A DNA stretch of 53,937 bases. Source: a virus. A program made the translations under genes and the position numbers. A model generated the notes under the pieces. The model did no database searches. It had not been told where the DNA came from and saw nothing but the letters and a program-made list of their open reading frames with translations. Where the stretch lies: positions 1 to 53,937 of IMG/VR virus record IMGVR_UViG_3300030012_001811. One strand, 5' to 3'. Positions 1 to 53,937 of this stretch are shown piece by piece (positions within the stretch are counted from its first letter, which is position 1; the number at the start of each line of letters is the position of its first letter).

Positions 1-119
1 GGTGTTTTGGATTGGTGGGATCAAGCAATGCAGTCAAGACTTAATGATCCGAAGACTGGTGCTTTTGTAATTATAATGCAGAGAGTTCATGAGAATGATC
101 TGACAGGACACATACTTGC
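1..119. repeat. Left copy of the terminal overlap
   Basis: These 119 bases recur at 53819-53937 with only two differences (positions 51 and 93, both G here and A there). The reading frame of the large terminase crosses the junction cleanly, so this is the closing overlap of a circular assembly. The two mismatches suggest population variation or error rather than an exact terminal repeat. Confidence 0.9.
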
Positions 120-942
120 GAATGAGTATGATGACTGGGATCACCTTTGCCTTCCTGCAAGATATGAGGTTGGTCATCCAACACATGCAAGATCCAGTCT
201 TAACTTTGCAGATCCAAGAACCAAAGAGGGAGATCTGCTTTGGCCAGAGAGGATTGACGAGAGAACATTATCAAAATTAGAGAGATCTCTTGGATCCTAT
301 GCTGCAGCAGGACAACTACAACAGCGACCAATGCCCAAAGGTGGTGGAATATTAAGAGCTGAGTGGTGGGTGCCATGGGAAAAAGATGAGCTACCAGACA
401 TAGAATATGTTATACAATCTTGGGACACAGCTTTCTCAACAAAAGAAAAATCATCATATTCTGCTAGAACAACTTGGGGAGTGTTCCGCAAAAATGGCGA
501 GATGAATGCCATAGTTTTGGACATGTGGTATGACAGAGTCACATATCCAGAGTTGAGAAAGATCGCACAAGAGGCATATGAGGACTATGAACCAGACGCT
601 GTTTTGATAGAAAAGAAAGCATCTGGCCAAAGTTTGTTGCAAGATTTACGCATGGCAGGTGTGCCTGTAATCCCTTATTCTCCTGATCGAGACAAGGAGG
701 CAAGAGCTCATGCAGCATCTGCTCTTTTGGAAGATGGAAGAATTTACTTTCCTTACGACAAAAAATGGAGTAAAAATTTAATAGACATTTGTGCAGCATT
801 TCCAGCAGGAGAAAATGACGACATAGTTGACACTTGTACTCAGGCATGGTTAAGACTGCGAAAAGGTTGGTTTGTTACTCACTCAGAAGATTATGAGGAG
901 GATGATGAACCAAAAAAGAGAAGGGTGACAATGTATGGCTGA
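1..942 (+). CDS. terL: Terminase large subunit, C-terminal part (gene continues from 53321)
   Basis: This is the C-terminal 313 residues of the packaging motor. The N-terminal 166 residues lie at 53321-53818, giving about 479 residues in all, normal for the family. This part holds the RNase H-like nuclease that cuts concatemeric DNA: SWDTAF supplies the first acidic residue (about D308 of the joined protein), VLIEKKASG the second (about E370), and NDDIVD near the end the third. The ATPase motifs are on the other piece. The stop overlaps the portal start by 8 bases. The fragment is open at the window edge, so no start codon is assigned. The assignment is firm from motifs plus the neighbouring portal gene. 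Confidence 0.93.
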   Translation, partial: GVLDWWDQAMQSRLNDPKTGAFVIIMQRVHENDLTGHILANEYDDWDHLCLPARYEVGHPTHARSSLNFADPRTKEGDLLWPERIDERTLSKLERSLGSYAAAGQLQQRPMPKGGGILRAEWWVPWEKDELPDIEYVIQSWDTAFSTKEKSSYSARTTWGVFRKNGEMNAIVLDMWYDRVTYPELRKIAQEAYEDYEPDAVLIEKKASGQSLLQDLRMAGVPVIPYSPDRDKEARAHAASALLEDGRIYFPYDKKWSKNLIDICAAFPAGENDDIVDTCTQAWLRLRKGWFVTHSEDYEEDDEPKKRRVTMYG

Positions 943-3364
943 AGATCCAATCCCATTTGCTGAAGGTGCTCCACCAGACAATCTACAAGTAGAAGATTTT
1001 GGCGATGATGTTTTAATCGGAGATCCAATGCTTGATGTCGTTGAGGAGGAGCCAACAGAGTTCGATGCCAACTTAGCGATGGTGATAGACCAAAGTGATC
1101 TTGACAAGAAAGCATCGTCATTAGTATCTGACTACAACAGCGACAAAGAAGCAAGAAAAGATTGGGAAGAAAGATACAAAAAAGGTTTGGAGACTTTGGA
1201 TCCAGAGGGTGGTCTTGAGGAGAGCGATGAAGAGAGAGCAAGCAGAGGTCTGAGCACAGTTGTCCATCCTATGATATCAGAGGCAGCAACACAATTCAAC
1301 GCCAGAGCGATTGCAGAGCTTTACCCATCTGGTGGTCCAGTCAAGACTGTTATAATCGGTGAGCCAAATGACGAGACAGAAGAGCAAGCTCGCAGAGTAA
1401 AACAATTTATGAATTATCAAATACAAGAGCAGATGCCAGAGTACTTTCCAGACTTGGATCAGATGCTGTTCCAGTTGCCACTTGTTGGTCAAGCTTTTAA
1501 AAAGGTCTGGTGGGATGCGAACAAAGATAGGCAATGTTCCAAGTTCGTCAAAGCTGAAGACTTTGTTGTTGCACCAGAGAGCACAGATCTCTACACATCA
1601 CAAAGATACACCCATGTCATTAGAATGCCAAAGAATGATTATAATATGTATGTCGAGTCTGGTTGGTATCTGCCCATAGAATATTCAGGTGACGGATCTA
1701 GTTACATGGACGCTGTTAATGAAGATGTTGAGGGCATAAGCTCTGGGACACAAGATAACATTGTCACTCTTTTGGAGATGCACGTCTATGAAGCATTTGT
1801 TGGAATCGATGGTGTTGAGAATGAAGATGACGAGAACATGGTCAGACTCCCTTATGTTATAACCATAGATCAAGATTCTGAAAAGATAGTTTCTGTCAGA
1901 AGAAATTATTACGAGGGAGACGAGAAAAAGAAAAAGAGAGACTGGTTTGTTAGCTACAAGTTCCTTCCTGGAGTTGGATTCTATGGGTTTGGTTTATATC
2001 ACATGATCGGAGGACTTGGCAAAGCTGCAACAGGTTCATTAAGAGCTTTGCTTGATTCTGCTGCATTTGCGAATATGCAAGGTGGCTTTAAGTTAAAAGG
2101 CAGAGTAACAGGTGGCGAGATAGATGTTAATCCTGGAGAGTTTGTTGATCTGGATGCGACAGTTGACGATGTCAACAAGGCAGTGATGCCTTTGCCTTTC
2201 AAAGAACCATCAGGCACATTATTTAATTTGCTTGGTTTGATTGTACAGGCAGGACAGCGTTTTGCTAGCACAGCCGACTTAAATGTCGGAGACGTAAACC
2301 CAAATGCTCCCGTGGGGTCAACTGTCGCACTTATTGAGCAAGGATCAAAGTCTTTTTCAGCGATCCATAAAAGATTGCATTATTCTCAAGGGCAAGAGTT
2401 TAAAATGCTCGCTAGATTAAATGCAGAGTATCTACCAGAGTCTTTTAGTTTTGCAGTTGCTGGTGCAGCAGAAAATATTTATGCAGCAGATTTTAACGAG
2501 CGAATAGACATAATACCAGTCAGCGATCCTAATATCTTTAGCACTGCCCAGAGGATAGCACAAGCACAAGCCATACTTGAGATGGCAAGATCCGCACCTC
2601 AACTTCATGATCTTTATGAAGCATACAAAAGAATGTATGAGGCAATAAGAATACCAAATATCCCAGAAGTTTTAAAAGAGCCTGCTGAGGCAGCAAGACT
2701 TGATCCCATTGACGAGAATATGTCGATAATGTTCGGCAAGCCAATCAAAGCTTTCCCTGAACAAAACCACGATGCGCATATTGCAGTTCACACGCAGTTC
2801 TTATCAGATCCATCATTAGCAGGCAATCCTGCAGCAAGAGGACTACAGCCAGTGTTGATCGCACATATCGCAGAGCACATTGCCTTGTTATATCGTCAAC
2901 GCATGGAAGCAGGCATCGGAATGCCATTGCCAAACTTACCGAACATCAGAGATCCAAAGTTTAAGTTCGAGGATATTGATCCAGAAATGGATATGTTGAT
3001 TAGTCAGAGAGCTGCACAAGTTGTACAACAAGCTCCACAGATGGCACCAATACAAGGTCTGGCAGGAGCTAACCAAAGACAGAATCCTCTACAATATGCT
3101 CAACAGCTCGCACAACTTGAAGCACAGGCATTGCAACAAAGAACACAATCAGAGATTGCTGCTGATCAAGCCAGAGCAAAATCAGATATTCAGATAGATC
3201 AAGCCAAAGCACAACAGGATCTGCAAGTACAACAAGCCAAAGTCCAAGCAGAGCTACAGGCAAAAGTTTTAAAGCTTGAGGCAGACTTAGCACTTGAAAG
3301 AGAAAAAAATCAAGCTAAACTAAATATGGAGATGATGAAACGCAATGACCCAACGAATGACTGA
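935..3364 (+). CDS. Portal protein, P22-like
   Basis: At 809 residues this is close in size to the large portals of P22-type podoviruses (P22 itself about 725). It follows the large terminase directly, the usual place for the dodecameric ring through which DNA enters and leaves the head. The middle has the pattern seen in such portals: QLPLVGQAFKKVWWD, then a GLYHMIGGLGKAATGSLR segment. The last 130 residues or so are a Gln/Ala/Lys-rich heptad-like coiled coil, matching the long C-terminal barrel helix of P22-type portals. The start at 935 overlaps the terminase end by 8 bases. The family is recognised by position, size and segment patterns, not by an alignment. Confidence 0.85.
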   Translation: MAEDPIPFAEGAPPDNLQVEDFGDDVLIGDPMLDVVEEEPTEFDANLAMVIDQSDLDKKASSLVSDYNSDKEARKDWEERYKKGLETLDPEGGLEESDEERASRGLSTVVHPMISEAATQFNARAIAELYPSGGPVKTVIIGEPNDETEEQARRVKQFMNYQIQEQMPEYFPDLDQMLFQLPLVGQAFKKVWWDANKDRQCSKFVKAEDFVVAPESTDLYTSQRYTHVIRMPKNDYNMYVESGWYLPIEYSGDGSSYMDAVNEDVEGISSGTQDNIVTLLEMHVYEAFVGIDGVENEDDENMVRLPYVITIDQDSEKIVSVRRNYYEGDEKKKKRDWFVSYKFLPGVGFYGFGLYHMIGGLGKAATGSLRALLDSAAFANMQGGFKLKGRVTGGEIDVNPGEFVDLDATVDDVNKAVMPLPFKEPSGTLFNLLGLIVQAGQRFASTADLNVGDVNPNAPVGSTVALIEQGSKSFSAIHKRLHYSQGQEFKMLARLNAEYLPESFSFAVAGAAENIYAADFNERIDIIPVSDPNIFSTAQRIAQAQAILEMARSAPQLHDLYEAYKRMYEAIRIPNIPEVLKEPAEAARLDPIDENMSIMFGKPIKAFPEQNHDAHIAVHTQFLSDPSLAGNPAARGLQPVLIAHIAEHIALLYRQRMEAGIGMPLPNLPNIRDPKFKFEDIDPEMDMLISQRAAQVVQQAPQMAPIQGLAGANQRQNPLQYAQQLAQLEAQALQQRTQSEIAADQARAKSDIQIDQAKAQQDLQVQQAKVQAELQAKVLKLEADLALEREKNQAKLNMEMMKRNDPTND

Positions 3365-3920
3365 TATGATAGCTAATGTTATGCCGATGGCACCAGTTAA
3401 TCCTGGAGCATTTAGTGGTATAGGTTCTGGATCAATAACTCAAGCTGAGATGGATGCAATGATGAGGGCACAAATGCCCAGACCAGAGATGAGACCAACA
3501 GGTTCTGGATCAACAACCCAACAAGAAGTTGATGCTTATATGAGATCATTACTTACAAGACCAGAGATGAGACCAACTGGTTCTGGGTCAACAACTCAAG
3601 CAGAAATGGATGCTATGCAAAGAAACATGCCAGCGATTGATCTGACATCCCAAGAGAGCATGATGAATTATCTTATGGAAAAAGTCGAGCAGATCCGTGA
3701 GAGGACAGGTGCTCAAGGTCAAGAGGGTATGGGTGCTCTCGAGGCATTGTTAAAATCTTTGCCTAAGGGCAGACTTGATGGTGCGATGCCTCAGGGTTCA
3801 ATGCGTGATGGTCAGCGAACTTATTTTGAGAATCAAAGATTTGATAATATAGATCCTGGAATGGTCAGAAACGTCAATCCTGGAATGGATCAAGGTATGG
3901 TTAGGAGGATGCAAAAATAA
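3345..3920 (+). CDS. Hypothetical protein with three 26-residue repeats
   Basis: I do not recognise the family. The 191-residue product is Met/Gln-rich. Residues about 27-95 are built from three copies of a unit with the core RPTGSGSTTQAEMDAM, followed by a helical middle part (MEKVEQIRERTGAQ) and a polar tail with three GM or PGM repeats. The 20-base overlap with the portal gene fits a head-module protein. Alternative in-frame starts lie at 3357 and 3366. A virion or head-assembly role is inferred only from its place between the portal and scaffold genes. Confidence 0.7.
   Translation: MTQRMTDMIANVMPMAPVNPGAFSGIGSGSITQAEMDAMMRAQMPRPEMRPTGSGSTTQQEVDAYMRSLLTRPEMRPTGSGSTTQAEMDAMQRNMPAIDLTSQESMMNYLMEKVEQIRERTGAQGQEGMGALEALLKSLPKGRLDGAMPQGSMRDGQRTYFENQRFDNIDPGMVRNVNPGMDQGMVRRMQK
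3423..3656 (+). repeat. Tandem 78-base repeat (three units) inside a coding region
   Basis: Units begin with GGTTCTGG at 3423, 3501 and 3579, an exact 78-base (26-codon) spacing. The third unit loses similarity after about 3640. The period is a multiple of three, so unit gain or loss would keep the frame. Confidence 0.85.
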
Positions 3921-4663
3921 TGTCAAGAAACCCTTTACTAGAAGCATACTTAGCAAGCACGAGACCTAGACAGCCAAACATGGCGATGACAGAAGTTGAT
4001 AGTCTTTTTAATCCTTACACATACACTAGCATGAATGATGCAACAAGAGTTGCAAGTCTCCCTAATGTGGAAAGTGATGCAGAGACATTTTCTTCAATGA
4101 CCACTCCTGAACTTCCAACTAGCTCATCTGGTTATCCTCTTTTGTTTAGGGAACAACCAGTGAAACAGGAAGCTGTGAATACACAACCTGTAGCAACTCA
4201 AACCCAAATGAGTCCATATGATCAGTTTCAAAGAAACATTAAAGAGAATGTTTTTAATCCAAGAACCAATGAGTTCGAACCAACAACTTATTTGCTTGAC
4301 AGGATAGCTCCAAACTATTCGCAAAGAATAACAAACTTTATGACAGGTGCAACGCCAGATATGTCGCAAGGTAAACTTGATGCCATTCAACAAAATGTCA
4401 GAGATGTTCAACAGAATGTTTTGGATACAACAGCAGCAATGCCTGTAGGATCTACTACTCAAGAAATATTTGATCAAGCACAACAAAATTTCACAGGCTT
4501 TGATACGCAAGGCAACTTTATTGGACCAACAGATCCTGGAACAGCAGCAATGCAGAGAGCAGGAAGACTGCCAGATCCAGAACCAGGATTTGCACAAGAT
4601 TTTTTCAGCAGTCTTTTCGGTGGAGGTGATGATGGCGACAGTAACAGCATTTTTAATTTTTAA
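3920..4663 (+). CDS. Hypothetical protein, polar, head-module
   Basis: This 247-residue product is not recognised. It is rich in Thr, Pro, Gln and Asn, with low-complexity stretches and an acidic Gly/Asp-rich end (FGGGDDGDSNS). It starts in a TAATG overlap with the gene before and hands over in a TAATG overlap to the next, so it belongs to one coupled operon. No membrane segment, signal peptide or cysteine pattern is visible. A minor virion or assembly role is possible but unsupported beyond position. Confidence 0.7.
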   Translation: MSRNPLLEAYLASTRPRQPNMAMTEVDSLFNPYTYTSMNDATRVASLPNVESDAETFSSMTTPELPTSSSGYPLLFREQPVKQEAVNTQPVATQTQMSPYDQFQRNIKENVFNPRTNEFEPTTYLLDRIAPNYSQRITNFMTGATPDMSQGKLDAIQQNVRDVQQNVLDTTAAMPVGSTTQEIFDQAQQNFTGFDTQGNFIGPTDPGTAAMQRAGRLPDPEPGFAQDFFSSLFGGGDDGDSNSIFNF

Positions 4664-4863
4664 TGGAGTTGGTCTTTGCCTTATATGTCTATATCGGCAG
4701 TGCAGTCAAACCACCAACAATATATTTTTACGACATCAACAGGTGCAGATACTTTGCAAGGAGAATGATGGGTCAACCCAGAGAGCCAACAGAAGGCAAA
4801 AAGAAGATTACAGCACTTTGTAAGATGGAGAAAGTTAAAACAGGAACCAAAATTTATTATTGA
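4663..4863 (+). CDS. Small basic hypothetical protein
   Basis: This 66-residue product starts in a TAATG overlap with the previous stop and is followed 11 bases later by the next gene, which has a good GAAGGAG site. It has a hydrophobic N-terminus (LVFALYVYIGSAV, one possible short membrane segment) and a basic C-terminal half rich in Lys and Arg. Two cysteines are spaced widely. No family is recognised. The coupled start makes it a likely real gene. Confidence 0.55.
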   Translation: MELVFALYVYIGSAVKPPTIYFYDINRCRYFARRMMGQPREPTEGKKKITALCKMEKVKTGTKIYY

Positions 4864-4874
4864 AGGAGATCTAA

Positions 4875-5159
4875 ATGGCAGAAGTAGAAATAGACAACAT
4901 GGAAAAGAATGCAGAACTGTTTATGGAGAAGATGGGTTTTGCGCATGACAGTGAAGGTTTAGAGCTTAGTGACGATCAACTTGTAAATTTTTTATTGCTT
5001 TGTCACCAAATGGAATATGGCATTGGTGAAGAGGAAGAAGAAATGAAAGAGGATGGTGACGAGATGAAAGTCAAGATTATGAAAGTTCATGCAGGTGATA
5101 TGTCAGACGTTATGAATCAAATGCTTGGACATGGTGGTCCAAAGATGATGGAGGATTAA
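4875..5159 (+). CDS. Small acidic hypothetical protein
   Basis: This 94-residue, strongly acidic protein has a Glu run in the middle (GEEEEEMKEDGDEM). A GAAGGAGAT ribosome site sits just before the start. It contrasts with the Lys-rich small proteins a few hundred bases downstream, and a charge-pairing partnership with them is conceivable but is only inference. No domain is recognised. Confidence 0.65.
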   Translation: MAEVEIDNMEKNAELFMEKMGFAHDSEGLELSDDQLVNFLLLCHQMEYGIGEEEEEMKEDGDEMKVKIMKVHAGDMSDVMNQMLGHGGPKMMED

Positions 5160-5573
5160 ATGCCTGCAGGATCTAGAGTAGTAAAAGGTGTGCTTGATCT
5201 TTTGAAAGATCAATATAATGGAAAAGCAACTCCTAATATGCAACGTCCAACTATGGATGAAACTCTTGAGGGCAAAGGAATGTCAACGAGAGAAAGTGTG
5301 ACTCCAGCAGTCTTTGATCCTATGTCCACTGCTGGTGAGGCAGTAGAAAATTTCGGAACAGGCAAAGAATCTATTATCTCAGACGATGATGTTGTTAAAA
5401 TGATAATAGCAGACCTCAAAGGAAATAGGCTTATAAGTGAGGGAGCAAGTGCCGATGAGATATTTGAGTATGCTGAAAGTATAGCAAGCTCTAAAAACGA
5501 ATCAATGAGCAAAGTAGGAAACATCTTGATGAGTCCAAAAGCTCAAATGGTTTACATGGATGATGATTTTTAA
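5160..5573 (+). CDS. Hypothetical protein related at its N-terminus to the 7782 and 8513 paralogues
   Basis: The 137-residue product begins MPAGSRVVKGVLDLL, which resembles the MSIGSKIVKGVLGRL start of the two paralogues at 7782 and 8513. It lacks their twin-arginine-like motif. The rest is mostly helical and acidic, ending in MDDDF. It starts immediately after the previous stop. The shared N-terminus suggests a common targeting or assembly signal in this gene block. Function is unknown. Confidence 0.7.
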   Translation: MPAGSRVVKGVLDLLKDQYNGKATPNMQRPTMDETLEGKGMSTRESVTPAVFDPMSTAGEAVENFGTGKESIISDDDVVKMIIADLKGNRLISEGASADEIFEYAESIASSKNESMSKVGNILMSPKAQMVYMDDDF

Positions 5574-5585
5574 GGGAGCTGACTT

Positions 5586-5708
5586 ATGCCTTTCAGTAAA
5601 TATTCAAAGAAGCAAAAGAAACTCGCAGCAGTGGCACCACCTCGTAAAAAAATAACAGGTGCTGATTTTAAAAAACTCAAGAAGAAAAAAGGTAAAAAGA
5701 AAAAATGA
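5586..5708 (+). CDS. Lys-rich 40-residue protein
   Basis: A GGGAGCT site precedes the ATG at 5586. The product is about 40 percent lysine and ends in a run of lysines. Its stop overlaps the next start in ATGA. It is the first of a series of tiny, very basic proteins. DNA or RNA binding, or packaging inside the head, is plausible from charge alone. No family is recognised. Confidence 0.55.
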   Translation: MPFSKYSKKQKKLAAVAPPRKKITGADFKKLKKKKGKKKK

Positions 5709-5860
5709 GTTTATATGAAAACATTCACGCCAAGAGAAAACGTGGCGAAAAGATGAGAAAGAAAGGTGCTAAAGGTGCACCAAAGATAGGAACATTTAAA
5801 AAAATTGCTGCAAAGCAAAAGAAGAAAAAAGGAAAAAAGAATGGCAAAAAAGTCAGTTGA
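5705..5860 (+). CDS. Lys-rich 51-residue protein
   Basis: The gene starts inside the previous stop (ATGA) and overlaps the next gene by 20 bases in another frame. The product is MSLYENIHAKRKRGEK followed by alternating Lys/Gly/Ala. Charge and coupling are the only evidence. Patterns of this kind (KRKRGEKMRKKGAKGAP) are common in small proteins of marine phages, to my knowledge without assigned function. Confidence 0.55.
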   Translation: MSLYENIHAKRKRGEKMRKKGAKGAPKIGTFKKIAAKQKKKKGKKNGKKVS

Positions 5861-5996
5861 GGCACCAAAAGGTTTTCACTGGATGAAAGCTGGCAAAGGT
5901 TATAAGCTTATGAAGAATCCTCCAGGAGGATACAAACCACACAAAGGTGCAAGTCAAAAAGCAACATTTGAAATACAAAAAATACATAAAAAATAA
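5841..5996 (+). CDS. Small basic protein, 51 residues
   Basis: The start at 5841 was chosen over an upstream start because it begins MAKKSVEAPKGFHWMKAGKG and an AAAGGAAAA purine stretch sits about 10 bases upstream. The product has a compact pattern with aromatic residues, a PPGGYKPH turn, and Lys at both ends. It ends in a TAATG overlap with the next gene. It is less repetitive than its neighbours and may fold. Function is unknown. Confidence 0.6.
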   Translation: MAKKSVEAPKGFHWMKAGKGYKLMKNPPGGYKPHKGASQKATFEIQKIHKK

Positions 5997-6292
5997 TGGC
6001 TAAGAAAAAACCAGATCCAAAAAAGGGAACAGGTAAAAAGCCAAAAGGATCAGACAGGAGATTATACACCGATGAAAACCCCAAAGATACAGTCTCTATT
6101 AAATTTGCCACTGTGGCAGATGCCCAAGCAACTGCTCGTAAGGTTAAGCGGATCAATAAGCCTTACGCAAGGAAAATTCAAATCCTTACTGTCATGGAAC
6201 AGCGAGCCAAAGTCGCAGGCAAAAACAAGCAAGCCCAAATCGCAAAGAAAGCCAAAGAGCAAATCAGGGCAAAAGAAAAAGTAAAGAAGTAA
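5996..6292 (+). CDS. Lys-rich hypothetical protein
   Basis: This 98-residue product has a disordered Lys/Pro N-terminus (about 1-25) and a helical rest (ATARKVKRINKPYARKIQ, then Lys/Ala repeats). It starts and ends in TAATG overlaps. The helical centre resembles proteins common in marine phage head modules, which to my knowledge have no assigned role. Nucleic acid binding is inferred from charge. Confidence 0.65.
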   Translation: MAKKKPDPKKGTGKKPKGSDRRLYTDENPKDTVSIKFATVADAQATARKVKRINKPYARKIQILTVMEQRAKVAGKNKQAQIAKKAKEQIRAKEKVKK

Positions 6293-6549
6293 TGGCAACA
6301 TACAAAGGCAGAAAAGTAACACTGAACAAACCTAGACGCATCCGCAAAGGTGAGACAAGCTTTGGCAAAAAGAAATCAGTTGTCTTTGTGATGGATGGCG
6401 ATAAAGTAAAAAGGGTAACATTTGGTGATCCTAACATGAGAATCAAAAAGAATCAAAAAGGTCGCAGGAGTAACTTTCGCTCGAGACACAACTGTGATAA
6501 TCCTGGACCAAAGACAAAAGCAAGATACTGGTCTTGCAAGGCTTGGTGA
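6292..6549 (+). CDS. Small basic conserved-type protein with C-terminal CDNPGPKTKARYWSCKAW
   Basis: The 85-residue product has two parts: a beta-like N-terminus (VVFVMDGDKVKRVTFGDPNM) and a C-terminal motif with two cysteines and aromatic residues around NPGPKTKARYWS. That tail is compact and probably structural or metal-related. I associate it with a small conserved family of marine viruses of unknown function (possibly DUF5872), from memory. The gene is coupled to its neighbour by a TAATG overlap. Confidence 0.7.
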   Translation: MATYKGRKVTLNKPRRIRKGETSFGKKKSVVFVMDGDKVKRVTFGDPNMRIKKNQKGRRSNFRSRHNCDNPGPKTKARYWSCKAW

Positions 6550-6550
6550 C

Positions 6551-6736
6551 ATGAGCAAAGCAGCAATTAAAAAAGTAGCACAAGCCGAGATCCGAGCAGC
6601 AAAAAGCTTTTTGGACAAAAGGAACTTGCAAAACATAAGTCCTAAGAAGTTTGCCATTGCAGCAAAAGAACTTGATAAAGGTTTCCAAGACACTCTAAAA
6701 GTATTAATAAAAGAACTTTCTGGAGGTCAAGTATGA
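6551..6736 (+). CDS. Small helical hypothetical protein
   Basis: The start at 6551 is preferred over one at 6494 because it lies 1 base after the previous stop and avoids a long overlap with the neighbour. The 61-residue product is amphipathic and helical (AAIKKVAQAEIRAAKSF). A TTCTGGAGG site for the next gene lies inside its 3' end. No family is recognised. Confidence 0.55.
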   Translation: MSKAAIKKVAQAEIRAAKSFLDKRNLQNISPKKFAIAAKELDKGFQDTLKVLIKELSGGQV

Positions 6737-7782
6737 ATCACGACAAACCTATATTCTCTAAAAGTCAAGCTGGAGCAGAGATGTTTGCAGCACCAGATCC
6801 AACTATGAGAACTAGGACAAGAGACTTTATACAAAACTATCTAACAAATATTTTAGGGCAGAACACAGCAAGACAATATGCGGAGAACATAGCAGGAGCA
6901 GATCCAAATAATCCTATGCCAAGAAATCCTTTAGGCATCGGTGCTGCAGACTTTACACCTCTTGGTTTGTTGTTCGCAGGTCAAGAGATCAAAAGAGATT
7001 TTGATAAAGCATCAAGACCATTGGACTATGTTGCACCAACCATCGGTGGAGCTTTAAGTGTTGCTGAAGCTTTTCCATTAACAAAAGTTATGGTCAGAGG
7101 AGTTTCTAAACCAGTTGTTGGCTTTCTCTCAAACCTTAACAGAAAGTCTGTTGACAGCGAAGCAGATTTAAAAATCCCAGAAAAGCCAGAACCATTGATG
7201 ACATCTCCTGGACCAAAGACCACTAGGGATGATGAGACAAATGTTAAGCCACCAAAGAAAGGTGTATCGAGAAGGAATGTGTTAAAAGGGATTGCGGCAG
7301 CACCAGTCGCAGCAGGAGCATTAAGTGAGATCCCTGCAGGCAAACTTATAGAGGACATCGCACCAGTTGCTAAAAAAGCTATACCCAAGCTACCAACAGA
7401 TGTAACAAGTCTCTCATCATTTCAAAAAGCAATGGACATGTTAAACATGGAAGTTGGTATCGATGAAGCAGGCATGATGACTAAACAAGAGCTTAAAGAC
7501 ATTGGCATTGCTGATCCTGATAATATGATTGATGATGATTTTATCCAGATAGGTCGTGCGGTTGAGGAGCAATCCAGTTTCCCAATGTCTGAGCTAGAGA
7601 TCCTAGATATGGAAAGCACAAACATAAAGAGATATTTAGATGGAGAGATATCTTTGGATGAGGTTGACACAGGATCTGTCCCTGTCGCTGGACCAGTTTT
7701 AAGGCAACTAGAAACAGTTTACAAACTTGACAAAAAGCAGATAAGAGATTATTTGATAGAAAATGAAGTATTGGAGGACTGA
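6733..7782 (+). CDS. Head-module protein with internal twin-arginine-like motif (paralogue 1)
   Basis: The 349-residue product carries SRRNVLKGIAAAPVAAGAL at about residues 178-196. This is very close to a bacterial twin-arginine signal (SRRxFLK followed by a hydrophobic stretch), but sits in the middle of the protein. An earlier hydrophobic region lies near residues 70-115. The same motif is near the N-terminus of the two following genes, so the three form a tandem family sharing this module with unrelated C-terminal parts. The C-terminal third is acidic. A minor virion role is likely from context. A real Tat signal is doubtful because of its internal place. Confidence 0.7.
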   Translation: MNHDKPIFSKSQAGAEMFAAPDPTMRTRTRDFIQNYLTNILGQNTARQYAENIAGADPNNPMPRNPLGIGAADFTPLGLLFAGQEIKRDFDKASRPLDYVAPTIGGALSVAEAFPLTKVMVRGVSKPVVGFLSNLNRKSVDSEADLKIPEKPEPLMTSPGPKTTRDDETNVKPPKKGVSRRNVLKGIAAAPVAAGALSEIPAGKLIEDIAPVAKKAIPKLPTDVTSLSSFQKAMDMLNMEVGIDEAGMMTKQELKDIGIADPDNMIDDDFIQIGRAVEEQSSFPMSELEILDMESTNIKRYLDGEISLDEVDTGSVPVAGPVLRQLETVYKLDKKQIRDYLIENEVLED

Positions 7783-8513
7783 TGAGCATTGGCTCCAAAA
7801 TAGTTAAAGGAGTTCTTGGTAGGTTGACTGGCGACACTCCGACTCCTAAAAAGCAGGGAGCTTTGCCTGAAGATGATCAACCAAAAGCTGGTATGAGTAG
7901 AAGAGGGGTGCTAACAGGAATGGCTGCAACTCCATTAGTGGCAGGAGCATTGAGCGAGATCCCAGTGCAAAAAGCTGTTGACAAGTTTGAAGGTGGTTTT
8001 AAGACAGTCCTTGGTCAGCCTAAGTTCGAACCAATAATAAAGGGTGTTGGCGATTTCAAAAGCTTTGATGATGAGTTGAAACTCGGATCAGAAGTATATA
8101 CAATATTAACAGGGGAAAAAGTTACACCCAAAGAACTTCTTAAAAGAGATATGGCTGAATATTTATATTTTCAAGAAAGAGGAGAAAGTCCAACACTTTT
8201 GGATTTTGCTGTTGAGGGAACAGGCAGAGAGCCAATTTATAGAGTGTTGGAAGATCTATCAAAAGATGCTTTACAGGAAGATTTTGCTAAAATTGCTCCA
8301 GTAATGGAAAAATATCTTGGCAAAGCTGATGACTATCGGTATGGAAGCATGGAGGGTATTAACACCACTATTGATCTTTTTTATAAAGAGAATCCGAACT
8401 ATGCAGGGCAAAACACAGGAACTTTTGATGAAGACATTGTTAAATGGCTTAAATCAAAAGGAGTGCATAAAACAAAGTATTATAAAGATCTTGAAAAAGC
8501 AGGCGATCGATAA
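7782..8513 (+). CDS. Paralogue 2 with N-terminal twin-arginine-like motif
   Basis: This 243-residue product begins MSIGSKIVKGVLGRLTGDTP, then a short linker, then MSRRGVLTGMAATPLVAGAL at about residues 38-57. The first 65 bases are nearly the same as the first 65 of the gene at 8513, which shows a recent duplication. The remaining 180 residues are acidic, helical and unlike the other two paralogues. It starts in an ATGA-type overlap with the gene before. Function is unknown. A shared assembly or export tag with variable cargo is one reading. Confidence 0.7.
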   Translation: MSIGSKIVKGVLGRLTGDTPTPKKQGALPEDDQPKAGMSRRGVLTGMAATPLVAGALSEIPVQKAVDKFEGGFKTVLGQPKFEPIIKGVGDFKSFDDELKLGSEVYTILTGEKVTPKELLKRDMAEYLYFQERGESPTLLDFAVEGTGREPIYRVLEDLSKDALQEDFAKIAPVMEKYLGKADDYRYGSMEGINTTIDLFYKENPNYAGQNTGTFDEDIVKWLKSKGVHKTKYYKDLEKAGDR

Positions 8514-9091
8514 TGAGCATAGGCTCTAAAATAGTCAAAGGAGTTCTCGGAAGATTGGCTGGCGATACTCCGACTAAAGTTGTTTCTGATGAGGAGCCAA
8601 AAGCTAGAATGAGCAGGAGAGGAGTTCTTCAAGGACTTGCAGCAGCACCAGTGGCAGGAGCACTTGGGGAGATACCAGTCGGAAAAATAATAGATGACTT
8701 TGCACCAGTTTCTAAAAAAGTTGTTAAGACTATTCCAAAAAATGCATTTGATATACCTATATTCAGACAGACATTAAATAATGAAATAGCAAAGGAAATA
8801 TTGGCAGGCAAACATGGTAACGAATTAAAAGACATTGCTGAAGAAAATTTAGAAGATGCCATTGAAATGATAGACACAGATCAAGACTTTCAAGTTATGA
8901 GGGATGCTTATGATTGGTTTAGGAGTGGTAAAAAAGGTGATGCACCGAATGACTTCGCAAAGCTGATGGATGAGGAATATTCTAATACAGATCCAAATGA
9001 GGTAGCAAATGTTATAGGAGACTCAAATCAAGCAGGGTTAGAGAACTGGCAAGAAACACAAAAATTAAAAGAAAATTTAGATAATGACTAG
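8513..9091 (+). CDS. Paralogue 3 with N-terminal twin-arginine-like motif
   Basis: The 192-residue product begins MSIGSKIVKGVLGRLAGDTP and has MSRRGVLQGLAAAPVAGAL at about residues 33-51, followed by GEIPVGKIIDDFAPVSKK. That follow-on segment also occurs in paralogue 1 (SEIPAGKLIEDIAPVAKK), so paralogue 3 links paralogues 1 and 2. The C-terminal part is acidic and helical. It is coupled to the gene before by a TAATG overlap. No enzyme motif is seen. Confidence 0.7.
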   Translation: MSIGSKIVKGVLGRLAGDTPTKVVSDEEPKARMSRRGVLQGLAAAPVAGALGEIPVGKIIDDFAPVSKKVVKTIPKNAFDIPIFRQTLNNEIAKEILAGKHGNELKDIAEENLEDAIEMIDTDQDFQVMRDAYDWFRSGKKGDAPNDFAKLMDEEYSNTDPNEVANVIGDSNQAGLENWQETQKLKENLDND

Positions 9092-9302
9092 AAAATTTAA
9101 AAAACAACCAAAAACCAAAAAAGGTGTCAATGTCAAGTATGTGCGTGGTGCAAAGAATCCAAAAGCACAAGAAGCAGAGATCAAAAGTACAGCGAAAAAA
9201 TATCGCGAGGGAACGCTGACCAAAGCAGAAATGGAACGCATAGCTAAAAGGAGATCCAAGAATGTCAAAAAAAGCTACAAAAAAGCCAGCAAAAAAAAGT
9301 AA
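9084..9302 (+). CDS. Lys/Arg-rich 72-residue protein
   Basis: The product starts MTRKFKKQPKTKKGV, continues with a NPKAQEAEIKSTAKKYREG helix, and ends in a Lys-rich tail. It overlaps the gene before by 8 bases and the next by 41. Lys-rich proteins with this KKGV...GAKNP...AEI pattern recur in marine phage genomes as I recall them. A nucleic acid-binding virion component is possible but not shown. Confidence 0.65.
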   Translation: MTRKFKKQPKTKKGVNVKYVRGAKNPKAQEAEIKSTAKKYREGTLTKAEMERIAKRRSKNVKKSYKKASKKK

Positions 9303-9570
9303 GAAGAAGTCTGGTGGAGGTCTTGAGGCAGCAATAGCAAAGTACAGCAAGTCCTCTGGTTTCTCAAAAGAAAAATTAAGAAAAGTTGCAAAAAGAGGCA
9401 TGGGTGCATATTATTCTTCTGGATCCCGTCCTGGACAAACGCCAACATCATGGGCGATCGGTAGGGTAAGATCATTCGCCACTGGTAAAGGTGGAGCACG
9501 CAAAGCAGATTCAGACTTGCTTAAAGGCAAGAAAAAGAGTAAAACTAAAAAGACTAGTAAAAAGTCATGA
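9262..9570 (+). CDS. Basic protein of the SWAIGRVRSFATGKGGARKAD type
   Basis: The 102-residue product has Lys-rich ends and a conserved-looking core: GMGAYYSSGSRPGQTPTSWA followed by GRVRSFATGKGGARKADSDL. I recall this core as a domain of unknown function frequent in marine phages and large viruses (possibly DUF5824). The start is set at 9262 by an AAAAGGAG site. It lies among the basic small proteins of the head region. Function is unknown. Confidence 0.72.
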   Translation: MSKKATKKPAKKSKKKSGGGLEAAIAKYSKSSGFSKEKLRKVAKRGMGAYYSSGSRPGQTPTSWAIGRVRSFATGKGGARKADSDLLKGKKKSKTKKTSKKS

Positions 9571-9719
9571 ACCGAACACAGTTTTCATCACTAATATCTA
9601 AAGGAGGTAAAAAGATGGATCACGGAAAAAAGAAAATGGCAATGAAGGGCAAGAAAAAGAAAATGGCCAATGGTAAGAAAAAGACCAAAATGAAGAAAAA
9701 AGGTGCTTATGGCAAATAA
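9567..9719 (+). CDS. Lys/Met-rich 50-residue protein
   Basis: The gene starts in an ATGA overlap with the previous stop. A strong AAAGGAGG sequence lies inside it before a second in-frame ATG at 9615, so either start, or both, may be used. The C-terminal half is nearly all Lys, Met, Gly and Asn. It is the last of the run of tiny basic proteins. No fold is evident. Confidence 0.5.
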   Translation: MNRTQFSSLISKGGKKMDHGKKKMAMKGKKKKMANGKKKTKMKKKGAYGK

Positions 9720-9855
9720 AGATGACAATGTTGTCGAAGTCCATGTAACTGGTGTTTCGATGACAGGAGATTCAGGACTGAAAAATGACAGTGAGAGATC
9801 TGCTGGAAAAGATCAAGGAACAGTTGAAAGCACAGAAGACAACAATAGCGAATAA
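9709..9855 (+). CDS. Small acidic protein, 48 residues
   Basis: This reading frame starts 11 bases before the previous stop and ends inside the next gene (71-base overlap). It begins MANKDDNVVEVHVTGVSM and ends STEDNNSE. The overlap with a better candidate gene lowers confidence, but the coupled start and the long downstream overlap are typical of this gene block. Confidence 0.35.
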   Translation: MANKDDNVVEVHVTGVSMTGDSGLKNDSERSAGKDQGTVESTEDNNSE

Positions 9856-9982
9856 TATGATTGATGGTCGAATCAGTGACTTTGAATCGTATTGTAGAAG
9901 CGTCGGTGTTGGTGTTGGTTTAGACCAAGCCATAGAGATCATCGATGAAACATTTAAACAACTTGATAAGGAGGATGAATAG
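9785..9982 (+). CDS. Small helical hypothetical protein
   Basis: The 65-residue product (MTVRDLLEKIKEQLKAQKTT, then SDFESYCRSVGVGVGLDQAI) is amphipathic and helical, with an acidic end. It stands immediately upstream of the GroES-like gene, 3 bases after its stop. No exact family name can be given. A head-assembly accessory role is a guess from place. Confidence 0.6.
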   Translation: MTVRDLLEKIKEQLKAQKTTIANNMIDGRISDFESYCRSVGVGVGLDQAIEIIDETFKQLDKEDE

Positions 9983-9985
9983 AAC

Positions 9986-10384
9986 ATGTCACATCCGCAT
10001 GCAATAATAACTGATGAAGATTCAGACAAGACCATTGGTTCTCATCAGTTACCCAAGCCAGTAGGCTGGAAAGTTTTGGTTCAACCAAATCCGAGCAAAA
10101 CAAAAACAAAGGGTGGTATATTGTTACCATCTCAAAGTCAAGAAAATCAAGAGTACTTAACAGCTCACGGCAAGATATTAGCCACTGGCGAGTTGGCTTA
10201 CAGAGATCGTGACTCTGGCCAGAGTTGGAAAGGTCATTGGCCAAAGACTGGTGATAGGATCACATATGGTAAATATGCAGGTCAAAAATTATCTGTCAAT
10301 GGCGTAAAACTTTTATTGTTAAATGATGATGAGATAACATCTATATTGCCAGAGGGATCGGAGGTTGGAGCCTATGTTGAATAA
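9986..10384 (+). CDS. GroES-like co-chaperonin
   Basis: The 132-residue product has the Cpn10 pattern: LPKPVGWKVLVQPNP near residue 20-35 at the first beta strand, a mobile-loop-like region KTKTKGGILLPS, then GDRITYGKYAGQKLSVNGVK near the C-terminus, matching the GD...GKYAG...G...L core of GroES. Members of this family replace or assist host GroES in folding capsid protein, as gp31 of T4 does. Its place just before the scaffold and capsid genes agrees. It is longer than host GroES (about 97 residues), with extra residues at the N-terminus and in the centre. Confidence 0.85.
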   Translation: MSHPHAIITDEDSDKTIGSHQLPKPVGWKVLVQPNPSKTKTKGGILLPSQSQENQEYLTAHGKILATGELAYRDRDSGQSWKGHWPKTGDRITYGKYAGQKLSVNGVKLLLLNDDEITSILPEGSEVGAYVE

Positions 10385-11288
10385 AGAACAAGAAAATCAT
10401 GAAAAAGCTATGGCAGATATCCAGGAAGAAATAAAGAACACTGGTGGTGAAGCCAATGATTTTGAGATTGAAGTAACTCAAGATGATGCTGTTGAAAGCA
10501 AAGTCGAGGAGAAAGAAGCAAAACCTGAAAAGAATGATGATCAAGAATATAGTCAAAGAGTTGAAAGAAGGATAAAAAAGCTTGTTGACCAAAGGAGAGA
10601 GGTTGAGTTACAAGCTAATGAACTTCAGGAGAAGAACAAACAACTCGAGCAAAGATTGGCTAGGCTTGAGGAGGGTTCTCAAAATCAAGCAGAGAATCAA
10701 TTTAATGAAAGATATGACCAAACTAAGAGAGCTTTGAAACAAGCTGTTGAGAATGGTGACACAGATGCGCAAGTAGCATTCCAAGAGCAGTTAGCAGATA
10801 TGCGTGCTGCAATGCGTATCGCTGAACTTCAAAAAGCTCAAGCAGCAAATCAAGCAGTGTCTCCAACAGTTGGTCGTGCAGAGCAGATGGCTCAAACTCC
10901 ACCAGCACCGAAAAAAGCTATGGATTGGTGGGAGAAGAATCGTTGGTTTAACTCCAATGGTTATGAGCGAGAGACTGCTGCAGCAAGAGCTATAGACGTT
11001 CAACTTGAGGTTGAGGGTTTTGACAAAGAAGATGACGAATATTATGATGAGTTAAATATTCGTTTACAAAAAGTATTTCCTGAGTTAAGATCAGGGAGTA
11101 GTGAACCTACTAAGCAAAGAGTAAAAAGCAGATCACCAGTCGCACCAACTGCAGGTGGCTCAACTTATAAGGGGAACAGGGTTCGCATGTCGCAGGACCA
11201 ACTAAGGATGGCTAGAGAGCTAGGCATCACTGATGAAAAAGGATTGAAGCAATATGCTTCTGAGATCCAAAAACAACAGAGAGGATGA
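10374..11288 (+). CDS. Capsid scaffolding protein
   Basis: The 304-residue product is highly charged and coiled-coil in the middle (QANELQEKNKQLEQRLARLEE), Gln/Glu/Ala-rich, with a basic, proline-containing C-terminus (KQRVKSRSPVAPTAGG). It lies between portal and capsid genes, as scaffolds do. The start at 10374 has GGAG 6 bases before it and overlaps the GroES-like gene by 11 bases. Scaffolds diverge quickly in sequence, so the call is from composition and position. Confidence 0.75.
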   Translation: MLNKEQENHEKAMADIQEEIKNTGGEANDFEIEVTQDDAVESKVEEKEAKPEKNDDQEYSQRVERRIKKLVDQRREVELQANELQEKNKQLEQRLARLEEGSQNQAENQFNERYDQTKRALKQAVENGDTDAQVAFQEQLADMRAAMRIAELQKAQAANQAVSPTVGRAEQMAQTPPAPKKAMDWWEKNRWFNSNGYERETAAARAIDVQLEVEGFDKEDDEYYDELNIRLQKVFPELRSGSSEPTKQRVKSRSPVAPTAGGSTYKGNRVRMSQDQLRMARELGITDEKGLKQYASEIQKQQRG

Positions 11289-11776
11289 GACCTATGACAG
11301 AGAAACGAAATATACGTTCAAGCGAAACCAGAGAAGAGATCCGTGCAACCGAACAACGACCAGACACTGCATGGAAACCACCATCATTACTGGATGCTCC
11401 AGACGCAAGACCTGGAATGGTTCAGAGATGGATAGCTACCTCGATTCAGGGTAGAGAAACTCCAGACAATGTGTATAAACGTATGCGTGCTGGCTGGAGT
11501 CCTCGTAAAGCTGAGACTGTGAAAGATCAGAGATTCCCAACTATTAATCATGGACAGTGGGCAGGATCGATCGGAGTTGAGGGGATGATCTTATGTGAAA
11601 TGCCTGAAGACCAATTCAAACAAATGAAAAAGTATTATCAGGAAAGATCAGAAGGTCAGAACGAATCAATTCCAGGAGAACTAGAAACTGTAAGTCGGCA
11701 AGGAGGAATTCCAATCCAACAGGATAGGAAATCAAACGTAACACGTGGCAGAGATGTCTCTGTCATGAATGATTAA
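11285..11776 (+). CDS. Head-module protein
   Basis: The 163-residue product has a segment RWIATSIQGRETPDNVYKRM and MILCEMPEDQFKQMKKYYQE that I recall from proteins found next to capsid genes in marine podoviruses. It lies between the scaffold and the decoration-like gene, starting in an ATGA overlap. It is polar with no membrane segment. A head completion or capsid-associated role is inferred. Confidence 0.65.
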   Translation: MRPMTEKRNIRSSETREEIRATEQRPDTAWKPPSLLDAPDARPGMVQRWIATSIQGRETPDNVYKRMRAGWSPRKAETVKDQRFPTINHGQWAGSIGVEGMILCEMPEDQFKQMKKYYQERSEGQNESIPGELETVSRQGGIPIQQDRKSNVTRGRDVSVMND

Positions 11777-11796
11777 TTTTTTGCTAGGAGGTAAAA

Positions 11797-12348
11797 ATGG
11801 CAAATGTAGATTCAGCCTTCGGGTTTGTACCAGTTCGCCATATGAGTGGTTATCCAGCTCGTGCAAATAAATATACCATTACTTCAGGTTTAGCTGAGAA
11901 CATCTTCACAGGTGATCTTGTTATCCTAACAGCAGATGGGGTTATAACACCACATACTGCAACTGAAACAAATAATATTGGTGTATTTGCAGGAGTTCAA
12001 TATACTGCTTCAGATGGCTCTTTTGTTTATAGTCAGCATTTCCCATCAGGGACAACTGCTACAAACATTGTTGCATATGTATATGACGATCCATACATTG
12101 TTTATAAAGTTCAGTCAGATGGCACAGTTGCCCAAACAAATATCGGTAATTGTGCCGATGTTGTCGCAGGTGCTGGTTCGACTGTAACAGGTCAATCAGG
12201 GTTCGAGCTAAACTCATCAATGGGAACAGGAACAGCAACTTGTAAAATTATAGGTCTGTTTGATTCTCCAGAGAATGCGTTTGGTGCGAATGCAGTCGTT
12301 GAGGTGCTTATAAATGAGCACATACTCAAAGACGCTGCAGGTATATAA
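11797..12348 (+). CDS. Head decoration-like structural protein
   Basis: The 183-residue, beta-rich, Gly/Thr/Ala-rich product begins MANVDSAFGFVPVRHMSG and stands 12 bases upstream of the major capsid gene. Decoration (cement) proteins of many tailed phages occupy this position and have this size. A strong TAGGAGGT ribosome site precedes it, suggesting high expression. No alignment is available, so the role is from composition, signal strength and location. Confidence 0.68.
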   Translation: MANVDSAFGFVPVRHMSGYPARANKYTITSGLAENIFTGDLVILTADGVITPHTATETNNIGVFAGVQYTASDGSFVYSQHFPSGTTATNIVAYVYDDPYIVYKVQSDGTVAQTNIGNCADVVAGAGSTVTGQSGFELNSSMGTGTATCKIIGLFDSPENAFGANAVVEVLINEHILKDAAGI

Positions 12349-12360
12349 GGAGTATAAGAA

Positions 12361-13269
12361 ATGGCTATGAATAGAGCACAATTTGCAAAAATGTTAGAGC
12401 CAGGACTGAATACTCTTTTCGGTCTTGAATATGACAGATATCCACCAGAGTGGGAAGCAGTCTTTGAAACAACCACCTCAAACAGAGCATTTGAAGAAGA
12501 CCTATTATTAGAAGGTTTCGGCAATGCTCCTGTAAAGAGTGAAGGTGCTTCAGTTTCTTTTGACTCAGCGTCACAGCAGTTCACTTCTAGATATCAGCAT
12601 GAAACAATCGCATTAGCTTTCAGCATAACAGAGGAAGCAGAGGAAGATGGTCTTTATGGATCCATCGCATCTCGATATACAAAGGCATTGGCCAGATCAA
12701 TGGCATCCACAAAAGAGATCAAGGGTGCTAATGTTCTAAATAATGCTTTCAGTGGATCTGGGGTGACAGGTGGTGATGGTAAAACACTTTGCGCAAGTGA
12801 CCATCCAACTCGTAATGGGAACCAGTCAAACATTCTTGCGACTGCTGCTGACTTATCAGAAACATCTCTCGAGCAGATGCTAATCCAAATTTCTGACATG
12901 AAAGATGACAGAGGTTTAAGGATCGCTGCAACAGGAACAATGCTTGTTATTCCAACAGCATACACCTTTGTTGCTGAGAGACTTCTTGAGTCACAGTTAA
13001 GAACAGGAACATCTGACAATGATTTGAATGCCATAAGACAGGGTGGTTATATCCCACAAGGCTATCACATCATGAGAAGATTGACTGACTCTGATGCGTT
13101 CTTTATTATGACTGACGTGCCTGATGGTTTAAAGCACTTTCAAAGATCACCTCTTAAAAAAGGTGTTGAGGGTGACTTCGATACAGGTAATGTTCGTTAT
13201 AAGGTTCGTGAAAGATACTCTTTTGGTTTTACCGACTGGAGAGGGATCTTCGGCACAGGTGGTGCCTAA
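12361..13269 (+). CDS. Major capsid protein
   Basis: At 302 residues this fits an HK97-fold capsid subunit. The middle segment ASTKEIKGANVLNNAFSGS and the HPTRNGNQSN motif resemble capsid proteins of the Mu gpT-like group. The C-terminus ends in FTDWRGIFGTGG. It has a ribosome site AAGGAGTAT, follows the decoration-like protein, and is followed by a hairpin (13282-13299), all common for the most highly made virion protein. No protease or long N-terminal delta domain is seen. Confidence 0.82.
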   Translation: MAMNRAQFAKMLEPGLNTLFGLEYDRYPPEWEAVFETTTSNRAFEEDLLLEGFGNAPVKSEGASVSFDSASQQFTSRYQHETIALAFSITEEAEEDGLYGSIASRYTKALARSMASTKEIKGANVLNNAFSGSGVTGGDGKTLCASDHPTRNGNQSNILATAADLSETSLEQMLIQISDMKDDRGLRIAATGTMLVIPTAYTFVAERLLESQLRTGTSDNDLNAIRQGGYIPQGYHIMRRLTDSDAFFIMTDVPDGLKHFQRSPLKKGVEGDFDTGNVRYKVRERYSFGFTDWRGIFGTGGA

Positions 13270-13281
13270 TTTAAAAACTGG

Positions 13282-13300
13282 GGAGGGTGAAAACCCTCCT
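13282..13300 (+). terminator. GC-rich hairpin with GAAA tetraloop after the capsid gene
   Basis: A perfect 7-bp stem (GGAGGGT with ACCCTCC) closes a GAAA loop 12 bases after the capsid stop. Only TCTTT follows, so termination would be partial, and mRNA 3'-end protection is as likely. A second small hairpin, CAGC-GAAA-GCTG, follows at about 13312-13323. Confidence 0.6.
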
Positions 13301-13350
13301 CTTTCACCTTGACAGCGAAAGCTGACAATAGACACGACAAGGAGAAATAA

Positions 13351-13830
13351 ATGTCTAACTCTACTTTTTCAGGTCCAGTCAGATCTCAAGATGGATTTGA
13401 TTCGATCGTTAAAAATTCCAGTGGCGCAGTAACAAGCACAATGGCCATGGAAACATATGTGGCAACTATAACAGTTGCTAATGGTGACACAACAGGCAAA
13501 GAGTCTGCAATCGGAATGCCATCAAACTTTATCCCTATGGGTGTAACAGTTGCTGTAACAACAGCTGCAGCAAATGCTGTCAACCTTGTTGATATCGGGA
13601 CAGACGCAGACACTGATGGTTTTGTTGATGGTATCTCTGCTGCCGTAAACTCTACAGGGTTCAAAGGTTTCTTCCCTTGCAATGGAGTTTTAGGTATGTC
13701 TGGGGGATCCACAACAGCAGCAACCGAAACAGCAGATGAAGTTGAAGTTGTTGTCTCTGGAGATCCTGGAGGAGATACAGTGATTGTGTTAAAATTTTTC
13801 GGACTATCAAGCTCATCAGACGCATCTTAA
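13351..13830 (+). CDS. Virion structural protein (beta-rich)
   Basis: The 159-residue product is Ala/Val/Thr/Gly-rich with no charged clusters: MAMETYVATITVANGDTTGK, then AAANAVNLVDIGTDADTDG. It has a good ribosome site (AAGGAGAAATAA) and is the first gene after the capsid hairpin. Its composition resembles head or neck surface proteins. No family is recognised. Confidence 0.62.
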   Translation: MSNSTFSGPVRSQDGFDSIVKNSSGAVTSTMAMETYVATITVANGDTTGKESAIGMPSNFIPMGVTVAVTTAAANAVNLVDIGTDADTDGFVDGISAAVNSTGFKGFFPCNGVLGMSGGSTTAATETADEVEVVVSGDPGGDTVIVLKFFGLSSSSDAS

Positions 13831-13843
13831 CTAGGAGATCATC

Positions 13844-14257
13844 ATGGCAGATATTACAACTACGACAACGATCTCTGACAATCCTAGAGAAGTTGTCATG
13901 TCTTTCCAATATCAATATGTTGATACAGGGAATGAGAGTGCGGTCTCTAAAATAGATGTGTCAAGTCTTGCTAAGAATGCTGCAGGAGAAACTTGCACAG
14001 GTGTAAGGATCATTGAGTGTTGGTGGATAATATCTGCTATGACTGTTCAAGTCTTAGCTGATGCAGACACAGATGTTATGATTATGCATCTTACTGAGGG
14101 TCAATCAGGTTATCAAGATTTCTCAAAATTTGGTGGATTATTAAAAAGTCAAAGCTTTGGTACAAATGGAACTGGGGACATAAAGTTTACGACCACTGGT
14201 GCTGGAGCTGCAGGAGACGCATATCAAATAATAATTAGAGCAGTTAAAGAGTATTAA
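13844..14257 (+). CDS. Virion structural protein (beta-rich)
   Basis: The 137-residue product follows with a 13-base gap and a CTAGGAGAT site, and resembles the previous gene in composition (MADITTTTTISDNP, beta-rich core, ADADTDVMIMHLTEG). The two may be diverged paralogues or partners. It passes on to the adaptor gene by a TAATG overlap. Virion role is inferred from composition and position. Confidence 0.6.
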   Translation: MADITTTTTISDNPREVVMSFQYQYVDTGNESAVSKIDVSSLAKNAAGETCTGVRIIECWWIISAMTVQVLADADTDVMIMHLTEGQSGYQDFSKFGGLLKSQSFGTNGTGDIKFTTTGAGAAGDAYQIIIRAVKEY

Positions 14258-14925
14258 TGGCAACATCGGGAACAGTAACATTCAGACCAGACGTTGAGGA
14301 AGTCATTGCTGAGGCTTTTGAGCGTGTAGGGATTGATGATCAAACTAGGACAGGTTATCATGCAAAAGCTGCACGCAGAAGTCTTAATTTATTGTTCAGT
14401 GAGTTTGCAAACAGAGGTATAAATTATTGGACTGTTCAAAATAATACTTTAAGCCTTACCTCTGGAACAACAACTTACACCCTCCCAGCAGGAACAATAG
14501 ATTTTATTGACGTTGTTATAAGAGAAAACAATGTTGATACAGCAATGACTAGGCTGAGTTTCGCTGAGTACAACCAACTGCCTAACAAAACATCTACTGG
14601 GAAACCTAGTCAATATCTTTTAGACAAACAATACACTCCACAGATCCGAGTGTATCAAGTTCCTGACTCAAATGACTATACTCTCAGTTATTGGTCAATG
14701 AATCAGATTGAAGATATAACTGCGAGCAATCAAGACACTGACATTCCTTACAGGTGGACAGATTGCATATGTGCAGGTTTAGCGAGTAAGCTCTCATTAA
14801 AATATCAACCAGACAAATTTAATCTCTTGAATCAAATATATGAGAGAGCTTTTGAATTTGCTGCTGCATCAGACAATGATGGTGTTTCAATGAGGATAAG
14901 ACCAACAGGTCTTAACTTGAGCTGA
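14257..14925 (+). CDS. Head-tail adaptor (P22 gp4-like candidate)
   Basis: The 222-residue product has an N-terminal helical part (FRPDVEEVIAEAFERVGIDD, LNLLFSEFANRGINYWT), then LSLTSGTTTYTLPAGTIDFI, a pattern I associate with tail accessory factors of P22-type neck proteins. The helix near its end (KLSLKYQPDKFNLLNQIYER) is also typical. It would attach below the portal. It lies three genes after the capsid. Exact class is uncertain. Confidence 0.65.
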   Translation: MATSGTVTFRPDVEEVIAEAFERVGIDDQTRTGYHAKAARRSLNLLFSEFANRGINYWTVQNNTLSLTSGTTTYTLPAGTIDFIDVVIRENNVDTAMTRLSFAEYNQLPNKTSTGKPSQYLLDKQYTPQIRVYQVPDSNDYTLSYWSMNQIEDITASNQDTDIPYRWTDCICAGLASKLSLKYQPDKFNLLNQIYERAFEFAAASDNDGVSMRIRPTGLNLS

Positions 14926-16253
14926 TGAGAAGTGGAAAATTTGCAAAAGGAAAAAGAGCCTATGCAATAAGTGACATTGGTGGTCACAGAGTTCCTTACA
15001 CAAAATTAAAAACACAATGGGATGGCTTAAGAGTTGATCCAGAAGAGTACAGCCCTAAACACCCACAATTGGATCCACCAAGACAAGTTGTTGATTCTGT
15101 CGCATTAAGAAACTCGAGATCTGACAATGCTCCAGAGAATATAGACTTTTTTGTTGGTTTTAATTACGATCCTTTTTTAGATAAATTAAATCGTCCTGGA
15201 GTTGGGATCTCTGGTAAAGGTCAAGCAGGTGTTGTAAGTTTCGATCTAAGCAGAGATGCAGAGCCAACTGGTGTCGGTGGCACAGGTGGAATAGGAACTG
15301 AGCTTGCTCTCGGAGCTGCAGTGGAAACAGGATTAGCAGGAACAGGTGGTCTAGCAACCTTTGGAGGAATATCAGCTTACACAGGTTACACAATAACAGT
15401 TGTGTCAACAGGCAGTGGAAATAAATATTTTGTCGATGGTGTTCAACAGCAACAGCTATATTTACAAGAAGGAAGTGTCTATAGGTTCGACCAATCTGAC
15501 TCAAGCAACTCTGGACATCCACTAAGGTTTTCAACAACAAGCAATGGCACTCATGGGAGTGGCACTGAGTATACGACTGGCGTAACAACTGCTGGCACTC
15601 CAGGAAGTTCAGGAGCATATACGCAGATTGTCGTCGCATCAGGAGCAGCAACTCTTTATTATTATTGCACGAATCATTCAGGGATGGGTGGAACAGCTTA
15701 CACCCCAGCAACAGGAACTATCTCTCTTGCCATAACAGTTTCTAATCCTGGAAGTGGTAACAAATATTATATCGATGGTGGTGGTCCAGCACCGACTATA
15801 AGTTTGACTGAGGGCAAAACATATAGGTTCGATCAGTCTGACAACACTAACTCTGGGCATCCATTAAGGTTTAGCACAACATCAAACGGAACACATGGTG
15901 GTGGTTCAGAATATACAACAGGAGTAACAACTGCTGGCACTCCAGGAAGTTCTGGTGCTTATACACAAATAGTAGTTGCCGAACACGCTCCAACTTTATA
16001 TTATTACTGCACAAACCACAGTGGCATGGGTGGACAGCTTAACACACCATCTGTTAGCTCTGAGGCAGTTATAGAAATAACAGAGACATTAACAGGTGTG
16101 GGTGGTTCTGGTGGCGTAGGAACTTCGGCAGTTAATGGTAATCCAAATGTCACAGGTGTAGGTGGTACTGGTGCAGTCGGTAATGAGACAGCACAAGCTG
16201 ATGACCCGACTTGGGGTAGTGGTGGCTGGAACGAAGGAGCATGGGGACAATAA
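14925..16253 (+). CDS. Virion protein with two cupredoxin-like repeats
   Basis: The 442-residue product has a conserved-looking N-terminus (about 1-110, GGHRVPYTKLKTQWDGLRVD), then Gly-rich linkers, then two homologous domains of about 103 residues at 155-257 and 269-370. Each has GHPLRFSTTSNGTH and YYYCTNHSGMGG. In domain 1 the candidate copper ligands are H198, C248, H251 and M254; in domain 2 H312, C362, H365 and M368. The H...C-x2-H-x2-M order is that of type 1 copper proteins. Gly-rich tails follow. It lies between the two adaptor candidates. Metal binding is a prediction, and the role may be purely structural. Confidence 0.78.
   Translation: MRSGKFAKGKRAYAISDIGGHRVPYTKLKTQWDGLRVDPEEYSPKHPQLDPPRQVVDSVALRNSRSDNAPENIDFFVGFNYDPFLDKLNRPGVGISGKGQAGVVSFDLSRDAEPTGVGGTGGIGTELALGAAVETGLAGTGGLATFGGISAYTGYTITVVSTGSGNKYFVDGVQQQQLYLQEGSVYRFDQSDSSNSGHPLRFSTTSNGTHGSGTEYTTGVTTAGTPGSSGAYTQIVVASGAATLYYYCTNHSGMGGTAYTPATGTISLAITVSNPGSGNKYYIDGGGPAPTISLTEGKTYRFDQSDNTNSGHPLRFSTTSNGTHGGGSEYTTGVTTAGTPGSSGAYTQIVVAEHAPTLYYYCTNHSGMGGQLNTPSVSSEAVIEITETLTGVGGSGGVGTSAVNGNPNVTGVGGTGAVGNETAQADDPTWGSGGWNEGAWGQ
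15387..16034 (+). repeat. Tandem duplicated cupredoxin-like domain in coding sequence
   Basis: Two units, about 15387-15695 and 15729-16034, encode near-identical blocks. Matching stretches include the codons for GHPLRFSTTSNGTHG and for TTGVTTAGTPGSSGAYTQIV. The nucleotide sequences have drifted at third positions, so the duplication is not brand new. Confidence 0.8.
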
Positions 16254-16877
16254 ATGAATTATACAGAACTCAAAGCAAACATCCAGAACTTTGTAGAAGA
16301 TGACAGCACAGAGTTGACTAACTCTATTGACGCAATAATATCACAAGCTGAAGAAATGATATTTCAAAGACTTCCAAGTCTACCTTGTTTTAGACAATCA
16401 ACAACAGGAACATTATCAATCGGCACTGCAGATTATACTGTTGCTAATGCAAGAATGATCAGACAAGTTTCTATTACATCAAGCAATGTTGTAAGTTTTT
16501 TAGACCATAGGGTAGATTCTTATTTAAGAGATTATCATCCAAATGCTACCACAACAGGAACTCCAAGAATGTATTCAACAAAAAACGCAGGAACATCAGG
16601 GACAGTTATAACTCTTGCACCAACACCAAGTGCAACTTTGTCATATCAAGTTGATTTTGCTGCTCCAGAAACAGGTTTGTCTGATTCAAATGCAAATAGC
16701 TGGATAGGTAATAATGCAGAGAATGTTTTACTTAAAGCAGCACTTTATGAAACTTCTACTTTCCTTAAAGCCTCAGAAACAGTAAGCTTGTACAAAGGAC
16801 AATTTGATGAGGCAATACAATTATTTCAACAAGAAATGGGTCGCAACTACTCAGCAGAATATAATGGAGGTATTTAA
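16254..16877 (+). CDS. Neck or tail adaptor protein candidate
   Basis: The 207-residue product has an N-terminal helix with DSIDA-like repeats (NSIDAIISQAEEMIFQRLPS), a beta-rich middle (TTGTLSIGTADYTVANARMI), and a C-terminal helical end (ASETVSLYKGQFDEAIQLFQ). This helix-sheet-helix plan is typical of head-to-tail connectors. It starts directly after the previous stop. I rate the class as likely, the specific homologue as unknown. Confidence 0.62.
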   Translation: MNYTELKANIQNFVEDDSTELTNSIDAIISQAEEMIFQRLPSLPCFRQSTTGTLSIGTADYTVANARMIRQVSITSSNVVSFLDHRVDSYLRDYHPNATTTGTPRMYSTKNAGTSGTVITLAPTPSATLSYQVDFAAPETGLSDSNANSWIGNNAENVLLKAALYETSTFLKASETVSLYKGQFDEAIQLFQQEMGRNYSAEYNGGI

Positions 16878-17321
16878 ATGGCTATAACACAAGCGATGTG
16901 CACATTGTTTAAAAAGGATCTGTTGCTTGGTGATCATCACCTTGACACAGATGATATAAGGATAGCACTGTACACAAGTTCAGCAAGTCTTGATGCAAGC
17001 ACTGATGCGTATACAACATCAAACGAAATAACTAATACATCAGGATCTGCTTATGTTGCTGCTGGTCAACAATTGACGAGTGTGACAGTAACAGAAAACA
17101 GCACAAGTGGTGTATTTGATGCAGCTGATCCAGAATGGACTTCAGCAACTTTCACTGCAAGAGGAGCTTTGATATATAATAAAACTCTATATGACAGTGA
17201 CAACAGTAGAGGTGCGATAGCAGTATTGGACTTCGGTGGTGACTTTACAGTTTCAGGAGGAACATTTAAAATAGTGTTCCCAGCAGCAACTGCAAGTAAT
17301 GCAATAGTGAGGATAGACTAA
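16878..17321 (+). CDS. Virion structural protein (beta-rich)
   Basis: The 147-residue product contains IRIALYTSSASLDAST and ends DFTVSGGTFKIVFPAATASNAI. This pattern is familiar from structural proteins of marine phages, which I recall as common but unassigned. It starts right after the previous stop with AATGGAGGTATTTAA as ribosome site. Its place between connector and fibres suggests a tail or baseplate-like role. Confidence 0.62.
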   Translation: MAITQAMCTLFKKDLLLGDHHLDTDDIRIALYTSSASLDASTDAYTTSNEITNTSGSAYVAAGQQLTSVTVTENSTSGVFDAADPEWTSATFTARGALIYNKTLYDSDNSRGAIAVLDFGGDFTVSGGTFKIVFPAATASNAIVRID

Positions 17322-18796
17322 TGACAAGCACATTTGTAAATGATCTCAGACTCAATGAGATGGGCACTGGTGATCAGTCAGGAACATGGGGTAACGTAAC
17401 AAACACAAACCTTGAGTTGATCGCTGAAGCTTTAGGTTTCGGGACTGAGGCAATAACAACAAATGCTGATACTCATACAACTACAATCGCTGATGGTGCG
17501 ACAGATCCAGGAAGAGCTATCTACATAAAATATACAGGAACTCTTGACTCTGCCTGCACAATAACAATAGCACCAAATACAATAAGTCGTTTGCATATAA
17601 TAGAAAATGCAACTTCTGGATCTCAAAATATAATAATAAGTCAGGGCAGTGGCTCAAGTGTGACGATAGGCAATGGTGCTGTTAAGGCAGTCTATTTAGA
17701 TGGTGCTGGTTCTGGAGCTGCAGTCAATGATGCCTTGGTTGATTTAGACTTAACAGGAACAACAACAGTTGCTGCTCTAACTGCAGGAACAGTAACTTCT
17801 TCTGGTGTTATAACAGGATCAACTCTTGAGGCAACAGGGGACACATCTGCTAGTGACAATTCTGCAATAGGTTACACTGCTGCCGAAGGAATTATAATAA
17901 CAGGACAAGGTTCGACAAATGATGTTACTATAAAGAATGATGCAGATACAGAAGTTTTAGGGATACCGACCGGAACAACCAATGTTAATATTGTTGGTGT
18001 TACGACCGCAGAAACTTTTGAACCTGATGGTGACACATCTGCAGGAGATGCTGCTGCAATAGGTTACACAGCAACAGAGGGTTTAATCCTTACAGGGCAA
18101 GGTAGCACTAATGACGTAACCATAAAGAATGATGCAGACACTGCCGTCATACAGATCCCAACTGGTGCAACAGGAGTCACCATGGCAGGAACTCTAGGAG
18201 TGACAGGCGCAGTTACAGCAAACGCTGGAGTTTTAGTTGACAATATAACTATAGATGGCACAGAGATTGATTTAAGCTCTGGTGATTTAACACTAGATGT
18301 GGCAGGAGACATTATTCTTGACGCTGATGGTGGTGATTTTAAATTTAAAGATGGTGGCACAGATGTTTTAAATATTGAAAACGATAGTGGCGATATAAAA
18401 ATCACAAGTCAAACAAATGATAAAGACTTGATTTTTAGAGGTGTTGATAATAGCTCTGCTATCACTGCACTTACACTTGATATGTCAGAAGCAGGAGCAG
18501 CAACATTTAACAATAACGTAACAGCGTTTTCTGACGTAAGACTGAAGTCTAATATAAATACGCTCGAGCATGGACTAGAAAAAATTAATAATCTCAGAGG
18601 TGTTACATATACTCGAGATGGCAGAGAGAACATTGGTGTGATAGCTCAAGAGATTGAAGAAGTCTTGCCTAATATCGTTTTGACTGCTGATGATGAGATG
18701 GGAACAAAGTCTGTTGATTATGGTAGGATAACAGCAGTTCTTATAGAAGCAGTCAAAGAACTTACAAAAAGAGTGGAAGAACTGGAGAATAAATAA
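17321..18796 (+). CDS. Tail fibre with C-terminal S74 intramolecular chaperone
   Basis: The 491-residue product has a short conserved N-terminus (LNEMGTGDQSGTWGNVTNT), a long Gly/Thr/Asp-rich beta region with two 64-residue repeats, and a C-terminal peptidase S74 domain starting at S404 with SDVRLKSNINTL and ending in a coiled coil (LIEAVKELTKRVEELE). S74 domains trimerise the fibre and then cut themselves off. The Ser of SDVRLK and the nearby Lys are the candidate catalytic pair. Role: receptor binding, inferred from domain and place. Confidence 0.82.
   Translation: MTSTFVNDLRLNEMGTGDQSGTWGNVTNTNLELIAEALGFGTEAITTNADTHTTTIADGATDPGRAIYIKYTGTLDSACTITIAPNTISRLHIIENATSGSQNIIISQGSGSSVTIGNGAVKAVYLDGAGSGAAVNDALVDLDLTGTTTVAALTAGTVTSSGVITGSTLEATGDTSASDNSAIGYTAAEGIIITGQGSTNDVTIKNDADTEVLGIPTGTTNVNIVGVTTAETFEPDGDTSAGDAAAIGYTATEGLILTGQGSTNDVTIKNDADTAVIQIPTGATGVTMAGTLGVTGAVTANAGVLVDNITIDGTEIDLSSGDLTLDVAGDIILDADGGDFKFKDGGTDVLNIENDSGDIKITSQTNDKDLIFRGVDNSSAITALTLDMSEAGAATFNNNVTAFSDVRLKSNINTLEHGLEKINNLRGVTYTRDGRENIGVIAQEIEEVLPNIVLTADDEMGTKSVDYGRITAVLIEAVKELTKRVEELENK
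17841..18222 (+). repeat. Two 192-base repeats within the fibre gene
   Basis: Blocks starting at 17841 and 18033 are offset by 192 bases (64 codons). Shared pieces encode IGYTAAEGIIITGQGSTNDV and IGYTATEGLILTGQGSTNDV plus TIKNDADT. They make a repeated beta-rich shaft. Confidence 0.75.
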
Positions 18797-19977
18797 TGGC
18801 ACTACCTACCTCTGGATCGTTAAGTCTTGATCAAATGCATGTTGAGGCAGGAGGTAACACTGGTACAACCTGTTCTATAAATGACGCTGACATCAGATCT
18901 ATGATTGATAAAGCTGATGGTGCACAAAGTTCGTTCAATGAATTTTATGGTGCATCAAGCTCAACTTATGTTGCAGCATCTGGTGGCACTACAACAACAT
19001 CTGGTAATTACAAATATCACTATTTTAATTCATCTGGAACTCTCACTTTTTCTAGTATTGGATCTGGTGGACCAAGTAATGTGGTTGATTACATTATTAT
19101 TGCTGGAGGTGGTAGTGGTGGCAAAGGCTATTGGAACTACAGCACACAATACATAATGTTTTCTGGTGGAGGTGGAGGTGCTGGTGGCTATAAAACTGGT
19201 ACATTTAATGCTGTTGCTCAAAGTTATACTATTACAGTCGGTGGAGGTGGTTCCAGCGTTAGTGCTGGTGCTTATACAAATATGACAAATGATGGTTCGG
19301 ACTCTTCTATATCTGGCGTTCATACATCATCTGGAGGAGGTGGTGGTGGCTATCTTCACTATTATTATTCAAACACATCTTACACACAACTTGGTGGTCA
19401 GGTAAAAGGCAGAAGTGGTGGCTCTGGTGGTGGAAATATGCTTATGTATTTTGGTAGTAACATAACTGAAGATGGTGTTTTAACTACTAATGCAAATATG
19501 AGTGTAGGAGGTTCTGGGGTTTCTGGTGAAGGAAATGCTGGTTCTCAAGGAGTAAGGACAGGTGGTTATAATGCTGGTCATGCTGGTTCTGGTGGTGGTA
19601 AAGGTGGTGTGCCTCCCTCAGCAACAGGTAACATGTATGCTCCTGACAGTTATTCTCAAACAACTTATAAACAAGATGGTGGTCCAGGATCCAATACTGG
19701 GGATGCAAACTACAACAGTGCTCAAAGAGGTGGAGGTGGAGGTGGTTCTATCTGGGCATGGTATGCTAACCAAAGCACTAGCTCTTATTCTGAAGGTGGT
19801 GCTGGAGGTGGTGGTCGTGGTGCAAAAAGTCGTAATGGACAAGGTGGTGGCAACTACACTAGTGCACAAAGTGGAACTGCAAATACTGGAGGAGGTGGTG
19901 GTGGAGGCATATACCAAAATGCTTCTGGTGCTGGTGGATCTGGAATTGTAATGATTAGATATCAATATCAAGGATAA
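18796..19977 (+). CDS. Glycine-rich tail fibre or adhesin
   Basis: The 393-residue product starts LPTSGSLSLDQMHVEAGG, with a segment SINDADIRSMIDKADGAQSS typical of fibres in marine phages. A glycine-rich domain follows with many Gly runs (about 90-390), including VDYIIIAGGGSGG and ending SGIVMIRYQYQG, close to known glycine-rich phage adhesin domains. It follows the S74 fibre in a TAATG overlap. The two fibres probably cooperate at the tail tip. Gly-rich loops are expected to vary fast. Confidence 0.75.
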   Translation: MALPTSGSLSLDQMHVEAGGNTGTTCSINDADIRSMIDKADGAQSSFNEFYGASSSTYVAASGGTTTTSGNYKYHYFNSSGTLTFSSIGSGGPSNVVDYIIIAGGGSGGKGYWNYSTQYIMFSGGGGGAGGYKTGTFNAVAQSYTITVGGGGSSVSAGAYTNMTNDGSDSSISGVHTSSGGGGGGYLHYYYSNTSYTQLGGQVKGRSGGSGGGNMLMYFGSNITEDGVLTTNANMSVGGSGVSGEGNAGSQGVRTGGYNAGHAGSGGGKGGVPPSATGNMYAPDSYSQTTYKQDGGPGSNTGDANYNSAQRGGGGGGSIWAWYANQSTSSYSEGGAGGGGRGAKSRNGQGGGNYTSAQSGTANTGGGGGGGIYQNASGAGGSGIVMIRYQYQG

Positions 19978-19982
19978 ATATT

Positions 19983-20429
19983 ATGGGACATTGGGCTGAG
20001 ATCGATGAAAATAATATTGTTAAAAGAGTTATTGTGATAAAAGAAGCTGAACTCGATACTGGTGCTTGGGGTGATAAATCTAAATGGATTAAGACCAGCT
20101 ATAACACCTCTGAAGGAAAGCATTATGTTCCAAAAGAACATCAAGATTGGTCAGAGGAAAGTCCTGATCAAAGCAAAGCATTGCGTTTCAGATTTGCTGG
20201 TATAGGTATGATGTATGATGCAGAGAATGATGTATTCAGAGAACCACAACCAGCTCCAAGTTGGACTCTTAATAAAACAACAATGAGACATGACCCACCA
20301 TTGCCTGAGCCTGACATAACAGAAGAGGACAGAGATGGTGGTTACATATATGTGTGGAATGAAGATCTTTATCAAAGTGATAATACAAAAGGTTGGGAAC
20401 GCAAACCATCACCAACTCGTGAGGAATAA
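19983..20429 (+). CDS. Fibre-associated or virion hypothetical protein
   Basis: The 148-residue product starts MGHWAEIDENNIVKRVIVIK and includes WIKTSYNTSEGKH and YDAENDVFREPQPAPSW. I recall this N-terminal pattern in structural or fibre-related proteins of marine cyanophages and pelagiphages. It stands directly after the glycine-rich fibre. No catalytic motif is visible. Confidence 0.6.
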   Translation: MGHWAEIDENNIVKRVIVIKEAELDTGAWGDKSKWIKTSYNTSEGKHYVPKEHQDWSEESPDQSKALRFRFAGIGMMYDAENDVFREPQPAPSWTLNKTTMRHDPPLPEPDITEEDRDGGYIYVWNEDLYQSDNTKGWERKPSPTREE

Positions 20430-21121
20430 TGATATTCAGCAACTTCAAAACATCTAGTGTCAAATATATAATTAATGAGTTTGATTGTCCTAAAGGCATT
20501 GTTCCTAATATAGAAAAATATTCTAATATTATACATCACACTAAGTGCCCAGCAGTAGCAATGGTTCATAGCAGATTATATTATGCAAACTCTTTTTTAG
20601 ACATTGATATTAATTTCGGTATGAAAGATGGTGAGCCACACTATAATTATACTTTTACTGAGGAACACCCCACAAGCCAGTTTATGCATGATCTAATTAA
20701 GAGTGTGATCCGTGTTCAAGCACTGCCTAATTCTAACTCTACTTTGCATTTACAAATTAATTCACCATACTCTTTTGTCACAGATACAAAAGATATAGAG
20801 CTTGTGTCTCTGCCAACTAACATAGAAACAGAAAACTGTGTTTATGTTCCTGGAGGGTTAAAACCTTACTACTGGATAAGAAACCTCAATGCTGCTTTTC
20901 TGCTAACTGATATGACAAAAATGGGTAAAGTTAAGTTGCGCATTGATAAACCGATGTGTTTATTTTATTTTAATAAGCCAGTTGACTTAAAACTCACAGA
21001 GCAAACTGAGAAAATTAAATCATACATCGCTGAAACTGCTGGTATTGTAAACTATCGCAGTAAAATAGAAAAGTATTACACAAATGTTATAAACAGAAGA
21101 CCAAGGAAACTATTGTCATGA
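20429..21121 (+). CDS. Hypothetical protein of unknown function
   Basis: This 230-residue, beta-rich product is not recognised. The middle has FVTDTKDIELVSLPTNIET and a WIRNLNAAFLL segment, and the C-terminus is basic (INRRPRKLLS). It starts in a TAATG overlap with the previous gene and overlaps the following membrane protein by 4 bases, linking it to the fibre and lysis block. No membrane segment or signal is seen. Confidence 0.6.
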   Translation: MIFSNFKTSSVKYIINEFDCPKGIVPNIEKYSNIIHHTKCPAVAMVHSRLYYANSFLDIDINFGMKDGEPHYNYTFTEEHPTSQFMHDLIKSVIRVQALPNSNSTLHLQINSPYSFVTDTKDIELVSLPTNIETENCVYVPGGLKPYYWIRNLNAAFLLTDMTKMGKVKLRIDKPMCLFYFNKPVDLKLTEQTEKIKSYIAETAGIVNYRSKIEKYYTNVINRRPRKLLS

Positions 21122-21456
21122 GTCAAAAAGTATTGGAGAAAGGATCTCCTCTAGCAGAAAAGCTTGATGCTAATGGTGATGGCATAATAACAGATAAAGA
21201 GCTTATGATGAAAGAAAGAATGGTTCGTTTAGAGAATCAAGATAAAAAAGAAGATCAACAAAGATACATGGTTTGGTTTTCAGCTCTTGCAGTTACAGCG
21301 TACATAATAGTTCTTATGACACCTATTGTTCCTCTTGAGAGACTTGATCATTTATCAAGTATCGGGAGCACATGGGTCATATCTAATATGGGAATAATCG
21401 GTGCATTTATAGCAAGTAATGCTTTTGTTAAGAAGAATGGAAATGGAGAGAAATGA
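21118..21456 (+). CDS. Membrane protein with an EF-hand-like loop, beside the holin
   Basis: The 112-residue product has a loop DANGDGIITDKEL at about residues 19-31, a textbook EF-hand calcium-binding loop, followed by a charged coil and two hydrophobic segments (about 57-75 and 83-103) consistent with membrane spans. It starts in an ATGA overlap before the holin gene. A calcium-linked role in lysis timing, or an accessory holin, is inference from context. A single EF-hand loop may be structural. Confidence 0.6.
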   Translation: MSQKVLEKGSPLAEKLDANGDGIITDKELMMKERMVRLENQDKKEDQQRYMVWFSALAVTAYIIVLMTPIVPLERLDHLSSIGSTWVISNMGIIGAFIASNAFVKKNGNGEK

Positions 21457-21854
21457 GCATATTACAAACTTTGGTAGGACCAGTTGCAGGTATACTCGAT
21501 AAATTTATTGAAGACAAAGATCAAAAGGCTAAGTTGGCACATGAGATTGCGACTATGGCAGAAAAGCATGCTCATGAGTCTGCGATGGCGCAAGTGGATG
21601 TCAACAAGTCGGAAGCACAACATAGGTCAATATTTGTTGCAGGGTGGCGTCCTTTTATCGGTTGGATCTGTGGCATTGCTCTGGCTTATCATTTCGTGGT
21701 ATCCCCAATCATATTATTCGTTGCTGGATGGGCAGGTGCAGAGTTGCCAGAACTCCCAGCCTTTGATATGGACTCCTTGATGACTGTGTTGTTAGGGATG
21801 TTAGGTTTAGGTGGTTTAAGAACATATGAGAAAACGAAAGGTCTAGCAAAATGA
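21453..21854 (+). CDS. Holin of the GTA three-transmembrane type
   Basis: The 133-residue product has an N-terminal helical part, then WRPFIGWICGIALAYHFVV, a hydrophobic span, a short loop with PELPAFDMDSLM, and a final span followed by LRTYEKTKGL. This is the pattern of the GTA holin with three transmembrane segments (Pfam GTA_holin_3TM). Holins make the inner-membrane lesion that lets endolysin reach the wall. It overlaps the endolysin gene by 4 bases. Confidence 0.8.
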   Translation: MSILQTLVGPVAGILDKFIEDKDQKAKLAHEIATMAEKHAHESAMAQVDVNKSEAQHRSIFVAGWRPFIGWICGIALAYHFVVSPIILFVAGWAGAELPELPAFDMDSLMTVLLGMLGLGGLRTYEKTKGLAK

Positions 21855-22360
21855 AAGAAAATTTTGATAAATCTCTAAAAATGATATTGCATCATGAAGG
21901 TGGCTATGTTAATCACCCCAGAGATCCTGGAGGAGAGACAAACCTTGGTGTCACAAAAAGAGTTTATAAAGAGTATGGTGGCTTAAAAGATATGAAAGAT
22001 TTGACTGTTGACGATGTTGCTCCTATATATGAAAATAATTATTGGAGAAGAGCAAAGTGTGATCACCTCCCATCTGGTTTGGATCTAGCTGTTTTTGATT
22101 GGTCTGTTAACAGTGGTGTTGGTAGAGCTGTTAAAAAGCTACAAACAATGATAGGAACAGAAGCAGATGGTGGCATTGGTCCAAACACTCTTAAAACATT
22201 AGAGGAATATATAGAACATCATGGTCTGGATAAAACTTTGAGAAATTATAAATCAGTTAGGCAAAAGTTTTATGAGTCCTTGTCAACATTTGATACATTT
22301 GGCAAAGGTTGGACAAAAAGAAATGACATGACATTACAGGTGTGCTTGGAGATGATTTAA
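21851..22360 (+). CDS. Endolysin, GH108-type N-acetylmuramidase
   Basis: The 169-residue product begins with the family signature HHEGGYVNHPRDPGGETNLG. E16 is the expected catalytic acid. A second feature of the family, the C-terminal peptidoglycan-binding part (KKLQTMIGTEADGGIGPNTL), is present near residues 95-115. It cuts the glycan chain of peptidoglycan after holin action. No signal peptide or membrane anchor is seen, so release by the holin is expected. Coupled to the holin gene. Confidence 0.88.
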   Translation: MKENFDKSLKMILHHEGGYVNHPRDPGGETNLGVTKRVYKEYGGLKDMKDLTVDDVAPIYENNYWRRAKCDHLPSGLDLAVFDWSVNSGVGRAVKKLQTMIGTEADGGIGPNTLKTLEEYIEHHGLDKTLRNYKSVRQKFYESLSTFDTFGKGWTKRNDMTLQVCLEMI

Positions 22361-24267
22361 TGCCTTTACAGTTGTTAAAATATAATCCTGGAATTGTAAA
22401 AGACATAACAGAATATGCTGCTGGAAAGAATGGACCATTTTATGTTGATGGCGATCTTGTAAGGTTTAAAAATGGTTATCCGCAAAAGTTTGGTGGTTGG
22501 CAAAAAGATGTTTTGACAGAGCTTGATGCTGCTGGTGCAACTACAACAACACCAACATCTCTTCAAGGAGTTCCAAGGAAAGTTGTGAACTGGAGAGCTG
22601 TCGCAGATGGTGAAGACAGACTTGCAGTCGGGACACATACACATCTTTATATAGTTAAAAATAACAGCGTTTATGATATAACTCCTTTGAGGAAGACTTC
22701 AACAAATCTTTCAAATCCTCTTGCAACAACTAATGGTAGTGCAACAATAACAATAACAGATAACAGTCATGGTGCTCAGGTCGGTGATTATGTTGTTATA
22801 GAGGAGGCAACAGCGACAGGTGGCATAACTGCTGACACACTTAACAGGAAAGCTGGGTATGAGGTTGAGACAGTCACAACAAATACATTTACAATAACTG
22901 CTCCATCAAATGCTAGTTCAACAGTTTCTTCTGGTGGTGGCACTGCACTTGATATAAAATATCTGATTGGCATTGATGCAGGTTTAGGAAAGCAAAGTTC
23001 TGACCCAGCACTGGGTTGGGGTGTAGGTGGTTGGGGTGAGGGAACTTGGAACACTCCTAGGAGTCAAGCTGGATCTGATGTAAGATTCGATAACTCCTCT
23101 TGGACTCTTAATCTTTGGGGTGAGGATCTTATTGCTGGCGTAAGGAATGGTGCAATATATTATTATGATACATCTGCAGGTGAATCAAATAGAGCTGTTC
23201 TTTTGTCAGGAATCAGTGGTGCTAACAGTGTCCCTAGCATTGCAAGAGTAACAGCTATATCTTTTCCTGACAGACATTTTATTGCTGCTGGCTGTCAAGA
23301 GTTCGGTGGCTCTGGTAATGTTGATGAGATGTTAATTCGTTTTTCTGATCAAGAAGACTTCGCAAACTTCAGACCAACTGCCACAAACACCGCAGGTGAT
23401 CAAAGATTACAGCTTGGAACAAAAATAATATCCATGATAAGTGCTAGAGAAGAGATGATCATATCGACTGACGAAGCAATTTATGGCATGACTTTTGTTG
23501 GTCCACCCTTCACTTTCCAGTTTAGATTGCTAGCAACTGATGCAGGTGCTGGTGGCTTAAACACTATGGTTCAAGTCGATGGTGATGTTTATTGGATGGG
23601 CAAGAGACAGTTTTACTTTTATGATGGTGTTGTTAAAGAACTTCCTTGCCCAGTACAACATTTTGTTTTTGATAGAATGCAAAGGAACTTTATTGACAAA
23701 GTTACTGCTGGTCATAACAAGAAATTTAAAGAGGTCATATGGTTCTATGTATCAGATCAAAACTCTGCAGGAGTCACAAACCCTGAGAATGATTCTTATG
23801 TCATTTATAACTATGGGGAAAACAACTGGTCAATAGGAACTCTTGACAGGTCAAGTTGGAATGATGCATTTGGATTCAGGCAAGTTCCCTTTGCGTTTGA
23901 TGCTAATGGCTTTCTTTATGATCATGAAACTGGAACATCTGATGATGGATCTGCTATGAACTGTCACATCGAAACTGCTCCAAGAGAAATAAGTCAAGAT
24001 GGGAATGAAATGTATATGATTGACAGGATAATCCCTGACACAACAATGACTTCTGATACAACACTGGCTGTCTCTTTGAATACAAGAAAGCACCCTCAGG
24101 GAACAGAAACAACAAAAGGTGCTTTTAACATAACATCGTCAACTGATAAGATAAGTGTTAGAGCAAAAGGCAGACAAGTGAGCATGAAGTTCTCAAGCTC
24201 TGGAACAACAGATGATTGGACTCTCGGTGATTTCAGAGTTAATGTAAGAAAGGATGGATTGAGATGA
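22360..24267 (+). CDS. P22 gp10-like tail stabilisation protein
   Basis: The start at 22360 (TAATG overlap with the endolysin stop) is preferred over a GTG at 22342. The 635-residue product begins LQLLKYNPGIVKDITEYAA and has GPFYVDGDLVRFKNGYPQKF, a signature of packaged DNA stabilisation proteins of the gp10 kind. A repeated beta-rich body follows, with WGVGGWGEGTWN and several propeller-like blade motifs. The protein plugs the head-tail channel and holds the tail needle or fibres. It is the strongest evidence for a short-tailed, P22-type virion. Confidence 0.85.
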   Translation: MPLQLLKYNPGIVKDITEYAAGKNGPFYVDGDLVRFKNGYPQKFGGWQKDVLTELDAAGATTTTPTSLQGVPRKVVNWRAVADGEDRLAVGTHTHLYIVKNNSVYDITPLRKTSTNLSNPLATTNGSATITITDNSHGAQVGDYVVIEEATATGGITADTLNRKAGYEVETVTTNTFTITAPSNASSTVSSGGGTALDIKYLIGIDAGLGKQSSDPALGWGVGGWGEGTWNTPRSQAGSDVRFDNSSWTLNLWGEDLIAGVRNGAIYYYDTSAGESNRAVLLSGISGANSVPSIARVTAISFPDRHFIAAGCQEFGGSGNVDEMLIRFSDQEDFANFRPTATNTAGDQRLQLGTKIISMISAREEMIISTDEAIYGMTFVGPPFTFQFRLLATDAGAGGLNTMVQVDGDVYWMGKRQFYFYDGVVKELPCPVQHFVFDRMQRNFIDKVTAGHNKKFKEVIWFYVSDQNSAGVTNPENDSYVIYNYGENNWSIGTLDRSSWNDAFGFRQVPFAFDANGFLYDHETGTSDDGSAMNCHIETAPREISQDGNEMYMIDRIIPDTTMTSDTTLAVSLNTRKHPQGTETTKGAFNITSSTDKISVRAKGRQVSMKFSSSGTTDDWTLGDFRVNVRKDGLR

Positions 24268-24443
24268 GTGCACCAACAGTCAATGTAAGATTGCCATCAC
24301 CACCACCACAATACAATCAAGGTCAAATGACAAGGTTGACTAACACACTAGAAATTATACAACAAAACAATGTTTTTGCTCAAACGACAGGACAAGAAAA
24401 ATCTGTTGAGATAGCAGAACAAACAACTTGGTTTCTCGGTTAA
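24264..24443 (+). CDS. Small hypothetical tail-region protein
   Basis: The 59-residue product starts in an ATGA overlap with gp10 and ends in a TAATG overlap with the next gene. It is Gln/Thr/Pro-rich with LPSPPPQYNQGQ near its start and a helical middle (TRLTNTLEIIQQNNVF). The double coupling makes a real gene likely. Function is unknown. Confidence 0.6.
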   Translation: MSAPTVNVRLPSPPPQYNQGQMTRLTNTLEIIQQNNVFAQTTGQEKSVEIAEQTTWFLG

Positions 24444-24772
24444 TGGCTAATAATTTTAAAAATGCTAAAAAAGATCTAACATCAACAGATGTTACAACCC
24501 TTTACACTGCACCTGTTGCAACAACTGCTGTATTTAAGTCAATACTTGTATCAGAAGACTCAGGCAATGCAGACACAATAACAGTGACATTAACTGATGC
24601 AGAATCAAGTCCAGCAACATTCAGTTTATTTAAAACAAAAGCTATAAGTGCAAACGCAACTGTTGAATTATTAACAGCACCGATAGTTGTGCAAGAAAGC
24701 GAAATATTAAAAGTTCAAGCAGCAACAGCAGACAGACTACATGTCATTGCCAGTTTTTTAGAGATTAGTTGA
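24443..24772 (+). CDS. Virion protein candidate (beta-rich)
   Basis: The start at 24443 is preferred over 24428 because it is in the TAATG overlap. The 109-residue product has DLTSTDVTTLYTAPVATTAV and alternating hydrophobic strands with LTDAESSPATFSL. Strand-rich proteins of this shape are common in tail tips and head fibres. No family is assigned. It lies between the gp10-like gene and the ejection-protein block. Confidence 0.6.
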   Translation: MANNFKNAKKDLTSTDVTTLYTAPVATTAVFKSILVSEDSGNADTITVTLTDAESSPATFSLFKTKAISANATVELLTAPIVVQESEILKVQAATADRLHVIASFLEIS

Positions 24773-24814
24773 TTATTTGTTGGATAGAGAGTAAGGTCAA
24801 ATAAAGGAGTTAAC

Positions 24815-26110
24815 ATGCCATCACATACAATAGCACCAACAGGAGCTTTGACAGGCTTAACAGATACACAACCAAAACCTCTTGTGACCTATGGTGTCTT
24901 TCAACAACAAGCACAAACTCCAGCTAATCTTGAAAATTTACAAAATGTTTATGGCACAGCAGCAATGCCCTCTTTCCAGTTTGTTAAGATGATACAAACA
25001 GGAGAAAGAACTTACGATCCAAACGACACAGTGCAAAGGGATCTTTTAGAAGAGTATAAAAAAATAACTGACGAAAAAGGAACTCCTCCAGGAATGCCTG
25101 AGGCAGAGGAAGTTTTAACTGGAGTTGTCAGTGAGGTTGGTCAGGCAGTCGGTAGACAGGCAGGCAGAGCATTGGTTGATCCTTATCTTGAGGGATCTGC
25201 TGGATCCAAGATATTAGAGGGTGCAGCATCGACTTTCAGTGCTTTGCCCTCACAACAAGTTCAATCATCTATATCCAAGGGTCTTAAATTACAACTCGCT
25301 CAAAACGAGTTCTTTCAGCCAGAGCTTGCAAATGCTGCTGTTGCAAAAGCAACTGGAAACTTAGATGCATTTAATAAACTTTCTGATGCTGCAAAAGTTA
25401 ATGCAGAAGGACTTATATCTTATGACGCAAGCAAACTCCCTGCTGGAGTATCACTACAAGATGGTGTGCTTTCTGGTGTTGGTGGCAATATATCAGCAAG
25501 TGCAATAACACAGGGAACTCAAGCACCAAGTTACTTTCAATCAGTTGGAAGAAGGTTATATGGCACAGAACAAGCTGCACAGAACTGGGCATCTGCTGCA
25601 GGTGGTGGTGTTGTGAACTTTGGTGTTCAGTTATTGATGGGTGAGGATCCAGCCAAAGCTGCAAAGTCTGCTGGTGCATCAGCGATAGGAACAGCCATAG
25701 GTAATGCGTTACTTCCTGGAATCGGTGGAGTTGTGGGAGGAGTTCTTGGTGGCGTGGTTGGTGGTAGAGTAATATGCAATGAATTAATGAAACAAGGTTT
25801 AATGACCAGAGAACAAGTTCTTCTTGATTATAGGTTCACGAGAGATTATCTTACTACTAAGCATGTTAATGGTTATCATTGTTGGGCAGTTTGGATGGTT
25901 AAGCAAATGCGCAAAGGAAGATTCACAAAGTTCTGGAAACATGTTGCTGGTCATAGAGCAAATGAGATAGCTTACATATATGGCAAAAGAGAAAAGCCTG
26001 ATTATCTTGGAAAAGTATACAGGAAGATCTTAGAACCAACTTGTTGGGTCATAGGTAATTTTAAAAAGTCAACAGATTGGTCTGTGCTATATAAACAAAA
26101 GGAGATATAA
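24815..26110 (+). CDS. Candidate ejection or internal virion protein
   Basis: The 431-residue product has an N-terminal Pro/Gln-rich half, an Ala/Gly-rich glycine-zipper-like hydrophobic stretch (about 280-320, GVVGGVLGGVVGGRVICN), and a basic, aromatic C-terminal third with LTTKHVNGYHCWAVWMVKQM. Gly-zipper and amphipathic parts are typical of proteins that enter the host envelope during DNA injection. It opens a run of large proteins after the tail genes, the usual place for ejection proteins. Role is inferred. Confidence 0.62.
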   Translation: MPSHTIAPTGALTGLTDTQPKPLVTYGVFQQQAQTPANLENLQNVYGTAAMPSFQFVKMIQTGERTYDPNDTVQRDLLEEYKKITDEKGTPPGMPEAEEVLTGVVSEVGQAVGRQAGRALVDPYLEGSAGSKILEGAASTFSALPSQQVQSSISKGLKLQLAQNEFFQPELANAAVAKATGNLDAFNKLSDAAKVNAEGLISYDASKLPAGVSLQDGVLSGVGGNISASAITQGTQAPSYFQSVGRRLYGTEQAAQNWASAAGGGVVNFGVQLLMGEDPAKAAKSAGASAIGTAIGNALLPGIGGVVGGVLGGVVGGRVICNELMKQGLMTREQVLLDYRFTRDYLTTKHVNGYHCWAVWMVKQMRKGRFTKFWKHVAGHRANEIAYIYGKREKPDYLGKVYRKILEPTCWVIGNFKKSTDWSVLYKQKEI

Positions 26111-26458
26111 ATGGCAGATGATATGATGAAGATGAATGCGATGGGAGAAAGACCTCCTATGCCAGACATGAAGGGTGCGAATATGAGGGAAGAAGGACCA
26201 CTCGATTCAATGCCTGAGAAAGCTAAAGAAAATCTTATGATGCCATCTGAGGAGATCGGTGCTGTTTTAATGGCTAGATTAGTTAACATGAGTCCTCAAG
26301 AGTTACAAATGTTAGATAGTGCAATCAGCCCTGACGTTGCAAAAGTATTAATGAAGTTGTTGCCAGAGCTTAGAGAGTTAATATCTCAAATAGAAAAGAT
26401 GGGTGGTGGTGGCCAACAAATGGCACAAAGACAGATGGGTGCACTCGGAAATATGTGA
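26111..26458 (+). CDS. Small Met-rich hypothetical protein
   Basis: The 115-residue product is Met-rich with an N-terminal disordered part (MGERPPMPDMKGANMREE), a hydrophobic helical middle (LMARLVNMSPQELQMLD) and a Gly/Gln-rich end. It starts immediately after the previous stop and overlaps the next gene in TGATG. It may be an internal virion component or chaperone. Unknown. Confidence 0.55.
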   Translation: MADDMMKMNAMGERPPMPDMKGANMREEGPLDSMPEKAKENLMMPSEEIGAVLMARLVNMSPQELQMLDSAISPDVAKVLMKLLPELRELISQIEKMGGGGQQMAQRQMGALGNM

Positions 26459-26901
26459 TGAAGATAAGAAGAGCTGGAATATTAGATATATCTGCAATAG
26501 CAGCACTCTTGTTAGAGATGCACAATGGAACAGATATTCCAACATCTAAAATTAATTCTGAAAAAATGATAAGTAAAATATCAGAAGCAATACACAAAGG
26601 AGTTTGTTTTATATCTCTTAATGATAAAAATGTTATAGAGGGTTCAATAGGTGGTTTGGTTGCTAGTGACTGGTGGTCTGAAGAAAAGCATCTTGGTGAT
26701 CTTTGGTTTTATGTCACCCCAGAAGCAAGGAAAAGCAATGCAGCATTTGAGCTTGTTAGAGAGTTTAAAAAGGTAGGACAGAAAGTCAATATACCAGTGA
26801 GATTAGGTCATGTGTTTTCTAAAGACCTTGAACGTAAAGACAAATTTTTTCAAAGACTTGGTTTGCAAAAAGCAGGTTCAGTATTTTTGGAGGTGGCTTA
26901 A
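26458..26901 (+). CDS. GNAT-family acetyltransferase
   Basis: The start at 26458 is preferred over a GTG three bases upstream. The 147-residue product begins MKIRRAGILDISAIAALLLE, the N-terminal strand and helix of GNAT enzymes, with a central strand DLWFYVTPEARKSNAAFELV holding the acetyl-CoA loop-like region, and a final KDKFFQRLGLQKAGSVFLEV that matches the family's FYxKxGF-like end. Such enzymes move acetyl from acetyl-CoA to amines. The substrate is unknown. It sits within the ejection-protein block and is coupled on both sides, so it may modify a virion protein or be ejected. Confidence 0.7.
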   Translation: MKIRRAGILDISAIAALLLEMHNGTDIPTSKINSEKMISKISEAIHKGVCFISLNDKNVIEGSIGGLVASDWWSEEKHLGDLWFYVTPEARKSNAAFELVREFKKVGQKVNIPVRLGHVFSKDLERKDKFFQRLGLQKAGSVFLEVA

Positions 26902-28067
26902 TGGGTGGTTTATGCACAACAACAACAGAAGAATTACCAACATCTGATTTAACAGTTACGGGAACAGGCATACCCTCTTATGTTGCTGAAGGAGGGAAAA
27001 GACTTTTTGAACAAGCATCAGAACTTGCTAGTGGAGAGGTTCCACAGTTCACTGGTCCAAGAATAGCAACCTATGATGGAAGCAAGTTTACACCAGAAGA
27101 ACAACAAGCGATTGATCTTTTGTCAAAAAATGCAGACATTTATCAACCTTATTTAGATCAAGCTTTTGGTGCAACTTTAGGACTAGGACTAGGGTTTGAT
27201 AGCGCAGGAAGAGATGAGCTTGTTGGAACGTCTCCAGAACTTGGTACTTATACAGGTGCAACAAGAGATGAACTTATAGGTCAGCGTCCTGACCTAGATA
27301 CATTCACACTGGACACAGCACAACCTTTTTTAGATATATTTCAAACTGCAACAGATCCAGCTGTAAGAGATATAGAGAGGCAGATCTCTGAGCAACAGAT
27401 AGCTGCAAGGGCAAAAGCTGCAAGAGGTGGTGGTGGTTTTGGATCTCGACTGGGAATAATGGAGGGAACTCTCGGAGCTGAAGGAGCACAAGCCATTGGT
27501 GATGTAAGAGCACAAGCTGCAAGAGAGGGTTTAGGGTTTGCAGCAGGTAGGCTAGATGCAGATAGAGCACAAGCAGAAAGAGATCGTGCTGCAAGATTCT
27601 CAGCAGAAGGAGTGATGAGAGGTCAGTTTGAGTCTGATAGAGATGCTATACAAGCAAGAGCAGAAAGAGACAGAGCTGCAAGGTTTGGTGCGGAGTCTGC
27701 AGCAAGGTCAGCATATGAGACAGAAGAAGCTGCAAGAGTCAGAAGAGCAGATCAACTTCAAAGCTTTGCACCCCTAGTTCAAGGTTTGCAGGAGCAAGCA
27801 GCAAGTGGTTTGTTAAGTGCAGGAGAAGCAAGAAGACAACTTGATCAAATGGCTTTGGATCTGGCTTTTGCTGATTTCATGGACCAAAGAGAGATGCCTT
27901 TTCAAAGATTAAATTTTGCTATAGGTGCACTGAGAGGTATACCATTTGAAACAACAACAACTGCTCTTCGAAGAGGTTCGCAGTTCGTGCAATCACCATC
28001 TGTTTATGGTCAAACATTAGGTGGTCTTGGATCTCTAGCAAGTGCATATTATTTAAGTAAAGGATAA
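26901..28067 (+). CDS. Candidate ejection protein, Ala/Arg-rich coiled coil
   Basis: The 388-residue product has a coil-forming centre (about 155-310) with repeated AQAERDRAARFSAE and ARAERDRAARFGAE units. A Gly-rich stretch (KAARGGGGFGSRLGI) and a hydrophobic tail (LGGLGSLASAYYLSKG) flank it. Long helical proteins behind the tail genes of podoviruses are usually injected with the DNA. It is in a TAATG overlap with the GNAT gene. Confidence 0.6.
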   Translation: MGGLCTTTTEELPTSDLTVTGTGIPSYVAEGGKRLFEQASELASGEVPQFTGPRIATYDGSKFTPEEQQAIDLLSKNADIYQPYLDQAFGATLGLGLGFDSAGRDELVGTSPELGTYTGATRDELIGQRPDLDTFTLDTAQPFLDIFQTATDPAVRDIERQISEQQIAARAKAARGGGGFGSRLGIMEGTLGAEGAQAIGDVRAQAAREGLGFAAGRLDADRAQAERDRAARFSAEGVMRGQFESDRDAIQARAERDRAARFGAESAARSAYETEEAARVRRADQLQSFAPLVQGLQEQAASGLLSAGEARRQLDQMALDLAFADFMDQREMPFQRLNFAIGALRGIPFETTTTALRRGSQFVQSPSVYGQTLGGLGSLASAYYLSKG

Positions 28068-28069
28068 AA

Positions 28070-29824
28070 ATGCCAAGTCACAATAATAAAACTTTCGGTG
28101 CTTCTGGTACACCTTTATCAAACCTGCCAAGTGCAGCACTGACAGCACTGGGTGGGAGAGCAAATGTGGATGCTGCAACTCAGATAGCCAGAGAGTTAAT
28201 TCCTCAACAGCAACCTATTGATCCAGCGTTATTATCATTGATGTTCTTTTCTAATCTTGCTGCAGAGTCATCAAAACCAGGAGCCACTGCACTGGGTGCT
28301 GCTGGCACAGCATTACAATCGCCAACACAATACATGATACAAAGAAGAGAAGAACAAAGGAAAGCTGAAGCAGCATTACCACAGACAGCGTTAAGCATAG
28401 CACAGATGTTAAAGCCACCAACCATAGCAGGCAAAGGCAGAGGTGAGAACTTTAAAAAGGTGGGTGTTGTCAGAGATAAAAATAACAAGATAAAATACAC
28501 AGCAGAGGGCATACCAGTTTATAAATACAGGGTTGAGGACAATGCTGGTTTCTTAATAAGAATGGAAGAACTACCAGACTTAGATGCTTCTGGTGCAGTG
28601 GCAGGGGTAGAATTTTATAATACTGCAGGTGACATGAGGAGATTTATTCCTGGAACTCAAGAATATGAAAGAGCAATGTCTGGAGAGGGTGAATATAACT
28701 TGCCTAAAAAGCCAGACAAGTTTACAGCCAGAACAGTTTACAAAGATGGCGAAGAGATGAAAGTCTACAGTCAAGAGGCATATAATCGAGCAGTCAGCCC
28801 AGAGGGTGGTTGGTCAGATGTAAAAGATACAACAAAAGATCTAGCACCGAACAGGATAGAGGGTGAGAGAGCTATTTTTCTTTCTGAGGAAGACGCAAAG
28901 AAAAAACTTGCAGACTTGGGTGTTAAACCAGAGGATGTTGAATATAATACTTTGTTAGAACAGATAACAACAGACGATCCAGACAGACTTGGTAAGCCTG
29001 TTATACTTGGTCAGCAATATGTCAGCTTTTATACAGATCGTGCTGGAGAGGATGGCACATTGCCAACTATATTAAAAACACCACAAGGATCTCCAGTTCC
29101 TTTAGAAGTTGCAGCACTGCAAAAAGATTTACAGGAAATAAACAAAACTATAAATCAATTAAGAAATACTGAGCAAGAATTGTTGCCAAGCCTTGATACT
29201 GCTATGGCAATATTGTTAAATGATCCAAATGCGACTGGCATTTTAAAAGATAAATTTTTAGATGTTAGTAGATTTTTTCAAGAAGTTCTACAGTTAGATC
29301 CAGGAACATCAAGTGAGACAGTATTATTACAAGCATTGTCAAACAGGCTTGCTCCGAAGATGCGTGCTCCAGGATCTGGATCTACTTCTGATATAGAGTT
29401 TGAGGCATACAAGCAAGCTATACTTTCTTTAAAAAATACAGCACTTGCAAACTACATTGCTGTTTACAGTTTATCAAGGCAAACAAGAAACAATACTGAC
29501 AATATAGCTTTTATAAAAGATCTTAAGCAACAGTTTATATCTGAGGAAGAAATAAACAAGAGAGTTAGAGAGCGAGACAAAGGCATATATGAAAAATGGA
29601 CTGATTTTAATCCAGAGGATCCTAAGTTCAACACAGGTAATGATGATGTTGACAGTGAGAATTTCAGAGTAGAAAGAGACAAGTGGTTCGCAACTCTCCC
29701 AGTTGGTGCTGTTATATTGAACAGACTCCCAACAGATCCAAGAAAAAAACTTTTCCCTAATACAAAAGGAACATTTATAGTTAAAGGTTGGAAAGGGAGT
29801 AATAAACAAGAGGGTTCAAACTAA
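28070..29824 (+). CDS. Large virion-associated or ejection candidate
   Basis: The 584-residue product is Ala/Glu/Lys-rich and helical. Residues about 350-400 (EVAALQKDLQEINKTINQLR) form a coiled coil, and a hydrophobic patch exists near 40-80. No enzyme motif is found. The start follows the previous stop by 2 bases and it passes on to the next gene in TAATG. Position suggests an internal head protein. Confidence 0.6.
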   Translation: MPSHNNKTFGASGTPLSNLPSAALTALGGRANVDAATQIARELIPQQQPIDPALLSLMFFSNLAAESSKPGATALGAAGTALQSPTQYMIQRREEQRKAEAALPQTALSIAQMLKPPTIAGKGRGENFKKVGVVRDKNNKIKYTAEGIPVYKYRVEDNAGFLIRMEELPDLDASGAVAGVEFYNTAGDMRRFIPGTQEYERAMSGEGEYNLPKKPDKFTARTVYKDGEEMKVYSQEAYNRAVSPEGGWSDVKDTTKDLAPNRIEGERAIFLSEEDAKKKLADLGVKPEDVEYNTLLEQITTDDPDRLGKPVILGQQYVSFYTDRAGEDGTLPTILKTPQGSPVPLEVAALQKDLQEINKTINQLRNTEQELLPSLDTAMAILLNDPNATGILKDKFLDVSRFFQEVLQLDPGTSSETVLLQALSNRLAPKMRAPGSGSTSDIEFEAYKQAILSLKNTALANYIAVYSLSRQTRNNTDNIAFIKDLKQQFISEEEINKRVRERDKGIYEKWTDFNPEDPKFNTGNDDVDSENFRVERDKWFATLPVGAVILNRLPTDPRKKLFPNTKGTFIVKGWKGSNKQEGSN

Positions 29825-32097
29825 TGGGCATAAATTTTAATAAAGTCCAACAGCAAGATGATGGTGTTGATTATAATTTTACCTCTGATGTTGAAGAACA
29901 AGGAACAATTAATGAGGAACAAGAGAAAAGTCTTTTTAAATCAATAGCTAGTCTGCCCAAAGCTATCGTTCAATCTGTCACAGGTGAGGGAGCTGAGATA
30001 GAGTTTCCAGAAGTCGGTGAGATTGCTAACATGGGTGGCGATGCTCCAGGATTTGTTGAAGGGTTTTTGCCAAATCTTCAAGTGCTACTGGCAAGGGATG
30101 ATTTTGGAAAGGCAGAAATACTAGACAGAGCTTATAAAGATGATGAGAGATGGGGTGGAGCTTTCGTAGATAAATTTAATAATCCTATGATTGTTTGGAA
30201 TGAAAAGCCATATTATGTTAACAAACCAGGAGCAACAGGAACAGACTTTGGAACATTCGTTGGGGAGACTATTAAGTTCCTTCCTGCAACAAAATTTGTA
30301 AATAAAGCTAAAACATTGCTGGGAACAATAGCTAGAGGAGTGGGTGCTTATAGTGCAACTGAGAGTGCAAGCTTAGCTGGTGAGGCAATGATGACACCAG
30401 AAACAACTAGAGCAAAAGAAAGAACATTTTTTGGTGACACTGTAAGAGATGTTGGCACCTCCACAGCACTTGGGGTTGGCGTTGATGTTGCTGCACCACC
30501 GATCGTTAAACAGTTAGCAAAACCAGTTATCAAAGCTGGAGAAAAAACTGGTGTCAAGCTCCCAAGATTTATTATGTCAAAAAAGCCACCCAAACTACAA
30601 GAATCTCAGTTTGAATTGACTGTTGGTCAAAGAATGGCGGAACCACCAAGATCGATGTATCAACCTAAGATAACAGATCAGTTAGAGCAAGAATCAGTTA
30701 TAAGAAATGCTCCAGGAGCAGGTGGATCTGGAACAGAGGTCTTGCAAGGTTTTGACGAAAGACAACTTGATCAGATACGCAATGAGGCACAAAGGTTACA
30801 AACTGAGATAGGATCTGGTCAAACAGCAACAGATCTGACTTTGAGACCAGGAGAGGGCAAAGACCCAACAGGTGCAGCAAGTGAAGAGATACAATCGGTG
30901 CTCACGAAGAAAGCTGATGAGTTAAAAACAGAGGCAGGGCAAGCATATGTTGATGCACGCAACCCTGTCGACATGCCAAGGATGACTGTTGGTGGAATTA
31001 AGAATGCTGTCGTTAATGCATTAGAAAAAATTAAGAACCCACAAACAGGTTTGGGCATAACAAATGCAGAGATTTCTGCCATGCCTTTATTAAAAAGAGA
31101 ACTTGATTTTTTACAAAAACTTTTAAAAACAAGCAAAAATCCTAGATTCAAAGACCAATCTCTAAATGTTTTGCATGGTTATCAAAAGAAGATAAACAGG
31201 ACTGTTAGGAGTGCGGAGCAAGGATCTCCTGAACAACTAGCATTGTCACAAATAAAAACTGCTCTTGATGATGCTATATTCAAAGGCATTGATGAGGGTT
31301 TTATATATGGTGACCCTGATGCCTTGGTCGCATTAAAAAAAGCAACAACCCTTTACAAAGATTATATGGGTCTGACTGGCAAGGGCAAGGGAGGAACTCT
31401 CGCACAAAGATCTGCAAACAAAATATTACAAAAATTAACAGATCAAGACTACACACCAAGACAAGTGGCGAATATACTTTTTGGTCATGCGAAGTTTGCA
31501 CCTAATCAAGCTCTCCCTTTGGTAATAGATAAATTAAAGAAAATTTTGCCAGAAGAGGAATCTGCTCAAGTTCTAGCTTTGTTAAAAGATGGTATAATAG
31601 AAAAAGCTTTCTCTGGATCTGGGAAGTCTGGTGTTACAAGAACAAACATTGTGCAAAATTATGATGATGTGTTTGTTAAACAAAAAGCTATAATCAACAA
31701 ACTTTTTAATGAAGATGAGTTAAAAAGAATAGCAAAGTTCAGAAAAAATGTGATGCCAACCCTCTGGGCAGATATAAAAATAAATCCCTCTGGATCATCA
31801 TACTTGCTCCTGTCAGCAATGACAAGAGGCAGACTTTTAAGCTCTTTACAGTTTGTCCCCATAGTTGGAGAACAAGTTGTTGGTGGGATAGAAAGTATGG
31901 CTAGAAGGAATCAAGCATATAATATGATAAAGCAATATGTTGATAGAACTGGTGCACCATTATTCTCTGGAGCAGTACAAGGAGCATTGAGACCAACAGT
32001 TGTTGAAACTATTGCTGATAGTGAGTCTCCAGCCCTTAACAGTATCATAGAGGGATTAAATCAAGAGGAAAGAGAGAGACTCCTCGAGGCACAGTAA
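29824..32097 (+). CDS. Large candidate internal virion (ejection) protein
   Basis: The 757-residue product is helical with an acidic N-terminus and a Lys/Ala/Leu-rich centre (about 400-560). The stretch at about 640-690 (SGSSYLLLSAMTRGRLLSSL) is hydrophobic and could contact membrane. A lytic transglycosylase motif, as in some ejection proteins, is not evident. It is the largest protein of the ejection block. Role is inferred from size, composition and location. Confidence 0.6.
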   Translation: MGINFNKVQQQDDGVDYNFTSDVEEQGTINEEQEKSLFKSIASLPKAIVQSVTGEGAEIEFPEVGEIANMGGDAPGFVEGFLPNLQVLLARDDFGKAEILDRAYKDDERWGGAFVDKFNNPMIVWNEKPYYVNKPGATGTDFGTFVGETIKFLPATKFVNKAKTLLGTIARGVGAYSATESASLAGEAMMTPETTRAKERTFFGDTVRDVGTSTALGVGVDVAAPPIVKQLAKPVIKAGEKTGVKLPRFIMSKKPPKLQESQFELTVGQRMAEPPRSMYQPKITDQLEQESVIRNAPGAGGSGTEVLQGFDERQLDQIRNEAQRLQTEIGSGQTATDLTLRPGEGKDPTGAASEEIQSVLTKKADELKTEAGQAYVDARNPVDMPRMTVGGIKNAVVNALEKIKNPQTGLGITNAEISAMPLLKRELDFLQKLLKTSKNPRFKDQSLNVLHGYQKKINRTVRSAEQGSPEQLALSQIKTALDDAIFKGIDEGFIYGDPDALVALKKATTLYKDYMGLTGKGKGGTLAQRSANKILQKLTDQDYTPRQVANILFGHAKFAPNQALPLVIDKLKKILPEEESAQVLALLKDGIIEKAFSGSGKSGVTRTNIVQNYDDVFVKQKAIINKLFNEDELKRIAKFRKNVMPTLWADIKINPSGSSYLLLSAMTRGRLLSSLQFVPIVGEQVVGGIESMARRNQAYNMIKQYVDRTGAPLFSGAVQGALRPTVVETIADSESPALNSIIEGLNQEERERLLEAQ

Positions 32098-32654
32098 TGG
32101 TCGATCCAGTAACAGCACTAGCAACTGCTAGTTCCGCATTCAGCTTAATTAAAAGAGGTTTCCAAGCAGGAAGAGACATAGAGTCAATGGCAAGTGACTT
32201 GGGCAGATGGATGGGTGCCATGTCTGATCTTGACCAAGCTGAGAAAGATGCAAAGAATCCTCCAATATTTAAAAAGCTTTTTGCAGGCAAATCAGTAGAG
32301 CAAGAAGCAATAGAAGTCTTTGCTGCAAAGAAAAAAGCAACTGAGCAAAGAGATGAGTTACGAACATGGATCCAGTTCACTCATGGCCAGAGTGCTTGGG
32401 ATGAGCTTTTGAGAACTGAGGCAAACATAAGGAAAACAAGACAAGAGACAATTTATAAACAAGCACAACTGAGAAGAAAGTTCTTGGAGTATTGCACATA
32501 TGCTTTTGTTGCTCTGTTAATCCTTGGATTTATATTCTTTTTGCTTTATTTGTACAGAGCAAACAGGCTTAATGCTACGCCACTAGAACATTACACAATT
32601 CATCCCAATCATCTTTTGTCATATTTCCAGCTTTTTTATAAGACAATAGTTTAA
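32097..32654 (+). CDS. Membrane-anchored protein (last late gene)
   Basis: The 185-residue product has an amphipathic N-terminus (DPVTALATASSAFSLIKRGF, then DIESMASDLGRWMG), a helical middle, and a strong membrane segment at about 136-154 (FVALLILGFIFFLLYLY). I recall similar proteins near the end of late regions in marine phages. The last 26 residues or so are encoded in DNA that also encodes the end of the opposing nuclease gene, an 80-base convergent overlap. No terminator is visible between the two. Confidence 0.65.
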   Translation: MVDPVTALATASSAFSLIKRGFQAGRDIESMASDLGRWMGAMSDLDQAEKDAKNPPIFKKLFAGKSVEQEAIEVFAAKKKATEQRDELRTWIQFTHGQSAWDELLRTEANIRKTRQETIYKQAQLRRKFLEYCTYAFVALLILGFIFFLLYLYRANRLNATPLEHYTIHPNHLLSYFQLFYKTIV

Positions 32655-32985
32655 AAAAATCAGTCCTGCTTGGTCTGTCAAAAATTTTCTTTGCATCTCT
32701 GCCATGTATCAATGCTGTGAAATCTCTACCTATCCTTAACATTATCCAGCATTGCCCTTTGTTTTCATCATACTCTTTTAACCAAAGACATTGATTTAAT
32801 TTAAGACCTGTTGCGACACGTGTCTTTGGCCATTTATCAATATACTTTAATTCTATCCAACCACTGGATCCATCTTTTATGTAATGAACGTCTGGCATCC
32901 CCTTCATAACTCTGTTCTCAACACGATACATTTTAAGTTTTTTCAAAGATGTTCTCAATAATACCCAAAAATTTTTCTCACTCAT
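32575..32985 (-). CDS. VRR-NUC-like endonuclease
   Basis: The start at 32985 was chosen over an upstream GTG because it overlaps the previous stop in the usual style. The 136-residue product has VENRVMKGMPDVHYIKDGSS then WIELKYID, giving E23, D32, E45 and K47, the PD-(D/E)xK core of VRR-NUC-type nucleases. Such enzymes cut branched or flap DNA, often as stand-alone resolvases in phages. It is at the leftward end of the replication operon, behind an SNF2 helicase. It converges on the late gene with an 80-base overlap. Confidence 0.75.
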   Translation of the reverse strand: MSEKNFWVLLRTSLKKLKMYRVENRVMKGMPDVHYIKDGSSGWIELKYIDKWPKTRVATGLKLNQCLWLKEYDENKGQCWIMLRIGRDFTALIHGRDAKKIFDRPSRTDFFKLLSYKKAGNMTKDDWDELCNVLVA

Positions 32986-33109
32986 AAATGCCACTCCTTA
33001 TAATTTTCTCAATATGCTCTATCATTTTATTAATGTGCTGGACTATGTTCTTGTTATCGCACCCTGCACGGATCTCATACAATCTGTTTAAAAGCTCTGA
33101 CTTGGTCAT
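32978..33109 (-). CDS. Small helical protein, 43 residues
   Basis: The product (MTKSELLNRLYEIRAGCDNK then NIVQHINKMIEHIEKIIRSG) is a helical, possibly dimerising peptide. It starts one base after the stop of the upstream small gene and overlaps the nuclease start by 8 bases. It is too short for a family call. Its tight spacing supports a real gene. Confidence 0.5.
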   Translation of the reverse strand: MTKSELLNRLYEIRAGCDNKNIVQHINKMIEHIEKIIRSGIYE

Positions 33110-33110
33110 A

Positions 33111-33281
33111 TCATATTGTATAACCCTTTGCTCTTAATTCATTAACATATTTTTCTAGATCTCTTCTAGCAGTAGACAAAGACTCTGTCTGATTTGTTCC
33201 TTGATATCTGTCCACAGCTTTCCTTAATTTTTCTAGATGCTCTCTTTCGAATGGTTCCAACTGCTCATTGCCCATCTTCAT
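33111..33281 (-). CDS. Small helical protein, 56 residues
   Basis: The frame begins within the end of the SNF2 gene (overlap 17 bases) with AGAGGAGG as a strong ribosome site. The product (GNEQLEPFEREHLEKLRKAV, then LSTARRDLEKYVNELRAKGY) is fully helical and charged. A second ATG lies two codons in. Function is unknown. Operon position suggests DNA metabolism. Confidence 0.55.
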   Translation of the reverse strand: MKMGNEQLEPFEREHLEKLRKAVDRYQGTNQTESLSTARRDLEKYVNELRAKGYTI

Positions 33282-34968
33282 CCTCCTCTAAAAATAATGA
33301 CATTGGATCTTTTGTCACAACATCAGCAAGACTTTTCTTTTTTCTTAATGCTTTTATTATCTTGCTGTCTATTGTCTTTGGTGTCTCTATATCAATATAG
33401 GTGACATTGTTTGTTGTTCCTATTCTGTGACATCTGTCTTCTGATTGCAGTCTTGTCTCAAGATCAAAACTATTAGAATAATAAACTGCATAATTTGCTG
33501 CAGTGAGTGTTAAGCCTATGCCACCAGACTGTGGTTGACCAATGAAATATTTTATGTTTGGATTTTCTTGAAACTGTGTCACAGCTTGTTCCCTAGCGTC
33601 ATTTGATACATCTCCATAGTAAACCACTGCTAAATCACCTAATGCCCTCTGTATGGCTCTTATATCGGCTTTAAAACGTGCCCATATGATTACTTTTGCA
33701 TCAATATCGCTAAGTATCTCTAAAAGTGCCTCAAGTCTGGGATTCTTGTCATCTATTGGTTTAACAATCTCATCATTAGGAAACCAACCACAAACGATCT
33801 GTTGTAACCTTAAAAGTCTTGTTATTGCTTCTGGTGCTGTTATCTTGACATTGTCTAGTTCGCTAACAAAGTCTTTTTTCATTTGCTCATATAATTTTTT
33901 CTGCTTGGAAGAAAGTTCAACAGGATATCTTTGATAAATCTTTGGAGGGAGATCCAAACAATCTTTTTTAAGAACTCTGAATGAATGACCCTCTATGTTC
34001 CGAGTCAACTCATCAATATTTGTATAAGAAACTATCTGTCTGTTCTCAAAGCCACCCATTATGCAATATCTAGCTCTGAATGAATAAAAACTATCATAGC
34101 CTAGTATCTGTGGATCCAAGAATCTAAACTGACTGTATGCGTCCTCTGGTCCTTTTGTTATCGGAGTTCCTGTCAATATCCTTTTGTACTTTGCGTTCTT
34201 GCCAAACTTTGTTATGGCTTTGGTTCTTTTGGCTGATGGTCTTTTGATCCTTGAACTTTCATCAACAACCAACATAACATTGTTAGCTAAAAGTATCCTA
34301 TGCATTATTGTGACAGCGAGACCACTAACAAAACACTCAACATTAAAAGTAAATATCTTTAATTTTTCTTTGACTGCCATAACAGATTCAAAAGACTCTT
34401 TGTCTCTTTTTGTCATGCCAGAGTAATAATAGGCTGATTCATAGTGGCACCACTCTGGTAAATGTTGTGGTATCTCTTTGTTGACCCAGTTCCTGTGCAC
34501 ACCATTGGGAGCTATAACAACAAGAGCTGTTATCTCATCTTTGCCATACAAGTATGCAGCATTGTCTATTATAACTTTAGTCTTGCCAGTGCCTTGCTCC
34601 ATTAACAAAGCAAAAGACTTTTTGTCTCTTGATAAATAGAAAGCTCTCCTCTGATGCTCAAAAGGTTTTGTTCTGAAGTCGAAGTCATCATTGCTTGGCA
34701 AGTTTTCTGTTTTGGCTTTTAAGTTCTTCTCAAGCTCTTTTAAATTATTTATATACTTATCAAGCATTGGCATGGCTGACTCATCCCACTCAGCATCAGG
34801 GAAAAATTTTCTAAGCTTATCTATGTTTGCACCAGTGGGATCAAAAAGCAGATCTCTTCCGACCCACTTTGTGAATCCTGGAAGAGAAGATAGTTTCTCG
34901 AAAGTGTCCCCATCAAGCTTTGACTTGATGAGGCAATACTTTCCGAAGTCTGCTTTTGTTATAAGCAT
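33265..34968 (-). CDS. SNF2-family DNA-dependent ATPase/helicase
   Basis: The 567-residue product has a distinct N-terminal 100 residues, then superfamily 2 motifs: EQGTGKTK with K129 (Walker A), LVVDESSRIK (motif II, DES in place of DEAH), LTGTPI (motif III), and a C-terminal helicase lobe with IIWARFKADIRAIQ, GGIGLTLTAANYAVYYSN and RLQSEDRCHRIG (motifs V and VI). SNF2 ATPases move along double-stranded DNA and remodel complexes. In phages they occur with recombination genes. It overlaps the upstream gene in TGATG. Confidence 0.88.
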   Translation of the reverse strand: MLITKADFGKYCLIKSKLDGDTFEKLSSLPGFTKWVGRDLLFDPTGANIDKLRKFFPDAEWDESAMPMLDKYINNLKELEKNLKAKTENLPSNDDFDFRTKPFEHQRRAFYLSRDKKSFALLMEQGTGKTKVIIDNAAYLYGKDEITALVVIAPNGVHRNWVNKEIPQHLPEWCHYESAYYYSGMTKRDKESFESVMAVKEKLKIFTFNVECFVSGLAVTIMHRILLANNVMLVVDESSRIKRPSAKRTKAITKFGKNAKYKRILTGTPITKGPEDAYSQFRFLDPQILGYDSFYSFRARYCIMGGFENRQIVSYTNIDELTRNIEGHSFRVLKKDCLDLPPKIYQRYPVELSSKQKKLYEQMKKDFVSELDNVKITAPEAITRLLRLQQIVCGWFPNDEIVKPIDDKNPRLEALLEILSDIDAKVIIWARFKADIRAIQRALGDLAVVYYGDVSNDAREQAVTQFQENPNIKYFIGQPQSGGIGLTLTAANYAVYYSNSFDLETRLQSEDRCHRIGTTNNVTYIDIETPKTIDSKIIKALRKKKSLADVVTKDPMSLFLEEDEDGQ

Positions 34969-35606
34969 CAGATCAATCCTAGCTTGTCTGCACAGATTGG
35001 ACCAATACCTCTGTCAATGCTTTCCTTGACAGTCAACTCTCTGGCACACACTGCACAGTTGCCAGTTCTTCTGCCATAAGCAACAGCAGACTCCATAGGA
35101 TCTTTGCAGATCTCTTGGATCTCGGCAACAGTATCTTTTGAGACACTGCCCACTGGTAGGTAGTAGCCACCAGTAACTTTACCAATGTACTCACCTAACT
35201 GCTTGATGTAAAGAGAACCAGCATTCCTGGAATGTGGTGCAGGCTTAGAGAAAACAAAGTCACCAACTCTAATCTTCGGTGTCTTCATTGCTGGGTCAGC
35301 TTTATCAAGGACAGCCAATATCTTGCTAACGTCAAGAGAGAACATGTTTGACTTCCTGTCAGCTTTGTTCTTTTCAATCTTTGCTAGCATAGCAGATGCA
35401 GCAAATAACTGCTTGTCAGAAAGAGATCCTTTCCTAGCGACTTGCTCAACCAAAGACTTGGCAAAAGAGTTCCAGCTCATAATCTCTTTGAGAGCAAAGA
35501 CAATCTTTTTGTTGTCCTCATCGTCACAAAACTTAGCAATATTAGTGATCGCTACTCCCTCACCAACTAAAACTTTGTATTCTTCATGTCTATTTTCTCT
35601 AATCAT
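34968..35606 (-). CDS. Zinc-finger-bearing hypothetical protein (DUF6011-like C-terminus)
   Basis: The start at 35606 is placed by the AGAAAGGAAA site of the upstream regulatory cassette. An upstream frame extends to 35684 but would run through the promoter. The 212-residue product is helical in its first half (MIRENRHEEYKVLVGEG) and ends with CAVCARELTVKESIDRGIGP, a treble-clef-like zinc site found in DUF6011. It is coupled to the SNF2 gene in TGATG. It probably assists SNF2, but the function is unknown. Confidence 0.7.
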   Translation of the reverse strand: MIRENRHEEYKVLVGEGVAITNIAKFCDDEDNKKIVFALKEIMSWNSFAKSLVEQVARKGSLSDKQLFAASAMLAKIEKNKADRKSNMFSLDVSKILAVLDKADPAMKTPKIRVGDFVFSKPAPHSRNAGSLYIKQLGEYIGKVTGGYYLPVGSVSKDTVAEIQEICKDPMESAVAYGRRTGNCAVCARELTVKESIDRGIGPICADKLGLI

Positions 35607-35720
35607 TTTATTTCCTTTCTCAGTTAATACTCTAGTATCTCTCGTCTCTGGGCAAAAGGCAACAAAAAAATTTGAAGAAAGCAATTTTCTTTTCCTTTAA
35701 AAACAATGACTTATGAATGA
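35607..35720 (-). promoter_or_regulatory. Regulatory cassette P1: A/T hairpin, sigma70-like promoter, strong RBS
   Basis: Read on the minus strand: TAAGTCATTG, then AAAGGAAAAGAAAATTGC (A/T-rich hairpin and T run), then -35 TTGCCT (35657-35662), 17-base spacer, -10 GATACT (35634-35639), then AACTGAGAAAGGAAATAAA and the start. Near-identical cassettes lie at 36883 and 46048, with a shortened one at 51610. Confidence 0.75.
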
Positions 35721-35747
35721 CTATGAAAAAACTTGTTTTTCTGGCCA

Positions 35748-36170
35748 TTAATTGTTGTTCCATTTATAGAAAATATGATCGTTAATTCTGACTGTTTTCT
35801 GAAGATGTTTTCTCCAAGATGGTTTTACATAATAGGCATGGTAGTGTGTTGCACCATCTGTGGTATCATAGAGCTTGCCCTGTAAAACAAGTCTGGCATA
35901 CTCCTCTGCCACGACATATGCTTCTGGATTATGGATCTCCTCTGGCTTACCATCACACCAAAAGCTGAATTGACATTTGTGTTTGATTGGTCGGTCTTTA
36001 TCCCAAGAATAATAATGCCCTTGTTTAACAACGTCACACACGCTGTCTGGGTATCTGCTGTCAGCAACCCTGTGCATTATAACTTGAGCCACTGCCACCT
36101 GTCCGACCATAGGCTCGCCACGAGCTTCAAAGTAGATCGCTGTGGCGAGACATGCGAGTGCAGTTATCAT
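35748..36170 (-). CDS. SleB-type cell wall hydrolase
   Basis: The 140-residue product begins near the catalytic region: IYFEARGEPMVGQVAVAQVI, with E15 as the likely catalytic acid, followed by GHYYSWDKDRPIKHKCQFSF and THYHAYYVKP, all part of the Hydrolase_2 (SleB) family of peptidoglycan-degrading enzymes. No signal peptide is obvious. It overlaps the gene upstream in ATGA and lies in the replication operon, far from the lysis cassette. It may help lysis or wall remodelling early in infection. Confidence 0.85.
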   Translation of the reverse strand: MITALACLATAIYFEARGEPMVGQVAVAQVIMHRVADSRYPDSVCDVVKQGHYYSWDKDRPIKHKCQFSFWCDGKPEEIHNPEAYVVAEEYARLVLQGKLYDTTDGATHYHAYYVKPSWRKHLQKTVRINDHIFYKWNNN

Positions 36171-36439
36171 GCCACATCCTTTTTGCTGTAACCCATAAGT
36201 CTGAGTTGAACGGATGTTGACTCGTTAGTGTTGGCTTGGATGAACTGTCTGGAAAGCTTTGCTCTGACTGCTTTCATATCTAGAGTTTTTCTTGTGACCT
36301 CTGATACAACAACATAATGCAATTGTCCCTCGTAAACACCTGCTCCTCTGCTTTTAAGGTGATCAACAATTTTTGCTTCCTCTTCCTTGAGCTTTTGGAT
36401 CTCTGCTCTTAATGATGCTAATTTATCTATAATACTCAT
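36167..36439 (-). CDS. Small coiled-coil hypothetical protein
   Basis: The 90-residue product has an N-terminal coiled coil (KLASLRAEIQKLKEEEAKIV) and a compact C-terminal part (VYEGQLHYVVVSEVTRKTLD, KLSRQFIQANTN). I recall similar small proteins near replication genes of phages, without a defined role. An AGAAAGGAAAATAA ribosome site precedes it. Its stop overlaps the start of the SleB gene. Confidence 0.65.
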   Translation of the reverse strand: MSIIDKLASLRAEIQKLKEEEAKIVDHLKSRGAGVYEGQLHYVVVSEVTRKTLDMKAVRAKLSRQFIQANTNESTSVQLRLMGYSKKDVA

Positions 36440-36483
36440 TTATTTTCCTTTCTCAATTTTGCTATCGCAGACCCAAAGGTTTC

Positions 36484-36504
36484 GGGGAGGGAGCAACCCT
36501 CCCC
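36484..36504 (-). terminator. GGGGAGGG/CCCTCCCC hairpin
   Basis: A perfect 8-bp GC stem with a 5-base loop lies 16 bases after the stop of the gene at 36520. No T run follows on the minus strand, so a classic intrinsic terminator is unlikely. mRNA processing or stabilisation fits better. It matches hairpins at 13282 and 49221 in stem composition. Confidence 0.5.
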
Positions 36505-36519
36505 ATCATCAGTGCGAAG

Positions 36520-36882
36520 TTATGCAGGATCGAACACAACACAGTTCGAGAAGTCACCAAGAACTCTAGCTTTGTACTTGTCGCCATCAATCATCACAAT
36601 CTCACCATCAACAACTGGTTCATTCTCTCTTATTCTTTTCTTCTCATCTCTGTCAGCTTGAGTGTATACAGATTTGATCATGATACTATCAGCCATCCCC
36701 CAATAGATGCCATCATCTTCTTTTTCATAACCTTGCATAAGGCAAACAGTTTTAACACTAAGATCAAAGGTTATCATCTCACCATCACCACTCATGCCTG
36801 ATCTGATGTCCTTTGGCTTAACTCTTACACCAAAAGTGTTGTCTTGATCTCCGTATCCAGTATGTTTAATTAATGTTTTCAT
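36520..36882 (-). CDS. Hypothetical protein of a cassette-driven unit
   Basis: The 120-residue product is beta-rich and acidic-basic mixed: MKTLIKHTGYGDQDNTFGVR, DGEIVMIDGDKYKARVLGDF. It stands directly behind regulatory cassette P2 and is followed by a GC hairpin, which suggests high expression. No family is recognised. A single-stranded DNA or RNA binding fold is possible from size and strand content but is not demonstrated. Confidence 0.65.
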   Translation of the reverse strand: MKTLIKHTGYGDQDNTFGVRVKPKDIRSGMSGDGEMITFDLSVKTVCLMQGYEKEDDGIYWGMADSIMIKSVYTQADRDEKKRIRENEPVVDGEIVMIDGDKYKARVLGDFSNCVVFDPA

Positions 36883-36998
36883 TTACTTTCCTTTCTCAGT
36901 TAATACCTTAGTATCTCTCGTATTGAGACAAAAGGCAACAAAAAAATTCAAAAGAAAGTGATTTTCTTTTCCTTTAATATCAATGACTTACGAGAGCT
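36883..36998 (-). promoter_or_regulatory. Regulatory cassette P2: A/T hairpin, sigma70-like promoter, strong RBS
   Basis: On the minus strand the cassette begins at the DnaE stop codon (TAAGTCATTGATATTAAAGG), has a perfect AAAAGAAA/TTTCTTTT hairpin plus a run of seven T, then -35 TTGCCT (36933-36938), a 17-base spacer, -10 GATACT (36910-36915), and AACTGAGAAAGGAAAGTAA before the ATG. Confidence 0.78.
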
Positions 36999-39801
36999 TA
37001 CGCCATTTTTCAACATAAATCTTTCTGAACCCTTGTTTTAAATATCCTTTTATTAAATACCAATCACCTATTTTTCCATCCTCAACTATTGGTTTGCCAA
37101 GCTTGTTATATTTAAATCTGTCAACTGTTGATATGATTGGACCAGTGTCATCCTCAAATGTCATATTCAACCAGAGATTATTGCTGTCAACCTTTCTCCC
37201 TCCTCTTTTGGCTAGGTTCACTGCCTCATTCATGTCTCTCAAGTTCTTCTCTTTGAGCTTGCCGAAAAACACATATGTTCCAGGATTGTCTGCTTCTAAG
37301 TCTTGGATCTCTATTATTGGTGTTTTAATGTTGTGTGCCAGTGGATCTGCTTTTATATGCCCAAACCTCCTCTCACACTCGAATATATCATCGTATGGTG
37401 TTTCTCCATTGTCTAAAAGCTTTTCCTGTCTGGGTGTTAGTGGTTGCTTCAATTCACGTCTGTTTATAATGTCTTCAGCCATTTTTGGACCAACACCTTT
37501 TATCCCTATCAAGCCACCGATGAGTTCACCATTTTGAACTGACCAATTCATGCCAGACCTATATTTATCATATGACTTGTATCCCAAACCCTCTTTTGAT
37601 ACTTCTCTCAAAAGCCTTACACCTTGATCATCATCCTTAACATTCCTGAGACATGCTGCAGCAAACTCCAATGGAAACCTACTCTTGAGCACACAACACC
37701 AGTAGCTGACCAACCCATAGGCAATAGCATGACTTCTGTTAAATGCCCACGATCCCATTGTGTTAATATTTTTCCATATGGTCTGTGCTTGATCTTCATC
37801 AATACCATTTTCAATGGCACCAACTTTAAACTTCTGCCAGTAGCCATCAAAGAACTCCTCACCAAGAGATTTACTCATGGCTTTGCGCAACTGAGACACA
37901 TCCTCCCAACTGAGCTTGCCAACATCCCTAGCAATGTTCATAACTTGCTCCTGATAAACAACAACACCATAAGTAACTTTTGTTATGTCCTCAGTCATTG
38001 GGTGTAAATATTCCACTGGTTTTTCACCGATCTTCCTCTTGATATATTGAGTTGTACCACCAGAGTTCAATGGTCCAGGACGAGCCAAAGCAGTTATTGA
38101 TGCAATGTCTTCAAAATTATGAACTTTCATCTGCCTAGTCAAAGACTGCAGTGCGTAACCCTCAAACTGGAATATGCCTGCATACTTTTCATCATTCAAC
38201 AGCTCAAAAGCTTTTTCATCATCCAATGGGTGCTTTAATAATTTTTCTCTGCTCCATCCTATCTGATCAAGAACATCTTGCAAAACTGACAATGTTCTCA
38301 AACCCAAAGCATCAATTTTTAATAAGTTCAGATCCTCAGCATCTTTTTTGTCTATCTGTGCTGCACCTGTTTGACCAGAAACAGAACAGTAAAGACTGAC
38401 TGGATCCTCTGTTATTATAATCCCTGCTGCATGAACACCATTGTGTCTGGCATGGTTCTCCATATCTGCAGCAACTCTCATTTGCGGATACTTTTCTAAG
38501 ATCTGCTTTCCAATGTCAAGATCGTTGAATGTGTCAAGTATGCAAAATGCTGCACGGGAATCACCACCACTCCTCTCAATGATAGCACCTTTTAAGTCAT
38601 TGACCTCCCATGCTGGTATTCCAAGTTCTTTCGCAACTTCTGATATAGTTGATTTTGCTTTGTATCTTGACACTGTTCCTAGATGGGCAACTTTTTCTGC
38701 ACCATACTTTTGCCTGATGTATTCAAAGACCATCTCTCTGCGATCATCTTGAAAGTCGATATCTATGTCTGGCAGATCTGCCCTAGTAATATCAATAAAT
38801 CTTTCGAACAGTAAGTCATGCTCTATCGGATCAATGTCTGTTATGCCAATCAGATAGCAAACCAATGACCCAGCACTGGATCCACGAGCTGGACCAACAA
38901 GCATATGTTCCTTGGCATAGTTTATCATGTCTGCTATAACATAAAAATAATCCTCAAAATCTTTATCAGCTATCAGTTTTAACTCCCTGTCCAACCTTGC
39001 TTTGTAAACAGGATCGCTAAGATCTATCTCTCTTGGCTTTGCTCCCTCGACACACATTTGTCTCAAAGTCTTATCAGAATGAAATGATATCATTTGAGCA
39101 GTTGGCAAATCAACATTACAATCCAAAGCTATTTTATATGTCATGTCTATTGCTTCTTGTGGTGCCCATGGCAAAGCATCTTTCCATTCCCACTCATTAA
39201 GTATATGCATTGGCGCAGTTCTATCTTGTCTGTTCCTGCCAACTAACACCTCATATGCTTTTTTGTCTTCTGGCTTTGGATAATAATTATCAGAGGTGGC
39301 AACAAAATTAAATCCTTTCTCTTCAGCCCATTTAAAATTATTTTTAGTTGTCATGGGATTGATCTCGAAATACATATCATCTTTTTTGGCCAAAGGAAGC
39401 AATCCTAGTATTGGATGCGTTCCTGTCAATATTATTATGTTTTTGCTGATATCAAAAAGGTGCTCATAGCTTAATCTTGGATGATAATAAAAATGATCTT
39501 TGTCTGTGCTTTTTGTCACTAGTTGATAAAGCTCTCTCAAGCCATCATTGTTTTTGGCTATGAATGTCATCTCATTTGTTGGTTGTTTGGATCTCTCTGT
39601 TGCATCCTCAACTATTGGTATCTCAACTCCAAACAAAGGTTTCTTTCCTGCTTTCTTACAAGCCTTGCTGAAAGCAACATGACCCCATGTTCCAGAGTCA
39701 GATATGCCCATGACATCACCTTCTGTTGTCTCAACAACTTTATGGATTGGTCCGAAAGCTTTTCGGAAAGAATATTCTGATCTCAAACGAACATTTATCA
39801 T
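36988..39801 (-). CDS. dnaE: DnaE-type DNA polymerase III alpha subunit
   Basis: The 937-residue polymerase has an N-terminal PHP-derived region (1-200). The PHP metal ligands are degenerate: RLRSEYS instead of HxHSEYS and SDSGTW instead of TDHG. GPARGSSAGSLVCYLIGITD (303-322), PDIDIDF (D345 and D347, catalytic) and LLKIDALGLRTL (third Asp) are the C-family active site. FNRSHAIAYGLVSYW and a helix-hairpin-helix (IGIKGVGPKMAEDI) follow. It is shorter than E. coli DnaE (1160) and lacks an evident OB/tau-binding tail. It is the replicative polymerase, with proofreading presumably from the DnaQ gene two genes upstream. Confidence 0.92.
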   Translation of the reverse strand: MINVRLRSEYSFRKAFGPIHKVVETTEGDVMGISDSGTWGHVAFSKACKKAGKKPLFGVEIPIVEDATERSKQPTNEMTFIAKNNDGLRELYQLVTKSTDKDHFYYHPRLSYEHLFDISKNIIILTGTHPILGLLPLAKKDDMYFEINPMTTKNNFKWAEEKGFNFVATSDNYYPKPEDKKAYEVLVGRNRQDRTAPMHILNEWEWKDALPWAPQEAIDMTYKIALDCNVDLPTAQMISFHSDKTLRQMCVEGAKPREIDLSDPVYKARLDRELKLIADKDFEDYFYVIADMINYAKEHMLVGPARGSSAGSLVCYLIGITDIDPIEHDLLFERFIDITRADLPDIDIDFQDDRREMVFEYIRQKYGAEKVAHLGTVSRYKAKSTISEVAKELGIPAWEVNDLKGAIIERSGGDSRAAFCILDTFNDLDIGKQILEKYPQMRVAADMENHARHNGVHAAGIIITEDPVSLYCSVSGQTGAAQIDKKDAEDLNLLKIDALGLRTLSVLQDVLDQIGWSREKLLKHPLDDEKAFELLNDEKYAGIFQFEGYALQSLTRQMKVHNFEDIASITALARPGPLNSGGTTQYIKRKIGEKPVEYLHPMTEDITKVTYGVVVYQEQVMNIARDVGKLSWEDVSQLRKAMSKSLGEEFFDGYWQKFKVGAIENGIDEDQAQTIWKNINTMGSWAFNRSHAIAYGLVSYWCCVLKSRFPLEFAAACLRNVKDDDQGVRLLREVSKEGLGYKSYDKYRSGMNWSVQNGELIGGLIGIKGVGPKMAEDIINRRELKQPLTPRQEKLLDNGETPYDDIFECERRFGHIKADPLAHNIKTPIIEIQDLEADNPGTYVFFGKLKEKNLRDMNEAVNLAKRGGRKVDSNNLWLNMTFEDDTGPIISTVDRFKYNKLGKPIVEDGKIGDWYLIKGYLKQGFRKIYVEKWRKLS

Positions 39802-39869
39802 GATATATAATTAGATAAAATTATAACCACTATTGCTCCGATGATGGATCCAATTAATGCTGGTGTCAT
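39798..39869 (-). CDS. Very small membrane peptide, 23 residues
   Basis: The frame starts at 39869 after GAAAGGAGCATAGAA and ends in an ATGA overlap with the polymerase start. The product MTPALIGSIIGAIVVIILSN with four more residues is a single hydrophobic span. A strong ribosome site and coupling on both sides support it. Role is unknown. It could couple DnaE translation or act as a membrane peptide. Confidence 0.5.
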   Translation of the reverse strand: MTPALIGSIIGAIVVIILSNYIS

Positions 39870-39871
39870 TT

Positions 39872-40453
39872 CTATGCTCCTTTCATAGTTTCAAAAAAGT
39901 TATACCACCCTGTGATGATAGTTTTTGTGCCAATATTATTTATCACACCTCTGTGAGTATGTGTCCAACCAACTGGCCAAATGACAGTTAGTCCTTTAAC
40001 ACATGGCGTTGACAATTTCTGATAATAAAATTCTGTCCCAGCATTATCCAAAGTATTTAAGTATGTCATGAACGCTAAATGCCTTGAGCAATCTGCTAAA
40101 CCCATGTTTTCACAATGCCATCCATAAAAACCCTCTCCAGGTTTATAACGCTGTATGTTTATTCCCTCAACAATTTTATAAGGGGAGATGCGATCACTAT
40201 AAGAAAATTTTTCTTTATAGCTATCTAAACACTCTTGTAGATAAAAAAGATATCTATCAAGCTTATAAAACTCTTTTGGGAAAACAGTTTTCTCTGTGCT
40301 TTTTTTGATTTCTTCATTAACACCTCCTCCAGCCATGCCTTTTGCGTGAGTGTCTTTTTCTGAGTCATAAAGTTGCATTATATCATCACAGACATTCTCT
40401 GGCATATACCAACCACCAATAAAGGTGCTCTCATCAATTTTATGTTCATCCAT
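39872..40453 (-). CDS. 2OG-Fe(II) oxygenase, prolyl 4-hydroxylase-like
   Basis: The 193-residue product has the double-stranded beta-helix signature: HCE (H113, E115) as the first two iron ligands, a distal His (H165 or H167 in GWTHTHRG), and K177 as a likely 2-oxoglutarate anchor in TKTIITGWY. These enzymes hydroxylate proteins or other substrates. The substrate here is unknown. It is in a TAATG overlap with the DnaQ gene. Related enzymes are common in marine phages. Confidence 0.8.
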   Translation of the reverse strand: MDEHKIDESTFIGGWYMPENVCDDIMQLYDSEKDTHAKGMAGGGVNEEIKKSTEKTVFPKEFYKLDRYLFYLQECLDSYKEKFSYSDRISPYKIVEGINIQRYKPGEGFYGWHCENMGLADCSRHLAFMTYLNTLDNAGTEFYYQKLSTPCVKGLTVIWPVGWTHTHRGVINNIGTKTIITGWYNFFETMKGA

Positions 40454-40986
40454 TAAAGGTGTCCTTCTTTTTTATACCATTTCAGAATCTCTACTGTTGC
40501 CTCAACATCTGCCAGAGATCTGTGAGCTGATTTATGCTCTTTGCCAGTGACCTCAAAGTAGATCTCTCCAAGCTTTCTGAACTTCCCCCAGACTGATTTG
40601 CCTAGTTCCATTGTGCACACGTGCTCACATGGCCAAGGGAACTTGGTTATTTTATCCGATCTCTCAAGCTCAAACTTTAGTATCTGTCTGTCGAAAGTTA
40701 AATTGTGGGCTGATAAGTGGCTCTCGCCAAGAAAAAAATCACATAAACCTTTGAAATGAGCTATGAATGGTTTTTCTGTTTTAAGCATCTCATCTGTTAT
40801 TCCTGTGATCTTTGTTATCTTTGGATCCAAGTCATGTCCAGGATTGCACATGAACTCAAGTCTGTCAACCTCTTTGAAATCATCATCAACCTTGATAGCA
40901 CCAAACTCTATTATTTTGGGCTGAATGTTTAAGTCAGATCCCTCTGCTTTAGGAAGTCCAGTTGTCTCCAAATCAAACACTATCAT
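40453..40986 (-). CDS. DnaQ-like 3'-5' exonuclease
   Basis: The start at 40986 was chosen because the protein family begins just before the first motif. An in-frame ATG lies at 41004. The 177-residue product has IVFDLETTGLPK (D5 and E7, Exo I), SAHNLTFDRQILKFELE (Exo II), and HRSLADVEAT (Exo IIIepsilon), the DEDDh set. It supplies proofreading that the polymerase's PHP domain cannot. It overlaps the gene upstream by 14 bases. Confidence 0.88.
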   Translation of the reverse strand: MIVFDLETTGLPKAEGSDLNIQPKIIEFGAIKVDDDFKEVDRLEFMCNPGHDLDPKITKITGITDEMLKTEKPFIAHFKGLCDFFLGESHLSAHNLTFDRQILKFELERSDKITKFPWPCEHVCTMELGKSVWGKFRKLGEIYFEVTGKEHKSAHRSLADVEATVEILKWYKKEGHL

Positions 40987-41449
40987 CTTTGTTAATCCTA
41001 ACAATAAATTTAAGATCCACTCCTAGTATATGTTGTGTATCAAAAATCACATAGTTATAAGATCTCTTTCCTGCTATCACTGGATTCGTATGAGAGTCTG
41101 TGAAAACCTCTTGAGCCACCTCAATAAACCTTTCCTTGAAAAACTCCTTCCATTTAATCAGCTCTGCGTTGGTGCAGTGCATCCCCAGATGACTAACAAC
41201 ATTCCTGTCACCTCTTTCATCTATCCAGTTTCTACCTGATGTATAGTTCAAGACCTCAAACTCTTTGCCAGATATCAAATCATAATTAAAAGATAAGTCT
41301 GCCTCATTTGTTCCTTCGTTTGAAAAAACATTGCCAGTGGCAACAACATGATCTTCAGTCCACTCAACTGCACCCATCTCAGAAAGAAGTTTCTTTGCAG
41401 CAATAGGATTCTCTGGGCAGATAGCTATTTGTTCGATTGTGAATTTCAT
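40973..41449 (-). CDS. VOC (glyoxalase-like) protein candidate
   Basis: The start at 41449 has GGAG six bases upstream. A start at 41461 is also possible. The 158-residue product has a repeated beta-alpha-beta pattern: FTIEQIAICPENPIAAKKLL, ADLSFNYDLISGKEFEVLNY, SHLGMHCTNAELIKWKEFF. These patterns resemble vicinal oxygen chelate proteins. Metal ligands cannot be fixed by eye. Role is unknown. Clustered with SDR and 2OG enzymes. Confidence 0.45.
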   Translation of the reverse strand: MKFTIEQIAICPENPIAAKKLLSEMGAVEWTEDHVVATGNVFSNEGTNEADLSFNYDLISGKEFEVLNYTSGRNWIDERGDRNVVSHLGMHCTNAELIKWKEFFKERFIEVAQEVFTDSHTNPVIAGKRSYNYVIFDTQHILGVDLKFIVRINKDDSV

Positions 41450-41450
41450 T

Positions 41451-42140
41451 TTATGCTCCATATGGTAATATGCACCCAGTCAAATATTTGTGGTGCTCTT
41501 TTGATTGAAGTAGGAAAGCAATAAACTCAGCCAATCTTTCTGGTGGAGTTTCTTCCCCTGCTAACAGCCCATTGAGTTGATACTCTTGAGCATATTCTTT
41601 TGTCCAGCCACGAGTTTTAACGACCTGTTCATCTATTGAGTCACTCATGCCAGTGCCAGACAGTTTGTTAGGTGCTATGCCGAAAACTGTTATGCCATGC
41701 TTTTTTGTAAGCTCACGAGCCAACTGCAAAGTCATTATGTGTGCAGCACCTTTTGATGCATTGTAAGCCAACGAGCAAGTCATAGGCATATGTGCAGCAT
41801 TGCTGACGACATTGACAACAGTTCCTTTCGATTTTATTAATGATGGCAAACAAGCTTTTGTCATAAGATATATGCCCTTGGCATTCGTGTCCATGACCTT
41901 GTCCCACATATCCTCCTCAAAATTTTCAAGCCAATCTATCAAATTAACACCAGCATTATTTATTAAGATATCAATATCAAAAGGTGTGATATCCAAAACC
42001 TCTTTCAATGCTTTTGCCTCTCTGACATCGTTGCCATCTTCTATATTGAAACCATGAACACTATGCCCTTGTTCCTCAAGCTTATCAAACATTGCCTTGC
42101 CTAGACCACTGCTGGATCCAGTTATTAAAATATTACTCAT
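41451..42140 (-). CDS. Short-chain dehydrogenase/reductase
   Basis: The 229-residue product has the classic SDR plan: NILITGSSSGLGKAMFD (TGxxxGxG cofactor loop), ILINNAGVN (NNAG), VVNVVSNAAHMPMTCSLAYN with the S...YNASK catalytic set, and a C-terminal substrate loop. It binds NAD(P)H and acts on an alcohol, ketone or sugar. The substrate is unknown. The start at 42140 is preferred for its spacing to GGGAGA. SDRs in phages often modify sugars or nucleotides. Confidence 0.85.
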   Translation of the reverse strand: MSNILITGSSSGLGKAMFDKLEEQGHSVHGFNIEDGNDVREAKALKEVLDITPFDIDILINNAGVNLIDWLENFEEDMWDKVMDTNAKGIYLMTKACLPSLIKSKGTVVNVVSNAAHMPMTCSLAYNASKGAAHIMTLQLARELTKKHGITVFGIAPNKLSGTGMSDSIDEQVVKTRGWTKEYAQEYQLNGLLAGEETPPERLAEFIAFLLQSKEHHKYLTGCILPYGA

Positions 42141-42441
42141 CATCTTCTCCCTTAATTAATGACTCGACCATTGCAGCATAAACTGCAGCATCATGAATGG
42201 AGTCCTTGTGTTTTAAGTCGCTGTTTGCAAACCTTGTTATTTTAACAATCATCAGCTCAAACAAATGCCAAATGTTAAAATCATCATTGCTCCTCAGTTC
42301 AACTCCCTTTGGGAACAAAGCTACCATAACCTCACCAACATTTTTATAATTGTCTCCATAAACTCTGTTCCTCTCTCTGAATGTGTTGGCCATCTCCTCG
42401 AGGATCTGAGCTGCATCTTTATTCTTCTTTTTTATAGACAT
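42133..42441 (-). CDS. DUF6378-like protein
   Basis: The start at 42441 was chosen for its GAGGAAGGG site and lysine-rich beginning (MSIKKKNKDAAQILEEMANT). The 102-residue product contains FRERNRVYGDNYKNVGEVMV and NDDFNIWHLFELMIVKITRF, a pattern I recall from DUF6378, a MazG-like all-alpha family in phages. Conserved Asp/Glu residues are consistent with metal binding. A role in nucleotide pools is possible. Confidence 0.6.
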   Translation of the reverse strand: MSIKKKNKDAAQILEEMANTFRERNRVYGDNYKNVGEVMVALFPKGVELRSNDDFNIWHLFELMIVKITRFANSDLKHKDSIHDAAVYAAMVESLIKGEDDE

Positions 42442-42610
42442 GATGTTGTTTCCCTTCCTCGTATGCTTCTTCAACCTTTGTATCATAATCATTTGCTTTG
42501 TCAAGCAGTTCCCTTAACTCATGCATTTGAACAGAGCTTATGTCGAAGATCCTAGCGACCTTTTTATCATCAAGCTCTAAGTCATTGCCAACTATTCTAA
42601 TCCTTTCCAT
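42419..42610 (-). CDS. Small acidic-helical protein
   Basis: The start at 42610 is in a TGATG overlap with the phosphatase stop. The 63-residue product has IRIVGNDLELDDKKVARIFD and a helix (LRELLDKANDYDTKVEEAYE). It overlaps the next gene by 23 bases. Small DNA-binding regulator or unrelated peptide: unknown. Confidence 0.5.
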   Translation of the reverse strand: MERIRIVGNDLELDDKKVARIFDISSVQMHELRELLDKANDYDTKVEEAYEEGKQHHVYKKEE

Positions 42611-43044
42611 CAGAACTCTCCTGCAGCAACTTGGAGACAGGTCAACCCTTCTTTCCTCCACATATCAACGACTACCTTACGATCTTCTAGAACAAACCAA
42701 ACATTTTCTTTCTCAATGTTTTGCTCGAGCATATTTTTCTTGCAGTCGTCATCATGAGACATATCTCCAGTTTTCCTCATTAACAATCTGTCAAATGGAA
42801 TGTCGTTAAGTCTTAACCACTCAGCAGTGTCTTGATGGTGCCACTCATCTCTGGCAGTCATTACAACTATCTCTGTTTCATCATCATGAAGTCTTCTTAA
42901 TATGTTGCAAACATTTTCTATTGGCTTGTCGTCTTTGCCTCTTGAATTAAAAGCATCATAATCTTTTTGGATCCAAAATTTAACACGATGTTGATAATCA
43001 GACAATGTGCCATCGAGATCTGCTATGATTATTCTTTTCTTCAT
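42610..43044 (-). CDS. HAD phosphatase related to T4 PseT 3'-phosphatase domain
   Basis: The start at 43044 is placed by TTAGGGAGA. The 144-residue product has IIIADLDGTLSDYQH (D9, D11, HAD motif I), VVMTARDEWHHQDTAEWLRL (motif II) and the ending VLEDRKVVVDMWRKEGLTCL, closely matching the C-terminus of the T4 PseT polynucleotide 3'-phosphatase domain. The kinase domain is missing, so it acts alone. A 3'-phosphate clean-up of DNA or RNA ends is likely. Confidence 0.8.
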   Translation of the reverse strand: MKKRIIIADLDGTLSDYQHRVKFWIQKDYDAFNSRGKDDKPIENVCNILRRLHDDETEIVVMTARDEWHHQDTAEWLRLNDIPFDRLLMRKTGDMSHDDDCKKNMLEQNIEKENVWFVLEDRKVVVDMWRKEGLTCLQVAAGEF

Positions 43045-43054
43045 AATTTTCTCC

Positions 43055-43615
43055 CTAATTAAATTTCGGTCCATTTATAAAATATGCCAGACTGATCCTA
43101 TCACCATCTGTTACAGGTGTAACCTCATGCCAGAGGTGAGACTTGAAAAGGACAACACTTCCTGGTGTTCTAAATTTTTCTGCTGGCTGTTTATTAATAA
43201 TTAATTCACCTCCAGTGTAAGTTCCCTCAGACAAATTAATTAACATTGTCATCTTGGTGTCAAAAATAATACTGCGAGAAGAATCAGTGTGTGCACCATA
43301 ATGACCTTTGATTTTTGAAGAGTAAACATTTTGCAGTGTAACATCATATATGTTAGGAGGGAATGTAACATAACCAAATTCACAATGACAAGTTCTAATA
43401 ACTTTTTGCACTAAATTTTTAATAGCTGTTGTGTGGTCTCCAAGATAGATCCTCTTTGGTTTTATGTTCTTTTTGAGACTACCATCTGGATTTTGCGCAC
43501 CATCACTTGAATCCTCAATATCAAAATATTTTTCATTGATCTGTTTGTTTGCTGATTTTATTTCTTCTGTCGTCAGTTGTGGTTCATCCCAAACCCAAAA
43601 ATCATAAAAACTCAT
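43055..43615 (-). CDS. 2OG-Fe(II) oxygenase, PKHD-type
   Basis: The 186-residue product has YGAHTDSS (H109, D111) and FKSHLWHEVTPVTDGDRISL (H163 and R173), the iron and 2-oxoglutarate residues of PKHD-type hydroxylases, with GGELII in the strand before. It is unlike the other 2OG gene at 39872, so the phage carries two distinct classes. Substrates are unknown. The gene overlaps the HTH gene start by 4 bases and lies 10 bases before the phosphatase gene. Confidence 0.82.
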   Translation of the reverse strand: MSFYDFWVWDEPQLTTEEIKSANKQINEKYFDIEDSSDGAQNPDGSLKKNIKPKRIYLGDHTTAIKNLVQKVIRTCHCEFGYVTFPPNIYDVTLQNVYSSKIKGHYGAHTDSSRSIIFDTKMTMLINLSEGTYTGGELIINKQPAEKFRTPGSVVLFKSHLWHEVTPVTDGDRISLAYFINGPKFN

Positions 43616-43878
43616 TTCACACTCCCTAATAATTTTTTCTGAATATTTTTCAAAAGATTTTTCATTTTATTATTCTTCTTATCAACCTCATCCATAGCAA
43701 TCTTCAGATCCTTAAATAATTTTCTGTGCTTGAATGGTTTGACTTTGTAAATGACATATCTAACTTTTGACTCATGCATGCCAACGATCTCACCTATCTG
43801 CCTCATAGTTTTGCCCTCAGATCTCAAGTCATGTATCTTGATTGCGAGATCCTCGCTATATAATTTTTTCCTGCCCAT
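43612..43878 (-). CDS. Helix-turn-helix DNA-binding protein
   Basis: The 88-residue product has a resolvase-type HTH at residues 6-45 (GRKKLYSEDLAIKIHDLRSE, KTMRQIGEIVGMHESKVRYV) and a coiled, Lys-rich tail (KNNKMKNLLKNIQKKLLG). It is likely a regulator or small DNA-binding accessory. It is immediately downstream of ThyX with an 8-base gap. No operator is assigned. Confidence 0.7.
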   Translation of the reverse strand: MGRKKLYSEDLAIKIHDLRSEGKTMRQIGEIVGMHESKVRYVIYKVKPFKHRKLFKDLKIAMDEVDKKNNKMKNLLKNIQKKLLGSVK

Positions 43879-43886
43879 TGCCTAAC

Positions 43887-44534
43887 CTATTTATTTAAAG
43901 CTTTATACATAGATGGTGCAGCCCACTCTGTAGGAGTTAAAAATGGTTCTGCCCATGGGTGCTCTTTCACTACCTCATCAACCATAAGCTTAAACACCTC
44001 TTGATATTCACCTTGTGCTCTCGGTGATAAACGAGACTTTGCCATCTCACTCAAAGTTCGCAGATTGAACTTTGCGACAATGTTGGTGTGAATGTTTGTT
44101 GGCAATATCCCTCTAGCATCTTCTGCAGGGATATCCAGAGACCTCAATGCTTGATATTGATCATTTATAACTTTCATGGCAGTGTTATAGATCAACCTTG
44201 CATCTTCATTGTCTGATATTCTTGGTGGCGTATAATATCCAAAACCTTGCATGTCAACTGTTCTCTGAGATTGTTGAGCGTATGAACCTTGACGTGTCCT
44301 AACAAACTGATGGGTGAACCCTCTTGTCACATCCCTGATATCAAAGGTGTAGTCAATGAACTCCCAAGAGGATCTTATGGTCTGTAGCATGTAGTCAAGT
44401 TCTGCCTGCTTCTTTTCATCATCCCATTGAGAGACTTTTTCATAAGCATCCTCATCATTCATCAACCTTGTGTTTTTTGTAAACAGCAATAAGTTCACTG
44501 CATCTGACGTCGCATTAATTAATTTCACTTTCAT
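43887..44534 (-). CDS. thyX: Flavin-dependent thymidylate synthase
   Basis: The 215-residue product carries the ThyX signature region as FVRTRQGSYAQQSQR, where the usual RHRxxSxxxxSxR reads RTRxxSxxxxSxR (His to Thr). The C-terminal half has TNIHTNIVAKFNLRTLSEMA and RLSPRAQGEYQEVFKLM, as in ThyX. It makes dTMP from dUMP with FAD and methylene-tetrahydrofolate. A GAAAGGAAT ribosome site is present. Neighbour genes include a flavin/NAD-binding protein, and no ribonucleotide reductase is seen. Confidence 0.88.
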   Translation of the reverse strand: MKVKLINATSDAVNLLLFTKNTRLMNDEDAYEKVSQWDDEKKQAELDYMLQTIRSSWEFIDYTFDIRDVTRGFTHQFVRTRQGSYAQQSQRTVDMQGFGYYTPPRISDNEDARLIYNTAMKVINDQYQALRSLDIPAEDARGILPTNIHTNIVAKFNLRTLSEMAKSRLSPRAQGEYQEVFKLMVDEVVKEHPWAEPFLTPTEWAAPSMYKALNK

Positions 44535-45466
44535 GCTTTCATTCCTTTCTGATTATGCATAAGTCTTGTGTAGCCACTGCTACCTCTGATAAACCTCTCA
44601 ATGTGTTGACAATCTTCAACAACATCATCGAGAAGCAACTGTCGCCAAGTCGCAAAACGACCTAGTGAATATATACCATACTTGGTTGTCATTTCAAATA
44701 TGAATTGTTTCCTCAGATCCTCATCGATGGGTCTGATCTTTCCATACAGTTGATTTGATTGCTCCATGTGATGGATCTTGTAAGCTCGGATGCCGAAGTC
44801 CTCTTTGAGCACCTCCATTAAATGTGGTCCAGGAATTGACTCTGGTTTGCGAACGAACTCTGATATTATTATATTGCCTATAATGGAAACTCTATAAAAT
44901 GGTAACTTTGGATCTGGGTAATAAATAGTTTGATAAACATTACACTCTGGATCCAAGATAGTTCCCTTTTGCGTCCATATCTGTTGATGAGGAAACTCTG
45001 GTATATCTTGCCAACCTATTATCTTCATCAGTGTGGGCATTGGTATAGTAGATATGATTGGCTGTTCAGTTCTCTCTATGACACTCTTGCTCAAGCTCAT
45101 ACCATATCTCATCTTGCAATTGCTTGCCATCATTTTTATAAGTTCCCATGGAGCTATAAACCTGTCTGATGGATCCAAATTATTTATGGATCTGCTGAGT
45201 ATAGCTCCTGTGACTTTTTGAGAATATAAATTACTTAGTCGAAGGTTTGGAGTTGTGTGAATTTTGTCATGGTATTTTATGGCTTTGTGCACACGAACTT
45301 TTTTGAATGGTATGGCACAAGCTGTCCCAACTTTGTCAGTTCTAAATCTTAACAATGCTCCATGATTGTTCGGGAGATCTTTTTGTGCCTCGTGGACTTC
45401 AACGTCAAACCCACGAAGCATATTCCCTGCTAACAAACCTGCTAAGCCTGCACCATAAATAATCAT
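44531..45466 (-). CDS. FAD/NAD(P)-binding Rossmann protein
   Basis: The 311-residue product begins MIIYGAGLAGLLAGNMLRGF, a GxGxxG dinucleotide-binding fold followed by an acidic residue at the end of strand 2 (EVHEAQ), consistent with FAD or NAD binding. The rest is not assignable. It is coupled to ThyX by a 4-base overlap. A role in supplying reduced flavin or in modifying another substrate is inference. The family looks phage-specific. Confidence 0.65.
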   Translation of the reverse strand: MIIYGAGLAGLLAGNMLRGFDVEVHEAQKDLPNNHGALLRFRTDKVGTACAIPFKKVRVHKAIKYHDKIHTTPNLRLSNLYSQKVTGAILSRSINNLDPSDRFIAPWELIKMMASNCKMRYGMSLSKSVIERTEQPIISTIPMPTLMKIIGWQDIPEFPHQQIWTQKGTILDPECNVYQTIYYPDPKLPFYRVSIIGNIIISEFVRKPESIPGPHLMEVLKEDFGIRAYKIHHMEQSNQLYGKIRPIDEDLRKQFIFEMTTKYGIYSLGRFATWRQLLLDDVVEDCQHIERFIRGSSGYTRLMHNQKGMKA

Positions 45467-46047
45467 ACCAATTCAACCCTTCCTTTTTTAAGATCGTGAG
45501 CAACATCTTCTCTCACTCCAGCTTTTAAGATGTCGAACTCTTTTGACTTCTCGATCAACAGCTCATAATTGATCCCACCTTTGTTAGCCATGATGATCTC
45601 AAAAATGTGCCAAGCACGAGTGCCAGTCTTTCTAGGATTTTCCTTGACAACAGCTTTTACCACCTTGTCATAAAAAGCACCTCTCCCTCTGGAGACCTTT
45701 GCATCATCCTTGATGATCTTGGCAACAGTGGGTGCATTCTTTTTTGCGAAGTCGCTGATCTTGGATCCATTCCAACGAGTTGATGCCACTGGCACATCCA
45801 TGCCATTTATAAGATTAAATAATCTGACACCACCTTTTGCTTTGTCAGAAAACCTGCTGACAGGCTTTTTGGAGTACTTGTTATATATCTCTGCTAGCTT
45901 TGCAGTGGATACATTAACATTGTTGTAGATCTCGAGTGCACTAGAAAAATGGAGAGATCCATTTTGCATAACCTCAGCAACATCTCTGCTAACGTAGGCT
46001 TTCACTTCAAGAGTTTTTAAGTCGATTGAATAACATTTGTCTAACAT
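45463..46047 (-). CDS. Hypothetical protein with possible winged-helix C-terminus
   Basis: The start at 46047 is set by the AGAAAGGAAA site of cassette P3. The 194-residue product has VASTRWNGSKISDFAKKNAP, a basic middle, and a C-terminal AWHIFEIIMANKGGINYELL that resembles a winged-helix or similar nucleic acid-binding domain. It is the first gene after a promoter cassette, so it is probably well expressed. No family is recognised. Confidence 0.6.
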   Translation of the reverse strand: MLDKCYSIDLKTLEVKAYVSRDVAEVMQNGSLHFSSALEIYNNVNVSTAKLAEIYNKYSKKPVSRFSDKAKGGVRLFNLINGMDVPVASTRWNGSKISDFAKKNAPTVAKIIKDDAKVSRGRGAFYDKVVKAVVKENPRKTGTRAWHIFEIIMANKGGINYELLIEKSKEFDILKAGVREDVAHDLKKGRVELV

Positions 46048-46143
46048 GATTTTTTCCTTTCTCAGTATCAATAGAGATTAGTATGTCTTATTTTTTGCAA
46101 AAAGAAAAGGATTTTCTTTCCCTTTAAAATCAAACACTTAACA
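46048..46143 (-). promoter_or_regulatory. Regulatory cassette P3
   Basis: On the minus strand, TTAAGTGTTTGATTTTAAAGG follows the UvrD stop codon, then an A/T hairpin (AAAGAAAA/TTTTCTTT), then -10 CATACT (46080-46085) with a weak -35 (TTTTCT, 17-base spacer), and GATACTGAGAAAGGAAAAAA. The downstream half matches P1 and P2, the -35 is poorer. Confidence 0.65.
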
Positions 46144-47607
46144 TCATAATGCATAATAACGCAATCCTCTGGGTCTCATAATATACAAATTTTCTTTTGC
46201 TCTGGTGACAGCAACATACCAAACTCTGTTCTCTTCATCGGTGTGAGAGTTCTCCCAACTTAATCTCCCCATGTCAGTCGCCAATGCAACATTGTCTGCC
46301 TCACCACCTTTACTCTGATGGATCGTTGATATAACTATCCTAGGCTTGTCGCTGAATTTTTCTCCATTGCGCAAACAGGATCTCAGATACTCTCTTTCAT
46401 CTGGTGCTATGCCTCTCAACATTCTCATCCAATCGTAGTTCCTTGCCTCTTCTGGCAAACCGAAGTCACTTAAATTATAAACATCTTTGTTTTTTAATTT
46501 TATATTGGATCCAAAAAACTGAATCATATTTTTTGCTTCGAACAAAGTTATGCCTTTGCCCTTCCTGACTTTCTCCCATGAGGTGATGGCACGAGTTTCA
46601 TCTGACTCAAGAGAGTGCTGACCATTGTAGAGATATCCATAACCTTGTTGACGAGCAACTTTCTGAAAACGATTTAAAAGATATTTTGACCGACTCATAC
46701 ACAACCATGTTTTCTGGTCAGAAAAATCTATCTGCTGTTCATCAGCCAAATGCTCAACCATGCCGACCTCTGTTTTTGGACTCCATGGTTTCATATATCT
46801 TTTCTTAATCCTCTTGACAATGTCAGATGCGATGTTGTGAACAGATCTTGGTATCCTATAACTTTGTGGCAAGATATGCCTGTCACCTTTTAAGCTTAAA
46901 AATTTATTCACATCAGCTCCAGCCCAACCAAAGATAGCTTGGTCATCATCACCTGCAATGTAAACCTCTTGTGCCTCAGATGATAAACTGATGGCCATCT
47001 TGTATTGCAAAGAACTCAGATCCTGTGCCTCATCAAATATACAAATGTCCACTGGCAGAGGTGAATTGTATCTCTCCAACATGTCTGTGAAATCCAAAAG
47101 ACCATTTTCTTTTTTGTAAACTCTCAATGCAGAGTCGTATTGCTTAACTGCATGCAAAGTCAAATCATCAACATTGGAATAATTATATTGTTGCTCAACA
47201 GATCTTATGCCAACCCTAGCGAGTGACTCAATCCGTGAGCACTTGTCTCCAAGTCCATAGCCAGTATGGATCCCGAGATCCTCGTCATAGATTCCTTTGA
47301 ACTCAACTCCCAGAGCTTTGCCTAAACTCCTGTAATGCGTATTTGTCATCACCTCATCTCTCTGCAAGCCTAACTGTTTGAAAGCAAGAGAGTGCAAAGT
47401 TCTAAAATATGGAAACCTACTCTCATCAAAACCGAACTGCACCATTGCTCTTTCTTGTGCTTCATATGCAGCTTTCCTAGTGAAAGCAAGATATGCTATT
47501 TTTTCAGGAGCCACTCCCCTCTTCAGACTGCTCTCCACTATCTTCAGCAGAGTTGTTGTCTTTCCTGTTCCTGGTGGTCCCAGTATTATCTGGACAAACC
47601 TTTTCAT
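46144..47607 (-). CDS. UvrD/Rep-like superfamily 1 helicase
   Basis: The 487-residue product has QIILGPPGTGKTTTLLKIVE (K16, Walker A), AYLAFTRKAAYEAQERAM (motif Ia), VDICIFDEAQDLSSLQYKMA (motif II), GDDDQAIFGWAGADVNKFL (motif III), and ISTIHQSKGGEADNVALATD plus VWYVAVTRAKENLYIMRPRG (motifs V and VI). It is shorter than bacterial UvrD (about 720) and lacks a long 2B insertion. It probably unwinds DNA ahead of the polymerase or in recombination. Confidence 0.88.
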   Translation of the reverse strand: MKRFVQIILGPPGTGKTTTLLKIVESSLKRGVAPEKIAYLAFTRKAAYEAQERAMVQFGFDESRFPYFRTLHSLAFKQLGLQRDEVMTNTHYRSLGKALGVEFKGIYDEDLGIHTGYGLGDKCSRIESLARVGIRSVEQQYNYSNVDDLTLHAVKQYDSALRVYKKENGLLDFTDMLERYNSPLPVDICIFDEAQDLSSLQYKMAISLSSEAQEVYIAGDDDQAIFGWAGADVNKFLSLKGDRHILPQSYRIPRSVHNIASDIVKRIKKRYMKPWSPKTEVGMVEHLADEQQIDFSDQKTWLCMSRSKYLLNRFQKVARQQGYGYLYNGQHSLESDETRAITSWEKVRKGKGITLFEAKNMIQFFGSNIKLKNKDVYNLSDFGLPEEARNYDWMRMLRGIAPDEREYLRSCLRNGEKFSDKPRIVISTIHQSKGGEADNVALATDMGRLSWENSHTDEENRVWYVAVTRAKENLYIMRPRGLRYYAL

Positions 47608-47668
47608 CTTTTTCCTTTCTCAACTTCCACAAGATCCATTCATAATATCTTTCTGGTTCTTTATCCAT
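47504..47668 (-). CDS. Possible small protein overlapping the helicase start
   Basis: The frame starts in a TAATG overlap with the primase stop (47668) and ends 104 bases inside the helicase gene. The first 20 residues (MDKEPERYYEWILWKLRKEK) look like a real helical peptide. The rest, read in another frame of the helicase gene, is low in information. It may serve to couple helicase translation to primase translation. Confidence 0.35.
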   Translation of the reverse strand: MDKEPERYYEWILWKLRKEKDEKVCPDNTGTTRNRKDNNSAEDSGEQSEEGSGS

Positions 47669-49197
47669 TAAAACTCATCTGTTACTGTTGATGGTATATC
47701 AAGTTCTTCATCATCATAAAACTCTGGTGCTGGCACAGACCAAACCTTCACAGGCTTTGATTTTATTCTGAATGCTTTTCTGTCACCACCTAAGTTCCTC
47801 AACCAAGACCATATCTGATGTTGACTTGGATACCTAAATCTTCTCGAGTCAAGATATATAAATAAATCCTCTGACCTAAAATAAACTTTGCCATCATCTG
47901 AATCATGCCATGGCTTGGCATTCATTATTTCATCTTTGTGTCTGGCTTGAACTTTACCAGTCAAAAATGAATCTAATACTTTTTCAAATTGACCTTGTGG
48001 TGATGCATCATCTGGATCCACGACAACTTCAACAGAACTCAACAACTCATTTATCCTTTGTTCCCACTTGGGTGCTGGCATAGTGCTAGGACATTTGTTA
48101 AGCTTTTCAACGCAAAGTTTTTGCAACTGCCTTTGATCTAGTAGTTGAGGTGTTGTGACCTCAATCCTTTCTCCTTGGATCTCGATGTACCATCTGACTG
48201 ACGATCTGTTTTCTGTTTCATATTTTGTTATGGCATCAATGTTTATTGTTGCACCACCTCCCACACCACCAATCCCAAAAGACCTTTTCATGCATTTTGA
48301 TTTTTCACAATAGTTGCATATGGGTGCTTGTTTGCAAGTGTAAGCATAATCTTTTTTGCTAACTCCCTTGATTAAAGTATTGACTTCACTGGATGGCAAA
48401 GGTGTTGCGACATGCTCATAATTAAACTTCATAAGATCCTCTTGCCAGTCGTCTGGATTCTTCTTGCGATAGTAAACACCGACATTAAACAAAGAAATGT
48501 TTCTTCCTCCCTCTGGGAAACCCATTGTCATGATATGTTGCAAGCATGGTGGACCATCATCAAAATGACTAACAAGCTCTGGTTTGTAACTATCAAGCTC
48601 CTCAAACGTGGTTGTTTTCTTTTCAGCAACTTTTATAAAATTTTTAAGATCTAATTTTTTGCCATTGTGGATTGCATATCGTTCTGTATCGTCACCATTC
48701 CAGTAACAAAGATTTATCCAGTTGCCTCTGTCTCTCTCATTGGCTCTACTTATTTGTTTCGGGAATATCTCTGCACCACCATAACCTAGTGTGGCTGCAA
48801 ACTCATTAAGCTTTGCCACCATATCAATGGCAGGTATAGCAGGATCACAAAATAGATACAAGTGAGCACCACCAGACTTAGACCTGCAAAGTACCAATGG
48901 TGTCTTATTGATTTTCTTCTCGAGTTGTTCAAGCGATTCATTCAACTTTACCTCCCCTCTTATGTCAACGTCAATAACTCCAAAATTGCAAGAGTTGTTT
49001 TCACGCAACATTATTATCCCTAATATATATTCACCACCATCAAGGTGTTCTTTAAAATGCTCCTCAGTTGCTGGCTCTGCTACTGTGACTGCTCTCCCAG
49101 ACATCTTGCCATCTGCTTCTTTTTTCTGAACTCTGTATTGACCATGAGCCAACTCATAGCCTTTGAAAAGTTTCATAAACTTTTTTATTGGATCCAT
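47668..49197 (-). CDS. Archaeo-eukaryotic type primase (AEP)
   Basis: The 509-residue product has the AEP core: NSCNFGVIDVDIRGEVKL (catalytic DxD), VLCRSKSGGAHLYLFCD (the SGGxH motif) and NWINLCYWNGDDTERYAI. A cysteine cluster CKQAPICNYCEKSKC at about 290-305 is a zinc site. The C-terminal third resembles a PriCT-like helical part. It makes primers for replication. It is followed by the helicase, a common pairing in phages. The ribosome site is CAGAAAGGAATAATA. Confidence 0.82.
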   Translation of the reverse strand: MDPIKKFMKLFKGYELAHGQYRVQKKEADGKMSGRAVTVAEPATEEHFKEHLDGGEYILGIIMLRENNSCNFGVIDVDIRGEVKLNESLEQLEKKINKTPLVLCRSKSGGAHLYLFCDPAIPAIDMVAKLNEFAATLGYGGAEIFPKQISRANERDRGNWINLCYWNGDDTERYAIHNGKKLDLKNFIKVAEKKTTTFEELDSYKPELVSHFDDGPPCLQHIMTMGFPEGGRNISLFNVGVYYRKKNPDDWQEDLMKFNYEHVATPLPSSEVNTLIKGVSKKDYAYTCKQAPICNYCEKSKCMKRSFGIGGVGGGATINIDAITKYETENRSSVRWYIEIQGERIEVTTPQLLDQRQLQKLCVEKLNKCPSTMPAPKWEQRINELLSSVEVVVDPDDASPQGQFEKVLDSFLTGKVQARHKDEIMNAKPWHDSDDGKVYFRSEDLFIYLDSRRFRYPSQHQIWSWLRNLGGDRKAFRIKSKPVKVWSVPAPEFYDDEELDIPSTVTDEF

Positions 49198-49220
49198 TAT
49201 TATTCCTTTCTGAGTCGTCA

Positions 49221-49245
49221 GGGAGGAGTTGAAGGATCTCCTCCC
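49221..49245 (-). terminator. GGGAGGAG/CTCCTCCC hairpin
   Basis: An 8-bp perfect stem with a 9-base loop lies 37 bases after the stop of the SSB-like gene and 24 bases before the primase start. No T run follows on the minus strand. A processing or stability element is more likely than a full terminator. Confidence 0.5.
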
Positions 49246-49281
49246 CTAGACAATGCAATGTTAACAAGCAGTATTGGCAGA

Positions 49282-50067
49282 CTACATTACATCATCATCT
49301 TGTGACTCAGGAGAAACCTTAACATCTCCTTGTGCAACTTGTGCTTTAAAATTTCTAGCAGCAAGATAAATTTCTTCACCTTGTGGGTGGTTTTGAATTA
49401 TGCCACCAGACTTTGCGTCATGGTTCATTTTAAATGACCAACCAAACCATGAACCTTGATCATTCTTTTCTGGCACAGTTGTTAGCTGATATGATGTGAA
49501 AAACATTGCTGGGTTAATAACTTGCCCATCTGCTTCAATCATAAGCCTGTTCATCATAGTGTTCCATGTGCGAGCTTTTTTAAATTGTGACTTGCTCATA
49601 GACAGAACTGCTGGAGTGTATCCATCATCATCAATTAAGAAAACAAAGTATTCACCAGTGATAACAATCTCATTGCCCTCATCAGTAAAATATTCACCCT
49701 TGTCTCCTCTGGAACATTTCTCCAAAACCTTTTCATCAGATCCATGATCTGCTACCAAGCCACCACGATCCTTTTTCCATTCAATGTGCGCACGTCTGTA
49801 GCTGATTGGCACGACCTCAATGCCTTTCTCTCCATTGATTGCTTTGTTCGCAACATTGTCCAAGATCATTCCTGGCTCTGCTCCTGCGACATATGCACCA
49901 TTGGCTTTGTTAACTTGGTCAGACATTTGTTGAAGAATAGATAATCTGGGAATCATCATATCTTCTTGCGACATCTTCTCCTGTCCAGCACCTGCGTCCT
50001 GCAGCAACATTGCTGAATTAATATTTGAAACATTTGTTTCTTTTTTCTTAGTTACATTGTTTGCCAT
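49282..50067 (-). CDS. Putative single-stranded DNA-binding protein
   Basis: The 261-residue product has a disordered N-terminus, a beta-rich body (VVPISYRRAHIEWKKDRGGL, NEIVITGEYFVFLIDDDGYT, MFFTSYQLTTVPEKNDQGSW), and an acidic tail (SPESQDDDVM), as found in phage SSB proteins. It lies upstream of the primase and is followed by a hairpin, and has an AAGGAGAAAA site, which fits high expression. No exact family name can be given. Confidence 0.5.
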   Translation of the reverse strand: MANNVTKKKETNVSNINSAMLLQDAGAGQEKMSQEDMMIPRLSILQQMSDQVNKANGAYVAGAEPGMILDNVANKAINGEKGIEVVPISYRRAHIEWKKDRGGLVADHGSDEKVLEKCSRGDKGEYFTDEGNEIVITGEYFVFLIDDDGYTPAVLSMSKSQFKKARTWNTMMNRLMIEADGQVINPAMFFTSYQLTTVPEKNDQGSWFGWSFKMNHDAKSGGIIQNHPQGEEIYLAARNFKAQVAQGDVKVSPESQDDDVM

Positions 50068-50068
50068 T

Positions 50069-50662
50069 TTATTTTCTCCTTATGCTGGCTTTGCGTCCTG
50101 TGTAAACACGGAACATTTCAAGTGGAACATCTTTGCCTTCACCCAGTCTCTCTTGTAAGTATTTATTAAGAGTCGCAGGGTGGACACCGACTGCACGTTT
50201 GAAGTAAAGCTTCTCATCACGTAGTCTTTGAGTGAACTCATTGCACACGTCATCTTCATCTTTACCAAATTGAACCTCAACATTGCTTTTGATCATTGAT
50301 GCACCTCCATTTTTGCGCAACCAATCAAAGCATTGCTGTTGGAGCATTTGAAGACTAACTCTGCTTTGTTCATCCTTGGCACGATCTATTGCACCTTGAG
50401 ATGGCACAGATCCCGAGATGATTTCTTTCACCTCAACTTTGGATCCATTTTTTAAAGTAAAGTCTTTCAAATTCAGTTCTTGCATTAAGTCAGGCAAGTT
50501 CTGTTCTGCCAACATTCTGAGATCCTGCTTTTTTGACTTCAACAACTCTTCAAGATCTGAGATCTCATTTTCAAGATCAAACATCCTTTGAGCCATATCA
50601 GTAACTGCACCAAGTTCATTGGATGCTGGTGCCACATCCTCAAGCAGATCAATATCACTCAT
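50069..50662 (-). CDS. Conserved-type phage hypothetical protein
   Basis: The 197-residue product has a coiled coil (RMFDLENEISDLEELLKSKK), a beta part (LKDFTLKNGSKVEVKEIISG), then DWLRKNGGASMIKSNVEVQF and VGVHPATLNKYLQERLGEGK, and ends with FRVYTGRKASIRRK. I recall the C-terminal arrangement (gVHPxTL...R..LG.G..vP...F.vy.g..a.I) from many phage genomes, unnamed. It is coupled to its upstream neighbour by a 4-base overlap. A replication accessory role is likely from place. Confidence 0.68.
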   Translation of the reverse strand: MSDIDLLEDVAPASNELGAVTDMAQRMFDLENEISDLEELLKSKKQDLRMLAEQNLPDLMQELNLKDFTLKNGSKVEVKEIISGSVPSQGAIDRAKDEQSRVSLQMLQQQCFDWLRKNGGASMIKSNVEVQFGKDEDDVCNEFTQRLRDEKLYFKRAVGVHPATLNKYLQERLGEGKDVPLEMFRVYTGRKASIRRK

Positions 50663-51033
50663 GCTGATATGTTTTCCTTTCTTAGTTCGAGAGCTACAGG
50701 CATATAATAACCTTTACGACGATCCCTTTCACCCTCATCAATGTTTCGCTCCCAACGGAGCACTCTAACAGTGGATGCCTTCTCACTAGCAATCATGCAA
50801 GCAATCATGACAGCGATTGGGTCTCCACCTCCTGGCCAGAGAAGATAATCCTCTGACGAGAAGTCCTTCATGATCCGACGTGCTTTTTGCACACTTGGTC
50901 CTGGAAGAAACTGTGGCTTATCATTTGCCTCAAATATTATTTCCAGAGATCCATATCGTGATGCATCAGTTAAGTCTGGCACCCATCCAAACTTATTCTT
51001 CACTGGTCGGTTCACAACATAAACTTTTGACAT
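50659..51033 (-). CDS. Hypothetical replication-operon protein
   Basis: The 124-residue product has a central PGPSVQKARRIMKDFSSEDY and LLWPGGGDPIAVMIACMIAS, a compact alpha/beta composition. I recall similar proteins near the start of early operons in marine phages, without a function. A GAGAAAGGGAATTAA site precedes the ATG. It starts 1 base downstream of the zinc-ribbon gene. Confidence 0.62.
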   Translation of the reverse strand: MSKVYVVNRPVKNKFGWVPDLTDASRYGSLEIIFEANDKPQFLPGPSVQKARRIMKDFSSEDYLLWPGGGDPIAVMIACMIASEKASTVRVLRWERNIDEGERDRRKGYYMPVALELRKENISA

Positions 51034-51252
51034 TTAATTCCCTTTCTCAAAATTATAATGTAGCGTGTTCTCATTAAGCTCACTGGGTTTATTTATTTTT
51101 GTTTTCACTGCTTTGACCTCTTTGTCATAAACCTCTTTTGTTCTGAACTTGTAGCCACACGACTCACATGATCTTATTCTGAATGACTGCCCATACTTGC
51201 GATGAGTTCCTTGAACTCTTGTATACATATAATTACATTTGACGCAATGCAT
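51034..51252 (-). CDS. NrdR-type zinc ribbon protein, stand-alone
   Basis: The 72-residue product begins MHCVKCNYMYTRVQGTHRKY with C3, C6, C29 and C32, and RIRSCESCGYKFRTKEVYDK, closely matching the N-terminal zinc ribbon of the transcriptional repressor NrdR. The ATP-cone domain is absent. It is the first gene of the leftward operon, next to the non-coding control region, so an autoregulatory or host-takeover role is attractive. No ribonucleotide reductase is encoded. Confidence 0.7.
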   Translation of the reverse strand: MHCVKCNYMYTRVQGTHRKYGQSFRIRSCESCGYKFRTKEVYDKEVKAVKTKINKPSELNENTLHYNFEKGN

Positions 51253-51273
51253 AGGTTGACTCCTTTCTAATGG

Positions 51274-51359
51274 TGTGGCACAGGCTTCTCAAGGTTACGT
51301 CACTAATCACCTGCACTGCGACAGAGAACAGTCCTGAACTATGTTCACTTAGTGCCACA
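51274..51359. other. Cloverleaf-like inverted-repeat element
   Basis: An outer stem TGTGGCAC (51274-51281) / GTGCCACA (51352-51359) is perfect over 8 bp and encloses three small hairpins: AGGT/ACCT (51292-51312), ACTG/CAGT (51315-51332) and TGAAC-TAT-GTTCA (51335-51347). It is not a tRNA (no anticodon loop or T-loop sequence). On the minus strand it lies in the 5' leader of the zinc-ribbon operon. Confidence 0.5.
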
Positions 51360-51382
51360 AAAATACTATGCCTTATAAAAAT

Positions 51383-51403
51383 AAAAAAGACATCATCTTT
51401 TTT
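51383..51403. terminator. A/T-rich hairpin with flanking runs
   Basis: AAAAAAGA, loop CATCA, TCTTTTTT form an 8-bp stem followed by one more T and C. It could act as a weak bidirectional terminator. It resembles the A/T hairpins inside cassettes P1, P2 and P3. Confidence 0.4.
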
Positions 51404-51489
51404 TCAAAGAAGTGTGTTGTGTGGCAACTTTTTTTAATAAAGAAATATTTTGACAAAAAAATAAATGTTTTTAATATTCTCAGAAGTTT

Positions 51490-51507
51490 GGGAACGATGG
51501 GAACGAT
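51490..51507. repeat. Tandem GGGAACGAT repeat
   Basis: Two exact, abutting 9-base copies (51490-51498, 51499-51507), with a partial third (GGGAACG) at 51566. They could be protein-binding sites (iterons or operators) in the control region. Confidence 0.5.
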
Positions 51508-51640
51508 ATGTCCTAAGTATTTGATAATAAAATAAAAAAGAGTCGTAACCAGTCTCAAAATCAAAGGGAACGTAACCCAGACACTGGGATCTTTATTAAA
51601 AAAAGTTGTTAAGTGTTTGATTTATAAGGATTCTTTTTTG

Positions 51641-51714
51641 TTGCTTTTTGGAACAAAGCAGAGTATACTATATATGTAGGTTGAATTATTGACCTGCACT
51701 TACTGAGAAAGGAA
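51641..51714 (+). promoter_or_regulatory. Promoter P4 for the rightward early cassette
   Basis: -35 TTGCTT (51641-51646), 17-base spacer, -10 TATACT (51664-51669), then a longer leader ending ACTGAGAAAGGAAATGACT. TTAAGTGTTTGAT lies upstream at about 51609-51621, the same box as in P3. The A/T hairpin of the other cassettes is missing. Confidence 0.72.
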
Positions 51715-51720
51715 ATGACT

Positions 51721-51996
51721 ATGAAAATACGTTGGAAAAAAATTAAGACCCCTCTGCCAAAGGGAAGACCACTCGGCAAGAAGTGGAAGAGAGCAACTCT
51801 CTTCAGCATGAGATACTGCCCAGACGCATTGGGTGGCGACAATAGAAACATCTGGGCAATCATTGGCCACAAGAATGTTTACTGCTCAACCTGTCAGCAG
51901 TGCAAGGCAGGAGGCAATCGCAAAGCAACTATCTCCAGACAGGTCTGGGACAAGCTTGTTGCAACAACTAATAATAAAGTGGAGGTCTTATCATGA
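51721..51996 (+). CDS. Small basic zinc-binding protein candidate
   Basis: The start at 51721 gives correct spacing (8 bases) to AGAAAGGA. An ATG six bases earlier is too close. The 91-residue product is basic at its N-terminus (KIRWKKIKTPLPKGRPLGKK) and has a Cys cluster: YCP (about C33), then YCSTCQQCKAGG with three cysteines, a probable zinc knuckle. It heads the short cassette driven by P4. No family is recognised. Early host-takeover function is inferred from place. Confidence 0.65.
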   Translation: MKIRWKKIKTPLPKGRPLGKKWKRATLFSMRYCPDALGGDNRNIWAIIGHKNVYCSTCQQCKAGGNRKATISRQVWDKLVATTNNKVEVLS

Positions 51997-52490
51997 CTAA
52001 GCATACACCCCAACGCAGAGCCATCACCGACTGGATGGGCAACCAGAGAAAAACATGGTGTGGTCCATATGCGATCGCAACAGTTTGCGGAACTGATTAT
52101 GAGCCAGCCTATCAAATGGCCAAAGCTGTGCGTCGCAAAAGACATGCCAAGGGCATAACCCGATTGGACCTTGAGGACTCATGCTATGCATTGAATGTCA
52201 GAGGCAAGTGGCGTGAGCTTGAGAAGAGAACTAAGCTATCTAAGTTCTTGAAGTCTGGTACACTGGAGCCAAACAAAGTTTATGTTGTCAATGTGACAAA
52301 GCACTTCTTGATTGTTGACACGAGAGACTTCACAACTATTGATAATCAGAACCCAGAGTGGGTTGCTGTGGAGTCAACACCTCATAGCACAAAGCTTGTC
52401 AGTCATTACTTTGAAGTTTTCAATCCTAAGTTCGATGCCAAGAACGAAGACACTTGGTTGATTGAACCACTAGCTGCAGGAGTCAAGTAA
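51993..52490 (+). CDS. Papain-like (C39-type) peptidase fold protein
   Basis: The 165-residue product has TWCGPYAIATVCG (C23, with the oxyanion-like residues before it), VTKHFLIVDTRD (H104), and TTIDNQNPEW (D117/N118), the order Cys, His, Asp/Asn of papain-like peptidases. The C39/bacteriocin-processing and related phage families share WCGPxA. Substrate is unknown. It may process a phage or host protein early. It overlaps the gene before by 4 bases and the membrane protein after by 1 base. Confidence 0.75.
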   Translation: MTKHTPQRRAITDWMGNQRKTWCGPYAIATVCGTDYEPAYQMAKAVRRKRHAKGITRLDLEDSCYALNVRGKWRELEKRTKLSKFLKSGTLEPNKVYVVNVTKHFLIVDTRDFTTIDNQNPEWVAVESTPHSTKLVSHYFEVFNPKFDAKNEDTWLIEPLAAGVK

Positions 52491-52672
52491 TGAAGAGAGC
52501 CATAGAAATATTATTGGGAGGGACATTGTCCCTCTCTGTAGCTTTCATCCTCGTTTTCATTTTTGTTAATATGATCTTGGGATGTGAGAGTTGGGACAAG
52601 GATCTCTGGACAGAGAATAACTCTTGTGTTACTGTTGGCATGTTGCTTGACTTTCAATCAGCTCAAGATTAA
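52490..52672 (+). CDS. Small membrane protein
   Basis: The 60-residue product has one long hydrophobic segment at residues 6-31 (EILLGGTLSLSVAFILVFIF) followed by a short extracytoplasmic or cytoplasmic tail with two cysteines (C32 and C46), possibly a disulphide pair. Start in a TAATG overlap. Small single-span proteins in this position often act in superinfection exclusion or envelope changes. Unknown here. Confidence 0.65.
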   Translation: MKRAIEILLGGTLSLSVAFILVFIFVNMILGCESWDKDLWTENNSCVTVGMLLDFQSAQD

Positions 52673-52703
52673 CATTTATGCAATCATACTTTCCTCCAAA
52701 CCT

Positions 52704-52734
52704 AGCCCAGTTTATTCTGGGCTTTCTTTTTTTT
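52704..52734 (+). terminator. Strong intrinsic terminator of the rightward early cassette
   Basis: AGCCCAG (52704-52710), loop TTTATT, CTGGGCT (52717-52723), then TTCTTTTTTTT. A 7-bp GC-rich stem with a T-rich run is a textbook rho-independent terminator. It isolates the early cassette from the late terminase gene. A TATAAT box at 52745-52750 lies just beyond it. Confidence 0.85.
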
Positions 52735-52806
52735 AAAAATTAATTATAATCGGTTACAGTTAGTTCAAACTGCTTGCCACAGAAACAAAGGTTTAAGGAA
52801 TTAAAT

Positions 52807-53370
52807 ATGCCAGAAGAGATAAAGAAAAGAGGACGACCGAAAAAGAACACTGGTGAAAAAACAATTGTAAAGAGACCAGTGAAAGATGGACCACCTGTTC
52901 AGCCAGAAAAATGGGATGGTCGTTTTAAGTCTGTTGAACCTATGAAGAATCAAAAGAGAGCTAGACAGACTGCTTACAAATGGAATCATCACGCCACAAT
53001 TAATTGGATCATGGGTCAAGCAGATCCTGTTGGATTCCTTGCTGCAGTTATGCAAGGCAAAGAGATGTTTCCTGTTTACTCAAAAGACTCTGAAGGTCTT
53101 GCAACCAAAGCAGGAAATATTGCTGCAGATCCAGAGTTAAGAGTTATGGCTGCAAAAACTCTGTTGGGCAAATGTGTCCCAGATTTGAAAGCAGTAGAAG
53201 TGAAAGCACAAATAGAAGAGAGAAAGGTTCTGGATATTTCCAGATTAAGTGATAATGACCTCAACACAATTGAACGAGTTCTTGAACACGCTGTCATTGA
53301 CGGAGATCCGAGCAGAGAAGATGAAGAGATCCCTCAAGGAGTTCACCAAGAGCTCTTGGCAAACGATTGA
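52807..53370 (+). CDS. terS: Terminase small subunit (probable)
   Basis: The start at 52807 is preceded by AAGGAATTAAAT. The 187-residue product begins with an AT-hook-like sequence (KKRGRPKKNTGEK), then a helical DNA-binding part (KRARQTAYKWNHHATINWIM), and a C-terminal acidic part. It overlaps the large subunit by 50 bases. Small terminases bind the packaging start site and set TerL on the DNA. A TATAAT box at 52745 could be its promoter, but no good -35 is seen. Confidence 0.72.
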   Translation: MPEEIKKRGRPKKNTGEKTIVKRPVKDGPPVQPEKWDGRFKSVEPMKNQKRARQTAYKWNHHATINWIMGQADPVGFLAAVMQGKEMFPVYSKDSEGLATKAGNIAADPELRVMAAKTLLGKCVPDLKAVEVKAQIEERKVLDISRLSDNDLNTIERVLEHAVIDGDPSREDEEIPQGVHQELLAND

Positions 53371-53937
53371 ACCAGGACGAGAGTTCTACGACAACTGGCA
53401 CATAGACGCAATCAGTGAGCACTTGCAAGCTGTTGTTGAAGGTGACATAAAAAGATTAATAATAAATATTCCTCCAAGGCATATGAAATCTATCTCTGTT
53501 GCTGTTGCTCTGCCTGCATGGACTTGGACTATCCAGCCACAAAAAAGATTTCTGTTTGCCTCTTATGCTCTGTCATTATCTGTCAGAGACTCTGTTAAAT
53601 GCAGGAGACTGATAGACAGCCAATGGTATAAACAACACTTTGGCCAGAGCTTTGAGTTAACAACAGACCAAAATCAAAAGCAAAGATTTGAGAACAGCAG
53701 GACAGGATACAGGATTGCTACCTCTGTTGATGGTGCATTGACTGGTGAAGGTGGCGACATAATTGTTATTGACGATCCTCACAATGTTCGGGAGGCAGAA
53801 AGCTCAACAGTTCGTCAAGGTGTTTTGGATTGGTGGGATCAAGCAATGCAGTCAAGACTTAATGATCCAAAGACTGGTGCTTTTGTAATTATAATGCAGA
53901 GAGTTCATGAAAATGATCTGACAGGACACATACTTGC
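53321..53937 (+). CDS. terL: Terminase large subunit, N-terminal part
   Basis: The ATG at 53321 follows AGCAGAGAAG and overlaps the small terminase end. The 166 unique codons give IINIPPRHMKSISVAV (Walker A-like PPRHMKS at 51-57) and GGDIIVIDDPHN (Walker B at 146-152), the ATPase half of a large terminase. The frame runs off the window end, repeats 1-119, and continues into the C-terminal piece at 1-942. It drives DNA into the prohead. Confidence 0.9.
   Translation, partial: MKRSLKEFTKSSWQTIEPGREFYDNWHIDAISEHLQAVVEGDIKRLIINIPPRHMKSISVAVALPAWTWTIQPQKRFLFASYALSLSVRDSVKCRRLIDSQWYKQHFGQSFELTTDQNQKQRFENSRTGYRIATSVDGALTGEGGDIIVIDDPHNVREAESSTVRQGVLDWWDQAMQSRLNDPKTGAFVIIMQRVHENDLTGHIL
53819..53937. 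repeat. Right copy of the terminal overlap
   Basis: Copy of 1-119 with two mismatches (A at 53869 and 53911 against G at 51 and 93). The overlap closes the genome into a circle across the large terminase gene. Confidence 0.9.

Follow-up and report, generated by a model that had tools for sequence, protein, structure and literature searches.

Two cupredoxin-like repeats with conserved predicted type 1 copper ligands in a putative phage virion protein

The 442-aa protein encoded by the ORF at 14925..16253 (+ strand) of the window (the whole stretch of viral DNA analysed, 53,937 nucleotides, probably from a marine phage) is probably a virion component that presents a pair of cupredoxin domains; both carry an intact predicted copper site that is type 1-like and has an amicyanin-type loop (His ... 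Cys-x-x-His-x-x-Met). This reading draws on the sequence, the predicted fold, the gene context and the finding that all four ligands are invariant.

From its N- to its C-terminus, the protein comprised an anchor domain (about residues 1-110; 14925..15257, + strand), kept across phages after the adaptor gene; a Gly-rich linker; two cupredoxin-like repeats of about 105 residues each; and a Gly-rich tail with Trp-Gly motifs. Repeat 1 spanned about residues 155-262 (15387..15710, + strand) and repeat 2 about residues 268-377 (15726..16055, + strand); positions 15387-16034, to which the first-pass annotation had assigned two cupredoxin-like domains, corresponded to residues 155-370. The repeats shared 74% protein identity. 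In their 77-residue core, about 0.69 of the synonymous sites differed vs. about 0.14 of the nonsynonymous sites (JC dS 1.95, dN 0.16), with synonymous divergence near saturation, and because of these values the repeats were taken to stem from a duplication that is old and has been subject to purifying selection, and not from recent copying. The last residues of the Gly-rich tail were WGSGGWNEGAWGQ; the Trp-Gly motifs of this C-terminus (16200-16250) were similar to a GWGxxxWG motif in one relative (L089), and may be a shared terminal element.

The four predicted copper ligands were found in both repeats in the order H/C/H/M, with exactly the numbering given in the first-pass annotation: His198 (15516..15518, + strand) and C248-x-x-H251-x-x-M254 (15666..15686, + strand) in repeat 1; His312 (15858..15860, + strand) and C362-x-x-H365-x-x-M368 (16008..16028, + strand) in repeat 2. 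The first His belonged to the motif GHPLRF, starting at residues 197 and 311, and the other three ligands to the motif CTNHSGM, starting at residues 248 and 362. C248 and C362 were the sole cysteines of the protein, and M254 and M368 its sole methionines besides M1.

Conservation was assessed in an alignment (A2) of 56 domains of less than 85% identity and 119 columns, made from relatives in IMG/VR and GTDB genomes. Only 4 of the 119 columns were invariant, and these were exactly the predicted ligands H, C, H and M, a His followed in order by Cys, His and Met as in type 1 copper sites. The relatives had been retrieved with exact peptides, two of which included ligands, and none of the patterns used contained the Met. 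The invariance is not an artefact of this retrieval, because the rows without the search peptides still keep the ligands (C, H and M in 27/27 rows without LYYYCTNH, and the first His in 54/54 rows without DNTNSGHP) and because the Met had not been searched for. The same conservation was seen in relatives from annotated phages, which a BLAST search with the full-length protein had retrieved, and the full ligand set was kept in 254 of the 256 distinct full-length domains among all the phage and cellular domains collected. The two exceptions, in cyanophage proteins of giant size (more than 1700 residues; P-HM2 and ACG-2014h), were degenerate copies additional to intact ones; they were considered as a possible refutation, but each adjoined intact copies. 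Selection on the site, as had been argued from the two repeats alone, is thus supported by the ligand columns of A2, by the 254 domains and by the low nonsynonymous divergence between the repeats; free variation of the four residues among homologues, named in the first-pass annotation as grounds for abandoning the proposal, was looked for, and the ligands were kept. Several domain copies, some of them degenerate and with ligands lost, were also observed in giant cyanophage baseplate and fibre proteins (L166, L174, L175).

A single Cys per domain was present in 55 of the 56 A2 domains, so that no intradomain disulfide is expected, and an Ig-type disulfide fold was ruled out on the same ground. 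The four-residue invariance, together with the single Cys and the absence of an intradomain disulfide, is also consistent with a structural metal, in which copper or another soft metal would merely rigidify the beta-sandwich so that an extracellular fibre survives seawater, with no receptor or redox role; the spread of the domain over baseplate, tail-fibre and neck proteins of differing roles points the same way. This explanation was considered possible but doubtful: type 1 sites are normally dispensable for cupredoxin folding, and the persistence of site-less degenerate copies in the P-HM2 and ACG-2014h proteins indicates that the fold tolerates loss of the site.

Single-sequence AlphaFold2 gave an unusable model of both repeats (pLDDT 37), and the model based on the 56-row alignment was used instead (repeat 2; pLDDT 95.3, pTM 0.87). 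The predicted model was a Greek-key beta-sandwich, and cupredoxin-fold proteins accounted for all of the best 50 rows when it was compared with the PDB by VIA-align. The top match was the N-terminal cupredoxin domain of Hyphomicrobium denitrificans nitrite reductase (2dv6; Z 9.3, rmsd 2.4, 95 residues aligned), which differs from the window domain in belonging to an enzyme and in its low identity (16%). Sixteen chains reached Z of at least 8, a score close to those that common arrangements can also reach, and one to be read together with the sequence bridge described below. Foldseek against the PDB retrieved CueO, SufI, rusticyanin and small laccases at E values of about 0.01-0.06, interleaved with immunoglobulin-like domains, a result that counts against the cupredoxin reading. 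By DSSP, the ligands of the predicted model were placed as in blue copper proteins, at strand ends and in a loop: H45 (numbering of the model) was just before strand 47-50, C95 was the end of strand 91-95, and H98 and M101 were in the loop preceding strand 103-106. In the plastocyanin-type layout, ligands at such positions form the type 1 copper arrangement. The cupredoxin fold, already suggested in the first-pass annotation, is thus very likely for the repeats, as far as the model indicates.

The link to known cupredoxins by sequence ran through intermediates. Pfam Copper-bind (PF00127) did not match the window protein even at E 10, and gave weak matches in 8 of 56 relatives (best 0.032); since the curated cut-off was not reached, the protein was not filed as a PF00127 member. 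The A2 profile matched a 148-aa protein from Prochlorococcus AG-418-M08 (E 1.1e-5), which was in turn matched by Copper-bind above the cut-off (33.4-33.7 bits vs. 21.2; E 6.2e-8) and by solved plastocyanin chains (5.9e-4) with the first His, the Cys and the second His aligned. This Prochlorococcus protein (L203) had a signal-like N-terminus, is probably secreted, scored between plastocyanin and the phage domain, and is a possible cellular relative. Two tail-protein repeats, from P-SSM2 and P-HM2, were also matched by A2 and, slightly below the cut-off, by Copper-bind. In contrast, hhalign of A2 against a small alignment of six cupredoxins gave a probability of only 50% (E 1.6e-4), which, like the lack of a direct Pfam match, speaks against the cupredoxin reading. 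When PDB sequences were searched directly, neither the window protein nor A2 retrieved anything but antibody chains and one unrelated protein (E >0.1). The statistical link to the plastocyanin/azurin lineage through the intermediates supports placing the domain in the cupredoxin superfamily, but not in PF00127 as curated.

Assignment to the carbohydrate-binding family CBM_4_9 was rejected, the Pfam match being weak (E 0.003) and below the cut-off. That match and the Ig-like domains among the Foldseek rows are what would be seen if the repeats were a non-metal Ig-like adhesion module resembling cupredoxins, with the H/C/H/M cluster as a structural or glycan-binding site; with cupredoxins in all of the best 50 VIA-align rows, full invariance confined to exactly the copper set, and the sequence bridge to plastocyanin, such a module is improbable.

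The gene neighbourhood agreed with a position near the neck or tail; the first-pass annotation had placed the protein near the neck or fibres. The start of the ORF coincided with the stop of a SU10-type head-tail adaptor gene directly upstream (14257..14925, + strand; PF24175, E 5.3e-13, above the cut-off); portal and major capsid genes were located further upstream, and a virion structural protein gene and tail-fibre genes downstream. Among the PHROG families, those of tail fibres and baseplates matched the protein, with E values as low as 1.6e-41. With this placement in a structural module and the homology to annotated virion proteins, both read from genes and sequence, the protein is in all likelihood a virion protein. 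Elsewhere in the window, a 349-aa ORF (6733-7782) showed an internal match to a twin-arginine signal model (residues 178-197), probably by chance.

The anchor domain matched phrog_28581 (residues 5-68, E 3.7e-11) and, by tblastn, sequences in the roseophages CRP-901/902 and the pelagiphages HTVC023P/027P, with the same gene order after the adaptor. The cupredoxin domain was absent from CRP-902 and HTVC027P when the whole genomes were searched with the domain profile; in phage 023Pt, cupredoxin and anchor were on adjoining genes; and of the 176 ORFs with a cupredoxin in the loci collected, 96 also had the anchor. The anchor thus looks like a fixed element, with exchangeable outer modules. Variants of the anchor were seen among its homologues (L033, L084): a CxxC...CxxC zinc-ribbon-like pattern was observed in 24 of these 96 anchors, and the window version (14925-15200) had no cysteines there.

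The first-pass annotation had called a metal-binding virion protein of this kind unusual, but the domain was common: at least 600 rows were matched in each of two IMG/VR scans, and in the annotated phages with the domain, which infect Synechococcus, Prochlorococcus, Pelagibacter and Methylophilales, its carriers were for the most part tail-fibre, baseplate or structural proteins. The tail-fibre and baseplate repeats of S-TIM5, S-B68, P-SSM2, Mosig, HTVC028P and Melnitz were homologous to the window domain, and in the cyanophage and pelagiphage copies examined the four ligands were kept, save in the degenerate extras of P-HM2 and ACG-2014h; these repeats differ in their carrier proteins, whose annotations go no further than tail fibre, structural or hypothetical. 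No match was obtained in plasmid records. In cells, SAR86, SAR92 and marine group II archaea carried a homologous domain, with the ligands as in the window protein, at the C-terminus of lipoprotein-like proteins, which differ from the phage protein in being cellular and in having lipobox-like signals and cadherin-like or collagen-like repeats. Matches were found in 47 of the 81 genomes of the family of one SAR86 genome; at least one (L330) was a phage-type protein with the anchor, and the others that were inspected were cellular-type proteins. A conserved cupredoxin-bearing protein of about 636 aa was observed in many SAR86 genomes, and the cadherin-like or collagen-like repeats, followed by the cupredoxin near the C-terminus, were seen in the SAR86 proteins L326-L329 and the marine group II proteins L097-L099.

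The window domain resembles the amicyanin/plastocyanin family (PF00127) in predicted fold, ligand order and ligand positions relative to the strands, and differs from it in lacking a direct Pfam match. The C-x-x-H-x-x-M spacing of the repeats is that of amicyanin (CTPHPFM), plastocyanin having two more residues before the Met, whereas the distance from the first His to the Cys is 50 residues in the window repeats and 39 in amicyanin. Amicyanin and plastocyanin are soluble periplasmic carriers, while the window domain is part of a putative virion protein. Blue copper proteins usually transfer electrons, and P-SSM2 has a separate plastocyanin-like gene besides its domain-bearing tail protein; a redox protein carried in the virion and acting on host-envelope partners would fit both facts. 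It is nevertheless highly improbable, because the domain is a modular part of structural proteins and no redox partner domain was found in the protein or among the annotated neighbouring genes.

A metal on a phage tail has precedent in the HxH motifs that bind octahedral iron in the tail fibres of T4 (gp37) and Alteromonas phage R22Y, for which the Trojan Horse hypothesis proposes a role of the iron in attachment (PMC11705849). The window protein would share with these fibres a metal site, predicted here, on a phage tail protein; the site itself differs, being a predicted folded mononuclear copper-type site and not an octahedral iron site, and no HxH motif (two His two positions apart) was present within the 442 aa. 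By analogy, host envelope copper-acquisition proteins might recognise virion-bound copper. The presence in each chain of two predicted metal sites, both highly conserved, and the existence of related host surface lipoproteins, together with the iron precedent, would suit such a copper Trojan Horse, which was considered unlikely; this and metal-based stability are the main rivals of the preferred explanation.

In that preferred explanation, display of two cupredoxins on the virion, the N-terminal domain would attach the protein to the neck or tail, close to the adaptor, and the Gly-rich linkers would keep the repeats outward from the particle. The sites would bind copper, probably acquired once the cell has lysed, since synthesis of the protein takes place in the host cytoplasm; judged from sequence and model together, binding of copper in the virion is likely. 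The copper-loaded or copper-rigidified domain could then help the particle adhere to the host envelope, which harbours copper-handling proteins and related cupredoxin lipoproteins. For an adhesion or receptor role of the virion cupredoxins the chances seem about even, this step being weakened because many cyanophages carry the domain in baseplate proteins and not in receptor-binding tips.

Cupredoxins and modular phage fibres are already known; what is new, as far as the open-access literature searched shows, is their combination, with intact predicted type 1 sites on virion proteins, and its oceanic breadth. No paper joining cupredoxins with phage tail fibres or cyanophage virions was found in the open-access literature, subscription papers and preprints being outside the search. 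The predicted fold, the four ligands and the recurrence of the domain across hundreds of phage sequences and in secreted lipoprotein-like proteins of abundant ocean bacteria and archaea make copper on virus particles directly testable. Should the sites bind copper, blue-copper-type metal sites would be present on the particles of a large set of ocean phages. This would give the iron Trojan Horse idea a concrete copper counterpart, offer a way into host recognition by pelagiphages and cyanophages, and point to a possible pool of copper ligands in seawater. At its widest, and quite speculatively, marine tailed phages as a group might bear genuine type 1 copper proteins on their virions, with host surface lipoproteins as their source or as sharers of the same domain; virion copper would then engage the copper-handling proteins of the host surface, and virions would constitute a seawater pool of organically bound copper.
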